Below, in pieces: positions 1-64,000 of a stretch of DNA of 64,000 nucleotides. The position numbers and the translations under genes are program-made. Below the pieces are notes generated by a model that was given only the letters and a program-made list of their open reading frames with translations, was not told where the DNA came from and made no database searches. How positions within the stretch are numbered: the first letter of the stretch is position 1; each line of letters opens with the position of its first letter. Source of the DNA: Pseudomonas nunensis (GTDB taxonomy: Bacteria > Pseudomonadota > Gammaproteobacteria > Pseudomonadales > Pseudomonadaceae); contig NZ_CP101125.1 in assembly GCF_024296925.1 (NCBI RefSeq), positions 4,218,501-4,282,500 on the forward strand, in the 5' to 3' direction.

Positions 1-541
1 ACGCCGCCACCGCATCGCGCTTGGCTTCGCTGTAGCGCACTGCCGACGGGTTCTGGAAGGTCGGGATCAGGTAGATGAAGGCGGGTTTGTGCTGTTCCAG
101 GCGCGCCCGCAACTGAGGCAGGTTCGGGCCGTCGGCTTCCTGCGGGACGGTGATGCAGTCGGCGCCGAACAGCTGGAAAATCTGCAACGCCGCCAGATAG
201 GTCGGCGCTTCGAGCAGGATCTCGGTGCCTTTGTCGATGTAGAGCTTGGCCGCCAGATCGAGAGTTTGCTGGGAGCCGCTGACCACCAGCACCTGACTTG
301 CCTCGCACGGCACACCTAACGCTCGCGCTTCGGCAGCGAGGGCTTCGCGCAACGCAGGCTCACCTTCGCTCATGCCGTATTGGCCCATGGACAACGGCAT
401 GTCGGCCCATTCGACTTTCGGCAGCATGGCTTCGGCCGGCAAGCCGCCAGCGAACGACATCACCTCCGGGCGCTGGGCTGCGGCGAGGATTTCACGGATC
501 AAAGAACTTTTAAGGCGCGAGACACGTTCGGAAAAAGCCAT
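1..541 (-). CDS. PLP-dependent aminotransferase, class I/II (3' part outside window)
   Basis: Reading leftward from an ATG at 541, the frame is open to the window edge (180 codons). The translation begins MAFSERVSRLKSSLIREI and continues with the features of fold-type I aminotransferases of the 2-aminoadipate/valine-pyruvate or MocR-C-terminal type: a GGLPA segment, a YG..EG..LR.A motif, SGSQQTLDLAAKLY (the helix binding the cofactor phosphate), EAPTYLA and PTFQNPSA. The Schiff-base lysine would lie past the edge, so activity cannot be confirmed. It is divergent from a MarR regulator with only 81 bp between the ATGs, so the regulator may control it. The amino acid substrate cannot be told from this fragment. 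Confidence 0.85.
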   Translation of the reverse strand, partial: MAFSERVSRLKSSLIREILAAAQRPEVMSFAGGLPAEAMLPKVEWADMPLSMGQYGMSEGEPALREALAAEARALGVPCEASQVLVVSGSQQTLDLAAKLYIDKGTEILLEAPTYLAALQIFQLFGADCITVPQEADGPNLPQLRARLEQHKPAFIYLIPTFQNPSAVRYSEAKRDAVAA

Positions 542-574
542 GGGGTCACCGGTAGCGAGGCCTGAGGAAAATGA

Positions 575-589
575 GTCAAACTGGTTGAC
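575..589. promoter_or_regulatory. Candidate MarR operator in divergent promoter
   Basis: A 15-bp interrupted palindrome, GTCAAACTGGTTGAC (5-bp arms GTCAA/TTGAC), sits between the divergent aminotransferase and MarR genes. MarR proteins usually bind such elements next to their own gene. The assignment is inference from position and symmetry. Confidence 0.35.
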
Positions 590-622
590 CGAAATTACGA
601 CAGCTTGAGCGGATACGTCAAT

Positions 623-1069
623 ATGCTTGACCTTAAAAACCCAACGACCCAGCAACACGCCATGGAAGCGTTTTTCTTCGGCTACCAGGCGTTCACCGCC
701 AAGGCTGACGAAATGCTTGAACGTCGAGGCTTGAGTCGGGTGCATCAACGCATCGTGTTTTTCATCGCCCGCTACCCGAACCTGAGCGTGAAGGAATTGC
801 TCGCGCTGCTAGGCGTGACCAAGCAGGCGCTGAACATGCCGTTGCGGCAATTGGTGGAAATGCATCTGGTGGAGAGCGTGGCGTCCGAGGCCGACAAGCG
901 TAAGCGGCTGCTGGAGTTGACCGAGGATGGCGCGCGGTTCGAGCAGTCATTGCGGCGTGAGCAGGTGAAATTGCTGGAGCGGGTGTTTGCCGAGGCTGGG
1001 GAAGCGGCGGTGGATGGGTGGTTGGCGGTGAATCTGGCGTTGGGGAAAAGCCAAGTGACCGCGGACTAA
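623..1069 (+). CDS. MarR-family transcriptional regulator
   Basis: The product has 148 residues from the ATG at 623 (MLDLKNPTTQ...); an in-frame TTG at 605 is possible but lacks a clear ribosome site. The middle carries a winged-helix domain: 'VHQRIVFFIARYPNLSVKEL' region as helices 1-2, LLGVTKQALNMPLRQL as the recognition helix, then a DKRKRLLELT wing typical of MarR proteins, with dimerising helices at both ends. It probably represses or senses a small ligand for the divergent aminotransferase. The ligand is not recognisable. Confidence 0.85.
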   Translation: MLDLKNPTTQQHAMEAFFFGYQAFTAKADEMLERRGLSRVHQRIVFFIARYPNLSVKELLALLGVTKQALNMPLRQLVEMHLVESVASEADKRKRLLELTEDGARFEQSLRREQVKLLERVFAEAGEAAVDGWLAVNLALGKSQVTAD

Positions 1070-1105
1070 GCGGACTGTCTGTTGGATTTTTATGAATTGA
1101 TCTGG

Positions 1106-1195
1106 CGCCTTCGCGAGCAAGCCCGCTCCCACAGGTGATCGGGTTCCTTCAGGGGAATGCGGTCGAGTGTGGGAGCGGGCTTGCTCGCGAAGGCG
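1106..1195. repeat. REP pair (family 1, REPIN-like)
   Basis: Two inverted copies of the CTTCGCGAGCAAGCCCGCTC / GAGCGGGCTTGCTCGCGAAG core separated by about 35 bp. This is the most common extragenic palindrome in the window. Confidence 0.9.
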
Positions 1196-1264
1196 TCCCT
1201 CCAGGCGATATATCCCTATCGCCAGACTTTTCGTCGACAAAATCAAAAACATTATTTGCTTTAT

Positions 1265-1274
1265 TTGTATACAA
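1265..1274. promoter_or_regulatory. Palindromic operator candidate TTGTATACAA (azgA)
   Basis: A perfect 10-bp palindrome, 12 bp with flanking T/A. The same sequence recurs at 4295-4304 before puuE and with one change at 4100-4109 before uraH. This type of site is typical of FadR-like GntR repressors. No such regulator is adjacent in the window. Confidence 0.5.
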
Positions 1275-1301
1275 AAGCATAATCCACTTCGTGCGAGTTC
1301 C

Positions 1302-1315
1302 TGACCAAGAGGTCA
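1302..1315. promoter_or_regulatory. TGACC-N4-GGTCA palindrome in azgA leader
   Basis: A perfect 5+5 inverted repeat. It lies in a longer block (TTCCTGACCAA...CAAC) that recurs with few changes at 10833-10852 in the tsx leader. It may be an operator or part of a structured leader. Confidence 0.35.
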
Positions 1316-1403
1316 ACAAATTCGCAAGTGCCTCAAAGGGCCGCTGCCACCCTCATGGGTCCGGCCCTGGAAATAAAAATAAAACTCTTGAGGAGTACTC
1401 GCT

Positions 1404-2753
1404 GTGGAAAGCCGCAAATCCGAAGCCCCGTCGCTGGATCTCTCGCCGCCGTTACGCAATGGCTGGCTGGAGCGCATCTTCAAACTCTCCTTGCACGGCA
1501 CCACGGTGAAGACCGAGCTGATTGCCGGTCTGACAACCTTCATCACCATGGCTTACATCATCTTCGTCAACCCGAACATCATGGCCGACGCCGGCATTGA
1601 TCACGGCGCCGCGTTCGTCGCCACGTGCATCGCCGCTGCGCTGGGTTGCCTGTTGATGGGCCTGTACGCCAACTGGCCGGTCGGCCTCGCGCCGGGTATG
1701 GGCCTCAACGCATTCTTCACCTACACCGTGGTCGGCACCATGGGCTACAACTGGGAAACCGCCCTCGGCGCGGTGTTTGTCTCCGGTGTGTTGTTCATGA
1801 TCCTGACCTTCTCCAAGATTCGCGAATGGCTGCTCAACAGCATTCCGGTCAGTCTGCGCTACGCCATGGGCGCCGGTGTCGGGCTGTTTTTGGGGATCAT
1901 CGGCCTGAAAACCGCCGGCATCGTCGTCGACAGCCCGGCGACCCTGATCAAGCTCGGCTCCTTGCGCGAACCCGGCCCGCTGCTGGCCGCCATCTGCTTC
2001 CTGATGATTGCGGTGCTCAGCTACCACAAAGTCTTCGGCGCGATTCTCATCAGCATCATCACCGTGACCCTCGCCGGTTGGGGACTGGGCCTGGTCCACT
2101 ACGAGGGCATCATGTCTGCCCCGCCAAGCCTGGCGCCGACCTGGATGGCCATGAACGTGGCCGGCGTGTTCAACGTCAGCATGATCAGCGTAGTGCTGGC
2201 CTTCCTTTTCGTGCACATGTTTGACACCGCCGGCACCTTGATGGGCGTCGCCCAGCGCGCCAATCTGGTGAATGCTGAAGGCCGCATCGAAAACCTGTCC
2301 CGCGCCATGAAAGCCGATAGCGCCTCCAGCGTTTTCGGGGCGATGGTCGGTGTTCCGCCAGTAACAAGCTATGTAGAAAGTGCCGCGGGTGTAGCCGCTG
2401 GTGGTCGGACTGGTCTTACCGCAGTGACCGTAGGTGTGCTATTTATTGCCGCGATGTTCTTCGCACCGCTGGCTGGCATGATTCCCGCTTACGCAACCGC
2501 CGGTGCGCTGATTTATGTAGCGATGCTGATGATGAGCGGCATGGCGCACATCGAATGGGATGAAGCGACTGACAGCATTCCGGCGATTGTCACCGCGATC
2601 ATGATGCCGTTGACCTTCTCGGTCGCCGATGGCATCGCGCTGGGCTTCATCACTTATGTGGTGCTGAAGGCCGGCACCGGTAAGTACAAGGAAATTTCCG
2701 TCAGCTTGTGGGTGCTCTGCGCGATCTTTATCGCCAAGTTCGTTTTCTTGTAA
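1404..2753 (+). CDS. AzgA-family purine (adenine/guanine/hypoxanthine) permease
   Basis: The 449-residue inner-membrane protein starts at a GTG preceded by GAGGAG. It has 12-14 hydrophobic segments and the signatures of the AzgA/PbuG/AdeQ branch of nucleobase transporters: ELIAGLTTFITMAYIIFVNP near the N terminus, GMGLNAFFTYTVV, DTAGTLMGVAQRA in the middle, and PVTSYVESAAGVAAGGRTGL, which corresponds to the substrate-binding loop. It should import purine bases with protons for the catabolic genes downstream. Its own palindrome (1265) suggests co-regulation with puuE. The exact base transported (adenine, hypoxanthine or guanine) cannot be assigned. Confidence 0.93.
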   Translation: MESRKSEAPSLDLSPPLRNGWLERIFKLSLHGTTVKTELIAGLTTFITMAYIIFVNPNIMADAGIDHGAAFVATCIAAALGCLLMGLYANWPVGLAPGMGLNAFFTYTVVGTMGYNWETALGAVFVSGVLFMILTFSKIREWLLNSIPVSLRYAMGAGVGLFLGIIGLKTAGIVVDSPATLIKLGSLREPGPLLAAICFLMIAVLSYHKVFGAILISIITVTLAGWGLGLVHYEGIMSAPPSLAPTWMAMNVAGVFNVSMISVVLAFLFVHMFDTAGTLMGVAQRANLVNAEGRIENLSRAMKADSASSVFGAMVGVPPVTSYVESAAGVAAGGRTGLTAVTVGVLFIAAMFFAPLAGMIPAYATAGALIYVAMLMMSGMAHIEWDEATDSIPAIVTAIMMPLTFSVADGIALGFITYVVLKAGTGKYKEISVSLWVLCAIFIAKFVFL

Positions 2754-2771
2754 GCGGTCATAGCTTCAAAC

Positions 2772-2799
2772 AGCCTCACCCCGTCGGGTGGGGCTTTTG
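2772..2799 (+). terminator. Rho-independent terminator after azgA
   Basis: GCCTCACCC-CGTC-GGGTGGGGC hairpin followed by TTTT, 20 bases after the azgA stop and just before the ribosome site of the next gene. Confidence 0.75.
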
Positions 2800-2817
2800 C
2801 ATATTTGGAGGAAAGTG

Positions 2818-3444
2818 ATGAGTCTGGAAACCTGGCTGCTGTTCAGCGGCGCTGCGCTGGTGGTGATCCTGATCCCGGGGCCATTGTCTTTGCTGATGAT
2901 CAGCAACAGTTTGAACTACGGTTTGCGCCGTTCCTACCCGGCGTTTCTCGGTGGAGTGATTGCCTCGATTTGCTTGCTCAGTGCCTCGGCATTGGGTCTG
3001 GGCGCTCTGCTGCTGGCGTCGGAACAGCTGTTCAGCGCGCTGAAGATCGTCGGCGCGCTGTACCTGTTCTACCTCGCCTGGCAGAGCTGGCAGCAATCGC
3101 GTCAGCCATCAGTCGGTGCCGAAGTGCCCCAGGCTGCGCCAGTGCCGCGTTTTCGTGCGCTGTTTGGTCGCGCGTTCGTGCTGGGTGCGAGCAATCCGAA
3201 AGACATCCTGTTCTTCGCCGCTTTCCTGCCGCAATTCTTGAGCGCCGAGCAACCGTTCCTGCCGCAATTGTTGGTGATGATCGCTACCTGGACCGTGCTC
3301 GATCTGTTGTGCAAGTTGGCCTATGGGCTGGGCGCGCATGGCGCGGCGCGGTATCTGCGCACGGGCAAAGGGCAGAGTTGGTTTAACCGGATCAGTGCCG
3401 GGTTGTTCAGTGGTGCGGGGGCGGCGTCGTTGTTGAGCCGTTAA
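2818..3444 (+). CDS. LysE/RhtB-family amino acid exporter
   Basis: The product has 208 residues from the ATG at 2818, which is preceded by GGAGGAAAG; the longer in-frame reading from 2788 runs through the terminator and is not used. Six hydrophobic segments and the family motif IPGPLSLLMISNSLNYG near residue 18, together with GASNPKDILFFAAFLPQF near residue 120, mark a LysE/RhtB exporter (amino acid or homoserine lactone efflux). It lies between the purine permease and the convergent uraH, and a role in purine use is not evident. Confidence 0.9.
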   Translation: MSLETWLLFSGAALVVILIPGPLSLLMISNSLNYGLRRSYPAFLGGVIASICLLSASALGLGALLLASEQLFSALKIVGALYLFYLAWQSWQQSRQPSVGAEVPQAAPVPRFRALFGRAFVLGASNPKDILFFAAFLPQFLSAEQPFLPQLLVMIATWTVLDLLCKLAYGLGAHGAARYLRTGKGQSWFNRISAGLFSGAGAASLLSR

Positions 3445-3448
3445 GCGC

Positions 3449-3533
3449 AAAAGATCGCAGCCTCGTTGCACTCGACAGCTCCTACAGGGGAATGCGTTTC
3501 CATGTAGGAGCTGCCGAAGGCTGCGATCTTTTG
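3449..3533. repeat. REP pair (family 2)
   Basis: Inverted copies of AAAAGATCGCAGCC...GGAGCTG around a short spacer. The same family recurs at 16371-16453 and 19691-19794. Confidence 0.85.
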
Positions 3534-3547
3534 ACTTTCCCAAGGAC

Positions 3548-3574
3548 AAAAAAAAGCCCGCAGTGTGGGCGGGC
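3548..3574 (-). terminator. Terminator of uraH
   Basis: On the minus strand a GCCCGC...GCGGGC hairpin is followed by eight T residues, 40 bases past the uraH stop. Confidence 0.8.
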
Positions 3575-3615
3575 AAAAGACCAAAGAAGCTTTATGCGCA
3601 GATTCTTGGGGGAGT

Positions 3616-3969
3616 CTAGCTTCCTCTGTAGGTCGAATAGCTATAGGGCGAAATCAGCAACGGCACATGGTAGTGATCCTGCTCGGCAGAGATGCCGAAC
3701 CGCAGCACCACCACATCCAGGAACGCCGGCTCCGGCAGCTGAACGCCACGGGCGCGGTAGTAATCGCCCGCATGAAACTGAACCTGATAGACCCCGGAAC
3801 GGTAGTCATCGCCTTGCAGCAACGGTGCATCGACACGGCCATCGCTGTTGGTGATCGCACTGGCGACCAATTCCAGTTGCGAGCCTTCAACGCGGTACAA
3901 CTCGACCTTGATCGAGCTGCCCGGGCAACCGTGTGCAGCGTCCAAAACGTGTGTAGTCAAACGTCCCAT
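3616..3969 (-). CDS. uraH: 5-hydroxyisourate hydrolase (transthyretin-like)
   Basis: This 117-residue enzyme hydrolyses 5-hydroxyisourate, the product of urate oxidation, to OHCU. It has the family's two signatures: an N-terminal RLTTHVLDAAHGCPG and the C-terminal tetrapeptide YRGS, with H..V(P)LL..P..YSTYRGS carrying active-site residues. The length is normal for the family. No signal peptide is visible, so it is cytoplasmic. It is transcribed away from puuE, and a near-palindrome (4100-4109) lies 131 bp upstream of its start. Confidence 0.96.
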   Translation of the reverse strand: MGRLTTHVLDAAHGCPGSSIKVELYRVEGSQLELVASAITNSDGRVDAPLLQGDDYRSGVYQVQFHAGDYYRARGVQLPEPAFLDVVVLRFGISAEQDHYHVPLLISPYSYSTYRGS

Positions 3970-4099
3970 TGATTCTGCGCGTCTGGCTGCATGCTGCAGT
4001 CAGGCCTCGCGCCTCCCGAAGTCAGTTGAAAGGAGACCGCACCGTTTCGGAGCACGAAAAGCTGCGGCGAGCGACTGATTAAGACACTTTTCAAAAAAA

Positions 4100-4109
4100 T
4101 TGTACACAA
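4100..4109. promoter_or_regulatory. Operator candidate TTGTACACAA (uraH side)
   Basis: One base differs from the perfect palindrome found before azgA and puuE; extended, it reads ATTGTACACAAT. It is the closest such site to uraH. Confidence 0.45.
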
Positions 4110-4274
4110 TAAAAACGACATTTTTATCCTGACCACCGCCATTCCACGATTCACGGCGAATCTGACCACAAACCATGCGTGCAGCGGACCTTCTATCCAT
4201 TAGCTGACCAGTCAGGCAGGTTTCTTGCAGTAGCATCCTTTCATGACAGTCAATGAAAAATGCAAAAATTCAGG

Positions 4275-4304
4275 CTTACAAAGTGGATATAAAGTTGTAT
4301 ACAA
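4275..4304 (+). promoter_or_regulatory. puuE promoter with overlapping TTGTATACAA operator
   Basis: CTTACA (4275-4280), a 17-bp spacer and TATACA (4298-4303) make a plausible sigma-70 promoter, and the perfect palindrome 4295-4304 covers the -10 element, as expected for a repressor site. The promoter is a prediction; the palindrome is directly visible. Confidence 0.5.
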
Positions 4305-4388
4305 TCAGCCCATCGCTGTGACGCCAGCCTTGCGTCTGATCGCCAGGCCGCCACACAAACCTGTCAACGAATAAGAAGGAAGACTGCA

Positions 4389-5315
4389 GTGAGCGCTGAC
4401 TACCCACGCGACCTGGTCGGTTACGGCAGTAACCCTCCGCACCCACACTGGCCGGGCAATGCCCGCATCGCCCTGTCCTTCGTGCTCAATTACGAGGAAG
4501 GTGGCGAGCGCAATATCCTGCACGGCGATAAAGAATCCGAAGCCTTCCTCTCGGAAATGGTCTCGGCGCAGCCGCTGCAAGGCGCGCGCAACATGAGTAT
4601 GGAATCCCTTTACGAGTATGGCAGCCGCGCCGGCGTGTGGCGGGTGCTGAAGCTGTTCAAGGAATTCGACATCCCGTTGACCATCTTCGCCGTCGCGATG
4701 GCCGCCCAGCGCCACCCGGACGTGATCCGCGCGATGGTAGATGCTGGCCACGAGATCTGCAGCCACGGCTACCGCTGGATCGACTATCAGTACATGGACG
4801 AAGCGCAGGAACGCGAGCACATGCTCGAAGCGATCCGCATCCTCACCGAACTCACCGGCGAACGCCCATTGGGCTGGTACACCGGCCGCACCGGCCCGAA
4901 CACCCGTCGGCTGGTGATGGAAGAAGGCGGTTTCCTCTACGACTGCGACACCTACGACGACGACCTGCCCTACTGGGAACCGAACAACCCGACCGGCAAG
5001 CCGCACCTGGTGATCCCGTACACCCTGGACACCAACGACATGCGCTTCACTCAGGTCCAGGGTTTCAACAAGGGCGACGATTTCTTCGAATACCTCAAAG
5101 ACGCGTTCGATGTGCTGTACGCCGAAGGTGCCGAAGCGCCGAAGATGCTCTCGATTGGTCTGCACTGCCGCTTGATCGGCCGTCCGGCGCGTCTCGCCTC
5201 GCTCAAGCGCTTTATCGAATACGCTAAAAGTCATGAACAGGTGTGGTTCAGCCGCCGTGTCGACATCGCTCGCCACTGGCACGACACCCACCCGTACCAA
5301 GGGGCTGCCAAATGA
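4389..5315 (+). CDS. puuE: Allantoinase PuuE (polysaccharide-deacetylase fold)
   Basis: The 308-residue protein starts at a GTG after AAGAAGGAAGAC. It opens allantoin to allantoate in the cytoplasm. The sequence MSADYPRDLVGYGSNPPHPHWPG, then IALSFVLNYEEGGERN and DAGHEICSHGYRWIDY are diagnostic of PuuE, which belongs to the NodB-like carbohydrate-deacetylase superfamily and not to the metal amidohydrolase allantoinases. It is the first gene of the catabolic operon and overlaps uraD by four bases (ATGA), so translation is coupled. Confidence 0.96.
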   Translation: MSADYPRDLVGYGSNPPHPHWPGNARIALSFVLNYEEGGERNILHGDKESEAFLSEMVSAQPLQGARNMSMESLYEYGSRAGVWRVLKLFKEFDIPLTIFAVAMAAQRHPDVIRAMVDAGHEICSHGYRWIDYQYMDEAQEREHMLEAIRILTELTGERPLGWYTGRTGPNTRRLVMEEGGFLYDCDTYDDDLPYWEPNNPTGKPHLVIPYTLDTNDMRFTQVQGFNKGDDFFEYLKDAFDVLYAEGAEAPKMLSIGLHCRLIGRPARLASLKRFIEYAKSHEQVWFSRRVDIARHWHDTHPYQGAAK

Positions 5316-5827
5316 GCACCTTTCAAACCCTGAAACCGTCGAGCCTGAACCGCGATGCATTCGTCGCCGCGTTCGCTGACATCTACGAACATTCGCCATG
5401 GGTGGCCGAGAAGGCCTTCGACCTGGGCCAGGACGCTTCGATCGACCAGATCGAAACCCTGCACCAGCGCATGAGCGACATCCTGTTGAGCGCTGATCAC
5501 GCAAGCCAACTGGCCCTGATCAACGCTCACCCGGACCTGGCCGGCAAAGCCGCCGTCCAGGGCCAACTGACCGAAGCCAGCACCAATGAACAAGCGGGCG
5601 CCGGTATTCACCAATGCACGGCCGAAGAGTTCCAGCGCTTCACCGAGCTGAACGACGCCTACAAGGCCAAGTTCAAGTTTCCCTTCATCATGGCGGTAAA
5701 AGGCAGCAACCGGCATCAGATCCTCGCGGCGTTCGAAACGCGCATTCACAACTCGGCAGATACCGAATTCAAATGCGCGCTGGCAGAGATCAACAAGATC
5801 GCCCTGTTCCGTTTACTGACCCTATAG
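5312..5827 (+). CDS. uraD: OHCU decarboxylase
   Basis: The start is the ATG at 5312 overlapping the puuE stop (ATGA), giving 171 residues. The enzyme decarboxylates 2-oxo-4-hydroxy-4-carboxy-5-ureidoimidazoline to S-allantoin. Family marks are EHSPWVAEKAF, INAHPDLAGKAA (with the catalytic-region His), LTEASTNEQAGAG and FKFPFIMAVKGSNRHQIL. The protein is all-helical, cytoplasmic and normal in length. It acts between UraH and PuuE in the pathway encoded here. Confidence 0.96.
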   Translation: MSTFQTLKPSSLNRDAFVAAFADIYEHSPWVAEKAFDLGQDASIDQIETLHQRMSDILLSADHASQLALINAHPDLAGKAAVQGQLTEASTNEQAGAGIHQCTAEEFQRFTELNDAYKAKFKFPFIMAVKGSNRHQILAAFETRIHNSADTEFKCALAEINKIALFRLLTL

Positions 5828-5917
5828 CGAGCCTGGCCCGAGAAACCTCATGAACGCTTGCGTTTCCCAGGGCCCTGCAAGCATCCCAAGCCAACTTATT
5901 AAAGGCAGACAAGAAGA

Positions 5918-6913
5918 ATGAAAGCTTACGCCGTACCTTTCGAGAAGTTCGTCAACCTGGCCGACGCCCGCCTGGGCACCAAAATCATCTCGGTCACCGA
6001 TGACTGGTTCGCTGATGCCAACCGCCTGTTCCAGCCAACCCCGGCTGTGTGGAAAGAAGGCGTGTTCGATGACAACGGCAAGTGGATGGACGGCTGGGAA
6101 TCGCGCCGCAAGCGCTTCGAAGGCTATGACAGCGCCGTGATCCGCCTGGGTGTAGCAGGCTCGATCAAAGGCGTGGACATCGACACTTCATTCTTCACCG
6201 GCAACTACCCGCCGTCGGCCTCCCTGGAAGCCTGTTTCCTGGCTGAAGGCGAGCCAACCGAAAACACCCAGTGGGTTGAAGTGCTGTCGGCCGTCGAGCT
6301 GCAAGGCAACAGCCACCACTACCACGAAATCAATAACGACCAGGCCTTCAGCCACCTGCGCTTCAACATCTACCCGGATGGCGGCGTGGCGCGTCTGCGC
6401 GTGTACGGCGTGCCGCACCGCGACTGGTCGGCCGTTGGCGACAACGAGCAGATCGACCTCGCTGCAGCCTTGAACGGTGGCCGCGCCCTCGCCTGCTCCG
6501 ACGAACACTTCGGTCGCATGAGCAACATCCTCAACCCGGGCCGTGGCATCAACATGGGCGACGGCTGGGAAACTGCACGTCGTCGCACGCCGGGCAATGA
6601 CTGGGTAATCGTCGCCTTGGGTCATGCCGGCGAAGTCGAGAAAGTCATCGTCGACACCCTGCACTTCAAGGGCAACTACCCGGACACGTGCTCGATCCAG
6701 GGCGCTTTCGTGAAGGGCGGCACCGACAGCCAGATCGAAACCCAATCGCTGTTCTGGCGCGAACTGCTGCCAGCGCAGAAACTGGAAATGCACGCCGAAC
6801 ACACCTTCGCCGAGCAGATCAAGGCCCTGGGCCCGATCACCCACATCCGCCTGAACGTGTTCCCGGATGGTGGTGTGAGTCGCCTGCGCGTATTGGGCAA
6901 GGTCGCTAAATAA
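5918..6913 (+). CDS. alc: Allantoicase
   Basis: This 331-residue enzyme splits allantoate into ureidoglycolate and urea. It contains two homologous jelly-roll allantoicase repeats: the first around residues 15-165 ([44 protein letters not shown]) and the second around 190-330 ([45 protein letters not shown]). A start at the ATG at 5918 with AAGAAG upstream fits. It is 90 bp downstream of uraD and co-directional with it. Confidence 0.96.
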
Positions 6914-6923
6914 GCGCTGAACC

Positions 6924-7018
6924 TGTGGCGAGGGAGCTTGCTCCCGCTGGGCTGCGAAGCGGCCCCAAAAGCTTGGGAGCGCTTCGCACTCCAGCGGGAG
7001 CAAGCTCCCTCGCCACAA
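6924..7018. repeat. REP pair (family 3)
   Basis: TGTGGCGAGGGAGCTTGCTC and its inverse AGCAAGCTCCCTCGCCACA enclose a GAAGC-rich spacer. It sits inside the alc-allA gap and could weaken or stabilise the mRNA there. Confidence 0.9.
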
Positions 7019-7059
7019 GAGCGGAACCAACAACACAGAACTCGGAAAAGAAGACCAGC

Positions 7060-7563
7060 ATGCGCACACTGACGATTGAACCGCTGACCAAAGAAGCCTT
7101 CGCCCCTTTCGGTGACGTGATCGAAACCGACGGCAGCGATCACTTCATGATCAACAACGGTTCGACCATGCGCTTCCATAAACTGGCGACGGTGGAAACC
7201 GCCACGCCAGAGGACAACGCGATCATCAGCATCTTCCGCGCCGACGCGCAGGACATGCCGCTGACCGTCAGCATGCTGGAGCGTCACCCGCTGGGCAGCC
7301 AGGCTTTCATTCCGCTGCTCGGCAACCCCTTTCTGATCGTGGTCGCGCCACTTGGCGATGAACCTGTATCAGGCTTGGTCCGCGCCTTCGTTACCAACGG
7401 CAGGCAGGGCATTAATTACCATCGCGGCGTTTGGCACCATCCGGTGCTGACGATCGAAAAGCGGGATGACTTCCTGGTGGTTGATCGCAGTGGCACAGGC
7501 AATAACTGCGATGAGCATTTTTTCAAAGAGGATGAGCGTTTGATCCTCGCCCCCCACCAATAA
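7060..7563 (+). CDS. allA: Ureidoglycolate lyase
   Basis: The start is the ATG at 7060, giving MRTLTIEPLTKEAFAPFGDV and 167 residues. A longer reading from 6925 would run through the REP and is rejected. The cupin-fold protein releases glyoxylate and urea from ureidoglycolate, the last step of the path. Conserved elements are the N-terminal APFGDVIE, LERHPLGSQAFIPL and NYHRGVWHHPVL with the metal/substrate-binding histidines. It lies between alc and puuD. Confidence 0.95.
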   Translation: MRTLTIEPLTKEAFAPFGDVIETDGSDHFMINNGSTMRFHKLATVETATPEDNAIISIFRADAQDMPLTVSMLERHPLGSQAFIPLLGNPFLIVVAPLGDEPVSGLVRAFVTNGRQGINYHRGVWHHPVLTIEKRDDFLVVDRSGTGNNCDEHFFKEDERLILAPHQ

Positions 7564-7613
7564 GAGAAGGTCTGATCACTCGACAACAGAGTGACAGGCG
7601 AGAGGTAAAGACT

Positions 7614-8915
7614 GTGGAAGCACATCTGTTGGAATGGCTGAACCTGAGCGTGCGCTGGGTTCACATGATTACTGGCGTGGCCTGGATCGGTGCGTCGTTC
7701 TATTTCGTCTGGCTGGAAAACAACCTCAATCGGGTCAACCCGAAAAGTGGTCTGGCAGGCGATCTGTGGGCGATCCATGGCGGCGGTATCTATCACCTGG
7801 AAAAATACAAACTGGCTCCACCGACCATGCCGGACAACCTGCACTGGTTCAAATGGGAAGCCTACTTCACCTGGATGTCAGGGATCGCGCTGCTGTGCGT
7901 GGTGTTCTACTCCAACCCGACGTTGTACCTGCTGGCACCGGGCAGCACCCTGAGCGGTCCTGAAGGCGTGGCCATCGGTATCGGCTCGCTGTTCATCGGC
8001 TGGTTCATCTACTCCTTCCTGTGCGACTCGGCCCTGGGCAAACGCCCTGCCCTGCTGGGTTTCATCCTGTTCGTGCTGATCATTGGCGCCGCTTACGGCT
8101 TCAGCAAAGTGTTCAGCGGTCGGGGTGCGTACCTGCACGTCGGCGCGATCATCGGCACCATCATGGTCGGCAACGTGTTCCGCATCATCATGCCGGCGCA
8201 ACGCGCACTGGTCGCGGCAATTGCCGAGAACCGCACACCGGATCCGGCGCTGCCGGCCAAAGGTTTGCTGCGTTCACGGCACAACAACTACTTCACCTTG
8301 CCGGTGCTGTTCATCATGATCAGCAACCACTTCCCGAGCACCTACGGCAGCCAATACAACTGGCTGATCCTGGCCGGGATCGCGGTGCTGGCGGTGTTGG
8401 TGCGTCACTACTTCAACACCCGTCACGACAGCCACAAGTTTGCCTGGACCCTGCCGGTCGCCGCTGTCGGCATGATCAGCCTGGCCTACGTGACCGGCCC
8501 GGCACAGATGCCGAGCGCACCGGAAGTGGCCAAGGCCCCTGGCACCATCGAGTACCAGCCGTTGCCGGAAACCGCCCTGGGCGGTGGCGCCAAACCTGCT
8601 GAAGCCAAGCCTGCCGCGCCTGCCGCTGCACCGGCCCAAGCTTCGAACCAGGGCCCGGCGTTCGACAAGGTGCACAGCGTGATTCAGGAACGCTGCGCCG
8701 TGTGCCACTCGGCCAAACCGACCAGCCCGCTGTTCAGTGCAGCCCCGGCCGGCGTGATGTTCGACACCCCGCAACAAATCCAGCAATTGGCCCCGCGGAT
8801 CCAGGCGCAAGCCGTCGCCAGCCAGATCATGCCACTGGGCAACATCACACAGATGACCCAGCAAGAGCGTGACCTGATTGGTGCCTGGATCAACCAGGGA
8901 GCCCAGACCAATTAA
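7614..8915 (+). CDS. puuD: Urate hydroxylase/oxidase PuuD, membrane protein with C-terminal cytochrome c
   Basis: The 433-residue protein starts at a GTG. The N-terminal part (about residues 1-300) has eight or so membrane helices with conserved histidines (SVRWVHMITGVAWIGASFYF, GGGIYHLEKYK). After an Ala/Pro-rich linker (about 320-345) comes a cytochrome c domain with the heme motif C361-AVC-H365. PuuD oxidises urate to 5-hydroxyisourate and is thought to pass electrons to the respiratory chain through its heme, in place of the soluble, peroxide-forming uricase. No other uricase is present in the window, so this enzyme should feed UraH. Confidence 0.94.
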   Translation: MEAHLLEWLNLSVRWVHMITGVAWIGASFYFVWLENNLNRVNPKSGLAGDLWAIHGGGIYHLEKYKLAPPTMPDNLHWFKWEAYFTWMSGIALLCVVFYSNPTLYLLAPGSTLSGPEGVAIGIGSLFIGWFIYSFLCDSALGKRPALLGFILFVLIIGAAYGFSKVFSGRGAYLHVGAIIGTIMVGNVFRIIMPAQRALVAAIAENRTPDPALPAKGLLRSRHNNYFTLPVLFIMISNHFPSTYGSQYNWLILAGIAVLAVLVRHYFNTRHDSHKFAWTLPVAAVGMISLAYVTGPAQMPSAPEVAKAPGTIEYQPLPETALGGGAKPAEAKPAAPAAAPAQASNQGPAFDKVHSVIQERCAVCHSAKPTSPLFSAAPAGVMFDTPQQIQQLAPRIQAQAVASQIMPLGNITQMTQQERDLIGAWINQGAQTN

Positions 8916-8944
8916 GTAAAAAGCCATTGTGGCAGTAGGGCTTG

Positions 8945-9077
8945 TGTGGCGAGGGGGCTTGCCCCCGTTCGAGCGCGAAGCGGTCGTAAAACCTGCGGAT
9001 GCGGTCCTCCAGAAGGCACGCAATTGCTGAGTTTAGGGCTGCTTCGCGGCCCAACGGGGGCAAGCCCCCTCGCCACA
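8945..9077. repeat. REP pair (family 3)
   Basis: TGTGGCGAGGGGGCTTGCCC and its inverse flank about 90 bp, followed by a fragment of a family 1 REP. It fills the puuD-permease gap. Confidence 0.9.
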
Positions 9078-9142
9078 GGCCCGCTCCCACAGGTTTGCCT
9101 GTTGCACAAAATCACAAGAATAAAAAAGATCCGAGGTGTTGC

Positions 9143-10501
9143 ATGTCCGAGCTATCCGAAGCGCGCATCCCCGACGCACCCGCCATTCAGCGTTTGCCCC
9201 TTTTGCAACTGATCCTGGTCGGTCTGCAACATGTTCTGCTGATGTACGGTGGCGCCATCGCGGTGCCGCTGATCATCGGACAGGCCGCTGGCCTGAATCG
9301 TGAAGAAATCGCCTTCCTGATCAACGCCGACCTGCTCGTCGCCGGCATCGCCACCATCGTGCAATCCTTAGGGATAGGCCCGATGGGCATTCGCATGCCG
9401 GTGATGATGGGCGCGAGTTTCGCCGCGGTCGGCAGCATGGTGGCCATGGCTGGCATGCCCGGTATCGGCCTGCAGGGGATCTTCGGCGCGACCATCGCCG
9501 CCGGATTCTTCGGCATGCTGATCGCGCCGTTCATGTCCAAAGTCGTGCGCTTCTTTCCGCCATTGGTGACTGGCACGGTCATCACCTCGATCGGTTTATC
9601 GCTGTTCCCCGTCGCCGTGAACTGGGCTGGCGGCGGTGCGGGCGCGACGCAATTCGGCTCCCCGATCTACCTGGCCATCGCCGCGCTGGTGCTGGCGACC
9701 ATTCTGTTGGTCCATCGCTTTATGCGCGGTTTCTGGGTCAATATTTCCGTGCTGATCGGCATGTGCCTGGGCTACGTCGTCTGCGGGCTGATCGGCATGG
9801 TCGACCTCAGCGGCATGGCGCAAGCGCCGTGGCTGCAGATCGTCACCCCGCTGCATTTCGGCATGCCGAAGTTTGAACTCGCGCCGATTCTTTCCATGTG
9901 CCTGGTGGTGGTGATCATCTTCGTCGAGTCCACTGGGATGTTCCTCGCCCTCGGCAAAATCACCGACCGCGAAGTCTGCCCACGCATGCTGCGTCGTGGC
10001 CTGCTGTGTGATGCCGCCGCCTCGTTCTTCGCCGGTTTTTTCAACACCTTCACCCACTCCTCCTTCGCGCAGAACATCGGCCTGGTGCAGATGACCGGCG
10101 TGCGCTGCCGCTCGGTGACCATCGTCGCCGGTGGCTTGCTGGTGGTGCTGAGCCTGCTGCCGAAAGCGGCGTTTTTGGTGGCGTCGATTCCGCCGGCGGT
10201 ACTCGGTGGTGCGGCGATTGCGATGTTCGGCATGGTCGCCGCCACCGGCATCAAAATCCTGCAAGAAGCCGACATTGGTGACCGTCGCAATCAGTTGCTG
10301 GTGGCGGTGAGCATCGGCATGGGCCTGATCCCGGTGGTGCGTCCGGAGTTCTTCGCGCACCTGCCGATGTGGATGAGCCCGATCACCCACAGCGGCATCG
10401 CCATGGCGACGCTGAGTGCACTGGCGTTGAACCTGCTGTTCAACATTCTCGGTGGACGTGACCGCGCAGCCATCAACGACTGCCACGCCCACACGCACTA
10501 A
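9143..10501 (+). CDS. NCS2-family xanthine/urate permease
   Basis: The start is the ATG at 9143 (MSELSEARIPDAPAIQRLP), giving 452 residues; the earlier in-frame ATG at 8999 would place REP sequence in the protein. It has about 14 membrane segments and the NCS2 signature QNIGLVQMTGVRCRS near residue 310, plus FVESTGMFLALGKITDR, where the Glu is the conserved substrate-contacting residue of the UapA/XanQ type. Together with its position after puuD this points to urate or xanthine import by proton symport. It belongs to a different family from the AzgA protein at 1404. Confidence 0.93.
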   Translation: MSELSEARIPDAPAIQRLPLLQLILVGLQHVLLMYGGAIAVPLIIGQAAGLNREEIAFLINADLLVAGIATIVQSLGIGPMGIRMPVMMGASFAAVGSMVAMAGMPGIGLQGIFGATIAAGFFGMLIAPFMSKVVRFFPPLVTGTVITSIGLSLFPVAVNWAGGGAGATQFGSPIYLAIAALVLATILLVHRFMRGFWVNISVLIGMCLGYVVCGLIGMVDLSGMAQAPWLQIVTPLHFGMPKFELAPILSMCLVVVIIFVESTGMFLALGKITDREVCPRMLRRGLLCDAAASFFAGFFNTFTHSSFAQNIGLVQMTGVRCRSVTIVAGGLLVVLSLLPKAAFLVASIPPAVLGGAAIAMFGMVAATGIKILQEADIGDRRNQLLVAVSIGMGLIPVVRPEFFAHLPMWMSPITHSGIAMATLSALALNLLFNILGGRDRAAINDCHAHTH

Positions 10502-10521
10502 CTGGAAAAACACAAACCCCC

Positions 10522-10612
10522 TTGTGGGAGCGGGCTTGCTCGCGAAAGCGTCGGATCAGTCGACTCATGTGTTTCTGACACACCGCCTTCGCGAGCAAGC
10601 CCGCTCCCACAC
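10522..10612. repeat. REP pair (family 1)
   Basis: Inverted GTGGGAGCGGGCTTGCTCGC copies, about 40 bp apart, 20 bp after the permease stop. Confidence 0.9.
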
Positions 10613-11083
10613 AGGGGTCTGCACTGCCTGCGCCTCAACAATAAAAACAAGAGGAAGCAACAGATGATTTCTACCCTCTCAAGCCTGTCGTTCAACGACG
10701 CCAGGCCCACTTCCGCCAACCGTGCCCCAAACCTGTCGTCGGTGCGCTGTTGCGGGGCACTTGAGACCTGGCCAAGGAGTCAGTATTCTCCGCGGCCGCC
10801 CGAATCTGGTCTAAAAAAAAGCCCGGATTTAATTCCTGACCAAAAAGCCAACTTATCCCGGCTCTGGCCAGTACCAAGGCACCCCCGAATCGCTCTCAAT
10901 CGACTGTTTTCGAACAGCCGAACGGGAGTTTTTTTGCTTTTCGAAAGCCTTGGCTCAGCTCTTGCTAACAGCATCAAAGCTGACCGATTGGATGAATTTT
11001 TACAGCAGCAACAAAAGGCGCCACACCAGAGCGCCGACCTAAGAAAAAAAACGTGGAACCACCTACTTTTTGGGAGCAACCGA
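10613..11083 (+). other. Long leader region of the Tsx-type porin gene
   Basis: About 470 bases precede tsx. A frame in phase with tsx begins at the ATG at 10664 behind a good GAGGAAG site, but its 140 codons resemble no protein, have atypical composition and would bury the signal peptide, so I do not call it. The stretch holds a TGACC-type block shared with azgA (10833-10852), CTGTT-TTCG-AACAG followed by GGAG and seven T residues (10904-10935), a CCAAGGC/GCCTTGG long-range pair (10874-10952) and GGCGC/GCGCC before the start. It may be a structured leader. Confidence 0.45.
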
Positions 11084-11869
11084 ATGAAACGTACGTGCAC
11101 CAGCCTGATGCTCGCGGGATCTTTGCTGGCCGGGGGCCAGGCAATGGCCGGCGACCTGCTGCAATGGCAAAACAACAGCCTGACCTACCTGTATGGCAAG
11201 GACTTCAAGGTCAACCCGCACATTCAGCAGACAGTCACCTTCGAGCACGCCGATGGCTGGAAGTACGGGGATAACTTCTTCTTCGTCGACAAGATCTTCT
11301 ACAACGGCGACAAGGATTTCAACGTCGGCCCGAACACCTATTACGGTGAGTTCAGCCCACGTATTTCCCTGGGCAAAGTCCTCGACCAGAAGATCGAGTT
11401 CGGCCCGATCAAAGACGTCCTGCTGGCGATGACCTACGAGTTCGGTGAAGGCGATACCGAGTCTTACCTGATCGGCCCAGGCTTCGACCTGGCGATTCCA
11501 GGCTTCGACTACTTCCAGCTGAACTTCTACCAGCGTCACACCGAAGGCTCGCGCGCGGGTGACAACGTCTGGCAGATCACTCCAGTGTGGTCCTACACCA
11601 TTCCAGTGGGCGACTCGAACATCCTGATCGACGGTTTCATGGACTGGGTGGTCGACAACGATTCGAACTCCCACGGCGACTACCACGCCAACCTGCACTT
11701 CAACCCACAGGTCAAATACGACTTGGGCAAGGCGCTGAATTTCGGCGAGAAGCAGTTGTACGTCGGTGTGGAATACGACTACTGGAAAGACAAGTACGGG
11801 ATCGACGACACCCGTGCGTTCACCACCAATCAGAACACCACGAGCTTCCTGGTGAAGTTCCACTTCTGA
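11084..11869 (+). CDS. Tsx-like nucleoside-specific outer membrane channel
   Basis: The protein has 261 residues from the ATG at 11084. It has a classic signal peptide (MKRTCTSLMLAGSLLAGG...AMA, cut before GDLLQWQ), then alternating amphipathic strands rich in aromatic residues and a terminal Phe (SFLVKFHF), as in outer membrane beta-barrels. WQNNSLTYLYG and the overall pattern match the Tsx/OmpK nucleoside channel family. It would let nucleosides cross the outer membrane to supply the purine genes upstream. Confidence 0.9.
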   Translation: MKRTCTSLMLAGSLLAGGQAMAGDLLQWQNNSLTYLYGKDFKVNPHIQQTVTFEHADGWKYGDNFFFVDKIFYNGDKDFNVGPNTYYGEFSPRISLGKVLDQKIEFGPIKDVLLAMTYEFGEGDTESYLIGPGFDLAIPGFDYFQLNFYQRHTEGSRAGDNVWQITPVWSYTIPVGDSNILIDGFMDWVVDNDSNSHGDYHANLHFNPQVKYDLGKALNFGEKQLYVGVEYDYWKDKYGIDDTRAFTTNQNTTSFLVKFHF

Positions 11870-11884
11870 TGAGTTGAAGACAAG

Positions 11885-11944
11885 AGACCGCAAGCATCAC
11901 CTGCCACGTGCGCATCCGGGGTGGGGGGTGGTTGCGGTCTTTTG
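11885..11944 (+). terminator. Terminator after tsx
   Basis: AGACCGCAA pairs with TTGCGGTCT around a 38-nt loop, which itself has a CACC/GGTG pairing, followed by TTTGTTT. Confidence 0.75.
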
Positions 11945-11964
11945 TTTATGGGTGTCTGGAAGGG

Positions 11965-12047
11965 CGCCATCGCGAGCAAGCTCGCTCCCACAGTAGATCT
12001 TCGTCGCGCTGAAGATCCCCTGTGGGAGCGAGCTTGCTCGCGATGGC
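11965..12047. repeat. REP pair (family 1 variant)
   Basis: Inverted GCGAGCAAGCTCGCTCCCAC / GTGGGAGCGAGCTTGCTCGC. The GAGC variant differs from the GGGC form elsewhere. Confidence 0.9.
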
Positions 12048-12060
12048 CGCACCGCTTATC

Positions 12061-13233
12061 TCACGCAGGAACCACAGGCTCCGCCAACCCAAGAAACCGA
12101 CACAACTCATCCCGCTTGGCCAACGCATCTCGTCGCCCGAGATCAATCAACTCGCTGCAATACCCCGCCTCGAACAGCAGATAACTCAACACCCCCGCCC
12201 CACTCGTCTTGGTCGCCCCCGGTCCGCGCAGGAACAGGCGCAGCGCCGCCGGTAATTCCTGGCGATGTCGCGCGGCAATTTCGTCGATTGGCTGGCTCGG
12301 TGAAATCACCAACACTTCTACCGGCGCCACGCCCAACGCACGGGTCGGCGTACCGTCCGGCATCAAGTGGCTGAACTGGTTGAGTCGTTGCAGCAGCTCG
12401 ATATCGCTTTCCAGGCTGTCAATGAACGTGCTGTTGAGCATGTGCCCGCCGATCTGCGCCAAGGTCGGCTGCTGGCCGGTGTAGGCCCGTTGCAGCGGTT
12501 GTTCCGGATCAACCCCGCGCGGGTTGCCGCTGACGCCCACCACCAGCACCCTGCTCGCGCCCAAGTGCAGCGCCGGGCTGATCGGTGCCGACTGACGCAC
12601 CGCGCCATCGCCGAAAAATTCTTCGCCGATTTTCACCGGAGCGAACAACAGCGGAATCGCCGAACTGGCGAGCAAGTGGTCAACGGTCAATTGGGTCGGC
12701 ACGCCGATCCGGCGATGGCGCAACCAGGCGTCGATGGTGCCGCCGCCCTGATAAAAAGTGACGGCCTGGCCGGACTCGTAGCCGAACGCAGTCACCGCAA
12801 CCGCTTGCAACTGCTTCTGCGCGATGGCCTCGGCGATGCCGTGCATTTGCAGCTTGTCATTGAGCAGGTCACGCAGCGGCGAACTGTTGAGCAACGCCAC
12901 CGGCACTTGCGCGCCGATGCCGAGCAAACTGTGGCTGACGAAGCGGCTGGCCTGATGGATCACCCCCGGCCAGTCGCTGCGCAGCACCAGATGACTGCGA
13001 AAGCCCTGCCAGAACGCGGTCAGGCGCTCGATGGCGCTGCGGAAGTCCAGCGCGCCACTGGCGAGGCTGACGGCGTTGATCGCCCCGGCCGAGGTGCCCA
13101 CAATCACCGGAAACGGATTGTCCGCGCCCACCGGCAGCAATTCGGCGATCGCCGCCAGCACCCCCACCTGATACGCCGCCCGAGCCCCGCCGCCGGAAAG
13201 AATCAACCCTGTAACCGGTTCAGCTGGGCTCAT
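12061..13233 (-). CDS. Patatin-like phospholipase family protein
   Basis: The 390-residue protein carries the complete patatin catalytic set: oxyanion-hole GLILSGGGARAAYQVG near residue 10, nucleophile elbow GTSAGAIN near residue 47, and the catalytic aspartate in GDGAVR near residue 210. These define a Ser-Asp dyad lipid acyl hydrolase. No signal peptide is seen, so it is probably cytoplasmic or membrane-associated. It is followed on the same strand (upstream in transcription) by the lipid A acyltransferase gene, 36 bp away, which suggests a shared envelope-lipid transcript. The substrate is not known. Confidence 0.9.
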   Translation of the reverse strand: MSPAEPVTGLILSGGGARAAYQVGVLAAIAELLPVGADNPFPVIVGTSAGAINAVSLASGALDFRSAIERLTAFWQGFRSHLVLRSDWPGVIHQASRFVSHSLLGIGAQVPVALLNSSPLRDLLNDKLQMHGIAEAIAQKQLQAVAVTAFGYESGQAVTFYQGGGTIDAWLRHRRIGVPTQLTVDHLLASSAIPLLFAPVKIGEEFFGDGAVRQSAPISPALHLGASRVLVVGVSGNPRGVDPEQPLQRAYTGQQPTLAQIGGHMLNSTFIDSLESDIELLQRLNQFSHLMPDGTPTRALGVAPVEVLVISPSQPIDEIAARHRQELPAALRLFLRGPGATKTSGAGVLSYLLFEAGYCSELIDLGRRDALAKRDELCRFLGLAEPVVPA

Positions 13234-13268
13234 CGCAACACTCCATGGTGCCTAAAGGGATCGCTGGT

Positions 13269-14201
13269 TCAACCGCGTTTTGCGTACAACTTGGGCTCGC
13301 CCGGTGGACGGCTCTTGAAGCGGCGATGGGCCCAGAGGTATTGCTCCGGACATTCGCGCAAGGCGCCTTCGACCCACTGGTTGATGCGAATGCAATCCGC
13401 CTCGTCGGTCTCGCCGGGGAAGTTATCCAGTGGCGCATGAATCACCAGCCGATAACCGCTGCCGTCCGCCAGTCGTTCCTGGGTGAACGGCACCACCAGC
13501 GCCTTGCCCAAACGGGCGAATTTGCTGGTAGCGGTGACTGTCGCAGCCTGAATCCCGAACAACGGCACGAAGATACTTTGCTTGGCGCCGTAGTCCTGAT
13601 CCGGTGCGTACCAGATTGCCCGACCGGCACGCAGCAACTTGAGCATGCCGCGCACGTCGTCGCGTTCCACCGCCAGCGAATCGAGGTTGTGCCGCTCACG
13701 GCCGCGACGCTGGACAAAGTCGAACAACGGGTTTTTGTGTTCGCGGTACATGCCGTCAATCGTGTGCTGCTGCCCGAGCAGCGCCGCGCCGATTTCCAGG
13801 GTGGTGAAATGCAGGGCCATCAGAATCACGCCCTTGCCGTCGCGCTGGGCCCTTTTCAGATGCTCCAGGCCTTCGACATGCGCCAATTTGGCCAGGCGCT
13901 TGCGCGACCACCACCAACTCATGGCCATTTCGAAGAAAGCGATGCCGGTGGAGGCGAAGTTTTCCTTGAGCAGGCGCTTGCGCTCGGCAGCGGTTTTTTC
14001 AGGAAAACACAGTTCGAGATTGCGCTTGGCAATGCGCCGTCGGTCGCCGGCCACTCGATACATCAGCGAGCCCAGGACACGACCGATAAACAGCAATGCC
14101 GGATACGGCAACTGGACAATCAGCCACAACAGCCCCAGCCCGCACCACAGCGGCCAGAAACGCGGAGAAAGAAATGCTGTACGAAAACGCGGGCGATCCA
14201 T
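13269..14201 (-). CDS. lpxL: Lipid A biosynthesis acyltransferase (LpxL/HtrB family)
   Basis: The start ATG at 14201 gives 310 residues (MDRPRFRTAFLSPRFWPLW); longer readings cross the divergent minC promoter. One N-terminal membrane helix anchors it to the inner membrane. It has the HX4E acyltransferase box (HFTTLE, near residue 128), RHNLDSL, WYAPDQDYG and LWAHRRFKSRP, which mark lauroyl/secondary acyltransferases adding an acyl chain to Kdo-lipid IVA or, in pseudomonads, to the lipid A precursor. Which acyl position it serves is not decidable here. Confidence 0.9.
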   Translation of the reverse strand: MDRPRFRTAFLSPRFWPLWCGLGLLWLIVQLPYPALLFIGRVLGSLMYRVAGDRRRIAKRNLELCFPEKTAAERKRLLKENFASTGIAFFEMAMSWWWSRKRLAKLAHVEGLEHLKRAQRDGKGVILMALHFTTLEIGAALLGQQHTIDGMYREHKNPLFDFVQRRGRERHNLDSLAVERDDVRGMLKLLRAGRAIWYAPDQDYGAKQSIFVPLFGIQAATVTATSKFARLGKALVVPFTQERLADGSGYRLVIHAPLDNFPGETDEADCIRINQWVEGALRECPEQYLWAHRRFKSRPPGEPKLYAKRG

Positions 14202-14319
14202 TAAAGGTTCCGGAAAGACAATGGCCGCGCATTCTACATCGTTCGACCCGGCTTGCGGCTCGCGGGCGTTCTCGTTATAAGTCTCGGCACTTTTAGTGAC
14301 AAGCCGTTGTATGCCGACC

Positions 14320-15057
14320 ATGAGCCAAACCGAACCGCTAGACCAAGATCCCGTGTTCCAGTTGAAGGGCAGCATGCTCGCCATTACGGTGCTGGAGCTG
14401 GCCCGCAACGACCTCGAGACCCTCGATCGGCAATTGGCCGCCAAGGTCGCCCAGGCGCCGAATTTCTTCAGCAATGCGCCGCTGGTGCTGGCCCTGGACA
14501 AACTTCCGGCCAGTGAAGGCGCCGTTGATCTGCCGGGCCTGATGCGTGTTTGCCGTCAGCACGGCCTGCGCACCCTGGCGATCCGTGCCAGCCGCATCGA
14601 AGACATCGCCGCCGCCATCGCCGTCGACCTGCCGGTGCTGCCGCCGTCCGGCGCCCGTGAGCGTCCGCTGGACCCGAACGAAGGCGTGGTGGTGAAAAAA
14701 CCGGAAAAACCACCGGAGCCAACCGTCAAACCGACGAAGATCATCACGTCGCCAGTACGTGGTGGCCAGCAGATCTATGCCCAGGGTGGCGATTTGGTAG
14801 TGATTTCCTCGGTCAGTCCGGGGGCGGAACTTCTCGCCGATGGGAACATCCATGTATACGGCCCGATGCGCGGTCGTGCACTGGCCGGGGTCAAAGGCGA
14901 CTGGAAAGCCAGGATTTTCTGTCAGCAAATGAGCGCTGAACTGCTGTCCATCGCCGGCCATTACAAGGTTTCCGAGGACCTGCGACGCGATCCGTTGTGG
15001 GGCTCGGGCGTACAAGTCAGCCTGTCGGGCGACGTGTTGAACATCATTCGGCTTTAA
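14320..15057 (+). CDS. minC: Septum site-determining protein MinC
   Basis: The 245-residue protein starts at [17 protein letters not shown] (ATG 14320; ATG 14311 is a possible alternative three codons earlier). The N-terminal domain (about 1-105) inhibits FtsZ, a Pro/Lys-rich linker follows (about 120-145), and the C-terminal beta-helix (about 145-245) carries [29 protein letters not shown] and [10 protein letters not shown] for dimerisation and MinD binding. It heads the minCDE cluster. Confidence 0.97.
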
Positions 15058-15258
15058 CGGATACTGCCGCATTTTCCAAGCATCTCTAAAACGTAGCGAA
15101 AACGGCTCAAACGAAGTAGGAAAAAGGCCGAAAGCAGTGTTTACCTCAGGTACGCGCCGCCCAGGACCGGATTCCAGCCAAGGCTGTCCGACTGCAGTAG
15201 TTTTTCAAGAGATGTTTTTCAGGGGCTAAAAGTCCTTTTTCCTTAGGGGTGAAACACC

Positions 15259-16071
15259 TTGGCCAAGATTCTCGTGGTTACATCCGGCAAGGGTGGTGTG
15301 GGTAAGACCACCACCAGCGCCGCTATCGGTACCGGCCTCGCACTGCGCGGTCACAAAACAGTTATCGTCGACTTCGACGTCGGTTTGCGTAACCTCGACC
15401 TGATCATGGGTTGCGAGCGCCGCGTGGTGTATGACTTCGTCAACGTGGTCAACGGCGAAGCCAACCTGCAACAAGCCCTGATCAAAGACAAGCGCCTGGA
15501 AAACCTCTACGTTCTGGCCGCCAGTCAGACTCGCGACAAAGACGCGCTGACCGTCGAAGGCGTGGAAAAAGTCCTGATGGCGTTGAAAGAAGATTTCGAC
15601 TTCGTGGTCTGCGACTCCCCGGCCGGCATCGAGAAAGGTGCTCACCTGGCCATGTACTTCGCTGATGAAGCGATTATCGTGACCAACCCGGAAGTCTCCT
15701 CGGTACGTGACTCGGACCGCATGCTGGGCCTGCTGGCCAGCAAGTCGCGTCGCGCCGAACGCGGTGAAGACCCGATCAAGGAACACCTGCTGTTGACCCG
15801 CTACAACCCGCAACGCGTCAGCGACGGCGAAATGCTCGGCGTTGAAGACGTGAAAGAGATTCTGGCCGTGACCCTGCTGGGCGTCATTCCAGAGTCCCAG
15901 GCGGTGCTGAAAGCCTCCAACTCAGGCGTGCCTGTGATTCTCGACGACCAGAGCGATGCCGGTCAGGCATACGGCGATGCGGTCGACCGCCTCCTTGGCA
16001 AAGAAAAGGAACATCGTTTCCTCGATGTGACGAAGAAGGGCTTCTTCGAGCGCCTGTTTGGAGGTAAATAA
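15259..16071 (+). CDS. minD: Septum site-determining ATPase MinD
   Basis: The 270-residue protein uses a TTG start ([20 protein letters not shown]), 201 bp after minC. The deviant Walker A KGGVGKTT at residues 11-18, the [11 protein letters not shown] switch region, VCDSPAGIE (Walker B) and a C-terminal amphipathic membrane-targeting helix ([10 protein letters not shown]) are all present. It binds the membrane as an ATP dimer, recruits MinC and is released by MinE. It overlaps minE by one base (TAATG). Confidence 0.97.
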
Positions 16072-16325
16072 TGAATCTTTTTGACTTCTTTCGTGCCAGT
16101 AAAAAGGTTAGTACCGCGTCGGTAGCGAAAGAGCGTCTACAGATCATCGTGGCGCATGAACGCGGCCAGCGCAGTACCCCGGACTACCTGCCAGCCTTGC
16201 AGAAGGAACTGGTGGAAGTGATCCGCAAGTACGTCAATATCGGGTCCGATGACGTGCACGTCGCCCTGGAAAACCAGGGTAGCTGCTCGATTCTGGAACT
16301 CAATATCACCCTGCCAGATCGCTAG
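16071..16325 (+). CDS. minE: Cell division topological specificity factor MinE
   Basis: The 84-residue protein has the usual parts: an N-terminal membrane/MinD-contact helix ([12 protein letters not shown], then [13 protein letters not shown]) and the C-terminal dimerisation domain ([16 protein letters not shown]). It stimulates MinD ATPase and keeps the Min system oscillating between poles. The start codon overlaps the minD stop. Confidence 0.97.
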
Positions 16326-16352
16326 TCGATCCAGCGGGAGCCACGGCGGCTC

Positions 16353-16370
16353 AGGGCCCTTCGGGCCTTT
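16353..16370 (+). terminator. Probable terminator of minCDE
   Basis: GGCCC-TTC-GGGCC hairpin followed by TTTG, 28 bases after minE. The T-run is short. Confidence 0.5.
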
Positions 16371-16453
16371 GTAGGAGCTGCCGAAGGCTGCGATCTTTTG
16401 ATCTTGTTCTTAAAAGCAAAATCAAAAGATCGCAGCCTTCGGCAGCTCCTACA
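16371..16453. repeat. REP pair (family 2)
   Basis: GTAGGAGCTGCCGAAGGCTG and its inverse separated by about 25 bp, between minE and rluA. Confidence 0.9.
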
Positions 16454-16506
16454 TTGGACATGTAGGGTTCTGAGCCGCCGTTGGCGTTTGTTACGAGGCT
16501 GTTTTA

Positions 16507-17142
16507 ATGCCGTTGTCCAATGTCCACATCCTCCATCAAGACGATGCCGTCCTGGTGGTGAACAAACCGACCCTGTTGCTCTCCGTCCCTGGCCGGGCCG
16601 ATGACAACAAGGACTGCCTGATTACCCGTCTGCAGGAAAACGGCTACCCGGAAGCGCGAATCGTCCATCGGCTGGACTGGGAAACCTCCGGCATCATCCT
16701 GTTGGCCCGTGACCCGGATACCCATCGCGAACTGTCTCGGCAATTTCACGACCGCGAAACCGAAAAGGCCTACACCGCCCTGTGCTGGGGTCAGCCGGAA
16801 CTGGACAGCGGCAGCATCGACTTGCCCCTGCGCTACGATCCGCCGACCAAGCCACGCCATGTGGTGGACCACGAATTCGGCAAGAACGCCCTGACCTTCT
16901 GGCGCGTACTGGAACGTTGCGGCGACTGGTGCCGCGTGGAACTGACGCCGATCACCGGCCGCTCCCACCAGTTACGCGTGCACATGCTGTCCATCGGTCA
17001 CCCGCTGCTGGGCGACGGGCTGTACGCCCACGAACAAGCCCTGGCGGCCTGGCCACGCCTGTGCCTGCACGCCAGCATGTTAAGTTTCACCCATCCTCAA
17101 ACCGGCGAACGCTTGCGCTTCGAATGTCCGGCCCCGTTTTAA
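16507..17142 (+). CDS. rluA: RluA-family pseudouridine synthase
   Basis: The 211-residue protein has the family's catalytic motif VHRLDWETSG (Asp nucleophile near residue 58), the second box RSHQLRVHMLSIGHPLLGD and no S4 domain, as in RluA itself. RluA of E. coli modifies U746 of 23S rRNA and U32 of some tRNAs. Length and context, following minE as in other pseudomonads, agree with RluA rather than RluC/D. Confidence 0.9.
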   Translation: MPLSNVHILHQDDAVLVVNKPTLLLSVPGRADDNKDCLITRLQENGYPEARIVHRLDWETSGIILLARDPDTHRELSRQFHDRETEKAYTALCWGQPELDSGSIDLPLRYDPPTKPRHVVDHEFGKNALTFWRVLERCGDWCRVELTPITGRSHQLRVHMLSIGHPLLGDGLYAHEQALAAWPRLCLHASMLSFTHPQTGERLRFECPAPF

Positions 17143-17186
17143 GCGCTGCCTGAGCAGTTGCCCGCTTTAAAAGGATCCCCATCCGG

Positions 17187-18290
17187 ATGAGTTTTAGCGA
17201 TTTTCTTGAAACACCCGTCAAAAAAACCCGTCACCAACTGCTTTACCTGATCTACGGCGATCAGGATGTTTACCGGCGCGAAGCCAAGTTCAGCATCCTG
17301 ACCGCACTGTCCCATGTGAAAAATGCGAAATTCCCGCGCATCAGGATCCTCACGGATCGCCCTCAGGATTATGCCGGCTGGCCGGTTGAAACCGTGTTCC
17401 TGAGCCAGGACATCCTGACCCGCTGGCAAGGCGAAAACGGCTACCACCATCGGCGCAAGGCCTGCGCCATTGCCGCGGGCCTGACGCTCGCGGAAAAGAC
17501 CCTGTTCGTCGATACCGACACGCTGTTCACCAGTGACCCGAACCGGGCCTTTCGCCAGATCAAGCCTGGCCAGTACCTGATGGATCGCTTCGAGTACGAC
17601 TGGCAACACGTCTGCGAGCGCCCCGAATATCAGAAACTCGGTAAGTGCCTGGACGTTTACGGCGTCACCCCGGACAACGGCTTCAAGTTGTACAACAGCG
17701 GTTTGTGCGGCGTGACCCAGCGCGATGGCCCCCTCCTCGACGAATCCATCCGGTTGATCGACGAATGGACCCGGGACGGTTTCGATATCCACACCATCGA
17801 ACAGATTGCTTTGTCGTTCGCCATGCACGGCAAACCCGTGGGGGAAGCGAAAAAGTACATTTATCACTACTTCGCGGAGAAGCGTTTCTTCCACGCGATG
17901 CTGGCTTATTTCTTCGATCGGCATGGCGAACAGTTCAACCTTGAGCTGATCGAACTGTGCCGCGATGTGCCACGAATCAAACCGTTTCCATCGTCCTGGC
18001 AACGGCTGAAAATCAAATGGAAGTTGCGCAACCAGAGTGGCGCCCTGCGCAAGGTCGGTCGCGACCTGTTGTATGGCAGCGCCGCACCCGAGGGCCCGTA
18101 CTATTCGGCCTGTCGCCATGAATGGTGGGAATGCGCCACACGGGAGATTCTGCGTTGGGACCAGAGCCGTCAGAAAAAGCTGCTGAGCACCCGCAGTCTC
18201 TGGCCGGAGCAACTGCCCAAACCGGAAAAACCCGAAGACGAACGGGTGATCATGCAATACCTGAAAAAACGCGTCGCGGCCGCCGGTTGA
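17187..18290 (+). CDS. Putative GT-A fold glycosyltransferase / uncharacterised protein
   Basis: The 367-residue protein has no signal or membrane segment. I do not recognise a named family. Residues 18-130 look like a nucleotide-diphospho-sugar transferase: a beta strand LLYLIYGDQDVYRREA, IRILTDRP, then ALTLAEKTLFVDTDTLF-like text with a DxD motif (D111-T-D113 approximately), followed by YNSGLCGVTQRDG, which resembles the acceptor loop of GT8-like enzymes. The C-terminal 100 residues are basic and helical. A Shine-Dalgarno AAAAGGA precedes the ATG. Its place between rluA and the aminopeptidase gives no pathway clue. Confidence 0.6.
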   Translation: MSFSDFLETPVKKTRHQLLYLIYGDQDVYRREAKFSILTALSHVKNAKFPRIRILTDRPQDYAGWPVETVFLSQDILTRWQGENGYHHRRKACAIAAGLTLAEKTLFVDTDTLFTSDPNRAFRQIKPGQYLMDRFEYDWQHVCERPEYQKLGKCLDVYGVTPDNGFKLYNSGLCGVTQRDGPLLDESIRLIDEWTRDGFDIHTIEQIALSFAMHGKPVGEAKKYIYHYFAEKRFFHAMLAYFFDRHGEQFNLELIELCRDVPRIKPFPSSWQRLKIKWKLRNQSGALRKVGRDLLYGSAAPEGPYYSACRHEWWECATREILRWDQSRQKKLLSTRSLWPEQLPKPEKPEDERVIMQYLKKRVAAAG

Positions 18291-18366
18291 TACCGGCGGC
18301 ACATGTCGTGCCCAAAGCCCCAGGCCAATACGTTAAACTGCCGCCCATTGCTGTCTGGAGTTTCTT

Positions 18367-19656
18367 ATGCGCGAAGAGTTGAACCAAGGCCTGATCGACT
18401 TCCTCAAGGCCTCCCCTACCCCGTTTCATGCCACTGCCAGCCTTGTTCAGCGCCTGGAAGCGGCGGGTTTTTCGCGTCTCGACGAGCGCGAGCCGTGGAC
18501 CATTGAAAACAGCGGTCGTTACTACGTCACCCGTAACGACTCATCGATTGTCGCGTTCAAGATGGGCCGTCATTCGCCCCTGCACGGCGGCATCCGCCTG
18601 GTCGGTGCCCACACTGACAGCCCGTGCCTGAGGGTCAAGCCGCAACCGGAACTGCAACGCCAGGGTTTCTGGCAACTGGGCGTTGAAGTCTATGGCGGTG
18701 CGTTGCTGGCGCCGTGGTTCGACCGCGACTTGTCCCTCGCTGGCCGCGTGACCTTCCGCCGCGACGGCAAGGTCGAGAGCCAATTGATCGACTTCAAGGC
18801 CCCGATCGCCACCATCCCCAATCTGGCGATTCACCTCAACCGCGAAGCCAACATGGGTTGGGCGATCAATGCCCAGACCGAATTGCCGCCGATCCTCGCG
18901 CAATTTGCCGGTGACGAGCGCGTGGATTTCCGCGCCGTGCTCACCGACCAGCTCGCCCGCGAACACGGCCTCAACGCCGACGTGGTGCTCGACTACGAGT
19001 TGAGCTTCTACGACACCCAAAGCGCGGCGGTCATCGGCTTGCATGGCGACTTTATCGCCGGCGCACGCCTGGACAACCTGCTGTCGTGCTACGCCGGTCT
19101 GCAAGCGTTGCTGACCACCGAAACCGACGAAACCTGCGTGTTCGTGGCCAACGATCACGAAGAAGTCGGTTCCTGCTCAGCGTGCGGTGCTGACGGCCCG
19201 ATGCTTGAGCAGACGTTGCGTCGTGTGCTGCCTGAAGGTGATGAATTCGTACGCACCATTCAGAAATCCCTGCTGGTCTCGGCGGACAACGCCCACGGCG
19301 TGCACCCGAACTACGCGGAAAAGCACGACGCCAACCACGGCCCGAAACTCAACGCCGGCCCGGTGATCAAGGTCAACAGCAACCAGCGCTACGCCACCAA
19401 CAGCGAAACCGCCGGGTTCTTCCGCCATCTGTGCATGGCCGAAGAAGTCCCGGTGCAGAGCTTTGTGGTGCGCAGCGACATGGGCTGTGGCTCGACCATC
19501 GGCCCGATCACCGCCAGTCACCTGGGCGTGCGCACCGTGGACATCGGCCTGCCGACCTTCGCCATGCACTCGATCCGCGAACTGTGCGGCAGCCACGACC
19601 TGGCACACCTGGTCAAAGTGCTGAGCGCGTTCTACGCCTGCCTCGAGTTGCCGTAA
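18367..19656 (+). CDS. apeB: M18-family aminopeptidase
   Basis: This 429-residue cytosolic metallopeptidase has the M18 marks: [17 protein letters not shown] (first metal ligands His/Asp), [33 protein letters not shown] (catalytic Glu pair), [12 protein letters not shown] and [16 protein letters not shown]. These residues bind two zinc ions and it releases N-terminal residues, with a preference for acidic ones in many family members. Length is typical. Confidence 0.95.
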
Positions 19657-19690
19657 CCGCTTTAGGGGCTGGGTAGGACTGGTGGGAGCT

Positions 19691-19794
19691 GGTAGGAGCT
19701 GTCGAGTGAAACGAGGCTGCGATCTTTTGATCTTGATTTTTTAAAAGCTAAAGTCAAAAGATCGCAGCCTCGTTTCACTCGACAGCTCCTACAC
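19691..19794. repeat. REP pair (family 2, variant)
   Basis: GTAGGAGCTGTCGAGTGAAA... and its inverse enclose a short loop, giving a stem of about 45 bp. The arm has CGAGTGAAACGAGG where the other copies have GCCGAAGG. Confidence 0.85.
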
Positions 19795-19853
19795 AGCTCC
19801 TACACAGCCCCTACAAGCTCCTACAAGTTCATACCATCTCCTACAATTTGATT
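19783..19853. repeat. Degenerate tandem repeat of the REP end
   Basis: CAGCTCCTACA is followed by imperfect copies (CAGCTCCTACA, CAGCCCCTACA, AGCTCCTACA, then ATCTCCTACA), a stutter of the outer end of the REP just upstream of the small membrane protein gene. Confidence 0.6.
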
Positions 19854-19878
19854 ATCCATTCCGACAAGGCAGTCACCC

Positions 19879-20055
19879 ATGATCTCGATGTCTTCGTTCC
19901 ACGCCATGCTGATCCCCATTCTCACCGGGATGATCATGCTGGCCATCGGCTTTAACTTCCGTGACAAGAATGCCGGCGTCTTCGCCATGTGGCTCGGCAT
20001 GCTGTTGATCCTCGCCACGGTTGTTTACAAGATCCTGGCCAAACTCAACGAATAA
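19879..20055 (+). CDS. Small two-TM membrane protein (58 aa)
   Basis: The frame runs MISMSSFHAMLIPILTG... to KILAKLNE. Two hydrophobic segments (about residues 9-24 and 35-51) are joined by a short FNFRDKNAG loop. An AAGGCAG stretch upstream is a modest ribosome site. A small protein in this position also exists, from memory, in P. aeruginosa (after the aminopeptidase). The function is unknown. Confidence 0.65.
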   Translation: MISMSSFHAMLIPILTGMIMLAIGFNFRDKNAGVFAMWLGMLLILATVVYKILAKLNE

Positions 20056-20132
20056 ATCCGCGCGCCCGCTCGCATTGATTTTGACGGGCTCGTACACTCG
20101 GCCGATCCGCTCTTCCCGAGGTTGACCGCCTA

Positions 20133-22295
20133 GTGTTCGCTCGTCTTTTCGCCCTGCCGTATTTCCTCCTAGTCTGCCTCATGACGCTGCTGCCGATGGC
20201 GCCTGCCCAGGCGGTCAGTCTGCCGGGGCTGCTCAACAACTCGGCGAAAACCCAGCCCGAAGCCCAGGAACCCCTGGGGCAATCCCTCGACGAAGTCATC
20301 AAGTCCCTGGAAAACGACCAGCAACGCAGCAAATTGCTGGCCGATCTGAAGAAACTGCGCGACGTCACCAAAAAGGCCCAACCGGCCACCGAAGAAGGCG
20401 TACTCGGCTTGATCGGCGGCACCCTGGCCAGTTTCGAAAAGCAGTTTTCCGGGGCTGACAGCCCAATTACGCGCTGGTCCGACGAGTTCGATCTGGCCAA
20501 GGAAGAACTGTCAGCACTGATGCTGCCAGCCAACGAATGGCTGCCGATCATCTTTGCCTTCGCCATGATCCTGATGGTCTGGAGCCTGCTCGCCGCCGCG
20601 CTGATCTGGGTCAGCCATCGGGTGCGCATGCGCTTCGGCCTGACCGAAGAACTGCCGCAACACCCCAAGGCCCTCGACATGCTGCGCTTCGCCTTGCGCA
20701 AGCTCGGGCCGTGGCTGATTGCGCTGGTGATGACGGTCTACATGACCTACGCGCTGCCCTCGTCCCTGGGCAAAAGCCTGGCGATGGTGCTGGCTTATGC
20801 GCTGGTGGTCGGCACCTGTTTCTCGGCAATCTGCGTAATTGCGTTCTCTGTGCTCGACGGGCCGCACCGCCATCGCGCCTTGTACATCCTGCGCCACCAG
20901 GCCTTCCGGCCGCTGTGGCTGATCGGCAGTTTCGCCGCGTTCGGTGAAGCCCTGAGCGATCCGCGCCTGGTGACCAGCCTCGGCAGCCACCTCGCGCACA
21001 CCGCCGCGACCATCGCCAATGTGCTGGCGGCGCTGTCCACCGGGTTGTTCATCCTGCGTTTCCGCCGGCCGATCGCGCACTTGATCCGCAACCAGCCCTT
21101 GTCCCGGCGCCTGACCCGCCGCGCCTTGAGCGACACCATCGATATCCTCGGGACCTACTGGTACGTGCCGGCGCTGCTGCTGGTGTGTATTTCGCTGTTC
21201 GCTACATTCATTTCGGCGGGCGACACCAGCACCGCGTTGCGCCAGTCGCTGATCTGCACCGTGCTTTTGGTGTTGTGCATGGTCATCAACGGATTGGTGC
21301 GCCGCCACTCGCTCAAACCGCAGCGCGGGGTGAAGCGCCACGCGTTGTATTCCGATCGCCTGAAAAGCTTCTGCTACACCCTCGCCCATCTGTTTGTGTG
21401 GCTGGTATTCATCGAGCTCGGCCTGCGGGTCTGGGGCATGTCGCTGATTGCCTTCACCGAAGGCGAAGGGCATGAAGTCAGCGTCAAGTTGTTCAGCCTC
21501 GCCGGCACGCTGATTTTCGCCTGGCTGATCTGGATCCTCAGCGACACCGCCGTGCACCACGCCCTCACCCGCTCACGCAAAGGCCTGGCGAATGCCCGGG
21601 CGCAGACGATGATGCCGCTGATCCGCAACGTGCTGTTCGTGGCGATTTTCATCATTGCGCTGATCGTCGCACTGGCGAACATGGGCATGAACGTCACGCC
21701 ACTGCTGGCGGGTGCCGGTGTGATCGGTCTGGCCATCGGTTTCGGTGCGCAGTCGCTGGTTGCCGACTTGATCACTGGCCTGTTCATCATCATCGAAGAC
21801 TCCTTGGCCATCGACGACTACGTGGACGTCGGCGGCCACCTCGGCACCGTCGAAGGCCTGACCATCCGCACCGTGCGCCTGCGGGACATCGACGGCATCG
21901 TCCACACCATCCCGTTCAGCGAAATCAAAAGCATCAAGAACTACTCCCGGGAATTCGGCTACGCGATCTTCCGGGTGGCGGTGCCCTACAACATGGAAAT
22001 CGACGACGCGATCAAGTTGATGCGCGAAGTCGGCCAGAAGATGCGTACCGACCCGCTGCAACGGCGCAACATCTGGTCACCGCTGGAGATTCAGGGTGTG
22101 GAGAGTTTCGAGTCTGGCAGCGCGATCCTGCGCGCCCGGTTCAAGACCGCGCCGATCAAGCAGTGGGAAGTGTCGCGGGCGTTCAACTTGTCGCTGAAGC
22201 GGCATCTGGATGAGGCGGGGTTGGATCTGGCGACGCCTAGGATGAGTATTCAGGTGGTGACGGCCGGCGGTGGCCCTCAGAAAGAACAGGAGTGA
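20133..22295 (+). CDS. MscS-type mechanosensitive ion channel, large form
   Basis: The 720-residue inner-membrane protein starts at GTG with an N-terminal signal peptide (to about residue 27, AQA) and a periplasmic helical part (28-130) containing QQRSKLLADLKKLRD. About ten membrane helices follow. The MscS core is at about residues 510-640: the pore-lining helix MGMNVTPLLAGAGVIGLAIGFG, then GAQSLVADLITGLFIIIED and the beta domain VGGHLGTVEGLTIRTVRLR. This is the layout of YbiO-like channels, which open at high membrane tension. No gene partner is apparent. Confidence 0.9.
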   Translation: MFARLFALPYFLLVCLMTLLPMAPAQAVSLPGLLNNSAKTQPEAQEPLGQSLDEVIKSLENDQQRSKLLADLKKLRDVTKKAQPATEEGVLGLIGGTLASFEKQFSGADSPITRWSDEFDLAKEELSALMLPANEWLPIIFAFAMILMVWSLLAAALIWVSHRVRMRFGLTEELPQHPKALDMLRFALRKLGPWLIALVMTVYMTYALPSSLGKSLAMVLAYALVVGTCFSAICVIAFSVLDGPHRHRALYILRHQAFRPLWLIGSFAAFGEALSDPRLVTSLGSHLAHTAATIANVLAALSTGLFILRFRRPIAHLIRNQPLSRRLTRRALSDTIDILGTYWYVPALLLVCISLFATFISAGDTSTALRQSLICTVLLVLCMVINGLVRRHSLKPQRGVKRHALYSDRLKSFCYTLAHLFVWLVFIELGLRVWGMSLIAFTEGEGHEVSVKLFSLAGTLIFAWLIWILSDTAVHHALTRSRKGLANARAQTMMPLIRNVLFVAIFIIALIVALANMGMNVTPLLAGAGVIGLAIGFGAQSLVADLITGLFIIIEDSLAIDDYVDVGGHLGTVEGLTIRTVRLRDIDGIVHTIPFSEIKSIKNYSREFGYAIFRVAVPYNMEIDDAIKLMREVGQKMRTDPLQRRNIWSPLEIQGVESFESGSAILRARFKTAPIKQWEVSRAFNLSLKRHLDEAGLDLATPRMSIQVVTAGGGPQKEQE

Positions 22296-22304
22296 CTGGG
22301 CGGG

Positions 22305-22394
22305 CCTCTTCGCGAGCAAGCCCGCTCCCACATTTTTGACCGCATTCCCATGGGAGTACTCGGTCACCTGTGGGAGCGGGCTTGCTCGCGAAGG
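22305..22394. repeat. REP pair (family 1)
   Basis: Inverted GCGAGCAAGCCCGCTCCCAC copies between the convergent channel and GntR genes. Confidence 0.9.
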
Positions 22395-22427
22395 AGTCGA
22401 CACGGTCCCGCAGCCAATCCACCCAAG

Positions 22428-23141
22428 TCAAACCACATCCACCCCCACATGAATCGCATCATGCCGCCAAAACTCCAGATCACAATCGATCAACCGCTCA
22501 TGCTGATCGTAGTTAACCCGGGCAATCCGCAACCCCGGGCTGCCCACCGACACCCGTAAAGCCGCCGCCGCATCCACCGACAACGACGTCGGCACGATCT
22601 CGAAGCGCACCCGCCCGTAGTGCAAATCGTAGTGCCGTGCATACAGCTCAGTAATCGACTGATTCAAATCAAAGTCCAGAATCCCCGGGAAAAACTGCGG
22701 GTTCAGGTAGTGCTCCACGTACAACACCAGTCGTCCATCGATGCGCCGGGCCCGGCATATCTGGATCACGCTCGACAACGCCGGCAACTGCAACCACTCA
22801 CACACCGCCGCCGACGCCGGTTGCAGGCGCGCGGAAATCACTTCGGTGGACGGCACACGGCCCTGGGCACTGACCATCGCGTGGAAGTGGCTGCGCTGCA
22901 TCAAGTTGTAGGCCAGGCGCGGCGGCGAGACGAACCAGCCACGGCGCTCCTCGCGATAAATCTGGCCCTGTGCTTCCAACTGCAACAGCGCCTCACGCAC
23001 GGTAATCCGCGTGGTACCGAACAACTCACTGAGCTTGCGCTCGGCCGGCAACTTGCTGCCCGCCGCCAACAAGCCGTGGTCGAGCTGCTCTTGCAGCACC
23101 TGGCCAATCGCTGTCACCGCTTTTGTTGCCTCGTCGCGCAT
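22428..23141 (-). CDS. GntR-family regulator with UTRA domain
   Basis: The ATG at 23141 gives 237 residues. The N-terminal winged helix (about 5-70) includes AAGSKLPAERKLSELFGTTRITVREALLQLEAQG, the canonical GntR pattern. Residues 85-235 form a UTRA (chorismate-lyase-like) ligand domain. It is divergent from the ABC transporter cluster, with similar TGRnCTAGACCA sites near both gene starts, so it probably controls the transporter and itself. Regulators of this type (PhnF, HutC) sense the imported substrate. Confidence 0.9.
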   Translation of the reverse strand: MRDEATKAVTAIGQVLQEQLDHGLLAAGSKLPAERKLSELFGTTRITVREALLQLEAQGQIYREERRGWFVSPPRLAYNLMQRSHFHAMVSAQGRVPSTEVISARLQPASAAVCEWLQLPALSSVIQICRARRIDGRLVLYVEHYLNPQFFPGILDFDLNQSITELYARHYDLHYGRVRFEIVPTSLSVDAAAALRVSVGSPGLRIARVNYDQHERLIDCDLEFWRHDAIHVGVDVV

Positions 23142-23155
23142 CAACGTTACCTATC

Positions 23156-23167
23156 TGGACTAGACCA
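23156..23167. promoter_or_regulatory. GntR operator candidate, copy 1
   Basis: TGGACTAGACCA, one half perfect to a TGGTCTAGACCA consensus, lies 15 bp upstream of the regulator's start. It matches the site at 23445 in 10 of 12 bases. Confidence 0.5.
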
Positions 23168-23444
23168 GCACTGTTTCGGGGCAGAACCGCACGGTAAAAC
23201 CCGCTTATCCAACATTCTGCAAGCCTAGGCAGTGCAGATGACTGAGAGATGACAGCTGCCAAACGGTCATCCCGAATCTGCCTGCAAACCTTGCAATACA
23301 TCGGCCAAGTCCCTTGCCCTGCGGGCGTTTAACCATGGTCTACGCTTACCGGGCACCCGCCAATTCCGGGCAAATAAAAGTCCTGTTCGGCGACGATCGA
23401 CATGAAAGTGTCATGCAGCCCCCTTAAATTGGCTCAGGTATTGC

Positions 23445-23456
23445 TGACCTAGACCA
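23445..23456. promoter_or_regulatory. GntR operator candidate, copy 2
   Basis: TGACCTAGACCA, 46 bp upstream of the substrate-binding protein gene. See the copy at 23156. Confidence 0.5.
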
Positions 23457-23501
23457 ACACAACCGCAATCGCAGCGTTGAAAACGCCCAAAGGAGCTTCG
23501 G

Positions 23502-24569
23502 ATGAAACAGCTTTTCCTGGCATCACTGTTAGGCTCGACCATTGCCATGTGCACCGCCGCCATGGCTGCTGATACGGATTTGAAAACCCTCGAAGCCGCT
23601 GCGAAAGCGGAAGGCGCCGTCAACAGCGTCGGCATGCCCGATGACTGGGCCAACTGGAAAGGCACCTGGGATGACCTGGCCAAGAACTACGGCCTGAAAC
23701 ACATCGACACCGACATGAGCTCGGCCCAGGAAATCGCCAAGTTCGCCGCTGAAAAAGACAACGCCAGTGCCGACATCGGCGACGTCGGTGCCGCCTTCGG
23801 CCCGATCGCGGTCAAGCAAGGCGTGGTGCAACCGTACAAGCCAAGCACCTGGGCACAGGTCCCGGACTGGGCCAAGGACAAGGACGGCAACTGGGCGTTG
23901 GCCTACACCGGCACCATCGCATTTATCGTCAACAAGAAGCTGCTGCACGGTTCCGAAGCACCAACCAAATGGGCTGACCTCAAGACCGGCAAATACAAAG
24001 TCTCCATCGGTGACGTGAGCACCGCCGCCCAGGCCGCCAACGGTGTACTGGCTGCAGCGCTGGCCAATGGTGGCGACGAGAAGAACCTGCAACCTGCCCT
24101 GCTGCTGTTCGCAGACATCGCCAAGCAAGGTCGTCTGTCGATGGCCAACCCGACCATCGCCACCATGGAAAAAGGCGAGATCGAAGTCGGCGTGGTCTGG
24201 GACTTCAACGGCCTGAGCTACAAAGCCAAGATGGCCAACCCGGATGACTACATCGTGCTGATCCCGTCCGACGGCTCGGTGATTTCCGGCTACACCACCA
24301 TCATCAACAAATACGCGAAGAACCCGAACGCCGCCAAGCTGACCCGCGAATACATCTTCAGTGACGCCGGCCAGATCAACCTGGCGCGCGGCAACGCTCG
24401 TCCGATCCGCGCCGAACACCTGCAACTGCCGGCCGAAGTCAAAGCCAAGCTGCTGCCGAACGAGCAGTACAAAGGCGTGACCCCGATCAAGGACGCGGAT
24501 GCGTGGGAGAAAACCTCCAAAGCCCTGCCGCAGAAGTGGAACGAAGAAGTCATCGTCGAAATGAAATGA
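23502..24569 (+). CDS. ABC transporter periplasmic substrate-binding protein
   Basis: The 355-residue protein has a signal peptide (MKQLFLASLLGSTIAMCTAAMA, cut before ADTDLKT) and the fold pattern of type II extracellular solute-binding proteins of the iron/phosphonate/polyamine branch: AAAKAEGAVNSVGMPDDWANW, SSAQEIAKFAAEKDNASADIGDVG, and GVVWDFNGLSYKAKM. It delivers a ligand to the two permeases downstream. A phosphonate, phosphodiester or similar ligand would suit the neighbouring enzymes, but the ligand is not readable from sequence. Confidence 0.85.
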   Translation: MKQLFLASLLGSTIAMCTAAMAADTDLKTLEAAAKAEGAVNSVGMPDDWANWKGTWDDLAKNYGLKHIDTDMSSAQEIAKFAAEKDNASADIGDVGAAFGPIAVKQGVVQPYKPSTWAQVPDWAKDKDGNWALAYTGTIAFIVNKKLLHGSEAPTKWADLKTGKYKVSIGDVSTAAQAANGVLAAALANGGDEKNLQPALLLFADIAKQGRLSMANPTIATMEKGEIEVGVVWDFNGLSYKAKMANPDDYIVLIPSDGSVISGYTTIINKYAKNPNAAKLTREYIFSDAGQINLARGNARPIRAEHLQLPAEVKAKLLPNEQYKGVTPIKDADAWEKTSKALPQKWNEEVIVEMK

Positions 24570-24607
24570 TGCGGTAGCCCGTCAATTGACGGGCTAATGG
24601 AGATCCC

Positions 24608-24698
24608 TGTGGGAGCGGGCTTGCTCGCGAAGACGGTGTGTCAGTCAACACATGTGTTGGATGTGAAACCGCCTTCGCGAGCAAGCCCGCTCCCACAT
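24608..24698. repeat. REP pair (family 1)
   Basis: Inverted GTGGGAGCGGGCTTGCTCGC copies between the first two genes of the ABC cluster. Such elements inside operons often protect the upstream, highly expressed binding-protein message. Confidence 0.9.
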
Positions 24699-24753
24699 TG
24701 GACCGAGTGAAATCCGGGTTTTCGAATTACTGTTTTGCGGAGTCATCGCCCCT

Positions 24754-25560
24754 ATGAAGCACAACGTCATCCTTGTCGTGCTCGACGGTCTCAACTACGA
24801 GGTCGCGCGCCACGCCATGGGGCACCTGCAGGCTTACGTTGGCGCAGGACGCGCGGCGCTCTACAAACTGGAATGCGAACTGCCGGCCCTGTCCCGACCG
24901 CTGTATGAATGCATCCTGACCGGTGTTGCGCCGATCGACAGTGGCATCGTCCACAACGGCGTCTCGCGCCTGTCCAACCAGCGCAGCATCTACCACTACG
25001 CCACCGACGCCGGCCTGACCACCGCCGCCGCGGCCTATCACTGGGTCAGCGAGTTGTACAACCGCTCGCCGTTCGTGGCGGCCCGGGATCGCCACACCAA
25101 CGACCCGACATTGCCGATCCAGCACGGACACTTCTACTGGAGCGATCACTACCCCGATTCGCACCTGTTCGCCGACGCGGAAAACCTGCGCCTGCGGCAT
25201 GCACCAAACTTTCTGTTGATCCACCCCATGAACATCGACGACGCCGGGCACAAGCACGGCCTCGACACCCCGCAATACCGCAACAGCGCGCGCTTCGCCG
25301 ACATTTACCTCGCGGATTACCTGCAAGGCTGGCTCGACGCCGGTTACCAGGTGCTTGTGACCGCCGACCACGGCATGAACAACGACCGCTCGCATAACGG
25401 CCTGTTGCCGGAAGAACGCGAAGTGCCGCTGTTCGTCCTCGGCGACGCCTTCAGTTTCAACGCCGGCGCCACGCCGAAACAGACCGAAATCTGCGGCACC
25501 GTCTGCGAACTGCTGGGTGTGGCCCACGACAAACCTGTGTGCCGGGAGCTGCTCAAGTGA
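24754..25560 (+). CDS. Alkaline-phosphatase-superfamily phosphodiesterase/pyrophosphatase-like enzyme
   Basis: The 268-residue protein has no signal peptide, so it should act in the cytoplasm. The superfamily's metal sites are visible: VVLDGLNYE (first Asp), ELPALSRPLYECILTG with the likely Ser nucleophile where relatives have Thr, HPMNIDDAGHKHG (Asp/His ligands) and TADHGMNNDRSHNG (Asp-His...His). Members hydrolyse phosphodiesters, nucleotide pyrophosphates or phosphonoacetate. The gene overlaps the first permease gene (GTGA), so the enzyme very likely processes the imported compound. Confidence 0.85.
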   Translation: MKHNVILVVLDGLNYEVARHAMGHLQAYVGAGRAALYKLECELPALSRPLYECILTGVAPIDSGIVHNGVSRLSNQRSIYHYATDAGLTTAAAAYHWVSELYNRSPFVAARDRHTNDPTLPIQHGHFYWSDHYPDSHLFADAENLRLRHAPNFLLIHPMNIDDAGHKHGLDTPQYRNSARFADIYLADYLQGWLDAGYQVLVTADHGMNNDRSHNGLLPEEREVPLFVLGDAFSFNAGATPKQTEICGTVCELLGVAHDKPVCRELLK

Positions 25561-26402
25561 ATTCCATCTCTCGCGGCAAATGGTTGGCAGCCTTATGCCT
25601 GGTGCCCTTCGCACTGTTCTTTATAGTGTTCGAAATCGCCCCGCTGGTCTGGGTGATGATCAACAGCCTGCAATCCGAAGAGTTCGGTTGGGGCGTCGAA
25701 AACTTCACCAAGATCTTCAGTTCGAAGTTCTATTTGCAGGCGATTCAGTACAGCCTGGAGATCAGTTTCTGGTCCAGCGTGTTCGGGATCATCATCGCGG
25801 TGCTCGGCGCCTACTCCCTGCGCCGGGTCGACTCGAAACTGCGCAACTTCGTGAATGCTTTCGCCAACATGACCAGCAACTTTGCCGGCGTGCCGTTGGC
25901 CTTCGCCTTCATCATTCTGCTGGGCTTCAACGGCAGCTTCACGATCATGCTGAAACAGGCCGGGATCATTCAGGATTTCAACCTGTACTCGAAAACCGGG
26001 CTGATCATTCTCTACACCTACTTCCAGATTCCTTTGGGCGTGCTGCTGCTCTACCCGGCCTTCGATGCATTGCGTGAAGACTGGCGCGAGTCCGCCGAAC
26101 TGCTCGGCGCCAACGGCTGGCAGTTCTGGCGGCACATCGGTTTGCCGGTGTTGACCCCGGCGCTGCTCGGCACCTTCGTGATCCTGCTGGCCAACGCCCT
26201 CGGCGCCTACGCCACGGTCTACGCCCTGACCACCGGCAATTTCAACGTGCTGCCAATCCGCATCGCGGCAATGGTGTCCGGCGATATTTCTCTCGATCCG
26301 AACCTGGCCAGTGCGCTGGCCGTGGTGTTGGTGGCGTTGATGACCCTGGTGACCATCGTGCATCAGCTGCTGTTGAAGAGGAGCTACCATGTCTCGCGCT
26401 GA
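25557..26402 (+). CDS. ABC transporter permease (first)
   Basis: The GTG at 25557 overlaps the preceding stop (GTGA), giving MNSISRGKWLAALCLVPFAL and 281 residues. Six membrane helices and the EAA loop (DALREDWRESAELLGANGWQ, near residue 180) identify a binding-protein-dependent permease of the spermidine/iron/phosphonate type. It pairs with the protein at 26389 to form the channel. Confidence 0.92.
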   Translation: MNSISRGKWLAALCLVPFALFFIVFEIAPLVWVMINSLQSEEFGWGVENFTKIFSSKFYLQAIQYSLEISFWSSVFGIIIAVLGAYSLRRVDSKLRNFVNAFANMTSNFAGVPLAFAFIILLGFNGSFTIMLKQAGIIQDFNLYSKTGLIILYTYFQIPLGVLLLYPAFDALREDWRESAELLGANGWQFWRHIGLPVLTPALLGTFVILLANALGAYATVYALTTGNFNVLPIRIAAMVSGDISLDPNLASALAVVLVALMTLVTIVHQLLLKRSYHVSR

Positions 26403-27189
26403 ATTAGGGCCGGTCGGTGTCTACCACCGGGTCGTGGTGTATTTGCTGTTCGCCATTCTGTTGCTGCCGCTGGCCGGGACGCTGATCTACTCGATCGCCA
26501 GCAGTTGGTCGGCGACGATTCTGCCCAGCGGCTTTACCTTCAAATGGTACGTGCAACTGTGGAGCGATCCGCGCTTTCTGCATGCGTTCGGGCAGTCATT
26601 GCTGGTGTGTGTCGGCGCGCTGATTCTGTCGGTGGTGCTGATTCTGCCGCTGCTGTTTGTGGTGCATTACCACTTCCCGAAACTCGATGCGCTGATGAAC
26701 ATCCTGATCCTGCTGCCCTTCGCGGTGCCGCCGGTGGTGTCGTCGGTGGGGCTGCTGCAACTCTACGGTTCCGGGCCGTTTGCGATGGTCGGCACGCCGT
26801 GGATCCTGATCGGTTGCTACTTCACCGTGGCGCTGCCGTTCATGTACCGGGCGATCACCAACAACCTGCAAGCGATCAACCTGCGCGACCTGATGGACGC
26901 CGCCCAACTGCTCGGTGCCAGCACCTTTCAAGCGGCGTTCCTGGTGGTGCTGCCGAACCTGCGCAAGGGCTTGATGGTGGCGTTGCTGCTGTCGTTCTCG
27001 TTCCTGTTCGGCGAGTTCGTATTCGCCAACATCCTGGTTGGCACGCGCTACGAAACCTTGCAGGTCTACCTCAACAACATGCGTAACAGCAGCGGCCATT
27101 TCACCAGTGCGCTGGTGATTTCCTACTTCTTCTTTGTGCTGGTTCTGACCTGGGCGGCCAATATCTTGAACAAGGACAAAAGCGAATGA
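26389..27189 (+). CDS. ABC transporter permease (second)
   Basis: The 266-residue inner-membrane protein's ATG lies 14 bases inside the preceding gene behind GAGGAG. It has six helices and an EAA-type loop, NLRDLMDAAQLLGASTFQAA (near residue 165). It partners the first permease and overlaps the ATPase gene by four bases (ATGA). Confidence 0.92.
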   Translation: MSRAELGPVGVYHRVVVYLLFAILLLPLAGTLIYSIASSWSATILPSGFTFKWYVQLWSDPRFLHAFGQSLLVCVGALILSVVLILPLLFVVHYHFPKLDALMNILILLPFAVPPVVSSVGLLQLYGSGPFAMVGTPWILIGCYFTVALPFMYRAITNNLQAINLRDLMDAAQLLGASTFQAAFLVVLPNLRKGLMVALLLSFSFLFGEFVFANILVGTRYETLQVYLNNMRNSSGHFTSALVISYFFFVLVLTWAANILNKDKSE

Positions 27190-28175
27190 GCTATGTCAGC
27201 GTCCAACACCTGCAAAAAAACTACGCAGGCACCACGGTGTTCAGCGACATCAACTGCGAAATCCAGAAGGGCGAATTCGTCACCCTCCTCGGCCCGTCCG
27301 GTTGCGGCAAGTCCACGCTGCTGCGCTGCATTGCCGGGCTGACTTCGGTGGATGGCGGCAAGATCCTGCTCGATGGCGTCGATATCGTGCCATTGAGCCC
27401 GCAGAAACGCGGGATCGGCATGGTGTTCCAGAGCTACGCGCTGTTCCCGAACATGACCGTGGAGCAGAACGTCGCCTTCGGTTTGCGCATGCAGAAGGTC
27501 AACGCCGACGACAGCCAGAAGCGCGTCGCAGAAGTGTTGAAACTGGTGGAGCTGAACGACTTCGCTGGCCGCTATCCGCATCAAATGTCCGGTGGCCAAT
27601 GCCAGCGTGTGGCTTTGGCCCGCTCGCTGGTCACCCGCCCACGCTTGTTGCTGCTGGATGAGCCGTTGTCGGCCCTGGACGCACGGATTCGCAAGCACCT
27701 GCGCGAACAGATCCGTGCGATCCAGCGCGAACTCGGCCTGACCACGATCTTCGTCACACACGATCAGGAAGAAGCCCTGACCATGTCTGATCGCATTTTC
27801 CTGATGAATCAGGGAAAGATCGTACAAAGCGGCGATGCTGAAACCCTCTACACCGCGCCGGTGGATGTGTTCGCCGCCGGTTTCATCGGCAACTACAACC
27901 TGCTGGACGCCGACGCCGCCTCGAAGCTGCTGCAACGGCCGATCACTCATCGCATTGCGATTCGCCCGGAAGCCATCGAACTGAGTCTCAACGGCGAACT
28001 CGACGCGCAGATCCGCAGCCACAGCCTGTTGGGCAACGTGATTCGCTATCGGGTCGAGGCCCGTGGCGTGGAATTGGTGGTGGATGTGCTCAACCGCTCG
28101 GCGGCCGATCTGCACCCCGATGGTCAGCGTCTGGCGCTTTCCATCGATCCGACGGCCCTGTGTGAAGTAGCTTGA
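27186..28175 (+). CDS. ABC transporter ATP-binding protein
   Basis: The 329-residue ATPase has Walker A GPSGCGKST near residue 38, the Q-loop, the signature MSGGQCQRVALARSL near 135, Walker B LLLLDEPLSALD and the H-loop FVTHDQEEAL. The C-terminal 90 residues form a TOBE-like regulatory domain, as in the spermidine/iron/sugar importer ATPases. It completes the importer with the two permeases and the binding protein. Confidence 0.95.
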   Translation: MSYVSVQHLQKNYAGTTVFSDINCEIQKGEFVTLLGPSGCGKSTLLRCIAGLTSVDGGKILLDGVDIVPLSPQKRGIGMVFQSYALFPNMTVEQNVAFGLRMQKVNADDSQKRVAEVLKLVELNDFAGRYPHQMSGGQCQRVALARSLVTRPRLLLLDEPLSALDARIRKHLREQIRAIQRELGLTTIFVTHDQEEALTMSDRIFLMNQGKIVQSGDAETLYTAPVDVFAAGFIGNYNLLDADAASKLLQRPITHRIAIRPEAIELSLNGELDAQIRSHSLLGNVIRYRVEARGVELVVDVLNRSAADLHPDGQRLALSIDPTALCEVA

Positions 28176-28179
28176 AAGC

Positions 28180-28270
28180 AGCGGCAAGCTACAAGCCGCA
28201 AGCTTCAAGTTGTAGACTGCTGACCACCTCAATTCACTCTTGCAGCTTCAGGCTTGGAGCTTGAAGCTGT
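28180..28270. repeat. Repeated GCTTGAAGCTTGCAGC-type element
   Basis: Several AGCTACAAGC, GCAAGCTTCAAG, GCAGCTTCAGGC and GAGCTTGAAGCTG copies in both orientations form a further small extragenic repeat family, between the ATPase and HAD genes. Confidence 0.55.
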
Positions 28271-28289
28271 TCTCGAAGAGAACCCACTG

Positions 28290-28943
28290 ATGGCTTTGGC
28301 AATTTTTGATCTGGACGAAACCCTGATCCACGGCGACTGCGCCACCCTCTGGAGCGAACAGATGGGCCGGCTGGGTTGGGTCGATCCCGAGTCGTTCATG
28401 CGGCAGAACAACGAACTGATGGACGCCTACAGCCACGGCAAGCTGCGGATGGAGGATTACATGACCTTCAGCCTGGAGCCGATGATCGGGCGCACGCCGG
28501 AAGAGGTCGATCACCTGGTCGGCCCGTGGGTGGAAGATTTCATTGAGCCGATAATCTTCAGCGACGCCACCAAAACCATCGCCGCCCATCGCAAGGCTGG
28601 GGATCGAATTCTGGTGATTTCAGCGTCGGGCACGCACCTGGTGCGGCCGATTGCCGATCGTCTGGGCATCGACGAGATCCTCGGCATCGAACTGGAAGTG
28701 GCGCATGGGGTTTATAGCGGGCACACGGTCGGCACCCTGACCTACCGCGAAGGCAAGATCACCCGGTTGCTGGAATGGCTGGATGCGGAAGAGGAAAACC
28801 TCGAAGGCGCGAGCTTCTATTCGGATTCACGCAACGACTTGCCGTTGTTGCTGAAAGTGGATTTCCCGCACGTAGTGAACCCGGATCCGGTGTTGCTGGA
28901 GCACGCCCAGAAGGCCGGCTGGCCGATCCACCTCTGGAAATAA
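28290..28943 (+). CDS. HAD-IB family phosphatase (SerB-like)
   Basis: The ATG at 28290 gives 217 residues (MALAIFDLDETLIHGD). HAD motif I DLDET at residues 7-11 (Asp nucleophile and acid/base), motif II SASGTH near 111, motif III lysine in the GKITRL segment and motif IV YSDSRNDLPLL are intact, and the helical C1 cap is of the phosphoserine-phosphatase/HAD-IB type. It follows the ABC cluster by 114 bp on the same strand. It may dephosphorylate a product of that pathway, or be an independent histidinol/serine phosphatase. Confidence 0.88.
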   Translation: MALAIFDLDETLIHGDCATLWSEQMGRLGWVDPESFMRQNNELMDAYSHGKLRMEDYMTFSLEPMIGRTPEEVDHLVGPWVEDFIEPIIFSDATKTIAAHRKAGDRILVISASGTHLVRPIADRLGIDEILGIELEVAHGVYSGHTVGTLTYREGKITRLLEWLDAEEENLEGASFYSDSRNDLPLLLKVDFPHVVNPDPVLLEHAQKAGWPIHLWK

Positions 28944-28954
28944 CACATAACCCA

Positions 28955-29085
28955 TGTGGGAGCGGGCTTGCTCGCGAAGAGGCCGTGTCAGTCGCTATCA
29001 ATATTGACTGACACACCGCCTTCGCGAGCAAGCCCGCTCCCACAGGGATTGCGCTGAACCTGTGGGAGCGAGCTTGCTCGCGATG
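28955..29085. repeat. Three family 1 REP copies
   Basis: Copies at about 28955-28980 (forward), 29019-29044 (inverted) and 29060-29085 (forward, GAGC variant), between convergent genes. Confidence 0.9.
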
Positions 29086-29096
29086 CTTTTAAAGCC

Positions 29097-30059
29097 TCAA
29101 ACCAGACTCTCGTCGATCACCAACACCAACTTCCCCGCCACCGTATTACTCGCCAACTCCGCAAACGCCGCTTCGGCATCCTTGATCTTGAACGTCTTGG
29201 CCAATTGCGGCTTCAACCGCCCTTCCGCAAACAACGGCCACACATGCTGGCTCAGATCACTGAACACATCCGCCTTGAACTGATCATCACGGCTGCGCAA
29301 CGTCGAGCCCAGCAGTTGCACACGCTTGCCCAACACCTGCGCCAGATCCAGCTTCGCCTCACGGCCGCCCATCAAACCGATCAGCACCCAGCGACCATCC
29401 AGCGCCGTCAACTTGAGATTCAGCGCGGCGTAATTACCGCCCACCGGATCCAGGATCACATCGAACGGCCCCAGATCGCTCAAGCTCTCCACATCCCCGG
29501 TGCGCACCACCCCGCCCTGGGCTCCCAGAGCTTCACAGTAGGCCAAACGCTCGGCAGACCCGACGCTCACCCAGCACGGGTTGCCGAACGCCTTGCACAA
29601 CTGAATGGCGGCTGAACCGATTCCACTTGCCCCGGCGTGCAGCAGAACTTTCTCACCGGGTTTGAGGCCGGCCAGATGAAATAAATTTAACCAAACAGTC
29701 GCATACACTTCGGGCAACGCTGCCGCCTCGGCCAGCGACAAACCTTCGGGCACCGGCAGCACATGCCGTCCGTCGACAACCACTTCTTCGGCCATCCCGC
29801 CCCCGGCCAGCAAGGCGCAAACCCGGTCTCCCACCTGCCAGGACGAGCCCGCGCCGACCTCGCTGATCACCCCCGAACACTCTAGACCGAGCACCTGACT
29901 GGCTCCCGGCGGGGGCGGATAAAGGCCCGCCTTCTGTAACAAATCCGCGCGATTGAGACCCGCTGCCGCCACTCGAATGCGAACTTGTCCTACATCACAG
30001 GTAGGACTCGGCTCTTCAACCCACTCCACTTGACCGTCAACGCCTTGCAATGCTTTCAC
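29097..30059 (-). CDS. NADPH:quinone oxidoreductase (zinc-less MDR family)
   Basis: This 320-residue protein starts at GTG behind GGAGG. It is a medium-chain dehydrogenase/reductase of the quinone reductase branch: N-terminal catalytic domain with AAAGLNRADLLQKAGLYPPPPG and GLECSGVISEVG, then a Rossmann domain with HAGASGIGSAAIQL and FDVILDPVGG. Structural zinc cysteines are absent, as in zeta-crystallin-like proteins. It is divergent from prc, as in the P. aeruginosa locus (from memory). Confidence 0.92.
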   Translation of the reverse strand: MKALQGVDGQVEWVEEPSPTCDVGQVRIRVAAAGLNRADLLQKAGLYPPPPGASQVLGLECSGVISEVGAGSSWQVGDRVCALLAGGGMAEEVVVDGRHVLPVPEGLSLAEAAALPEVYATVWLNLFHLAGLKPGEKVLLHAGASGIGSAAIQLCKAFGNPCWVSVGSAERLAYCEALGAQGGVVRTGDVESLSDLGPFDVILDPVGGNYAALNLKLTALDGRWVLIGLMGGREAKLDLAQVLGKRVQLLGSTLRSRDDQFKADVFSDLSQHVWPLFAEGRLKPQLAKTFKIKDAEAAFAELASNTVAGKLVLVIDESLV

Positions 30060-30199
30060 AGTGCCTCCATAGTGAGTCTGGACTGAGCCCGTAGCGGTAG
30101 CGCCGGGCTTTCTTGCATTATGTGACCGGCCCTTTGTGGAACCGGCGACTTCAAAGACGGCCTAATATGCGTGATCAATTGTCCCCGCGTCGAATCAGC

Positions 30200-32281
30200 A
30201 TGAAGCAACTGTTTCCCAGCACCGCCCTAGCCCTATTTATTGGTATCGGCCTTTTGCCGATGTCGAGCAATTCGTTTGCAGCCAATAGCTGGGACAACCT
30301 TCAGCCTGATCGTGACGAAGTTATCGCCAGCCTGAACGTCGTCGAGCTGCTCAAGCGCCACCACTACAGCAAGCCGCCGCTCGATGATGCGCGCTCCGTG
30401 ATCATCTACGACAGCTACCTCAAGCTGCTGGATCCATCGCGCAGCTACTTCATGGCCAGCGACATTGCCGAATTCGACAAGTGGAAAACCCAGTTTGACG
30501 ACTTCCTCAAAAGCGGCGACCTGAACGCCGGGTTCACCATCTACAAGCGCTACCTGGACCGCGTCAAAGCGCGTCTGGACTTCGCCCTTGCAGAGCTGAA
30601 CAAAGGCGTCGACAAGATCGACTTCACCACCAAGGAAACCTTGCTGATCGATCGCAAGGATGCCCCGTGGCTCAAGTCCACCGCCGAACTCGACGACCTG
30701 TGGCGCAAACGCGTCAAGGACGAAGTCTTGCGGATGAAGATCGCCGGCAAGGATTCCAAGCAGATCCAGGAAACCCTGACCAAGCGCTACAAGAATCAGT
30801 TGTCGCGTCTGGACCAGACCCGTCCGGAAGATATCTTCCAGGCGTACATCAACACCTTCGCCATGTCCTACGACCCGCACACCAACTATCTGTCGCCGGA
30901 TAACGCGGAAAACTTCGACATCAACATGAGCCTGTCCCTCGAGGGCATCGGCGCTGTGTTGCAGAGCGATAACGATCAAGTGAAAGTCGTGCGTCTGGTG
31001 CCTGCTGGCCCGGCCGACAAGACCAAAATGGTGGCCCCGGCCGACAAGATCATCGGCGTGGCCCAGGCCAACAAAGAGATGGTCGACGTGGTCGGCTGGC
31101 GTCTGGACGAAGTGGTCAAGCTGATCCGTGGGCCGAAAGGCACCGTGGTGCGCCTGGAAGTGATTCCGGCCAGCAATGCGCCAAACGACCAGACCAGCAA
31201 AATCGTGCCGATCACCCGTGAAGCGGTGAAGCTTGAAGATCAGGCTGTGAAAAAGTCGGTCCTCAACCTGAAACAGGACGGCAAGGACTACAAGCTCGGC
31301 GTCATCGAGATCCCGGCCTTCTACCTGGACTTCAAGGCATTCCGTGCTGGCGATCCGGACTACAAGAGCACCACTCGCGACGTCAAGAAACTGCTGACCG
31401 AGTTGCAGAAAGACAAAGTTGACGGCGTGGTCATCGACTTGCGTAACAACGGTGGCGGTTCCTTGCAGGAAGCCACCGAGCTGACCAGTCTGTTCATCGA
31501 CAAAGGTCCGACCGTACTCGTGCGTAACGCCGATGGCCGGGTCGATGTGCTGGAAGATGAAAACCCGGGCGCGTTCTACAAAGGCCCGATGGCGTTGCTG
31601 GTCAACCGCTTGTCCGCCTCGGCTTCGGAGATCTTCGCCGGCGCCATGCAGGACTATCACCGCGCACTGATCATCGGCGGCCAGACCTTCGGTAAAGGCA
31701 CCGTGCAGACCATTCAGCCGCTGAACCATGGCGAACTGAAACTGACCCTGGCCAAGTTCTACCGGGTTTCCGGCCAGAGCACCCAGCATCAGGGCGTACT
31801 GCCGGATGTGGATTTCCCGTCGATCATCGACACCAAGGAAATCGGCGAAAGTGCCCTGCCGGAAGCCATGCCGTGGGACACCATCAAGGCCTCGATCAAA
31901 CCGGCGACCGACCCGTTCAAGCCGTACATCGCCGAGCTCAAATCCGAGCACGACGTACGTTCGGCCAAAGACGCGGAGTTCGTGTTCATCCGCGACAAGC
32001 TGGCGCTGGCCCAGAAGCTGATGGAAGAAAAAACCGTCAGCCTCAACGAAGCCGATCGTCGCAAGCAACATGCCGACATCGAAGCCAAGCAACTGGTCAT
32101 GGAAAACATCCGTCGCAAAGCCAAGGGCGAAGAACCGCTCAAAGAGCTGAAGAAAGAAGACGAAGATGCTATCGCGGCCGAGCCGGACAAAATCAAACCG
32201 GAAGACGATGCCTACCTGAGCGAAACCGGGCGGGTGTTGCTGGATTACCTGAAACTGAGTAACCAGGTAGCCAAGCACTAA
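30200..32281 (+). CDS. prc: Periplasmic tail-specific protease (Prc/AlgO)
   Basis: The ATG at 30200 gives 693 residues with a clean signal peptide (MKQLFPSTALALFIGIG...SFA); in-frame ATGs at 30167 and 30113 would lengthen the N-region and are less likely. After the N-terminal domain come a PDZ domain (about 230-330) and the S41 protease core with VDGVVIDLRNNGGGSLQEA, the SASASE stretch and GGQTFGKGTVQ. By spacing, the Ser/Lys dyad is probably S474/K499. The C-terminal helical DUF3340-type part is rich in Lys/Glu. In P. aeruginosa this protease (AlgO) affects the anti-sigma MucA and alginate. Confidence 0.95.
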   Translation: MKQLFPSTALALFIGIGLLPMSSNSFAANSWDNLQPDRDEVIASLNVVELLKRHHYSKPPLDDARSVIIYDSYLKLLDPSRSYFMASDIAEFDKWKTQFDDFLKSGDLNAGFTIYKRYLDRVKARLDFALAELNKGVDKIDFTTKETLLIDRKDAPWLKSTAELDDLWRKRVKDEVLRMKIAGKDSKQIQETLTKRYKNQLSRLDQTRPEDIFQAYINTFAMSYDPHTNYLSPDNAENFDINMSLSLEGIGAVLQSDNDQVKVVRLVPAGPADKTKMVAPADKIIGVAQANKEMVDVVGWRLDEVVKLIRGPKGTVVRLEVIPASNAPNDQTSKIVPITREAVKLEDQAVKKSVLNLKQDGKDYKLGVIEIPAFYLDFKAFRAGDPDYKSTTRDVKKLLTELQKDKVDGVVIDLRNNGGGSLQEATELTSLFIDKGPTVLVRNADGRVDVLEDENPGAFYKGPMALLVNRLSASASEIFAGAMQDYHRALIIGGQTFGKGTVQTIQPLNHGELKLTLAKFYRVSGQSTQHQGVLPDVDFPSIIDTKEIGESALPEAMPWDTIKASIKPATDPFKPYIAELKSEHDVRSAKDAEFVFIRDKLALAQKLMEEKTVSLNEADRRKQHADIEAKQLVMENIRRKAKGEEPLKELKKEDEDAIAAEPDKIKPEDDAYLSETGRVLLDYLKLSNQVAKH

Positions 32282-32346
32282 GATGATGGCAATTTAATGC
32301 TGACGCTCTCCGGAGCGTCATCAAACAGTCATCATTCTGTCGTGAA

Positions 32347-32400
32347 ATACAGGACTGGGAGCGCCTCTTGAATCAAGAGTCCGCTCCCAGTCCTTTTTTT
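32347..32400 (+). terminator. Strong terminator of prc
   Basis: AGGACTGGGAGCG pairs with CGCTCCCAGTCCT around a CTTGA-containing loop, followed by seven T residues. Transcription of the EAL gene should therefore start anew. Confidence 0.9.
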
Positions 32401-32416
32401 ATCGCCAGAGAACGCC

Positions 32417-34207
32417 ATGACCACGACCGAACAGCTGAGTGCCTTGAGTTCAATACTGGCTCAAAGCGGTTTGCACAGTCTGTTCCAGCCGATCATCTCC
32501 CTCTCTGAACGACGAATCGTCGGCTACGAAGCCCTCAGCCGTGGCCCCTCCAACAGCCCACTGCACTCCCCCATCGCCCTGTTCGCCGTGGCCCGTCAGG
32601 CCGGGCGCCTCAGCGAACTAGAAATCGCCTGCCGCCAAAGCGCCTGCCGCCGATTTAATGAACAGCAACTGCCGGGCAAGTTGTTCCTTAACGTATCGCC
32701 GGAATCCCTGCTCGAAACCTCGCACCAACCGGGCCGCACCCTGCAACTGCTACAGGACTTCGGCATCCCGCCAAGTCAGGTGGTGATCGAACTCACCGAA
32801 CAAACCCCGACCGATGATTTCCAACTCCTGCAAAACGCCCTGCATCACTACCGGGCGATGGGGTTTTCGATTGCACTGGACGACCTCGGCGCGGGCTATT
32901 CGAGTTTGCGGCTGTGGTCCGAACTACGGCCGGACTACGTCAAAATTGATCGGCACTTTATCGACGGCATCCACCAGGACGCGCTAAAACGCGAATTCGT
33001 CGGCTCGATCCTGCAAATAGCCAAAGCCTCACGCGCGCTAGTGATCGCCGAAGGCATCGAACTGCCGGAAGAACTCGCGATACTCACGGAAATGGGCGTC
33101 GACCTGGTGCAAGGCTATCTGCTCTGCCGCCCCCAGGAACATCCGCCACGGGATGCACGGGCGCTGATGCCCAAACAGGAAAGCACCGTGGTGGCGCTGA
33201 ACGACGAAGGCAGCGACCTCAGCGCCCTGCTCAACGACCAACCCGCCGTGGCCCGCGACACCCCGACCGCGACCGTACTCGAAGCCTTCCGCCGCCAAGC
33301 CAACCTGAACTCCCTGGCGGTGCTCGACGAACAAGGCCAACCGTGCGGCATCGTCCACCGCCACTCGCTCTCCGACGCCCTGCTCAAGCCCTTCGCCACC
33401 GACCTCTTCGCCCGCAAACCCATCAGCCGCCTGATGAACGACGACTTCCTCGCCGTCGAAATGAGCCAGTCCCTGCAACAAGTCAGCCGCCTCATCACCA
33501 GCCGCGCCCGACAACGCATCGAAGAAGACTTCATCATCACCCTCAACGGCAGCTACCTCGGGCTCGGCCGCGTCATCGACGTCCTCAAACTGATCACCGA
33601 ACTGAAAATCCAACAAGCCCGCTACGCCAACCCGCTCACCCTGCTCCCCGGCAACGTCCCCATCCAGCAATGCCTGACCCGCCTGCTACAACAAGCGCGG
33701 GAATCAGTGATCTGCTACGTCGACATCGACAGCTTCAAACCCTTTAACGATATCTATGGATATGGCCGTGGGGATGAAGTCCTACTGTGCTTGGCGCAGT
33801 GTCTGAATGACCGCGTAGATCCATCCCGCGACTTCGTAGGACATATCGGTGGGGATGACTTTTTGCTGGTGCTTGGGCCGGAGGATTGGCGCAAACGTTT
33901 GAACCAGTTGCTGGATGATTTTCATAGCCAGTGCCGACGGTTCTATCGCGCTGAACATCTTGAGGCGGGGTGCTTCATCGCGCCGAATCGCCAGGGCGTA
34001 AGGCAGGAATTTCCACTGCTTTCACTGTCCATCGGCGTGGTGCATCTGCACCCCGAGGCCTGTGGACAACTCGATGCAAGCCAGTTGGCAGAGATGGCGT
34101 CACAAGCCAAACATCACGCGAAGAACGTGCCGGGGTATAGCGTGCATGTGATTGATAGCCTTGCGGTGCCGGCGACAGAAAACACACTAATCGCCGGCCA
34201 TCGCTGA
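32417..34207 (+). CDS. EAL-CBS-GGDEF cyclic-di-GMP signalling protein
   Basis: The 596-residue cytoplasmic protein begins with a phosphodiesterase-type EAL domain (residues 15-250: E38-A-L, LNVSPESLLE, IELTEQTP, DDLGAGYSSL, VKIDRHFI, EGIE), followed by a CBS pair (about 275-405) and a C-terminal GGDEF domain (about 420-590) whose active-site motif is GGDDF (478-482). The EAL residues for hydrolysis look intact; the variant GGDDF may still bind or make c-di-GMP. Unusually, EAL precedes GGDEF. No membrane segment is present. Confidence 0.93.
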   Translation: MTTTEQLSALSSILAQSGLHSLFQPIISLSERRIVGYEALSRGPSNSPLHSPIALFAVARQAGRLSELEIACRQSACRRFNEQQLPGKLFLNVSPESLLETSHQPGRTLQLLQDFGIPPSQVVIELTEQTPTDDFQLLQNALHHYRAMGFSIALDDLGAGYSSLRLWSELRPDYVKIDRHFIDGIHQDALKREFVGSILQIAKASRALVIAEGIELPEELAILTEMGVDLVQGYLLCRPQEHPPRDARALMPKQESTVVALNDEGSDLSALLNDQPAVARDTPTATVLEAFRRQANLNSLAVLDEQGQPCGIVHRHSLSDALLKPFATDLFARKPISRLMNDDFLAVEMSQSLQQVSRLITSRARQRIEEDFIITLNGSYLGLGRVIDVLKLITELKIQQARYANPLTLLPGNVPIQQCLTRLLQQARESVICYVDIDSFKPFNDIYGYGRGDEVLLCLAQCLNDRVDPSRDFVGHIGGDDFLLVLGPEDWRKRLNQLLDDFHSQCRRFYRAEHLEAGCFIAPNRQGVRQEFPLLSLSIGVVHLHPEACGQLDASQLAEMASQAKHHAKNVPGYSVHVIDSLAVPATENTLIAGHR

Positions 34208-34239
34208 TCGCTACAAAACCCTCAGCCACCCCAAACTTC

Positions 34240-34460
34240 TGTGGCGAGGGAGCTTGCTCCCGCTGGGCTGCGCAGCAGACCCAAAACCTCGCAGCAAACC
34301 CAAAACCCTGAGGCAAACCCCAAACCCCGTGGCGAGGGGGCTTGCCCCCGTTCGACTGCGAAGCAGTCGCCAACCCACACTCCGCGATGCACCTGAAAAA
34401 CCCGGATTGCAGGTTTCGGGGCCGCTCCGCAGCCCAACGGGGGCAAGCCCCCTCGCCACA
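34240..34460. repeat. REP cluster (family 3, three copies)
   Basis: GTGGCGAGGGAGCTTGCTCC at 34241, GTGGCGAGGGGGCTTGCCCC at 34329 and the inverse near 34437-34460, with AAACCC-rich spacers. Confidence 0.85.
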
Positions 34461-34475
34461 CATCAACGCCAGCCG

Positions 34476-34799
34476 CTACTCCGAAGGCATCGCCCGCAAC
34501 CGCCGCCCCAACACACCCAACACATCACACCCATCCCGCAACGGAATGGCACACAGCAACGCAAAGTCACTGAGGATGAAGGACTCACACTCAATCGACC
34601 CACGCATGGACATATTCTCCAGCACCTGAGTTACCGCGCGAATTCGATAATTGGCAGCGTCATACAAAACATCAAGCGGCGCATGGGTATCGACGAACAA
34701 GGTCGGCATGTCATCGCAATTGCTGGTGAGCGCCATGAAGCGGCTTTTGGGATAGGGAGTTGGTTTTTCGTAGGGTGGGTCGGGGTGAAGTGTTGGCAT
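34476..34799 (-). CDS. DUF3077-like small protein
   Basis: The ATG at 34799 (MPTLHPDPPYEKPTPYPKSR) lies behind CTGGAG and gives 107 residues; the longer frame from 34982 runs through a terminator-like hairpin and is rejected. The N-terminal half is polar, and the C-terminal half (LFVDTHAPLDVLYDAANYRIRAVTQVLE... and CDVLGVLGRRLRA) resembles the small DUF3077/DUF6124 proteins that occur in several copies in fluorescent pseudomonads. The function is unknown. A structured leader precedes it. Confidence 0.7.
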   Translation of the reverse strand: MPTLHPDPPYEKPTPYPKSRFMALTSNCDDMPTLFVDTHAPLDVLYDAANYRIRAVTQVLENMSMRGSIECESFILSDFALLCAIPLRDGCDVLGVLGRRLRAMPSE

Positions 34800-34824
34800 T
34801 TTTAGAACTCCAGGAAAAATAGGA

Positions 34825-34860
34825 GCTGCCAGATGCCTTCCTACAGGCATGGGTGGCAGC
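34825..34860 (-). terminator. Hairpin with U-run in the leader of the DUF3077-like gene
   Basis: On the minus strand GCTGCCA and ATGCCT pair with AGGCAT and TGGCAGC, leaving a 6-nt loop, then TCCTATTTTT, only 15-20 nt before the ribosome site. It could be an attenuator, or the end of a short RNA transcribed from about 35050. Confidence 0.55.
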
Positions 34861-35266
34861 CATACGCGGGGTAGGAATATCGAGCCCCAGAGACACTCGA
34901 CCACACCGAAGCGTGCCCGCGCACAGCCGCCGCGACGGATTTTACGGATGCAATTCAGCAGCCGCAAATCAGAAGGCGACACTAATGCAGTCTTTGGGAG
35001 ATTGAAGGGTTCCTACACCCTGTCACTGACTATGCAGCGACCACCAAAGCCTACCGATTGAACCCAACGCGCACCAGTTCACCAAAACCGCCGCGACGTG
35101 AAGGAAATTTCCGAAGACCTTGCCCAGAAATTTCGTTCACCAAAGCAAACGCCGAGGAAGGTTGCTTGAAGCCTAGCCTGATTTAAACAATCACCGGGTG
35201 ACCACTTTCAACCCTGAAGTGGTCCTTGGTTAAATCGCCTGCTTCGCATCGAAAACGCTTTATTGG
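34861..35266. other. Intergenic region at the left edge of the accessory island
   Basis: These 406 bases carry no credible gene. The left part (to about 35040) looks like a transcribed leader of the DUF3077-like gene. The right part is AT-richer and carries a hairpin after the CHAT gene (35200-35224) and a 12-bp direct repeat TTGGTTAAATCG at 35226-35237 and 35263-35274, the second copy overlapping the CHAT stop codon. Confidence 0.55.
35200..35224 (-). terminator. Possible terminator of the CHAT gene
   Basis: GACCACTT/AAGTGGTC inverted repeat with a 9-nt loop, 43 bases past the CHAT stop. There is no T-run immediately after it. Confidence 0.4.
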
Positions 35267-36370
35267 TTAAATCGAAGGAGGGCGAACAAGTATTAGTAAA
35301 TTTTCGTCCAGATCATCCTGCAGGTAGAGCTCAGGGATGTCTTCCTCTCCAGGCACTTCCATAGACACCAACGCTTTGGCTTGCTGAAAAGCCTTTGGTA
35401 TGGACAGTCCAAATCCAATCGCTGAATAGAACTGTGCAGAGAAGACGCGGGCGGGCAAATCGCCAACATCCCTGTTCATGCCGATAGTTGCAGGAACATG
35501 CTTTAGGCAGCCCTGAGCCTGATTGAACGAAAAACACGTATTGAAAAATACTAGTTTCACGCTTTCGGCTCCGAGAGCCATGGCACTAACAATGGCTTCC
35601 TTCGTGACATGCTTTTCCATCCCTTGATCATCCTGCAACACAAGCATGTCGGCATCAGTGCCATGACCGCTAAAATGTACGATGCTTGGTTGGAGTTCGT
35701 TAATAGCCTGAAGCACGTCCCTTGGTCTAACTGCCCAGCGAGTATGAAAGACTACTGAGTCTCGGTGCTCGGACGCTCGAATACGCTCACCTATTAGACG
35801 GGCCTCTTCATCAAGAGCTAACTTGGTTACAGAGTTGCTGCCCGGATCCGCAGCAAAAAATACTACTGTGATTGTTTCTGGAAGAGCTTTCAGGCGCCCA
35901 ATCTCAATAGCCGTCTGAGCGTGGAGGCTTTCGTGTCTAGATAAACCTGCCCCCAAATTCTGCATCCTCCGATCCTGTTCCCGCGCAGTGCGTTGTTGAT
36001 CGGCCAAAAGCTTCTTCTCTTCTTTCATGCGCTTGGTTTGAGCAGCGTCCAACCGCTTGCGTTCTTTCGCCACTTCATCGTCGAGACGACGCTGGGCAGT
36101 GACAATCTTGTTTTGTTCATCGGCAATTTTCTTCTCGATCTTGCCAACTTCGATCTGAGCTTTAGCTTGCTCGTCTGCATAGCGGACTGCCTCTTTCTGT
36201 TTCGAAATTGCTGTCGAAACTGAAGATGCTCGAGCGGCAGAGGCCACGGCATCTGAACTTCGCTTACCGGCTTTCGCAGCCGCTTCGACCTTCTTAGATT
36301 TATCGCCTTGGAGTTTGGCGATGTTCTTCTGGATGCTTGCCACTTGGTTGCGATACTGATCGACGCTCAA
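35267..36370 (-). CDS. CHAT-domain (caspase-like) protease with N-terminal coiled coil
   Basis: The 367-residue protein starts at a TTG preceded by AAAGGGAT. Residues 1-145 are charged, alanine-rich heptads (KSKKVEAAAKAGKRSS, QIEVGKIEKKIADEQNKI, AKERKRLDAAQTKRMKEEKK), clearly coiled coil. Residues 160-365 form a CHAT peptidase domain: TVVFFAADPGS strand, IVHFSGHGTD with catalytic His236, and LVFFNTCFSF with catalytic Cys279. The domain ends with SIPKAFQQAKAL and a final strand. No signal peptide or membrane segment is present. CHAT proteases act as death or defence effectors, cleaving partner proteins after activation. It is divergent from a membrane-protein cassette and lies in lower-GC DNA. 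Confidence 0.88.
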   Translation of the reverse strand: MSVDQYRNQVASIQKNIAKLQGDKSKKVEAAAKAGKRSSDAVASAARASSVSTAISKQKEAVRYADEQAKAQIEVGKIEKKIADEQNKIVTAQRRLDDEVAKERKRLDAAQTKRMKEEKKLLADQQRTAREQDRRMQNLGAGLSRHESLHAQTAIEIGRLKALPETITVVFFAADPGSNSVTKLALDEEARLIGERIRASEHRDSVVFHTRWAVRPRDVLQAINELQPSIVHFSGHGTDADMLVLQDDQGMEKHVTKEAIVSAMALGAESVKLVFFNTCFSFNQAQGCLKHVPATIGMNRDVGDLPARVFSAQFYSAIGFGLSIPKAFQQAKALVSMEVPGEEDIPELYLQDDLDENLLILVRPPSI

Positions 36371-36423
36371 GATAAATCCCTTTTTGGCAATAGTGCGAAA
36401 TGGCTACTATACCCCGATCCACT

Positions 36424-36446
36424 CAGGAGTAGGATGTCGACTCCTG
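36424..36446. promoter_or_regulatory. Inverted repeat in CHAT/TM-cassette divergent promoter
   Basis: CAGGAGT and ACTCCTG, 9 bp apart, centred in the 107-bp gap between the divergent starts. It could be an operator shared by both sides. Confidence 0.35.
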
Positions 36447-36477
36447 CAAACCACTTTGGACGAGATTGCACCTCACA

Positions 36478-36972
36478 ATGGACGAAACCATTTCATATTT
36501 GAAAGACCGCTTTAAGGAAGAGCAAGCTCGCTTTGATCAGATCGAAAATAAAAGCGCCAAATTTTTCACCGCAGTGTCTATCCTGATTGCGGGGCTAAGC
36601 GCATTGGCTAGCATGAAGAATGGAGTTCTTTTCCAGCTCCGCTCTCCCCTTTCGGTCATCACTTTTTTAGCATTTGCTATAGCCGCAGCGGCCATAGCGT
36701 GTGCATGGGCACACGCTTTAAGCTCACTGAGCATTAAGGCCTATCCTAACCTTCCCTCAAATCGAGAAACAGCAGAGTATCTAAAGGCAGTGGACGAAGA
36801 AGGTTACCAAGTACATCTGTACAACTGCTACACCGACACGCTTGAGCTACTTAAGGCGTCGATCGATGAAAAATCCAAACCGCTGAGCCTCGCTTATGGA
36901 GAGATTACTATCGCAGCAGGTGCCTTCGCGCTGCTTGTTGTATTCATTATCATCAGGGAGTTAACCGCATGA
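36478..36972 (+). CDS. Three-TM small membrane protein of the CHAT cassette
   Basis: The ATG at 36478 gives 164 residues. An N-terminal amphipathic helix (1-28, ending IENKSAKFF) leads into TM1 (29-46) and TM2 (58-80); a soluble helical insert of about 60 residues follows, and TM3 (143-160) begins after a second, similar motif (IDEKSKPLSLAYG). The layout recalls the small membrane effectors of nucleotide-signal defence systems (SLATT, Pycsar-TM/DUF5706), but I cannot assign it to one. It overlaps the next gene by four bases (ATGA). Confidence 0.75.
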   Translation: MDETISYLKDRFKEEQARFDQIENKSAKFFTAVSILIAGLSALASMKNGVLFQLRSPLSVITFLAFAIAAAAIACAWAHALSSLSIKAYPNLPSNRETAEYLKAVDEEGYQVHLYNCYTDTLELLKASIDEKSKPLSLAYGEITIAAGAFALLVVFIIIRELTA

Positions 36973-37097
36973 CAGATGAGCAGAAACCGAAGAGCAGTGA
37001 GCAGACCCGAACACCGCCACCGCCTCCCACCACTGAGTACCAACGACGATCCAAGGAGCCTCCGCTTAGCCAGCAAGATCGAACTGAGAGGCGGTGA
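36969..37097 (+). CDS. Proline-rich microprotein (42 aa), translationally coupled
   Basis: An ATGA overlap with the preceding stop opens a 42-codon frame: MTDEQKPKSSEQTRTPPPPP, then a basic tail ending QQDRTERR. It is disordered, with five successive prolines and no hydrophobic core. The four-base overlap argues that it is translated, as coupled genes are; composition alone would not support it. A role as linker, antitoxin or adaptor is speculation. Confidence 0.5.
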   Translation: MTDEQKPKSSEQTRTPPPPPTTEYQRRSKEPPLSQQDRTERR

Positions 37098-37188
37098 TAT
37101 TTGAGCGAAAAGGTGGCGGATTTATTTCCCCTCCTTTTTTGAAATCAAATCCGTCTCCTTTTTCCTACTTTCAATCGAAAGGATTCAA

Positions 37189-37857
37189 ATGACATTAACA
37201 ACTGCTCAATGGACGGCAATTATTGCGGCATGCGGCGTCGCAGCACAGTTCCTTATTGCCTATCTGGGTCGACGCCAGATCATGAAGCAACTTGATCTTC
37301 AGCATTTGGTCTCCCATCGCACAACGGCGTCTTTCATTGCGGACAAACGCCAGAAGTGGATCGATGAACTGCGCACAGATATGGCATTTCATCTGGCCCT
37401 TTCGCAGGAGATCGTCTGGAAATGGGACGGTATGCGTGACCGAGCGGCAATCCGAATTCAGAAGGAAGCCACAGACGCGGCTGGGAAAACCAACCAAACG
37501 AAGGCTAATCAAATTTTGCAGAATGCTGCCGATGCCTTCTCGCCAGAGAACGGTGCACGCGACCGCGAACATCAAGAACGACATATCCGGATCATGTTCC
37601 GGCTCAATCCAAATAAAGACTTACACATAAAGCTTCGCAAGTGCCTTTATGCTATCCGTACCGCGCTGAATAATACCCAAAGTGCAAACACCGTGGCCGA
37701 AACAAAGACGCTGCTTGAAGAAACGATTCGCTTGGTTAGCGAAGCTCAGGGCTACACAGAAGCTATACTTAAGGCCGAGTGGCAACGACTGAAGCAGGAG
37801 GTTGCCTATCCTGAGACGCTAATGGCGACGATCCCTAAGCCCGAGCCGAAAAAGTAA
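37189..37857 (+). CDS. One-TM protein with cytoplasmic helical domain, CHAT cassette
   Basis: The ATG at 37189 follows AAAGGA. A membrane segment (about residues 9-27) is followed by RRQIMKQLDLQHLVS and a KRQKWIDELRTDMAFHLALSQ stretch, a pattern seen in many small membrane-anchored proteins of accessory islands. The remaining 150 residues are helical and highly charged, ending in PKPEPKK. I recognise no catalytic motif. It is co-directional with the three-TM gene, 91 bp after the microprotein, so it is likely part of one transcript. Confidence 0.75.
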   Translation: MTLTTAQWTAIIAACGVAAQFLIAYLGRRQIMKQLDLQHLVSHRTTASFIADKRQKWIDELRTDMAFHLALSQEIVWKWDGMRDRAAIRIQKEATDAAGKTNQTKANQILQNAADAFSPENGARDREHQERHIRIMFRLNPNKDLHIKLRKCLYAIRTALNNTQSANTVAETKTLLEETIRLVSEAQGYTEAILKAEWQRLKQEVAYPETLMATIPKPEPKK

Positions 37858-38049
37858 CGGGAGTTCGTTTGTGGAGGCTCAGCACGAATGATTCTGACTG
37901 CATACGAGATCTCCGGAGATCGGAGGGGTCGCTTGAGAAGGGGCGTAGCACCTAAGTAAAGGTTACTGAGGCGAGGTACATGGCTGCATCAGATAAATAA
38001 GCCAATGATTCGCTTTCTTAGAGATTAATTCTACGAATAGTTTCGTTAT

Positions 38050-38127
38050 GATCAGGGTACCCTACAGGCAGGCCTGAGGCGCTTAGCGCCTCAGGCGCTT
38101 GGAGCTGAAGTTGTTCCTACCCTGATC
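38050..38127. repeat. Nested inverted repeat (cruciform-like)
   Basis: Outer arms GATCAGGGTA (38050-38059) and TACCCTGATC (38118-38127) enclose an inner perfect hairpin CCTGAGGCGC-TTA-GCGCCTCAGG (38073-38095) and a 24-bp segment also found at 43639. The element has no homology to the three REP families here. Confidence 0.7.
38094..38117 (+). repeat. 24-bp direct repeat, copy 1
   Basis: Begins GGCGCTTGGAG and ends GTTGTTCC. It is identical over 24 bases to 43639-43662, in the same orientation. See findings. Confidence 0.85.
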
Positions 38128-38157
38128 TTTGACCCCGTCAATCTTTATATTGCAGAT

Positions 38158-38190
38158 ACAAAAACCGGCCAAGAATGACCGGTTTATTAA
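38158..38190 (-). terminator. Terminator of the nucleotidyltransferase pair
   Basis: AAACCGG/CCGGTTT stem; on the minus strand it is followed by TTTTTG, 15 bases past the stop at 38206. Confidence 0.7.
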
Positions 38191-38205
38191 TGAACATTCT
38201 ACCGC

Positions 38206-38643
38206 TCAAGCCAGATGCATTTGTCTCTGGGTGGCTTCGAAATGCCTCGTCTGATAAGGCATCAATGCCTGAACCTTCAGGCCCAAACCCTTTTCAAGCC
38301 CCCAAGATAGTGCTAGACGGTCAACACGACCTTTCGCAACGACATCATTCTGCTTGTGAAAAACAACAAGATTTAACGCACGATTAGCCTCAGAAACTCG
38401 AGAGTCTGTAGCGCAGGTAAATTGGGTCAAACGCTCAAACAGATACCCTGCACGCCTAACCTCAACATCGCTACGGTGCTTACGTAAAAACGAATTCAAT
38501 GCAGTTTCAAGGTTAGCAGTCGAATACCAAAACGCACGAGCAACTCGCACCAAGACAGCGTCATCCGCTTGATCGAGGGGTTGCTTCGCCAGTCGTTCCA
38601 ATTCAGTCGAGAGGACGGTGGCGCTATGGCGCTTCGTCATCAT
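38206..38643 (-). CDS. Small partner protein of the nucleotidyltransferase-fold gene
   Basis: Starting at 38643 (MMTKRHSATVLSTELERLAKQP) or the adjacent ATG at 38640, it encodes about 145 residues of soluble, helical protein (ADDAVLVRVARAFWYST, ETALNSFLRKHRSDVEVRRAGYL). I recognise no family. The start lies about 20 bases inside the preceding gene, so the two are translated as a pair, which is the usual organisation of toxin-antitoxin modules. Confidence 0.7.
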   Translation of the reverse strand: MMTKRHSATVLSTELERLAKQPLDQADDAVLVRVARAFWYSTANLETALNSFLRKHRSDVEVRRAGYLFERLTQFTCATDSRVSEANRALNLVVFHKQNDVVAKGRVDRLALSWGLEKGLGLKVQALMPYQTRHFEATQRQMHLA

Positions 38644-39265
38644 CGTTAGTCTCCAGATAATCCGCAATAATGCGCTTGAGGATTGAGTATGGTGGTTCCT
38701 TGTTGCCAACGTACACATCAATAGCTTGTAAAGCCAGTCGATTCAGATCTGTGGTCAAGATTAGCCCCATCCGTAGCAGCTTTTCAATATCTTCGATGTC
38801 TTGATCGGTAGCGCGCCCGAGCTTTGAGATAGCCAAATCCAATGGGGCAGCAATCCAAATGTGAATTGGAGAGGCTTCGTCAAATTCTTCAAGACGAATC
38901 GCACGTTCGAGATAATCCTCATGCAACGGCCCAAGCGTCGTGTTGAAGGTAAGATCATAGTTCAAGGCTAGAGTTCGCCCTGTAGGATCGATGAACGACT
39001 CTGGTGTCGCCCCCAGGCTTTCAATGAGTTCAGCCTTGCTCAGAGAGCGATCACAATGAAAAATTTCGCCGTCAATATCCACTGAAACACGGTGATGGGT
39101 ATACAGGTGTACCGCGACACCGCCAAAGATAATGATTTTCACTGACCCTGACGGGTACCCGTCAAGCTCCTCCTGGACGCCTTTGAACATTGCCACGACT
39201 GCCTGTCCGAGCGGCTTGCTGGTATCAACGATGGCGGGAAGCACATCTGGAACTTCTACGGGCAT
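38624..39265 (-). CDS. Nucleotidyltransferase-fold protein (DUF6036/AbiEii-like)
   Basis: The ATG at 39265 is preceded by AGGGAGGGG and gives 213 residues; an upstream ATG at 39301 lacks such a site. The motif GGVAVHLYTHHRVSVDID (residues 48-65) is the GG...DxD core of minimal nucleotidyltransferases related to AbiEii/DUF1814 and DUF6036. A later APLDLAISKLGRATDQDIEDI segment matches the helix following the third acidic region in such proteins. Enzymes of this kind act as toxins that modify tRNA, or are inactive partners. It overlaps the small gene downstream. Confidence 0.8.
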   Translation of the reverse strand: MPVEVPDVLPAIVDTSKPLGQAVVAMFKGVQEELDGYPSGSVKIIIFGGVAVHLYTHHRVSVDIDGEIFHCDRSLSKAELIESLGATPESFIDPTGRTLALNYDLTFNTTLGPLHEDYLERAIRLEEFDEASPIHIWIAAPLDLAISKLGRATDQDIEDIEKLLRMGLILTTDLNRLALQAIDVYVGNKEPPYSILKRIIADYLETNDDDEAP

Positions 39266-39591
39266 AGGGTCCCCTCCCTGGAGGTACCAATTGAGCTTCA
39301 TACGAGGACTGACATTGCAAATCAGTGACTCGTGTACTGATGTGGAACGACAGTAACTGAATAGACGCAGGCTTCATAGACACTATGAGCATGGACTATT
39401 AGTCATTCGACCTTTACCACCAGCGCCAGCTTTTGGCCGATTGCTGCCGGTCCTAAATGGCCTCAATCAGTCCAAAGCGTCATCCCAAGCAGCTGAACCA
39501 ACAAGCTTCACTTGGCGCGACAGCGATTCCGGCGACAACCTTGGTGTCCACCGGCAATACCTAAATGCTAACCGTAAATAAAATAGTTCTT
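39266..39591. other. Intergenic region at the right edge of the accessory island
   Basis: These 326 bases have no credible gene. A TTTTGGCCGATTGCTGCCGG stretch (39430-39450) is the only recognisable extragenic motif. No clear terminator for the convergent-side hydrolase is seen. Confidence 0.45.
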
Positions 39592-40626
39592 TTAGTTGCG
39601 GAGTGCCCCCACCAAAAACTCCGCAATCAACGACGTAACCTGCTCCTGAATCACCTCCCGCGCTCTCCCACCCTCCCCATCCCCACAAATAATCCCATCC
39701 CCAGGCACATCCTCCTCAAGCATCGCCACCGCCCCAGGCTTACACACCGCCATAAAACTAAAATGACTAGCATCACTAATCTCAACATAACGCTTCAACG
39801 CTTGCGGCAAACGCTTAACCAAGTCAGCAGACTCCAACTCAGCAGGAAGCTCTTCAGACGGCACCCCCGCCGCAATCACCAACGTAGGAACCGGCAACTT
39901 AGCAAGACTTTCATCAGTCATCCCACGCGACAACCCCAAGTCCAATGAAACAACGGCTGTAACGCGTTTATCGCGCAGATCGGCGGATAGCCGCGCCTTC
40001 GATTCCGGAGTGCTTGCGGGGTTCATCGCTTGGTAGGCGGTACAACTGGCCAACTTCGAATGGTCAATGCAGTCCTTGGCAAACCGATCAGGATCAAACC
40101 GCGCCCCGGCGATTTCCATAACGGTCCAGCCGCCGAGTGAATGCCCCACAGCCGCAATTCGATCCTTCGCAACCACACCAAATTTTTCCGGCTGAGCCGT
40201 GACTGCGTCGATAGCTCGACTGAGGTCAGCAGGTCGTTGCCATAGTTGTGCGGCGGCTTGGGGGTTGCGGTCTCGGCTGGTGGTGCCGGGGTGGTTGACT
40301 GCCGCGACGATGTAACCCTTGTGGGCGAGTGCGCTGGCCAGCCATGTCTGGTTGATCCAACTACCGCCGTTACCGTGGGAGATCACCACTAATGGGTGTT
40401 CGCCGGCAGTCGGTGGTGCGTTGGGCACGGCGAGGGCGCCGACGAATACGGGGTTGTCGCCGAACAGTTGCGGGGCGGCGGTGCTTGCGGTGGGGTACCA
40501 GACGACCATCTCCACCGGCCGCTGGTTTTGCGGGTCTGGCAGCGTGGAGGCTTGGAAGCCGACGGAGTGAGCGAGTGCGCTGGTGGTCAGGCCTATCAAT
40601 AACAGGGCGCAGAAAGCTGTTTTCAC
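39592..40626 (-). CDS. Secreted alpha/beta hydrolase (dienelactone hydrolase/PAF-AH-like)
   Basis: The GTG at 40626, behind AAGGAAG, gives 344 residues with a signal peptide (MKTAFCALLLIGLTTSALA). The alpha/beta hydrolase core shows HGNGGSW (oxyanion hole region), nucleophile elbow AVGHSLGGW near residue 160 and a late His in SDASHFSFMAVC. WYPTASTAAPQLFG near residue 40 resembles the esterases once annotated as dienelactone hydrolases or platelet-activating-factor acetylhydrolase-like. The substrate is unknown; it is exported. Confidence 0.85.
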   Translation of the reverse strand: MKTAFCALLLIGLTTSALAHSVGFQASTLPDPQNQRPVEMVVWYPTASTAAPQLFGDNPVFVGALAVPNAPPTAGEHPLVVISHGNGGSWINQTWLASALAHKGYIVAAVNHPGTTSRDRNPQAAAQLWQRPADLSRAIDAVTAQPEKFGVVAKDRIAAVGHSLGGWTVMEIAGARFDPDRFAKDCIDHSKLASCTAYQAMNPASTPESKARLSADLRDKRVTAVVSLDLGLSRGMTDESLAKLPVPTLVIAAGVPSEELPAELESADLVKRLPQALKRYVEISDASHFSFMAVCKPGAVAMLEEDVPGDGIICGDGEGGRAREVIQEQVTSLIAEFLVGALRN

Positions 40627-40702
40627 TGTTTTATCTTCCTTGATTGGATTTAACTCATTAACACCTGACATCCGCTGTCAGGTGCATCAATGACTCTGCG
40701 GG

Positions 40703-42247
40703 TTAAAGGATGCCCAACGCCTTGAGTATCACCAGCGATTTCCCGGCAAACGCTTCAGCCTGTTCGGTCAGTTCGGCAATATTTTCTTCAGCCGTGGTCA
40801 GCGCGTTACCATCCTTGAGCAGACCTTCGCCTTGGTCGCTGATGATGCTCCAAGCCAGTTGCGCCCATTCCGCCGGGTGTTTTTTGCCTTGTTTGATCGA
40901 TATCAGGAACAGCTGCTGGAAGCGGCTGACCGGCACGCCGCCACCCGTTACCGGGCTGGCCAGGACCTGGATTTTATTGCTGAGCAGCGAGCGTTTGCAG
41001 AGCTGCAAGTTGAGGGTGCTGCAGCGTGCCTGTACCAGCTTCTCGGCCGCTTCGCTCTGGCACGGTGCCGCTACGTTCATCCCTACCAGTACGGTGATGG
41101 CCTGCACCAGATCGTCGTAAGACATCGAGGGCACGGCCCCTGATAACTGGCGCAACGTCTTGGGCATATAGCCGCTGGCCGCCAGCGCTTCGAGTACGGG
41201 GCCATATACTTCTGCCTGTAGCGACGCTTCGCCTGCTGGCCCCTTGACGGTATCGGAGACACTGTCTGCCGCCTGCAGCAGGACAAAACGTGTATTGAAC
41301 ATGCCTTGGCGCTGTTCCGAAGCGGACAGTCGGTTGGCACCGCGCACGTACACATCTCGACGGAAATTCTGATTGACGAAGTAGTCACGCGCTTGTTCGC
41401 GCACGATCGGATGATCGATGCCCTCCAGAAAGTCCATGCCTTCCGCACTCAAGTTGAGCGGATCGACCGTATCCAGTGGCACGGCCGTCGTGGCGAAGTC
41501 GAGTTTGGCCGGGGCCAGGGCTTCGACCACGTCGGTGAAGTACATGCAGTTCCAGTCGCGGTTGAAGTATTCGTGGGCGACGTACTGCCGATCCTGGCCT
41601 TTGATGCTCTGCAGCTTGGCGTTCAGGTTCGGGGCCGAGGCGGCGTAATTAGGGTTGGCCGCCAGCAGCGCTTCGGAGAATTGCAATGCGGCGTCTATAC
41701 GCTGGTCCGGGCTTTCGGAACGGTTTGTCCCAAAGCGGTCGTGCAGGCTGAACAGATGACGCAATGGCGCCAAAGGCGACCAGCCGGGGAAGCAGTTGTA
41801 GCTGATGTACAGCAGACCACCAGGCTTGAGGTGACGACGGGCGAATTCGACGATCAATTTCTGGTTGTCGCGACTGACCCACGTCCAGATGCCGTGCAGA
41901 CTGATGCTGTCGAATTGCGGCAAATCATGCCGGGCCAGCAGTTGCTCGAAGCTGTCGTCATACAGTTGCGCATCGCTGCCCCAGGCAGTCGCAAGCGCAT
42001 TGGCATGAGCCGCCTGGCCCGGATGGAAGTCAGTGCCTACCCAGGACCCTGGATTGGCTGCGGCATGGATATTGATCGAGACGCCCTGCCCGAAGCCCAA
42101 CTCGCAGTGATAGCCCTCGGTTGTCTCCAGGCTGGCAAAACCACGCAACAACAAGCAATAGCGCAGGAAGACTGGATTGATTTCACGGCTGTAGCTGTAG
42201 GTGTAGCCTTCGTCGGTGAAATACCCTTCATTCCAGGCATTGCTCAT
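40703..42247 (-). CDS. SAM-dependent methyltransferase with methyltransferase regulatory domain
   Basis: The 514-residue soluble protein has a class I methyltransferase domain at residues 35-180 (CELGFGQGVSINIHAAANP as motif I, WVGTDFHPGQAAHA, FDSISLHGIWTWVS, LKPGGLLYISYNCFPGW), followed by a long helical 'methyltransferase regulatory' region (LNAEG..FLEGIDHPIVREQARDYFVNQNFRRDVYVRG, about 270-300) found in protein-lysine methyltransferase-like proteins of rickettsiae and proteobacteria. It may modify a surface or cytoplasmic protein. No operon partner is evident. Confidence 0.85.
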   Translation of the reverse strand: MSNAWNEGYFTDEGYTYSYSREINPVFLRYCLLLRGFASLETTEGYHCELGFGQGVSINIHAAANPGSWVGTDFHPGQAAHANALATAWGSDAQLYDDSFEQLLARHDLPQFDSISLHGIWTWVSRDNQKLIVEFARRHLKPGGLLYISYNCFPGWSPLAPLRHLFSLHDRFGTNRSESPDQRIDAALQFSEALLAANPNYAASAPNLNAKLQSIKGQDRQYVAHEYFNRDWNCMYFTDVVEALAPAKLDFATTAVPLDTVDPLNLSAEGMDFLEGIDHPIVREQARDYFVNQNFRRDVYVRGANRLSASEQRQGMFNTRFVLLQAADSVSDTVKGPAGEASLQAEVYGPVLEALAASGYMPKTLRQLSGAVPSMSYDDLVQAITVLVGMNVAAPCQSEAAEKLVQARCSTLNLQLCKRSLLSNKIQVLASPVTGGGVPVSRFQQLFLISIKQGKKHPAEWAQLAWSIISDQGEGLLKDGNALTTAEENIAELTEQAEAFAGKSLVILKALGIL

Positions 42248-42394
42248 GCTCGTATCCTTTTACTTCGAGAGAGAAAGTTTGCCTTTATAAGGGGTAGTCA
42301 TTGCGTGCGACAAGCGTAAAGACGCGTGCGGGTATTTTTCGTGGACGATCGTAGGATTCATCCCGCAACGTCTGCTTATTGAACAATCGGCGGA

Positions 42395-42802
42395 TCACTG
42401 CGAATCGCTATCGCTCGGCAACCCTTTCAATTTGATCTCCGCCAACGGATGCCCAGCCTTCAACGCAATTCGCCAAAACCGCGCCGCTTCCACCGGGTCC
42501 GGCGCTTTGCTCGGCGTGCCTGCCAAACTGATCACGCCAATCTGATACGCCGCTTTGCCATCCCCCGCCAACGCCGCCAGGCGCAGCAATCGCACGCCTT
42601 CCTCGCGGGCGCCAAGGCCAACGCCGCGAAAGGTCAGGATGTGGCCGTAGAAGCTTTGCGCGCCGACGTCGCCGAGGTTGGCCATGCGGGCGAATTGGCC
42701 TTCGAGCCATTTCCAGCCTCGGGGCTGTCGCACGAACCATGACCAGTGAAACAGCCTACGGGCCAGTCGGTAACCGGCCCACGCCTTGAGTCGTAAAAAC
42801 AC
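42395..42802 (-). CDS. Sel1-repeat protein
   Basis: The 135-residue protein uses a GTG start that directly abuts the preceding stop (TGAGTG). Sel1-like helical repeats are visible around GDVGAQSFYGHILTFRGVG, GVRLLRLAALAGDGKAAYQIG and AARFWRIALKAGHPLAEIK. Such repeats mediate protein-protein contacts. It is the last gene of a three-gene operon. Confidence 0.8.
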   Translation of the reverse strand: MFLRLKAWAGYRLARRLFHWSWFVRQPRGWKWLEGQFARMANLGDVGAQSFYGHILTFRGVGLGAREEGVRLLRLAALAGDGKAAYQIGVISLAGTPSKAPDPVEAARFWRIALKAGHPLAEIKLKGLPSDSDSQ

Positions 42803-43174
42803 TCAGGCCTCCGCGGATTCGGGGTACTCGTATTCGAACACCCGCACCACTTCCGAGGCGTGCCACGAAGCAGCGGCGACACCGTCGGAGGGGCCGGAGA
42901 AGCGTCCCAGGCGTTCGACGCATTCAAAGAAGCCGGTGCGCGGCAGGCGGCTGGCGCCCTGGCTGATCACCAGTGAGCTGCGCAGGGGCTGCTCGGCTTT
43001 GGCGTCGAGTGCGGCGAGATGTTCAAGGGCAGCGGTGAGGGTTTGCATGGCCGGTGTGGGCAATTGCAAACGCTCGAGCAGTGCTCGGTAGGTCAGTAGA
43101 TGGCGCTGGCGGCGCGCCTGGTCCAACTCGCCCAATAACCCGTCCCAATGTTGACGACTGATGCGTACGCTCAC
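42803..43174 (-). CDS. Conserved hypothetical protein (123 aa)
   Basis: This soluble helical protein starts at a GTG that overlaps the preceding HTH gene (GTGA). RRQRHLLTYRALLERLQLP and PAMQTLTAALEHLAALDA are the clearest segments. I recognise no family. It lies between an HTH protein and a Sel1-repeat protein, with tight coupling on both sides. Confidence 0.7.
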   Translation of the reverse strand: MSVRISRQHWDGLLGELDQARRQRHLLTYRALLERLQLPTPAMQTLTAALEHLAALDAKAEQPLRSSLVISQGASRLPRTGFFECVERLGRFSGPSDGVAAASWHASEVVRVFEYEYPESAEA

Positions 43175-43512
43175 GATTCATCCCTCCACCCTGGCACCGT
43201 CAATTCCCAGGCCAGGCTGCGGCGAATCGCAGCGTCGGGTAGACGCTCGCCACTTTCGATCAAGGCCAGATAAGACGGGCTGATGCCTACCGTGCGGGCG
43301 AGCGCCTCAATGGCGATGCCCTTCCCTTCGCGCAAACTGCGGAGTTGATCCAGACCCGGAAGAATCTGGTCTGGTGTTGCCGTCGGGCGCTCTGGAGCGG
43401 CCTGCGGCGGTTGTGGATCGATGCCTGCTGCTTTCAGTAGAGCCTGATACTGAGCCCATGGCAAAACCGCATATTCGGGCTCGCCTTCGCGTGTGATTAT
43501 CTGAATATCCAT
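43171..43512 (-). CDS. XRE-type HTH protein with antitoxin-like N terminus
   Basis: The ATG at 43512 follows GGGGAAG and gives 113 residues. Residues 1-35 (MDIQIITREGEPEYAVLPW...) resemble the beta-rich start of Phd/YefM- or HigA-like antitoxins, a proline-rich linker follows, and the C-terminal XRE domain reads LRSLREGKGIAIEALARTVG-ISPSYLALIESGER. It probably autoregulates the three-gene operon. Confidence 0.8.
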   Translation of the reverse strand: MDIQIITREGEPEYAVLPWAQYQALLKAAGIDPQPPQAAPERPTATPDQILPGLDQLRSLREGKGIAIEALARTVGISPSYLALIESGERLPDAAIRRSLAWELTVPGWRDES

Positions 43513-43616
43513 GACTTCCCCGTAGGACAACGACACTTAGCGAGTCGGCACTTTTCCCTTGAAGTGTAATCCTAACAGCGGCCAAGGTCGCGGGGGCATC
43601 AATCTATGGACGAAAC

Positions 43617-44081
43617 TCAATCAATCCGGTCTTTTTTTGGCGCTTGGAGCTGAAGTTGTTCCGGGGTATCGGGCAGTCGTTCGACCACCGCGAGCTTCTC
43701 CGGCAACTGCCGATTGCGCCAGGCGCGGAAGGCGTTGAGTTCGTCGTCGAGGGTTTTCATCACCCAGGCCAGCACGGCGATGTCGTCGAGCATGCCGAAC
43801 ACGGGGATAAAATCCGGGATGGCGTCGAGTGGACTGAGGAAGTACATCAGGCCAGCCACGACGGTCAGGATCGATTTGCGGCTGATGGCCCGGTACTCGC
43901 CACGCCAGTAGGCCAGGCACAGGGCCTGCAACAGGCGCAGGTCGTCCTTGAGTTTGCCTAGGCGACCACCTTCGCTGGCGCCTTTGCTGGCCACGGCGAA
44001 CAGCAGGGTCGGCAGGCGACCCCGGGCGAGAAGGCGTCCGGCCAATGGCAGGAAACGAGCGAAATTCCAGGGTGCTTTCAT
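43617..44081 (-). CDS. DUF1232 (YkvA-like) membrane protein
   Basis: The ATG at 44081 lies behind GGGAGGAAAAG and gives 154 residues. The DUF1232 motif YFLSPLDAIPDFIPVFGMLDD is at about residues 78-98, in a hydrophobic hairpin. The C terminus (EQLQLQAPKKDRID) is encoded by the second copy of the 24-bp repeat. A perfect inverted pair of DnaA boxes lies 20 bp upstream. The function of DUF1232 proteins is unknown. Confidence 0.85.
   Translation of the reverse strand: MKAPWNFARFLPLAGRLLARGRLPTLLFAVASKGASEGGRLGKLKDDLRLLQALCLAYWRGEYRAISRKSILTVVAGLMYFLSPLDAIPDFIPVFGMLDDIAVLAWVMKTLDDELNAFRAWRNRQLPEKLAVVERLPDTPEQLQLQAPKKDRID
43639..43662 (+). repeat. 24-bp direct repeat, copy 2 (inside DUF1232 gene)
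   Basis: Identical to 38094-38117. Here it encodes the residues PEQLQLQAP near the end of the DUF1232 protein on the opposite strand. Confidence 0.85.
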
Positions 44082-44100
44082 CTTTTCCTCCCGCTGAAAT

Positions 44101-44125
44101 GTTATCCACACAAATTGTGGATAAC
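44101..44125. promoter_or_regulatory. Paired inverted perfect DnaA boxes
   Basis: GTTATCCACA (44101-44110) and TGTGGATAAC (44116-44125) form a perfect 10-bp inverted repeat around CAAAT; both contain the consensus DnaA box TTATCCACA. The pair lies 20 bp upstream of the DUF1232 start. Further perfect boxes occur at 46163 and 48025. Confidence 0.55.
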
Positions 44126-44206
44126 CTTGTGAACAGAGCTGCATTTCACGGCTGAGAGCCCCGTTTTATAAGGGCTCAACTCAGATCGGGCGTTTTTTAC
44201 TCACAT

Positions 44207-44238
44207 AAAAAAACCCAAGATTTCATTGACTTGGCGGT
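44207..44238 (-). terminator. Second terminator-like hairpin, minus strand
   Basis: CCAAG...CTTGG then GTTTTTTTAT, 140 bases beyond the FKBP gene. It may be a back-up terminator or end an antisense transcript. Confidence 0.5.
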
Positions 44239-44328
44239 CCGGTGCGGCTAGCCCAAGCGCTCACACTGGCTATGACTCCAGCCTACAGCATCCGTTCGCT
44301 TTCTTTGCGCTTTGCCAAATGCCAGATA

Positions 44329-44360
44329 CAACAACGCCCCGCTTAATGCGAGGCGTTGTT
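44329..44360 (-). terminator. Terminator of FKBP gene
   Basis: AACGCCTCGC-ATTAA-GCGGGGCGTT followed by GTTG, 20 bases past the stop on the minus strand; on the plus strand the same stem ends in TTTTTG, so it may work both ways. Confidence 0.7.
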
Positions 44361-44377
44361 TTTGTCGCAGACGTCGA

Positions 44378-45091
44378 TTACTTGGCGGCGTCTTGTTTCG
44401 CTGGATCTTTGATTGCCAGCAGTTCCAGGTCGAATACCAGCACCGAGTTGGCCGGGATTGCCGGGCTTGGGCTTTGCGCGCCGTAAGCCAGGTCGCTAGG
44501 AATGTACAGCTTGTACTTCTCGCCGACGTGCATCAGTTGCAGGCCTTCGACCCAACCCGGGATCACACCGCTGACCGGCAGATCAATCGGGCTACCGCGA
44601 TCAACCGAGCTGTCAAAGGTAGTGCCGTTGGTCAGCTTGCCGGTGTAATGAACAGTCACTACGTCGGTCGGCTTAGGCTGAGGGCCGTCGGCTTTTTTCA
44701 CGACTTCATATTGCAGACCGGATGCAGTGGTCACTACACCGGCTTTCTTGGCGTTGTCTTCGAGGAATTTCTTGCCAGCGGCTGCCGACTCTTCGCTCAT
44801 TTTCGCCATGCGTTCTTCTGCACGCTTTTGCAGTGCTGCGAAGGCCTCGACCAGTTCGTCGTCCTTCAGCTTTTGTTCTTTCTTGCCGACGGCATCTTCG
44901 ATGCCTTGGGCTACGGCCTTGGAATCCAGATCATCCATGCCTTCCTGAGCCAGGCTCTTGCCCATGTTCAGGCCAATCCCGTAGGAAGCTTTTTGCGCCG
45001 GGGTTTTCAGCTCTACGCTGGTCTGCGAATCACAACCCGCAAGTACCAGGCTTACCAGGGCCACCGCCGCCGCCAACCGATGCTGTTTCAT
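44378..45091 (-). CDS. FKBP-type peptidyl-prolyl isomerase lipoprotein
   Basis: The 237-residue protein has a lipoprotein signal peptide with lipobox LAGC (Cys20). The N-terminal dimerisation domain (about 30-120, TPAQKASYGIGLNMGKSLAQEGMD) is of the FkpA/Mip type, and the C-terminal FKBP domain (about 130-230) has VTVHYTGKLTNGTTFDSS, SGVIPGWVEGLQLM and AYGAQSPSPAIPANSVLVFDLEL with the usual drug-binding-pocket aromatics. It should fold periplasmic or outer membrane proteins. Confidence 0.93.
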   Translation of the reverse strand: MKQHRLAAAVALVSLVLAGCDSQTSVELKTPAQKASYGIGLNMGKSLAQEGMDDLDSKAVAQGIEDAVGKKEQKLKDDELVEAFAALQKRAEERMAKMSEESAAAGKKFLEDNAKKAGVVTTASGLQYEVVKKADGPQPKPTDVVTVHYTGKLTNGTTFDSSVDRGSPIDLPVSGVIPGWVEGLQLMHVGEKYKLYIPSDLAYGAQSPSPAIPANSVLVFDLELLAIKDPAKQDAAK

Positions 45092-45353
45092 GCTATTTCC
45101 TTGTTCATGCGCCTAAAGGGCAATCGAATAAAGCCGCGAGCTTATCAGGCGGCCACGACCAATGGCTACCGGCATGAGAGCAGGATACTGCTGATAAGTT
45201 CAGGTCTTTTAAAGCATTTCGGGAATGAGCTGGATGAAGTTTCTGTCATCTTCTTCTTATAGACGTCGATGCCGGATCCCACAACATCTGGCGTAATGGC
45301 CACTTGCCGCCACCCATGGAGCTGAGGCATAAGAGAGCTAAAAATCGACAAGG

Positions 45354-47171
45354 ATGTTTATCTTGCGCCTCTTATCCCGCTTGCTGGTTCTGACCGTTGT
45401 GCTGCTGGTGCTCGGGTTGGCCGTGGTTCTGTACTACATGGCCAATCCGAAGCTGCCTGACTACTCCCCCGCGCAACAGGTGCATTACCTGGAGCAGTGG
45501 AGCGCGGCTGATCGTCAGACTTACTACTTCACCCCCCAGGGCACCCAGGTCAAAGGCCTGCGTTACGACTGGTTCGAGGCGCTGGAACTGCCGTTCTCGC
45601 AGCAGCGATTCGCCGCCCCGGAATACCTCGCGCGCTTCGGTTTTCTGATCGATCCCGCGCAGAAAGCCACGCAGAACAACCCTGGCAACTTGCCCGTGGG
45701 TTTTGCCCGGCACCAGAATCCTGGCAGCCAGGAGCAATTCCTCGACATCACCTGTGCCGCTTGCCACACCGGCGAATTGCGCTTCAAAGGCCAAGCCGTG
45801 CGGATCGATGGCGGCACGGCGCAGCATGTGCTGCCGTCCAGCGTGCCGACCTTGCGCGGCGGCAGTTTCGGTCAGGCATTGGTCGCCAGTCTTGTGTCGA
45901 CGTATTACAACCCGTGGAAATTCGAACGTTTCGCACGCAACGTGTTGGGCGCGGACTACGACGCCGGGCATCAAGCCCTACGCGAAAACTTCAAAAGTTC
46001 ACTCGATACCTTTGTGAAAGTCGCGTGGAATGACACCCATCGCGGACTCTATCCGACCGAAGAAGGCCCCGGCCGCGCCGATGCGTTCGGACGCATCGCC
46101 AACGCCACGTTCGGCGATGCGATTTCCCCCGCCAACTACCGCGTGGCCAACGCTCCGGTGGATTATCCACAGCTGTGGGATATCTGGACGTTCGACTGGG
46201 TGCAGTGGAACGGTTCGGCGCAGCAACCGATGGCGCGCAATATCGGCGAAGCATTGGGTGTCGGCGCGACATTGAATTTCTTCGACGCCAACGGCCAGCC
46301 GCTGCAAGGCAATGCTCGCTACCCTTCGAGCGTGCGCGTGCGCGACCTGAATCTGATCGAAGAAACCCTGCAACGCCTCAAGCCGCCTGCCTGGCCGGAG
46401 GATGTGCTGGGCAGCATCGATAAACCCTTGGCCGCTCAAGGTCGCGCGTTGTTCGCCGAAAACTGCGCCGGTTGCCATGTGCCACGAGTGAAGCCCGTCG
46501 ACGGACGCGAGGTGCAACAACTCAAACTGATTCCGGTCGCCGCGATCGGCACCGATCCTACCGCTGCAGACAATATCGCCAACCATCGCTTCGACCTGAC
46601 GTCGCTGCAATGGGACCCGGCGGAGCTTGGGCAACTGGACGTGCAATTGCACCCCAAACCCACCGAGCCGTTGGACTTGAGCAAGCTCTCAGTGGCCAAG
46701 GGGCTCGCCTACGTCACGGCGTTCGTCGAGAACCGGGCGTACCGCGAGGCCGATGTCACGCCAGCAGAGCGACCGAAACTGGATGGTTTCGGCTTGCCGA
46801 TCGGTGTTCAGGAGCTGCACGCCTATAAGGCCAGACCATTGGCCGGCGTGTGGGCCACGGCGCCGTTCCTGCACAACGGTTCGGTGCCGAGCATTTATCA
46901 GTTGCTCTCGCCTCAGGACGAGCGCGCGACCACTTTCTATAAAGGCAGCTTCGAGTACGACCCTCAACATCTCGGTTATCGCACCGAGGCCTTTAACAAC
47001 GGCTTTGTGTTCGATACGCGCATCACTGGCAATCACAACAGCGGCCACGAGTTCCGCGCCGGTGAGCGTGGCAACGGCGTCATCGGCCGCTTGCTGCAAC
47101 CGCAGGAACGCTGGGCGCTGCTGGAATACTTGAAAGTCCTGGGTGGTCCGTTGGAGGCGCAATTGCCATGA
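45354..47171 (+). CDS. Di-heme cytochrome c peroxidase-like protein, membrane-anchored
   Basis: The 605-residue protein begins with a signal anchor (about 5-28). It has two heme c motifs, C134-AAC-H138 and C371-AGC-H375, plus the sequences around PFLHNGSVPSIYQLL and GPRADAFGRIAN typical of the MauG/CcpA/RoxA superfamily. Its length and the long insert between the hemes resemble RoxA-like rather than classical CcpA proteins. It is 28 bp upstream of a catalase-family gene, so the two are likely co-expressed, perhaps in peroxide or lipid-oxygen chemistry in the periplasm. Confidence 0.85.
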   Translation: MFILRLLSRLLVLTVVLLVLGLAVVLYYMANPKLPDYSPAQQVHYLEQWSAADRQTYYFTPQGTQVKGLRYDWFEALELPFSQQRFAAPEYLARFGFLIDPAQKATQNNPGNLPVGFARHQNPGSQEQFLDITCAACHTGELRFKGQAVRIDGGTAQHVLPSSVPTLRGGSFGQALVASLVSTYYNPWKFERFARNVLGADYDAGHQALRENFKSSLDTFVKVAWNDTHRGLYPTEEGPGRADAFGRIANATFGDAISPANYRVANAPVDYPQLWDIWTFDWVQWNGSAQQPMARNIGEALGVGATLNFFDANGQPLQGNARYPSSVRVRDLNLIEETLQRLKPPAWPEDVLGSIDKPLAAQGRALFAENCAGCHVPRVKPVDGREVQQLKLIPVAAIGTDPTAADNIANHRFDLTSLQWDPAELGQLDVQLHPKPTEPLDLSKLSVAKGLAYVTAFVENRAYREADVTPAERPKLDGFGLPIGVQELHAYKARPLAGVWATAPFLHNGSVPSIYQLLSPQDERATTFYKGSFEYDPQHLGYRTEAFNNGFVFDTRITGNHNSGHEFRAGERGNGVIGRLLQPQERWALLEYLKVLGGPLEAQLP

Positions 47172-47199
47172 ACCCTGTCTCCGTCAAAAGGATTTGCTC

Positions 47200-48336
47200 A
47201 TGCTGATTACGCTTTGGCTGCGCCTCGGCGCCTTCCTCGGAAAACTCCTGCTTTGGCTGCTGGGCCTGGGCCTATTGGGTTGGGCATTGGCCACTGCGTG
47301 GTTTGCCTGGCAGCACAGTGGCGCGGTGTCCGCTGACGAGCAGATCCCGGCCGGTGAAGCGGCGATGACTCAGGACATCATCCAGACCGCCGTGCGCATC
47401 GTCGATCAACACCGTGAAAACACCCGCTATCTGCGCGATGCCCATGCCAAGGCGCATGGCTGTGTGAAGGCTGAGGTTCAGGTGCTGCCGGATCTGGCGG
47501 CGGAACTGCGTCAAGGTGTGTTCAGCGAACCGGGTAAAACCTGGCAAGCCACCGTGCGCCTGTCGAATGGCAACGCCTATCCGCAGTTCGACAGCATGCG
47601 CGATGCCCGGGGCATGGCGATCAAGTTGCTCGATGTGCCCGGCAAACCGTTGCTGGCCGATCAGGCGAATCGTCACGAGCAGGACTTCGTGATGTTCAGC
47701 CATCCGAATTTCTTTGTCAGCGATGTCGCCGAGTACCGTCAGAATGTGGCCGCGCAGGCTGACGGCAAATCGGTGATGGCGTTCTTTCCGGGTTGGGATC
47801 CGCGCACGTGGCAGGTGCGTCATTTGTTTATTGCCCTGGCGACGCTCTCCCCCGCCCCGGACAGTCCGACGCAGACTACGTACTTTTCGGTTTCGCCCTA
47901 CAAGTTCGGGGAAGCCAATGCCAAATTTCGGGTGATGCCGGATCCAGGAAGCTGCCCGGCCTATAACCTGCCGAAGCAGAATCAGGACCTGCCGAACTTT
48001 CTGCGCAGTGCGCTGAATCAACAGTTATCCACAGATCGCGTGCCGGCGTGCTTCGTCCTGCAGATCCAGCGCCAGGATGCGAACAAGTACATGCCGATCG
48101 AGGACACGAGCATTGAATGGCGCGAGAGTGATGCGCCGTTCGAGACGGTCGCGAAGATCAACGTGCCGGCGCAGGATTTCGATACCCCGGCGCTGAATCT
48201 GCAATGCGATAACCAGTCGTTCAACCCGTGGTTTGGGCTGGAAGCGCATCGGCCGATTGGCGGGATTAATCGTCTGCGCAAAGCGGTGTATGAAGCGGTG
48301 AGCGATTACCGCCATAGCCGCAACGCCGAGCAATAA
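47200..48336 (+). CDS. Catalase-family protein with N-terminal membrane anchor
   Basis: The ATG at 47200 follows AAAAGGATTT; the frame from 47143 is rejected. The 378-residue protein has a hydrophobic N-terminal segment (about 8-32), then a catalase-like domain: AEVQVLPDLAAELRQGVFSEPGKTWQATVRLSNGNAYP, DARGMAIKLLDVPG, QDFVMFSHPNFFV, YFSVSPYKFG. The classical catalase heme Tyr region is not evident, so a role as peroxygenase or lipid-hydroperoxide enzyme, as in catalase-related allene-oxide-synthase-like proteins, is possible. Its partner is the di-heme protein upstream. Confidence 0.82.
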   Translation: MLITLWLRLGAFLGKLLLWLLGLGLLGWALATAWFAWQHSGAVSADEQIPAGEAAMTQDIIQTAVRIVDQHRENTRYLRDAHAKAHGCVKAEVQVLPDLAAELRQGVFSEPGKTWQATVRLSNGNAYPQFDSMRDARGMAIKLLDVPGKPLLADQANRHEQDFVMFSHPNFFVSDVAEYRQNVAAQADGKSVMAFFPGWDPRTWQVRHLFIALATLSPAPDSPTQTTYFSVSPYKFGEANAKFRVMPDPGSCPAYNLPKQNQDLPNFLRSALNQQLSTDRVPACFVLQIQRQDANKYMPIEDTSIEWRESDAPFETVAKINVPAQDFDTPALNLQCDNQSFNPWFGLEAHRPIGGINRLRKAVYEAVSDYRHSRNAEQ

Positions 48337-48356
48337 CCCACAAATATGCACAACCC

Positions 48357-48452
48357 CTTGTGGGAGCGGGCTTGCTCGCGAAGGCGGTCTGTCAGCCAAC
48401 ATCTTCGGCGACTGACACACCGCTTTCGCGAGCAAGCCCGCTCCCACAGGGG
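48357..48452. repeat. REP pair (family 1)
   Basis: GTGGGAGCGGGCTTGCTCGC and inverse, separated by about 45 bp, after the catalase-family gene. Confidence 0.9.
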
Positions 48453-48481
48453 AATCGCGGCAGTCAGTCAAATCCCAGACG

Positions 48482-48510
48482 ACAAAAAGCCCGCATTAAG
48501 CGGGCGTTCT
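48482..48510 (-). terminator. Terminator of the distal tRNA pair
   Basis: GCCCGC-TTAAT-GCGGGC then TTTTTG on the minus strand, 40 bases downstream of tRNA-Asp. Confidence 0.7.
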
Positions 48511-48550
48511 GTGTGGTGACCTGGCGTTCAGCGTTCCAGGTTACCGAATA

Positions 48551-48627
48551 TGGCGCAGCGGACGGGACTCGAACCCGCGACCCCCGGCGTGACAGGCCGG
48601 TATTCTAACCGACTGAACTACCGCTGC
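48551..48627 (-). tRNA. tRNA-Asp (GTC), copy 1
   Basis: A 77-nt cloverleaf with acceptor GCAGCGG/CCGCTGC, D-loop AGTCGGTTAG, anticodon loop CTGTCAC (GTC), T-arm GCGGGTTCGAGTCCCGT, and encoded CCA. Confidence 0.95.
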
Positions 48628-48641
48628 GCGTAGCGTGAAAG

Positions 48642-48717
48642 TGGTGGGTGATGACGGGATCGAACCGCCGACATTCTGCTTGTAAGGCAGACGCTCTCCC
48701 AGCTGAGCTAATCACCC
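48642..48717 (-). tRNA. tRNA-Val (TAC), copy 1
   Basis: A 76-nt cloverleaf with acceptor GGGTGAT/ATCACCC, anticodon loop CTTACAA (TAC), T-arm GGCGGTTCGATCCCGTC and encoded CCA. It is transcribed just upstream of tRNA-Asp. Confidence 0.95.
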
Positions 48718-48849
48718 TTTACCTTCGTTGCGGGGCGCATTGTGCCACAGATTTTCATAAAGTGTTGATTTAATTGAATATTTTTTCAAATAAATCTGAA
48801 AACCGGTGAAACGACACGACCTGCGGGAACAACGTACAAACTTGAGGCA

Positions 48850-48878
48850 GAAAAAAACCCGCGTGAGCGGGCTTTTCC
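48850..48878 (-). terminator. Terminator of the proximal tRNA pair
   Basis: GCCCGC-TCAC-GCGGG then TTTTTTT on the minus strand, between the two tRNA pairs. Confidence 0.8.
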
Positions 48879-48916
48879 GTGGTGACCTGGCGTTCAGCAT
48901 TCCAGGTTACCGAATA

Positions 48917-48993
48917 TGGCGCAGCGGACGGGACTCGAACCCGCGACCCCCGGCGTGACAGGCCGGTATTCTAACCGACTGAACTACCGCTGC
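48917..48993 (-). tRNA. tRNA-Asp (GTC), copy 2
   Basis: Identical in sequence to the copy at 48551-48627. Confidence 0.95.
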
Positions 48994-49012
48994 GCGTAAC
49001 ACTAAGAACGAA

Positions 49013-49088
49013 TGGTGGGTGATGACGGGATCGAACCGCCGACATTCTGCTTGTAAGGCAGACGCTCTCCCAGCTGAGCTAATCACCC
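49013..49088 (-). tRNA. tRNA-Val (TAC), copy 2
   Basis: Identical to the copy at 48642-48717. The pair plus its flank is a direct duplication of about 140 bp. Confidence 0.95.
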
Positions 49089-49247
49089 TTCGCTTCGGTG
49101 TGGCGCGCATTCTACGGAGCACCCTAACCTCTGGCAAGCACTTTTTTAATTAATTTTCTCAGGCCTTCCAAAGGCTTAGAGAAGGGTTGGCCTATGGCGC
49201 CGCGAAGAGAATAATGCCCCCCTTTGTATAAAGGAGAGACTCGCCCC

Positions 49248-50168
49248 ATGTGGTTCAAAAACCTGCTTATCTATCGCCTGACCCAAGATCTGCCTTTTGA
49301 TGCCGAGGCGTTGGAAACTGCACTGGCGACCAAACTGGCGCGTCCTTGTGCAAGCCAGGAGTTGACCACCTACGGTTTCGTCGCGCCATTCGGCAAGGGC
49401 GAAGATGCTCCGTTGGCCCACGTCAGCGGCGACTTCCTGCTGATCGCCGCCCGTAAAGAAGAACGCATTCTGCCGGGCAGCGTCGTGCGTGACGCGGTGA
49501 AGGAAAAGGTCGAAGAGATCGAAGCCACGCAAATGCGCAAGGTCTATAAGAAGGAGCGTGATCAGATCAAGGATGAAATCATCCTGGCTTTCCTGCCGCG
49601 CGCCTTTATCCGTCGCTCGTCGACTTTCGCCGCCATCGCGCCGAAACAAGGCCTGATCCTGGTCAACTCGGCCAGCCCGAAACGCGCCGAAGACCTGCTG
49701 TCGACCCTGCGTGAAGTAGTCGGCACGCTGCCGGTACGTCCGCTGACCGTGAAAATGGCCCCGACCGCCACCATGACCGACTGGGTCAAAACCCAGAAAG
49801 CCGCGGACGACTTCTTTGTACTGGACGAGTGCGAACTGCGCGACACCCACGAAGACGGCGGCATTGTGCGCTGCAAGCGTCAGGACCTGACCAGCGAAGA
49901 AATCCAGCTGCACCTGAGCACCGGCAAAGTGGTGACCCAGTTGTCCCTGGCCTGGCAGGACAAGTTGTCGTTCATGCTCGACGACAAAATGACCGTCAAG
50001 CGCCTGAAGTTCGAAGACTTGCTGCAGGATCAGGCGGAACAGGACGGCGGCGAAGAAGCCCTCGGCCAACTCGACGCCAGCTTCACCCTGATGATGCTGA
50101 CCTTCGGCGACTTCCTGCCGGCGCTGGTTGAAGCGTTGGGTGGCGAAGAGACCCCACAAGGCATCTAA
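49248..50168 (+). CDS. rdgC: Recombination-associated protein RdgC
   Basis: The ATG at 49248 after AAGGAGAG gives [17 protein letters not shown] and 306 residues, the normal length; a start at 49224 would add eight atypical residues. RdgC forms a ring dimer that coats DNA and limits Rec[33 protein letters not shown] and [22 protein letters not shown] segments are those of the family. Confidence 0.95.
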
Positions 50169-50189
50169 AGCCTGGTGATTAACCCTGTG

Positions 50190-50276
50190 GGAGCGGGCTT
50201 GCTCGCGAAAGCGTTGTGTCAGTCAACATCCATGTCGACTGACACTCCCTCTTCGCGAGCAAGCCCGCTCCCACAT
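50190..50276. repeat. REP pair (family 1)
   Basis: GTGGGAGCGGGCTTGCTCGC and inverse, between rdgC and the BASS transporter gene. Confidence 0.9.
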
Positions 50277-50319
50277 GGGTTCCGTGTGATGTTCATAATC
50301 GAATAATAAGGATCAGGCC

Positions 50320-51285
50320 ATGCGCGCCCTCGCCGCTTTAAGCCGCTTCGTCGGCAACACCTTCGCCTACTGGGTGCTGATTTTCGCCGTCGTGGCGTTC
50401 TTGCAGCCTGCGTGGTTCATTGGCCTGAAAGGCGCCATCGTGCCGCTGCTGGGGCTGGTGATGTTCGGCATGGGCCTGACCCTCAAGCTCGAAGACTTCG
50501 CCGAAGTCGCTCGCCATCCATGGCGTGTGGCTCTGGGCGTGGTCGCTCATTTCGTGATCATGCCGGGTATGGCGTGGTTACTTTGCCAGGTGTTTCACCT
50601 GCCGCCGGAAATCGCGGTCGGCGTGATTCTGGTCGGTTGCTGCCCAAGCGGCACGTCGTCGAATGTGATGACCTGGCTGGCTCGCGGGGATCTGGCGCTG
50701 TCGGTGGCAATCGCCGCCGTCACCACCCTCCTCGCCCCGCTGCTGACCCCGGCGCTGATCTGGCTGCTGGCTTCGGCGTGGTTGCCGGTGTCGTTCATGG
50801 AGTTGTTCTGGTCGATCCTGCAAGTGGTGCTGCTGCCGATCGTGCTCGGTGTAATTGCTCAACGGGTGCTCGGCAACAAGGTGCGTCACGCGGTAGAAGT
50901 GTTGCCGCTGGTGTCGGTGGTGAGCATCGTGATCATCGTCGCGGCGGTGGTGGCGGCCAGTCAGGCGAAGATTGCCGAATCCGGCCTGCTGATCATGGCG
51001 GTGGTGATGCTGCACAACAGCTTTGGCTACTTGCTGGGTTACTTCACCGGGCGCCTGTTCAAGCTGCCGCTGGCCCAGCGCAAGTCGTTGGCACTGGAAG
51101 TCGGCATGCAGAACTCCGGTTTGGGCGCCGCGTTGGCCAGTGCGCACTTCTCGCCGCTGGCGGCAGTGCCGAGCGCGTTGTTCAGTGTGTGGCACAACAT
51201 TTCCGGGGCGCTGCTCTCGACGTATTTCCGCCGGATGAGCGAGAAAGAAGACCGGGAAATCGCAGCGCGGGAAGCAACGGAGTAA
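50320..51285 (+). CDS. BASS-family (bile acid:sodium symporter-like) transporter
   Basis: The 321-residue inner-membrane protein has about ten hydrophobic segments, with GCCPSGTSSNVMTWLARGDLALSVAIAA (near residue 105), the signature crossover region, and EVGMQNSGLGAALASAHF (near residue 265) with the second one. Bacterial relatives carry pantoate or other organic anions with sodium. The substrate is not known. Confidence 0.9.
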   Translation: MRALAALSRFVGNTFAYWVLIFAVVAFLQPAWFIGLKGAIVPLLGLVMFGMGLTLKLEDFAEVARHPWRVALGVVAHFVIMPGMAWLLCQVFHLPPEIAVGVILVGCCPSGTSSNVMTWLARGDLALSVAIAAVTTLLAPLLTPALIWLLASAWLPVSFMELFWSILQVVLLPIVLGVIAQRVLGNKVRHAVEVLPLVSVVSIVIIVAAVVAASQAKIAESGLLIMAVVMLHNSFGYLLGYFTGRLFKLPLAQRKSLALEVGMQNSGLGAALASAHFSPLAAVPSALFSVWHNISGALLSTYFRRMSEKEDREIAAREATE

Positions 51286-51332
51286 GCGCCAAACTTGATC
51301 CCCGGGTTAAGGATTGGCACTCTATGGCGCAA

Positions 51333-51383
51333 CGCGAGGACGACCTCGCGGCTCGATCGAGTCATTAATCTGGGGACGACCCC
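51333..51383 (+). promoter_or_regulatory. Guanidine-II riboswitch (mini-ykkC)
   Basis: Two hairpins with identical ACGA tetraloops: CGCGAGG-ACGA-CCTCGCG (51333-51350) and GGGG-ACGA-CCCC (51372-51383), spaced by about 20 nt and ending 10 nt before the GGAGG ribosome site of sugE (51394-51398). Tandem ACGR-loop hairpins in front of a SugE/Gdx gene define this riboswitch class. Guanidine binding should dock the two loops and free the ribosome site. Confidence 0.92.
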
Positions 51384-51404
51384 GTCAATCGATGGAGGTC
51401 TTTC

Positions 51405-51719
51405 ATGTCCTGGATCATTCTGTTTTTCGCCGGACTGTTCGAAGTTGGCTGGGCCGTCGGCCTGAAATACACCGACGGCTTCAGCCGCCCGCTCCCCACT
51501 GCATTCACCGTCGCCGCCATGGCCATCAGCCTGGGTTTGCTCGGCCTTGCCATGAAGGAATTGCCGCTGGGCACGGCCTATGCGATCTGGACGGGTGTGG
51601 GTGCGGTGGGCACGGTGATCGCCGGGATTATTCTGTTTGGGGAATCGATGGCGTTGTTTCGGCTGGCGAGTGTGGCGTTGATTATCGCCGGGCTCATTGG
51701 GCTCAAGGTTAGCGCTTAG
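51405..51719 (+). CDS. sugE: SMR-family guanidinium exporter (SugE/Gdx)
   Basis: The 104-residue protein has four membrane helices with the conserved proton/substrate Glu13 in [20 protein letters not shown], and [19 protein letters not shown] in helix 3. The riboswitch upstream argues for guanidinium, the physiological Gdx substrate, rather than multidrug cations. The protein works as an antiparallel dimer. Confidence 0.93.
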
Positions 51720-51731
51720 GCGGCTACCGCT

Positions 51732-51826
51732 TTCGCGAGCAAGCCCGCTCCCACAGTGAATGGGTGGCGTGTCCACCATTTGTGACACAACACATATCCA
51801 CTGTGGGAGCGGGCTTGCTCGCGAAG
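51732..51826. repeat. REP pair (family 1)
   Basis: Inverted CTTTCGCGAGCAAGCCCGC and its partner, between convergent genes. Confidence 0.9.
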
Positions 51827-51845
51827 AGGCCCTCAATCACACCCA

Positions 51846-53720
51846 CTACCTAACGGCCCCGCGCAACTCTCCCACCATCGCCTGCAACTTCGCCGGTTCC
51901 GCCACTTCAACCGCCACCGCCGGCCCTGCCACGATGGTCACCCGCGACCACAACCGGCGGAACAAACCCTTGCCCGGATCGCGGCTGAAGAAACTCCCCC
52001 ACAACCCTTGCAACGCCAGCGGAATCACCGGCACCGGTGTCTCTTCGAGAATCCGCGTCAGCCCGCCCCGGAATTCATTGATCTCACCGTCAGCGGTCAG
52101 TTTTCCTTCAGGGAAGATGCACACCAACTCGCCGTCCTTCAGGTACTGGGCAATCCGCTTGAAGGCCTTTTCGTAGATCTGGATGTCTTCCTGACGCCCC
52201 GCGATCGGAATCGTCCCCGCCGTGCGGAAGATAAAGTTCAGCACCGGCAGGTTGTAGATTTTGTAGTACATCACAAAGCGAATCGGCCTACGCACCGCGC
52301 CGCCAATCAGCAAGGCATCGACAAACGAAACGTGGTTGCACACCAGCAACGCCGCGCCTTCGTCGGGAATCAGGTCGAGGTTGCGATGCTCCACGCGATA
52401 CATGGAATGGCTGAGCAGCCAGATCATGAAACGCATGCTGAACTCAGGAACGATGCTGAAGATGTAGGCGTTGACGCCGATGTTCAGCAGCGACACCACC
52501 AGGAACAATTGCGGGATCGACAGTTTCACCATGCTCAGCAGCACGATCGAGACAATCGCCGACACCACCATAAACAATGCGTTGAGAATGTTGTTGGCCG
52601 CGATCACCCGCGCCCGCTCGTTCTCGGCCGTGCGCGATTGAATCAGCGCGTACAGCGGCACGATGTAGAAACCACCGAAAATCCCCAGCCCGAGGATGTC
52701 GATCAACACCAGCCAGGTATGGCCAAAACCAAGGACTTCGATCCAGCCATGGCCGGTCACGCTGTCTGGAATACCGCCGGAATGCCACCACAGCAGCAAA
52801 CCAAACACCGTCAGGCCAAACGAGCCGAATGGCACCAGGCCGATCTCGACTTTGCGCCCGGAAAGTTTCTCGCAGAGCATCGAACCGAGGGCGATACCCA
52901 CCGAGAACACGGTCAGGATCAACGTCACCACGGTTTCGTCGCCGTGCATCCATTCCTTGGCGTAGGCCGGGATCTGCGTCAGATAAATCGCCCCGACAAA
53001 CCAGAACCACGAGTTGCCGACAATCGAACGCGACACCGCTGGCGTCTGCCCCAGGCCCAGCTTCAAAGTGGCCCAGGACTGAGTGAAAATATTCCAGTTC
53101 AGGCGCATCTCGGGGGATGCGGCTGCCGCGCGGGGAATACTGCGGCTGGCCAGGTAACCGAGCACCGCGACACCGACAATCGCGGTGGAGACGATGGGCG
53201 CGTAGTGACCGGACGACATCATGATCCCGGCGCCAATGGTCCCGGCGAGGATCGCGAGGAACGTGCCCATTTCCACCAGGCCGTTGCCGCCCACCAGTTC
53301 CTCTTCACGCAAGGCTTGCGGCAGGATCGAATACTTCACCGGCCCGAACAGCGCCGAGTGGGTGCCCATGGCGAACAGCGCCACCAGCATCAGCGACAGG
53401 TGATCGAACATAAATCCGACCGCGCCGACCGCCATGATGGCGATTTCGCCAAGCTTGATCAGACGAATCAGCGCGTCCTTGGCGAATTTTTCCCCGAACT
53501 GCCCGGCCAGCGCCGAGAACAGGAAAAACGGCAGGATGAACAACAGCGCGCACAGGTTGACCCAGATCGAGCGGTCACCGTCGATGGTCAACTTGTACAG
53601 AATGGCGAGGATCAACGACTGCTTGAAGATGTTGTCGTTGAAGGCCCCGAGGGACTGTGTCACGAAAAACGGCAGGAAACGCCGGGTGCGAAGCAAGGTG
53701 AACTGTGAGGGGTGACTCAT
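51846..53720 (-). CDS. MFS transporter-acyltransferase fusion (LplT-PlsC-like)
   Basis: The 624-residue protein joins an N-terminal 12-TM MFS domain (residues 1-410; FNDNIFKQSLILAILYKL, FSALAGQFGEKFAKDALI, FGPVKYSILPQALREEELV) to a C-terminal glycerophosphate acyltransferase domain (430-624) with NHVSFVDALL (the HX4D box) and IFPEGKLT. This is the layout of LplT/Aas-type lysophospholipid flipping plus re-acylation in one chain, without the acyl-ACP synthetase part of E. coli Aas. It probably recycles lysophospholipids at the inner membrane. Confidence 0.9.
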   Translation of the reverse strand: MSHPSQFTLLRTRRFLPFFVTQSLGAFNDNIFKQSLILAILYKLTIDGDRSIWVNLCALLFILPFFLFSALAGQFGEKFAKDALIRLIKLGEIAIMAVGAVGFMFDHLSLMLVALFAMGTHSALFGPVKYSILPQALREEELVGGNGLVEMGTFLAILAGTIGAGIMMSSGHYAPIVSTAIVGVAVLGYLASRSIPRAAAASPEMRLNWNIFTQSWATLKLGLGQTPAVSRSIVGNSWFWFVGAIYLTQIPAYAKEWMHGDETVVTLILTVFSVGIALGSMLCEKLSGRKVEIGLVPFGSFGLTVFGLLLWWHSGGIPDSVTGHGWIEVLGFGHTWLVLIDILGLGIFGGFYIVPLYALIQSRTAENERARVIAANNILNALFMVVSAIVSIVLLSMVKLSIPQLFLVVSLLNIGVNAYIFSIVPEFSMRFMIWLLSHSMYRVEHRNLDLIPDEGAALLVCNHVSFVDALLIGGAVRRPIRFVMYYKIYNLPVLNFIFRTAGTIPIAGRQEDIQIYEKAFKRIAQYLKDGELVCIFPEGKLTADGEINEFRGGLTRILEETPVPVIPLALQGLWGSFFSRDPGKGLFRRLWSRVTIVAGPAVAVEVAEPAKLQAMVGELRGAVR

Positions 53721-53832
53721 CTTCCGTGTTTCCCTGATGTTGGGTAGCTGATGTTAGGTAGAGAGCGGCGTGGAATTTGTTATTCGAATATCGAACGCCG
53801 ATCCAGGCCACACATTACCTAATCTTTGCAGG

Positions 53833-54984
53833 TTATTTCTTTAATCCTGCAATGCACGGCGAGACAAACAGCTCGCCACGCCACGCGCCCTGCACGGTGC
53901 GCTTGCCGACGATCAGCCACATCACCGCCAGCAACGCCACCAGCACACAGCCGAAGACACTGAAAAAGGTGAGGTTCAAGGTGCTGGCCAGTTTCAACGT
54001 TGCCAGAGAATAGACGCCCAGCGGGAAAGTGAAACCCCACCAGCCAAGGTTGAACGGGATGCCGGCGCGCATATAACGCACGGTGATCAGCACCGCGATC
54101 AGCATCCACCACAGCCCGAAGCCCCACAACGTGATCCCGGCCACCAGCCCAAGCCCGGCGGCGATTTCGCCCATGCCCGGCAAGCCATTGGCGGCGAAGA
54201 TTGCCGGGGCATCGGCGCCCAGCAGCAACATGCCGAGCGCGCCGGTGCCGATTGGGCCGAGCGCCAGCCAGCTCGAAGCGGCCATGTTTTCGTGGGGCAG
54301 TTTATGCAGCGCCATGCGTAGCAACAGAATCGTCAGAATGCTGAACGCCACCGGTAGGGAAAATGCCCACAGCACGTAGCTGGTCACCAGCACCACCAGT
54401 TGCGAGTGAGCCTCGGCCAGATGCGGCGCCAACAGGCCACCGCTGGCGGCCGCCACTTCTGCGGCGACCACGGGCAACAACCAGACAGCGGTCATTTGGT
54501 CGATGCTGTGTTCCTGGCGGGTGAACATCATGTACGGAATCAGCACCCCGCACGCCAGGGACATCGCCACATCCAGCCACCACAGCACTTCGGCTACATG
54601 AATGACCCCGTCGCCCCAACGCGGCAAACCGAACACCAGGAAGCCGTTGATGATGGTCGCCAGGCCCATGGGAATGGTGCCGAAAAACATCGAAACCGTT
54701 GAGTGACCGAAAATCCGTCGCGCCTCATCGAAGAACAACACCCAGCGCGCCGCGTACAACCCGGTAAACAACACGAACAGAAAGATGTTGAACAGCCACA
54801 AGCCCTCGGCCACCGCGTGCAAACCTGGGATGGCGACGGGCACTTGCGCCAGCGCCAACGCGAGCACGCCCGTGCCCATGGTCGCGGCGAACCAGTTCGG
54901 GGTGAACTGGCGAATCGCTTCCAGCGGACGCGGAAGAAGACTTAAAGGTTTGTAACCGGGCTTGGCAGCATTGGGGCAGATCAT
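53833..54984 (-). CDS. TDT-family transporter (TehA/SLAC1-like)
   Basis: The 383-residue protein has ten hydrophobic helices and FTPNWFAATMGTGVLALALAQVP near the start, the TDT family signature with the conserved GTG. SIDQMTAVWLLPVVAAEVAA and FNLGWWGFTFPLGVYSLATLKL are further family segments. Relatives move tellurite, sulfite, malate or anions. The substrate is not assignable. Confidence 0.88.
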   Translation of the reverse strand: MICPNAAKPGYKPLSLLPRPLEAIRQFTPNWFAATMGTGVLALALAQVPVAIPGLHAVAEGLWLFNIFLFVLFTGLYAARWVLFFDEARRIFGHSTVSMFFGTIPMGLATIINGFLVFGLPRWGDGVIHVAEVLWWLDVAMSLACGVLIPYMMFTRQEHSIDQMTAVWLLPVVAAEVAAASGGLLAPHLAEAHSQLVVLVTSYVLWAFSLPVAFSILTILLLRMALHKLPHENMAASSWLALGPIGTGALGMLLLGADAPAIFAANGLPGMGEIAAGLGLVAGITLWGFGLWWMLIAVLITVRYMRAGIPFNLGWWGFTFPLGVYSLATLKLASTLNLTFFSVFGCVLVALLAVMWLIVGKRTVQGAWRGELFVSPCIAGLKK

Positions 54985-55089
54985 GGCGAACTCCTGTCCT
55001 CTGATGAGGTAGAGCCCATGGTAGATCCGGATCGAATATCTATATAACGGGTAATATCTCTAACTGTTATCTGTTTTGCAGATATACAG

Positions 55090-55401
55090 TCAGACGCTGC
55101 CTTCTGACTCGATCACCAAAATTCGCGCCGCGCCGATGGGATGCGCCACATGCGCGGTGCCCACCGATGCATAAAAAATATCGCCGACCTCAAGCAAGGT
55201 TTGCTGCTCGACGCCCTCTTCGCGGTAATGCATTTGCACTTGTCCATCGAGCACCACAAACACTTCCTGACCATCATTGACGTGCCATTTGTACGGCTGA
55301 TCGGTCCAGTGCAAACGCGTGGTGATGCCGTTCATGTTGGCAATGTCCAGCGCGCCCCAGGCACGTTCGGCGGTAAAGGATTTGCTGCGGATGATTTTCA
55401 T
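55090..55401 (-). CDS. Cupin-domain protein
   Basis: The 103-residue single-domain cupin shows TRLHWTDQPYKWHVNDGQEVFVVLDG with the metal-binding His/Glu of motif 1 and VGDIFYASVGTAHVAHPIG as motif 2 with the last His. It lies 34 bp downstream of a LysR gene on the same strand. The reaction is unknown. Confidence 0.85.
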   Translation of the reverse strand: MKIIRSKSFTAERAWGALDIANMNGITTRLHWTDQPYKWHVNDGQEVFVVLDGQVQMHYREEGVEQQTLLEVGDIFYASVGTAHVAHPIGAARILVIESEGSV

Positions 55402-55435
55402 GCGGCGGTCCGTCGAATGAGTGGCGAGGCCAAGG

Positions 55436-56335
55436 CTAACTCAAACCGGCGAACAACTGCGCCAGCCAATCGATAAATACCCGCACCCGGTTGCTCAGGT
55501 GGCGGTTCGGCGGGTACAGCACATGAAACGGATAACGCGGCGGGCGCCAGTCTTCAAGGATTGGCACCAGCTCGCCGCGCTCGATGTGCGCCTGCACGCT
55601 GTAGGCGAAGGTGTGAATGACGCCGAGCCCGGCCAGCCCTGCGGCCAGATGTGCATTGCTTTCGTTGACACTGAATCGCCTCTGGCCGCGGATCTCCAGT
55701 TTTTCGCCATGGCGCTCGAACCGCGCCGGCATCACGCGCCCGGTGCGGGCCGAGTGGTAGGTGATTATGTGGTGGTTTTTTTCCAGGTCGCGCGGGTCGG
55801 ACGGTATGCCGAAACGTTCGAGATAGCCCGGCGTCGCACAGGTGACCCATGACGCCGTCCCCAACGGACGCGCCGCCATGGAAAGCTCATCCAGCGGCCC
55901 GCCGCGAATCACGCAGTCGACGTTTTCGCTGATCAAGTCGACTTGCCGATCGCTGACGCCCATTTCAATCTGGATATTCGGATAACGCGCATAGAAATCC
56001 GGCAGTGCGGGAATGATCAGGAGCGTCGCCACCGAACCACCGACGTCTACGCGAACCTTGCCCCGGGATTGGCCTTGGGCGCAGGCGAAGCTGTTGTCCA
56101 GATCATCCAGCTCCACCATCAACTGCATGGCGCGCTCGTAATAAGCCATGCCATCGGCCGTGACGGTGAGCCGGCGCGTGGTGCGCTGCAGCAGCCGCAC
56201 ACCGAGATGTTCCTCCAACTCGGCGACCAATTTGCTGACGGAGGTTTTCGGCAAACTCAGGGAGTCAGCGGCTTTGGTAAACGACCCTGCCTGCACGACG
56301 CGGGCAAACACGCGCATGGCCAACAATTGATTCAT
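55436..56335 (-). CDS. LysR-family transcriptional regulator
   Basis: The ATG at 56335 behind GAGGTG gives 299 residues (MNQLLAMRVFARVVQAGSF). The HTH is at residues 15-45 (SFTKAADSLSLPKTSVSKLVAELEEHLGVRLLQRTTRRL), and the effector domain is of the CrgA/PtxR-like group (IPALPDFYARYPNIQIEMGVSDRQVDL). It is divergent from the SDR gene (160 bp) and probably regulates it, as is usual for LysR regulators. Confidence 0.92.
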   Translation of the reverse strand: MNQLLAMRVFARVVQAGSFTKAADSLSLPKTSVSKLVAELEEHLGVRLLQRTTRRLTVTADGMAYYERAMQLMVELDDLDNSFACAQGQSRGKVRVDVGGSVATLLIIPALPDFYARYPNIQIEMGVSDRQVDLISENVDCVIRGGPLDELSMAARPLGTASWVTCATPGYLERFGIPSDPRDLEKNHHIITYHSARTGRVMPARFERHGEKLEIRGQRRFSVNESNAHLAAGLAGLGVIHTFAYSVQAHIERGELVPILEDWRPPRYPFHVLYPPNRHLSNRVRVFIDWLAQLFAGLS

Positions 56336-56495
56336 GACGAACACCTCGGGTGACAGGCCCTGAGTATTGTCCACAACCATGTACAAACAAACCCGATTCT
56401 GGTGATTTTTCTGCTGAATCTTGAGGCATACAGTGGGTTCAACGACGCAAACCCTTGCCGACCAATTCCTACATGACTCAGCGGAGATTCACACC

Positions 56496-57245
56496 ATGAG
56501 CAGCACCCTCAAAGGCAAAATCGCATTGATCACCGGCGGTACCACCGGCATCGGCCTGGCCTCGGCGCAAGCCTTCGTGGACCAAGGCGCCACCGTCTTC
56601 ATCACCGGTCGCCGTCAGGCGGAACTGGACGCGGCGGTGGCCTCCATCGGCCACAACATCACCGGGATTCAGGGCGACGTGTCGAACCTGGCCGATCTGG
56701 ACCGGATCTTTGCCGTGATCAAAGACCAGGCCGGCGCTCTGGATATTGTGTTCGCCAACGCCGGCGGCGGCGACATGTTGCCACTCGGCGCAATCACCGA
56801 AGAACACTTCGACCGGATCTTCGGCACCAACGTCAAAGGCCTGCTGTTTACCGTGCAGAAATCCCTGCCCCTGTTGAAGGACGGCGGTTCGGTGATCCTC
56901 ACTGCGTCCACCACTGCCACCAAAGGCACGGAAAACTTCAGCGTCTACAGCGCCAGCAAAGCTGCGGTGCGCAACTTCGCCCGCTCCTGGTTGCTGGATT
57001 TGAAAGCACGCAAGATTCGCGTCAACGTCATCAGCCCCGGCCCGATCCACACGCCCGGCTTGACCGGAATTGCGCCGCCGGACCAGCAGCAAGGCCTGCT
57101 GGACTTCCTGACCAGCCAGGTTCCGATCGGTCGCCTTGGCGAGCCGGGCGAAGTGGGGAAAGCGGCGGTCTTCCTGGCGTCGGACGACAGCAGCTTCATC
57201 AACGGGATCGAGCTGTTTGTGGATGGCGGGTTCGCGCAGATTTGA
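56496..57245 (+). CDS. SDR-family oxidoreductase
   Basis: The ATG at 56496 after GCGGAG gives 249 residues; the frame from 56421 is rejected. Cofactor motif ALITGGTTGIG (NAD(P)), NAG in VFANAGGG, catalytic YSASK near residue 150 and VNVISPGPIHTPGL make this a classical short-chain dehydrogenase/reductase. Acidic/basic residue pattern (ITGRRQAELD) suggests NADPH. It is divergent from a LysR regulator. Confidence 0.93.
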   Translation: MSSTLKGKIALITGGTTGIGLASAQAFVDQGATVFITGRRQAELDAAVASIGHNITGIQGDVSNLADLDRIFAVIKDQAGALDIVFANAGGGDMLPLGAITEEHFDRIFGTNVKGLLFTVQKSLPLLKDGGSVILTASTTATKGTENFSVYSASKAAVRNFARSWLLDLKARKIRVNVISPGPIHTPGLTGIAPPDQQQGLLDFLTSQVPIGRLGEPGEVGKAAVFLASDDSSFINGIELFVDGGFAQI

Positions 57246-57254
57246 TCGGCGCCA

Positions 57255-57295
57255 TAAAAAACGCGGCGCCTTGATGGGCGCCGCGTTTTTTTATG
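57255..57295. terminator. Bidirectional terminator between SDR and MFS genes
   Basis: AAAAAACGCGGCGCC-TTGATG-GGCGCCGCGTTTTTTTAT: A-run, 11-bp GC stem and T-run, so it can stop transcription from both sides. Confidence 0.9.
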
Positions 57296-58475
57296 ATTGG
57301 CAGACTTTCAATGATCGTTGGCGCAGCAATGCCGCCAACGCACCCACGGCCAGGACGATTAACACCGCGCCATAACCATCGGTGGTCGCGATCAATCCAA
57401 AGGTGCGGGTCAGGTTCCCGGCCAGCAATGACGGCAAGCAGAACGCCAAGTAACTAAGTACATAAAACGACGACATCAAACCGGCCCGTTCATGGGGCAA
57501 GGCCAGCGATACGAGGCTGCGCACCGCGCCGAGGAAACCGGCACCGAAACCGCAACCGGCCACCAGGGTGCCGATGAAAAACAGCGACAGACTGGCACTG
57601 TGGACGGCCGTCAAGATCAGCACAATGCCAATCGGCAGCAGACTGGCGCCCAAACGCAGGACCTTGTCCGCTGGCCGATTGCGCAAGGTGTAGATCATCA
57701 ACGCGCCGGTCACCGTTAAGGCCGCGACGGTCGCGCCGCCGATCAGGTTCGAAGTCGAGCCAGTGGCGGTGCGAACCAGTGATGGCGCCAACGAAGCGAA
57801 GAAACCACCCAGCGCCCATACGGCGGTGTTGATTGGCAGCACCGACCACAAGGTCCGCCGTGCCTGGACCGGCACATGCAAGGTCGGCCGCAGCGAAGCC
57901 CATACGCCAGGCTGCGGGCTGACGCTTTCTGGCAGGCGCCAAACGTACAGCGCCTGCATCGCAAACAGCGCCAGCAATAGCCAAAAGGTCAATTGCAACG
58001 GCAGTGGCGCGTACTCGGCCAACAAACCACAGCCCATCGCGCCAACGGCCATGCCCAGCAACGGCGCAACACTGTTGATCAGCGGCCCTTGCTGGCGATC
58101 GGTGTCCAGCAATGCGGCGCTCAATACGGCCGTGGCCATCCCCGTCGCGAAGCCCTGAAGCACCCGGGCACTGATCAACCAGGCGACGCCGTCGGCGTTG
58201 ATAAACAGCAGCATCGCCAGCATGTTGAGAAGGATCGCAGTAAAAATCACCGGTTTACGCCCAAGGAAATCCGAGAGTGAACCGACGGTCAGCAGCGCCA
58301 CCAGCAAGCTGAGGGCATACACACCGAAGATCAGGGTCAGGGTCGCGGCGGAAAACTGCAGTTGATCCTGATACAGGTGATACAACGGCGTCGGCGCCGT
58401 GGAAGCGGCGAGAAAACTGAGTAAAGTGATCGCCAGAAACCACAGGCTGGAACGATTTGATGCTGGATGAGACAT
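57291..58475 (-). CDS. MFS transporter (12-TM)
   Basis: The ATG at 58475 gives 394 residues. It has 12 hydrophobic segments with the MFS motif GSLSDFLGRKPVIF between TM2 and TM3. It is divergent from a TetR gene, so it is probably an efflux pump controlled by that regulator. Its ribosome site (GGAG, 58483-58486) lies inside one arm of a perfect 17-bp inverted repeat. Confidence 0.9.
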   Translation of the reverse strand: MSHPASNRSSLWFLAITLLSFLAASTAPTPLYHLYQDQLQFSAATLTLIFGVYALSLLVALLTVGSLSDFLGRKPVIFTAILLNMLAMLLFINADGVAWLISARVLQGFATGMATAVLSAALLDTDRQQGPLINSVAPLLGMAVGAMGCGLLAEYAPLPLQLTFWLLLALFAMQALYVWRLPESVSPQPGVWASLRPTLHVPVQARRTLWSVLPINTAVWALGGFFASLAPSLVRTATGSTSNLIGGATVAALTVTGALMIYTLRNRPADKVLRLGASLLPIGIVLILTAVHSASLSLFFIGTLVAGCGFGAGFLGAVRSLVSLALPHERAGLMSSFYVLSYLAFCLPSLLAGNLTRTFGLIATTDGYGAVLIVLAVGALAALLRQRSLKVCQS

Positions 58476-58477
58476 GG

Positions 58478-58520
58478 GCACACTCCGCAAAAGCTAAGTT
58501 TTTGCTTTTGCGGAGTGTGC
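58478..58520. promoter_or_regulatory. Perfect 17-bp inverted repeat (TetR operator or RNA hairpin)
   Basis: GCACACTCCGCAAAAGC (58478-58494) and its exact reverse complement (58504-58520) flank TAAGTTTTT. It lies between the divergent MFS and TetR genes. It could be the TetR operator, or in MFS mRNA a hairpin that buries the ribosome site. Confidence 0.7.
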
Positions 58521-58566
58521 TACTGACCAGCGCTTAAAGCAAATTCTTTGTGTTAAGGTCCGATCC

Positions 58567-59109
58567 ATGGCTATTAAAGAAGGTTTACGCCCGGGCGGCA
58601 GAAGCGCCCGAGTGCAAGAGTCGATTCATTCGGCGGTCCGCGCGCTCCTCGAAGAGCAGGACCGCGCGTCCGTGACCGTGCCGCAAATCGCCGCGCGCGC
58701 GGGGGTGACGCCGTCGACTATTTATCGGCGCTGGGGCGATTTGTCGGTGTTGCTGGCGGATGTCGCTCTCGCCCGCATGCGCCCCGACAGCGAGCCGGCC
58801 AACACCGGCAGCCTGCGCGGCGATCTGCGCGCGTGGGGCGAGCAGTATCTGGATGAGATGAGTTCGGAACTGGGTCGCAATCTGTTGCGCGACATACAGT
58901 GCAGCACTACGCCGGGTTTGTGCACAGTGATCATTGGCGGGCAGTTGCAGACCATTCTGGATCGCTATCCGGATCAGCCGCAGCCGAGCGTTGATCGCCT
59001 GATCAACCTGATCTCGGCACCGACGGTGTTTCGCGTGCTGTTTTCGGCAGCGCCGCTGGAGGTTGAGGAATTGCATCGGTTGATTGAGATTGCGTTGAAT
59101 CAGTACTGA
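58567..59109 (+). CDS. TetR-family transcriptional regulator
   Basis: The 180-residue protein has the TetR HTH at about residues 20-65 (ALLEEQDRASVTVPQIAARAGVTPSTIYRRWGDLSVLLADV), with the typical 'Y-x-x-x-G-D' ending, and a helical ligand domain after it. It is divergent from the MFS gene with 91 bp between starts. No ligand can be predicted. Confidence 0.9.
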   Translation: MAIKEGLRPGGRSARVQESIHSAVRALLEEQDRASVTVPQIAARAGVTPSTIYRRWGDLSVLLADVALARMRPDSEPANTGSLRGDLRAWGEQYLDEMSSELGRNLLRDIQCSTTPGLCTVIIGGQLQTILDRYPDQPQPSVDRLINLISAPTVFRVLFSAAPLEVEELHRLIEIALNQY

Positions 59110-59111
59110 CG

Positions 59112-59183
59112 CCTTCGCGGGCAAGCCTCACTCCTACGGATTTTCACCGTCTGTAGGAGCGAGGCTTGCCCGCGAAAGCGTCC
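59112..59183. repeat. REP pair (family 1, CGGGCAAG variant)
   Basis: CTTCGCGGGCAAGCCTCACTC and inverse GAGCGAGGCTTGCCCGCGAA. The variant core differs from the usual GAGCAAG. Confidence 0.85.
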
Positions 59184-59302
59184 GGTAGATCACCTGCGAC
59201 ACCCCGCCACGCCACGACCTTGGTCGACACTGACGAACCCGTGCCATCGTGCGAGACTGTCTGTCCGGGCCTGAACCCCGGTGTCTTTTGTCTGGAGTTT
59301 CC

Positions 59303-62300
59303 ATGTCGCTGTCCAGCGGGCTGATCGCCGCCGTTGCCCTGGCCTATATGGCCATCATGTTCGCCATCGCCTTCTACGGTGACCGTCGCAGCGCGCCGTT
59401 GCCGCCGCGTGTGCGTGCCTGGGTCTACAGCCTGTCGCTGGCCGTCTATTGCACCAGTTGGACCTTCTTTGGCGCCGTGGGCCAGGCCGCCGAACAGCTC
59501 TGGTCATTCCTGCCGATCTACCTCGGGCCGATCCTGCTGCTGGTGTGCGCGCCGTGGGTTTTGCAAAAAATGGTGATGATCAGCAAGCAGGAGAACATCA
59601 CCTCCATCGCTGACTTTATCGCCGCGCGCTACGGCAAATCGCAATCGCTGGCGGTGGTGGTGGCGCTGATCTGCCTGGTCGGCGTGTTGCCCTACATCGC
59701 TTTGCAGCTCAAGGGCATCGTCCTTGGGGTGAACCTGTTGATCGGCGCCGGTGCTGACGCCATGGGCACCCGCGCCCAGGACACGGCGCTGATCGTCTCG
59801 CTGGTATTGGCGCTGTTCACCATCGTGTTCGGCACGCGCAACCTCGACGCCACCGAGCACCACCGCGGCATGGTGCTGGCGATTGCCTTTGAATCGCTGG
59901 TCAAGCTGTTCGCTTTTCTGGCGGTCGGCGCGTTCGTGACCTACGGCTTGTACGACGGTTTCGACGATCTGTTCGACCAGGCCATGCTCGCCCCGCGCCT
60001 GGAGGAATACTGGAAAGAAACCATCAACTGGCCGTCAATGGTGGTGCAGACCGGCGTCGCGATGATGGCGATTATCTGCCTGCCCCGGCAGTTCCACGTC
60101 ACAGTGGTGGAGAACATCGAGCCTCAGGATTTGCGTCTGGCCAAGTGGGTGTTCCCGGCCTACCTGGCATTGGCGGCATTGTTTGTAGTCCCGATCGCCC
60201 TCGCCGGTCAGATGATGCTGCCGAGTTCGGTACTGCCGGATTCTTTCGTGATCAGCCTGCCCCTCGCCCAAGCCCACCCGGCGCTGGCGTTGCTCGCATT
60301 TATCGGCGGCGCTTCGGCGGCCACCGGCATGGTGATCGTGGCCAGCGTGGCGCTGTCGACCATGGTCTCCAACGACATGTTGCTGCCGTGGTTGCTGCGC
60401 CGCAATAACGCCGAGCGCCCGTTCGAAGTGTTCCGCCAGTGGATGCTTTCGGTGCGCCGGGTCACCATCGTGGTGATTTTGCTGCTGGCGTACGTCAGCT
60501 ATCGCCTGCTCGGCTCGACCGCGAGCCTGGCGACCATCGGCCAGATTGCCTTTGCCGCCGTGACTCAATTGGCCCCGGCCATGCTTGGCGCGCTGTACTG
60601 GAAACAGGCGAATCGTCGCGGTGTTTTTGCCGGCCTCGCCGCCGGGACATTCCTGTGGTTCTACACCTTGATCCTGCCAATTGCCGCCCACAGCCTGGGC
60701 TGGTCGCTGAGCACTTTCCCGGGGCTGGCGTGGTTGCACAGCAATCCGCTGCACCTGCCGCTCACCCCGCTGACCCAAGGCGTGGTGCTGTCCCTGGCCG
60801 CCAACTTTACGCTGTTCGCCTGGGTCTCGGTGCTGTCGCGCACACGGGTATCGGAGCATTGGCAGGCTGGGCGCTTCATTGGTCAAGAAATCAGTGCCCG
60901 GCCCAGCGCCCGCTCGATGCTGGCGGTGCAGATCGAAGATTTGCTGCAACTCGCCGCGCGGTTTGTCGGTGAAGAACGTGCGCGCCAGAGCTTTATCCGC
61001 TTCGCCTATCGCCAAGGCAAAGGCTTCAACCCGAACCAGAACGCCGACGGTGAATGGATCGCTCATACCGAACGCTTGCTGGCCGGTGTCCTTGGCGCTT
61101 CTTCGACCCGCGCGGTAGTAAAAGCCGCCATCGAAGGTCGGGAAATGCAGCTGGAGGACGTAGTCCGCATCGCCGACGAGGCGTCGGAAGTGTTGCAGTT
61201 CAACCGTGCGCTGCTGCAAGGCGCGATCGAGAACATCACCCAAGGCATCAGCGTGGTCGACCAATCGCTGAAACTGGTGGCTTGGAACCGGCGCTATCTG
61301 GAGCTGTTCAACTACCCGGACGGCTTGATCAGCGTCGGCCGGCCGATTGCCGACATCATTCGCTACAACGCCGAGCGTGGGCTGTGCGGTCCCGGCGAAG
61401 CGGAAGTGCATGTCGCCCGGCGCCTGCACTGGATGCGTCAGGGTCGTGCCCACACCTCCGAGCGACTGTTCCCCAACGGCCGTGTGATCGAGCTGATCGG
61501 TAACCCGATGCCCGGCGGCGGTTTCGTCATGAGTTTCACCGACATCACCGCGTTCCGCGAGGCCGAGCAGGCGTTGACCGAGGCCAATGAAGGGCTGGAA
61601 CAAAGGGTGACCGCGCGGACTCACGAACTCTCGCAACTCAATGTTGCCCTGACCGAAGCCAAAGGCACCGCCGAGTCGGCCAACCAGTCGAAAACACGTT
61701 TCCTGGCAGCGGTCAGCCATGACTTGATGCAACCGTTGAATGCAGCGCGCCTGTTCTCCGCCGCCCTGACACATCAGGACGACGGCTTGTCCAGCGAGGC
61801 GCAGAAACTGATCCATCATCTGGACAGTTCGTTGCGCTCGGCCGAGGACTTGATCAGTGATTTGCTGGACATTTCCCGCCTGGAAAACGGCAAGATCAAC
61901 CCCGATCCCAAGCCGTTCGTGCTCAATGAGTTGTTCGATATCCTCGGCGCCGAATTCAAGGCGCAGGCGCAGGAACAAGGGCTGAAATTCCGCCTGCGCG
62001 GCAGCACGTTGCGCATCGACAGCGACATCAAGTTACTACGACGGATCCTGCAAAACTTCCTCACCAACGCCTTTCGTTACGCCAAAGGCCCGGTGCTGCT
62101 GGGCGTTCGCCGGCGCAAGGGCGAACTGAGCCTGGAGGTCTGGGACCGTGGGCCGGGAATTCCGGAAGACAAGCAGCAAGTGATTTTCGAAGAATTCAAA
62201 CGCCTCGACAGCCACCAGACTCGCGCCGAGAAAGGCCTGGGTCTGGGCCTGGCGATTGCCGACGGCTTGTGTCGGGTGTTGGGCCACACCTTGCGCGTGC

Positions 62301-62773
62301 GCTCTTGGCCGGGACACGGCAGCGTATTCAGCGTCAGCGTGCCATTGGCCCGGGCGCAGACGCTGGCACCGAGCAACGTGGTCGAACTCAACGGCAAATT
62401 GCCGAGCGGCGCACAGGTGCTGTGCATCGATAACGAAGACAGCATTTTGATTGGCATGAACAGCCTGCTGACGCGCTGGGGTTGCCAGGTCTGGACTGCG
62501 CGCAATCGTGAGGAATGTGCCGCGTTGCTCAGTGACGGGATGCATCCGCAGTTGGCGTTGGTGGACTATCACTTGGATGACGGCGAAACCGGCACCGAGC
62601 TGATGGCGTGGCTGCGCACGCGATTGGGCGAGCCGGTGCCGGGGGTGGTGATCAGTGCGGATGGGCGACCGGAGACGGTGGCGCAGGTGCATGCGGCGGG
62701 GCTGGATTATCTGGCGAAACCGGTTAAGCCGGCGGCGTTAAGGGCGTTGTTGAGTCGGCATTTGCCGTTGTAA
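59303..62773 (+). CDS. Hybrid sensor histidine kinase with SSS transporter domain and receiver
   Basis: The ATG at 59303 gives 1156 residues. Residues 1-480 form a 13-TM sodium:solute symporter-like domain (YSLSLAVYCTSWTFFGAVG, ENITSIADFIAARYGKSQ). A PAS domain follows (about 630-755; GAIENITQGISVVDQSLKL), then a coiled coil, HisKA with His806 in AVSHDLMQPLNAARLF, HATPase (about 910-1030; DRGPGIPEDKQ, GLGLGLAIADG) and a receiver domain (about 1037-1155) with phospho-acceptor Asp1088 in LALVDYHLDDG. The arrangement is that of CbrA/PA3271-like kinases that may sense solute transport. No separate response regulator gene is adjacent. Confidence 0.92.
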   Translation: MSLSSGLIAAVALAYMAIMFAIAFYGDRRSAPLPPRVRAWVYSLSLAVYCTSWTFFGAVGQAAEQLWSFLPIYLGPILLLVCAPWVLQKMVMISKQENITSIADFIAARYGKSQSLAVVVALICLVGVLPYIALQLKGIVLGVNLLIGAGADAMGTRAQDTALIVSLVLALFTIVFGTRNLDATEHHRGMVLAIAFESLVKLFAFLAVGAFVTYGLYDGFDDLFDQAMLAPRLEEYWKETINWPSMVVQTGVAMMAIICLPRQFHVTVVENIEPQDLRLAKWVFPAYLALAALFVVPIALAGQMMLPSSVLPDSFVISLPLAQAHPALALLAFIGGASAATGMVIVASVALSTMVSNDMLLPWLLRRNNAERPFEVFRQWMLSVRRVTIVVILLLAYVSYRLLGSTASLATIGQIAFAAVTQLAPAMLGALYWKQANRRGVFAGLAAGTFLWFYTLILPIAAHSLGWSLSTFPGLAWLHSNPLHLPLTPLTQGVVLSLAANFTLFAWVSVLSRTRVSEHWQAGRFIGQEISARPSARSMLAVQIEDLLQLAARFVGEERARQSFIRFAYRQGKGFNPNQNADGEWIAHTERLLAGVLGASSTRAVVKAAIEGREMQLEDVVRIADEASEVLQFNRALLQGAIENITQGISVVDQSLKLVAWNRRYLELFNYPDGLISVGRPIADIIRYNAERGLCGPGEAEVHVARRLHWMRQGRAHTSERLFPNGRVIELIGNPMPGGGFVMSFTDITAFREAEQALTEANEGLEQRVTARTHELSQLNVALTEAKGTAESANQSKTRFLAAVSHDLMQPLNAARLFSAALTHQDDGLSSEAQKLIHHLDSSLRSAEDLISDLLDISRLENGKINPDPKPFVLNELFDILGAEFKAQAQEQGLKFRLRGSTLRIDSDIKLLRRILQNFLTNAFRYAKGPVLLGVRRRKGELSLEVWDRGPGIPEDKQQVIFEEFKRLDSHQTRAEKGLGLGLAIADGLCRVLGHTLRVRSWPGHGSVFSVSVPLARAQTLAPSNVVELNGKLPSGAQVLCIDNEDSILIGMNSLLTRWGCQVWTARNREECAALLSDGMHPQLALVDYHLDDGETGTELMAWLRTRLGEPVPGVVISADGRPETVAQVHAAGLDYLAKPVKPAALRALLSRHLPL

Positions 62774-62807
62774 TTCAGCAGGTTTGAATTCGCTGGTGGC
62801 TGTGCTG

Positions 62808-62888
62808 ACGCCTTCGCGAGCAAGCCCGCTCCCACATTGGATCTATGTGGCACTGAAGATCCCCTGTGGGAGCGGGCTTGCTCGCGAA
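62808..62888. repeat. REP pair (family 1)
   Basis: GCCTTCGCGAGCAAGCCCGC and inverse, between convergent kinase and rmuC. Confidence 0.9.
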
Positions 62889-62897
62889 GCTTTTGAC

Positions 62898-64000
62898 TTA
62901 CTCAGGCAACTCCGCCAACCCATCCACATCGGTCATCGCCCGTTCGAGCAAATCCGCCGGCAGGCTCTTGCTTGCCCGGGCACCGAGCAGCTTCAGTTGC
63001 TCGCTGCGGCTGACCAGGTTGCCGCGCCCTTCTGTCAGTTTGTTGCGCGCCGAGCTGTAGGCTTTATCCAGTTGCTGCAAGCGATTGCCGACTTCGTCCA
63101 GGTCCTGGATGAACAACACGAACTTGTCGTACAGCCACCCGGCCCGCTCGGCGATTTCCCGGGCGTTCTGGGTCTGGCGTTCCTGTTTCCACAGGCTGTC
63201 GATAACCCGCAACGTCGCGAGCAACGTGGTCGGGCTGACGATCACGATGTTGCGATCAAAGGCCTCTTGGAACAGCGTCGGCTCAGCCTGCAACGCTGCG
63301 GAAAATGCCGCTTCGATCGGCACAAACAACAAAACGAAATCCAGGCTGTGCAGACCGTCGAGTCGCTTGTAATCCTTGCCGGACAAGCCTTTGACGTGAT
63401 TGCGCAGGGACAGCACGTGCTGCTTGATCGCAATCTGGCCGATGGCATCGTCATCGGCGGCGACGTATTGCTGATACGCCGTGAGGCTGACCTTGGAGTC
63501 GACCACCACTTGCTTGTCGCCGGGCAGATAAATGATCACGTCCGGCTGGAAACGCTCGCCGTCCGGACCTTTGAGGGTGACTTGAGTCTGGTACTCGCGG
63601 CCCTTCTCCAGGCCGGCGTGTTCGAGCACGCGTTCGAGAATCAGCTCGCCCCAGTTGCCCTGGGTTTTCTGGCCTTTCAAGGCACGGGTCAGGTTGGTGG
63701 CTTCGTCGCTCAGACGCAGGTTGAGCTGTTGCAGGCGCTCCAGTTCCTTGGCCAGGGAAAAGCGTTCACGGGCTTCGGCCTGATAGCTTTCTTCAACGCG
63801 TTTTTCGAAGGACTGGATGCGCTCCTTCAGCGGATCAAGCAACTGTCCGAGGCGCTGCTGGCTGGTTTCGGCGAAACGCTGCTCGCGCTCATCGAAGATC
63901 TTGCCCGCCAACTCGGCGAACTGTGCCCGCAATTCATCCCGGGAGCCCTGAAGGTCGTTGAGACGCTGCTGATGGCTTTCCTGCTGTTCGCGCAGCTCGG
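62898..64000 (-). CDS. rmuC: DNA recombination protein RmuC (5' part outside window)
   Basis: The frame is open from the stop at 62898 to the window end, at least 367 codons; an internal ATG at 63932 is not the true start because coiled-coil sequence (ELREQQESHQQRLNDLQG) continues upstream. The RmuC core includes GNWGELILERVLEHAGLEKGREY, VDSKVSLTAYQQYV and VSPTTLLATLRVI, the PD-(D/E)XK-like nuclease region. RmuC limits inversions between short repeats. The long N-terminal coiled coil is only partly present. Confidence 0.95.
   Translation of the reverse strand, partial: ELREQQESHQQRLNDLQGSRDELRAQFAELAGKIFDEREQRFAETSQQRLGQLLDPLKERIQSFEKRVEESYQAEARERFSLAKELERLQQLNLRLSDEATNLTRALKGQKTQGNWGELILERVLEHAGLEKGREYQTQVTLKGPDGERFQPDVIIYLPGDKQVVVDSKVSLTAYQQYVAADDDAIGQIAIKQHVLSLRNHVKGLSGKDYKRLDGLHSLDFVLLFVPIEAAFSAALQAEPTLFQEAFDRNIVIVSPTTLLATLRVIDSLWKQERQTQNAREIAERAGWLYDKFVLFIQDLDEVGNRLQQLDKAYSSARNKLTEGRGNLVSRSEQLKLLGARASKSLPADLLERAMTDVDGLAELPE

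Follow-up and report, generated by a model that had tools for sequence, protein, structure and literature searches.

CHAT proteases and membrane effectors are already known to participate in defence, and several described systems resemble parts of the locus analysed here. The solved fold nearest to the CHAT protein of the window (the whole stretch of 64,000 nucleotides of Pseudomonas nunensis DNA that was analysed) is SAVED-CHAT of type III CRISPR systems (PDB 8TL0), and the match covers the CHAT part only. SAVED-CHAT carries a SAVED sensor, whereas the window protein has a helical hairpin in its place and yielded no SAVED match in Pfam (E <= 1). The TPR-CHAT protease of the type III-E Craspase contains TPRs, but the window protein has no TPR match in Pfam, its N-terminus is modelled as two long helices, and it adjoins a membrane protein and a microprotein instead of Csx30. 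The locus also differs from bacterial gasdermin systems: the nine window ORFs scanned contain no gasdermin match, and the neighbour of the CHAT gene encodes a helical transmembrane (TM) protein.

The TM protein is comparable to SLATT effectors, described as predicted pore formers (PMC7159879). The likeness consists of weak SLATT_1 matches, which 15 of the 18 TM proteins scanned gave (E 2.7e-4 at best), and the TM protein of the window differs in its score against the NCBIfam SLATT_1 model (18.3 bits, below the cutoff of 41), its three hydrophobic helices and its coupled microprotein. Over nearly its full length, it matches the phage protein family phrog_23273 (function unknown; E 3e-12), which was also matched by all four TM relatives tested; unlike in the window, no CHAT was found beside the viral-contig members of this family examined. 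A small coupled gene adjoining a candidate toxin is likewise seen in two-gene toxin-antitoxin systems.

The N-terminal domain of the CHAT protein links it to two further systems. Its N-terminal 134 residues match those of PDC-S66, a phage-defence candidate of PADLOC (E 2.5e-13), but the C-terminal halves differ, as the match stops at residue 134 and CHAT follows in the window protein. The C-terminal part of the PDC-S66 family matches other Pseudomonas proteins, which resemble TIR proteins. In addition, the first ~115 CHAT residues are homologous to the N-terminus of Septu-type PtuA in loci L014 and L015 (62 and 72 bits, against at most 21.2 bits in 4000 full or heptad-phase shuffles), where PtuA and PtuB are part of the same cassette and are encoded directly behind the TM and microprotein genes (L014:2946-5152 and L015:2940-5146). 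The PtuA relative of genome G190 scored 23 bits, slightly over the best shuffle, and has no adjoining CHAT gene; no PtuA was matched at E <= 1e-20 in the window's own genome (G000). In the PADLOC scan, the TM protein yielded only weak matches (best E 0.018) and the microprotein none. The preliminary description of the locus knew of no system with this layout, and neither the PADLOC scan nor the open-licence literature, searched at the level of listings, yielded a description of CHAT, TM and microprotein genes so arranged. At the present search depth, both the combination of a CHAT protease and a membrane effector with a near-obligate microprotein and the free-standing TM/microprotein module described below appear to be new. 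The features of the locus are listed in Table 1.

Table 1. Predicted features of the CHAT/TM locus (positions in the window)
Feature	Position	Strand	Basis or remark
Approximate insertion absent from relative G005	34802..39587	.	
CHAT cysteine protease (predicted), 367 aa, TTG start	35267..36370	-	ORF, Pfam, AlphaFold2, catalytic pair in relatives
CHAT domain, ~residues 162-367	35267..35887	-	Pfam match and model
Cys279 codon	35534..35536	-	Conserved in relatives
His236 codon	35663..35665	-	Conserved in relatives
N-terminal helical hairpin/coiled-coil domain, ~residues 1-145	35936..36370	-	PADLOC, model, relatives
Divergent intergenic region, 107 bp	36371..36477	.	Includes a 7-bp inverted repeat (36424-36446)
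TM protein (164 aa) with three hydrophobic helices; resembles phrog_23273 and, weakly, SLATT_1	36478..36972	+	
Pro-rich microprotein, 42 aa, ATGA overlap, EYQR conserved at residues 23-26	36969..37097	+	
Strong hairpin 3' of microprotein gene, likely terminator or attenuator	37108..37162	+	
222-aa protein, one hydrophobic stretch (9-27), island gene outside the conserved unit	37189..37857	+	

The assignment of the 367-aa protein as a CHAT protease with a caspase-type fold is supported by its sequence and model, and proteolytic activity is predicted. The ORF, which begins at the TTG codon originally proposed, is intact, and its catalytic pair (His236 and Cys279) is kept in 64 of the 64 aligned CHAT relatives, so that loss of the pair in most relatives, a finding that the preliminary description had named as contrary to its proposal, is not the case. 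In the AlphaFold2 model (mean pLDDT 88), two long helices (residues 3-47 and 51-161) correspond to the N-terminal coiled coil noted earlier, and the C-terminal part adopts a caspase-type alpha/beta domain. The score against the Pfam CHAT model (PF12770) is 21.7 bits, below the gathering score of 24; many close relatives are annotated as Pfam CHAT, and at E <= 1 the window protein matches CHAT, weakly IAT_beta and nothing else.

The three TM segments previously read from the adjoining protein are recovered as hydrophobic stretches at residues 28-46, 58-76 and 141-159; its model (pLDDT 91) consists of four helices (2-48, 57-85, 96-104 and 107-163), and a conserved PxLPSxR stretch follows the second helix. 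The gene most likely starts at ATG 36478, where the aligned relatives start, and the gap to the CHAT gene is therefore 107 bp, as first stated. Its stop codon is overlapped (ATGA) by a 42-codon ORF, MTDEQKPKSSEQTRTPPPPPTTEYQRRSKEPPLSQQDRTERR. This ORF represents a real gene, because pN was lower than pS in all 45 pairwise comparisons among ten loci (means 0.24 versus 0.80), values much like those of the TM gene (0.21 versus 0.77). The microprotein is probably disordered, and its gene is translationally coupled to the TM gene. Its EYxR motif is kept in the 11 of 11 loci first checked and in L154, and is absent from L117, L157, L158, L161, L162 and L164; the microprotein of L164 is acidic with 7% proline, and that of L161 contains 11% proline.

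The TM and microprotein genes are followed on the plus strand by a strong hairpin (z -4.4; none of 200 shuffles was equally stable), which is likely a terminator or attenuator, and then by the gene for the 222-aa protein. The latter has a single hydrophobic stretch. Its gene does not share the conservation of the other three: the protein was matched in 3 of 398 Pseudomonas genomes, with strong matches confined to G226 (81% identity) and the window's own genome, the third match being weak (G065, 37% over 59 residues), and tblastn searches of phages and plasmids yielded no match. The G226 relative begins 169 bases into a 7.3-kb contig, and its upstream side is therefore not visible. Because a single one of the 397 other Pseudomonas genomes searched contained a strong relative, we rejected the four-gene system and, on this distribution, define the conserved unit as CHAT, TM and microprotein, with the 222-aa protein outside it. 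GCTACTATACC of the 107-bp intergenic region recurs in three relatives, as judged by eye. The inverted repeat reported there does exist as a single exact 7-bp pair (located with a pattern made after the repeat had been seen), but inspection by eye did not reveal it between the CHAT and TM genes of the three nearest relatives, and a conserved operator was accordingly rejected. No repeats of >= 8 nt were found in the CHAT/TM intergenic DNA, and scans for promoter and terminator consensus sequences yielded no more matches than in shuffled sequences.

To what extent the CHAT and TM genes belong together is best seen within Pseudomonas. Among 398 genomes, CHAT (E <= 1e-10) was matched in 12 and the TM protein strongly in 9 and weakly in one more (G360). 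The TM protein is present in 8 of the 12 genomes with CHAT versus 1 of the 386 without it (P 3e-13, a value that ignores kinship). A membrane partner, as originally proposed, is supported. When only intact CHATs are counted, the figures are 7 of 9 versus 2 of 389 (P 4e-12, again ignoring kinship); one of the eight shared genomes, G083, contains CHAT remnants only, G058 and G225 contain CHAT fragments, and in G108 and G311 the CHAT is intact but a TM gene is absent. The divergent layout is found in five relatives with gaps of 101-149 bp; for L109, ORF coordinates give a gap of 118 bp. The layout is kept although the CHAT proteins of L009 and L109 are only 38% identical. For 9 of 39 TM protein clusters, the longest contig is equal in size to that of one of the 120 CHAT clusters listed, as compared by eye. 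The pairing within Pseudomonas is real, and the recurrence of the divergent pair, together with the purifying selection on the microprotein, indicates that the arrangement is more than chance.

Outside this group, the CHAT protein belongs to a much larger family, with at least 2,585 relatives among 7,999 scored candidates from many phyla. In a tree of 42 CHATs, 34 have no TM gene in the available flank, including the two intact Pseudomonas CHATs mentioned above and two members (L030 and L040) with <200 bp of upstream sequence; the eight TM-linked members require at least two label changes, and the L109/L110 pair lies on a long branch (1.94). Regular occurrence of CHAT homologues without the membrane genes, which had been put forward as an argument against a joint system, was thus found at the family level but not within Pseudomonas. 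The defence-type surroundings anticipated at the outset were observed: in 102 CHAT-neighbour proteins scanned, N6_Mtase, Methylase_S, Abi_C and reverse transcriptase were each matched three times, GmrSD twice, and BrxL, PglZ, AbiJ and Sir2 once each, and four proteins match the integrase core (rve). These Pfam-type and PADLOC tallies are descriptive, without a matched background set, and support a defence setting of the CHAT relatives. In L035, BrxL and PglZ genes precede CHAT, and in two planctomycete records, a type I restriction specificity gene (L027:4625-5989 and L033:4868-5998) runs with its end into the CHAT ORF. In L112, an ABC-3C system gene (CTD2, E 2.8e-75; L112:5182-7137) adjoins a CHAT remnant, with intact TM and microprotein genes beside it.

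The TM and microprotein genes, in turn, also occur without CHAT. A small ORF is present at the TM stop in 18 of 19 distinct TM loci, the exception being L155 (near-copies were counted once: L159/L160 with L117, L163 with L162, and L165 with L154). It overlaps the stop in all 11 loci first checked, and overlaps it or nearly does so (-3 to +6) in the distant relatives, namely L154, L117 (G360), the Acinetobacter plasmids L157/L158 and seven viral-contig loci. For comparison, a small ORF with >= 15% proline was found at the stop of 12 genes in a greedily chosen set of 320, and 9 of these 12 are TM-family genes; the TM genes of L107 and L110 had been dropped from the set by the overlap rule. TM and microprotein genes without adjoining CHAT were found in prophage loci and on plasmids, as well as in G223 and G360; in the P. 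luteola record L154, phage tail and baseplate genes flank the pair on both sides. Profiles of the CHAT and N-terminal domains yielded no match in the 14 TM loci without adjoining CHAT, near-copies and short plasmid stretches included. CHAT and TM searches of phage records yielded no match, the 27 pattern matches to CHAT in viral contigs included no relatives, and the TM protein was found in 0 of 228 other genomes of the same class. The TM protein of L117 matches 10 plasmid records, of which H33 and H40 were looked at (H39 is the same record as H32). Behind the TM relatives of the small Acinetobacter plasmids, two tandem microprotein-like ORFs are present (L158:778-978 and L157:2000-2371). As judged from these gene neighbourhoods, TM and microprotein constitute a module of their own, and the microprotein belongs with the TM protein and not with CHAT, because it persists where no CHAT adjoins. 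It follows that CHAT is dispensable for whatever the TM protein and microprotein do.

These distributions bear on two alternative explanations. The locus may contain two defence or exclusion modules that work independently and have no more in common than their island and a divergent promoter region. TM and microprotein would then form an exclusion or toxin-antitoxin pair of phage origin, and CHAT would act on other targets. The TM/microprotein pairs in CHAT-less prophage and plasmid loci, the many CHATs without a TM gene and the other gene settings of CHAT, such as the overlap with type I specificity genes, are all consistent with such independence, but the strong co-occurrence in Pseudomonas and the divergent layout kept across five relatives argue against it, and we regard it as possible, if rather doubtful. 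Second, instead of inhibiting the TM protein, the microprotein may serve in its structure or assembly, for example as a scaffold required for activity, with CHAT cutting the cytosolic part of the TM protein. This explanation, which overlaps with the linked model below, would agree with a near-obligate pairing that persists while the microprotein sequence drifts and with the conserved PxLPSxR stretch of the TM protein. However, a small, coupled and charged partner of a candidate membrane toxin usually looks like an inhibitor, and we consider the assembly role unlikely.

The island itself appears foreign, as had been noted earlier from its low GC content and rare codons: the GC content is 0.48-0.53 over 35-40 kb versus about 0.60, and the CAI of five island genes is 0.37-0.49 versus a mean of 0.658 (sd 0.075) in 40 other genes of the window. 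G005, the single relative against which the insertion is defined, matches the window from 30001 to 34172 at 89.8% and again from 39588 at 83%, with 384 bp between the matches; small matches at 34521-34574 and 34728-34801 place the left edge near 34802. The right-hand flanking gene (E <= 1e-80) was found in 3 of 14 genomes, the window's own included, and G007 aligned with the window over this gene alone. A role in stress or envelope quality instead of defence would be in line with weak matches of 3 of 18 TM proteins to PspM, a phage-shock envelope protein (best E 0.017). It is very improbable in view of the insertion, the foreign composition, the sporadic presence (12 of 398 genomes), the CHAT remnants in G058, G083 and G225 and the defence-type neighbours.

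Taken together, a protease domain, a separate hairpin and a divergently encoded membrane protein with a small partner suggest a membrane effector that is triggered. Since the TM/microprotein pair also travels alone in prophages, the island probably represents a mobile anti-virus module that has acquired a protease as its trigger. We tentatively favour a mobile, abortive-infection-type cassette in which CHAT triggers the membrane effector, a reading whose probability we place slightly short of even. The first module would be a cytosolic CHAT cysteine protease with the helical hairpin as adaptor or sensor domain, and the second a self-standing three-helix membrane protein with a coupled microprotein that most likely inhibits or docks to it, the Pseudomonas group keeping both together divergently. 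An infection cue may act through the N-terminal domain to activate CHAT, which would cut the microprotein or the cytosolic part of the TM protein; the freed membrane protein would then damage the membrane and stop phage production. The topology of the TM protein and the role of the microprotein are inferred.

Regarding the substrate, genes for CHAT substrates commonly lie close to that of the protease (PMC9729208), and separase, a structural relative of CHAT, cuts after ExxR (PMC9729208, PMC6858450, PMC12609080). The resemblance of E23-Y24-Q25-R26 in the microprotein to this site is only suggestive. ExxR is common, being present in about 20% of the proteins of yeast (PMC12609080), and the cut made in Csx30 by TPR-CHAT, which lacks the separase P1 residue, is after L407 (PMC9729208). 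EYxR is also kept in L147, L154 and G223, which are all without CHAT, and thus need not be a cleavage site. A more specific reading is held to be improbable: that TM and microprotein form an undescribed prophage/plasmid module of membrane effector and microprotein inhibitor, that the separase-like CHAT of the Pseudomonas group frees the effector by a cut at EYxR, and that PtuA and PDC-S66 effectors share the CHAT hairpin as a plug-in sensor domain. If the proposed working of the cassette is right, it would be a compact form of bacterial membrane killing that is released by a protease, needs no gasdermin and is switched by a protein of 42 residues, would name a prophage/plasmid membrane/microprotein module undescribed in the libraries and literature searched, and would make the hairpin common to CHAT, PtuA and PDC-S66 one handle on the triggering of several orphan effectors.

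Several other elements were observed in the window. A C4 antisense RNA (RF01695, 53.3 bits; 34849-34937, minus strand) lies at the left insertion edge; it was rejected as a part of the system, being present in the window only and in 0 of 21 other loci scanned. A DUF6036 nucleotidyltransferase gene (E 4.9e-13; 38206-39301, minus strand) overlaps an ORF of 171 aa that weakly matches OloA (E 4e-4), and the two are possibly a second defence pair of the island. A Guanidine-II riboswitch (51332-51384, plus strand; 42.4 bits) and two tRNA-Asp/tRNA-Val pairs in tandem (48551-49088, minus strand) were also identified.
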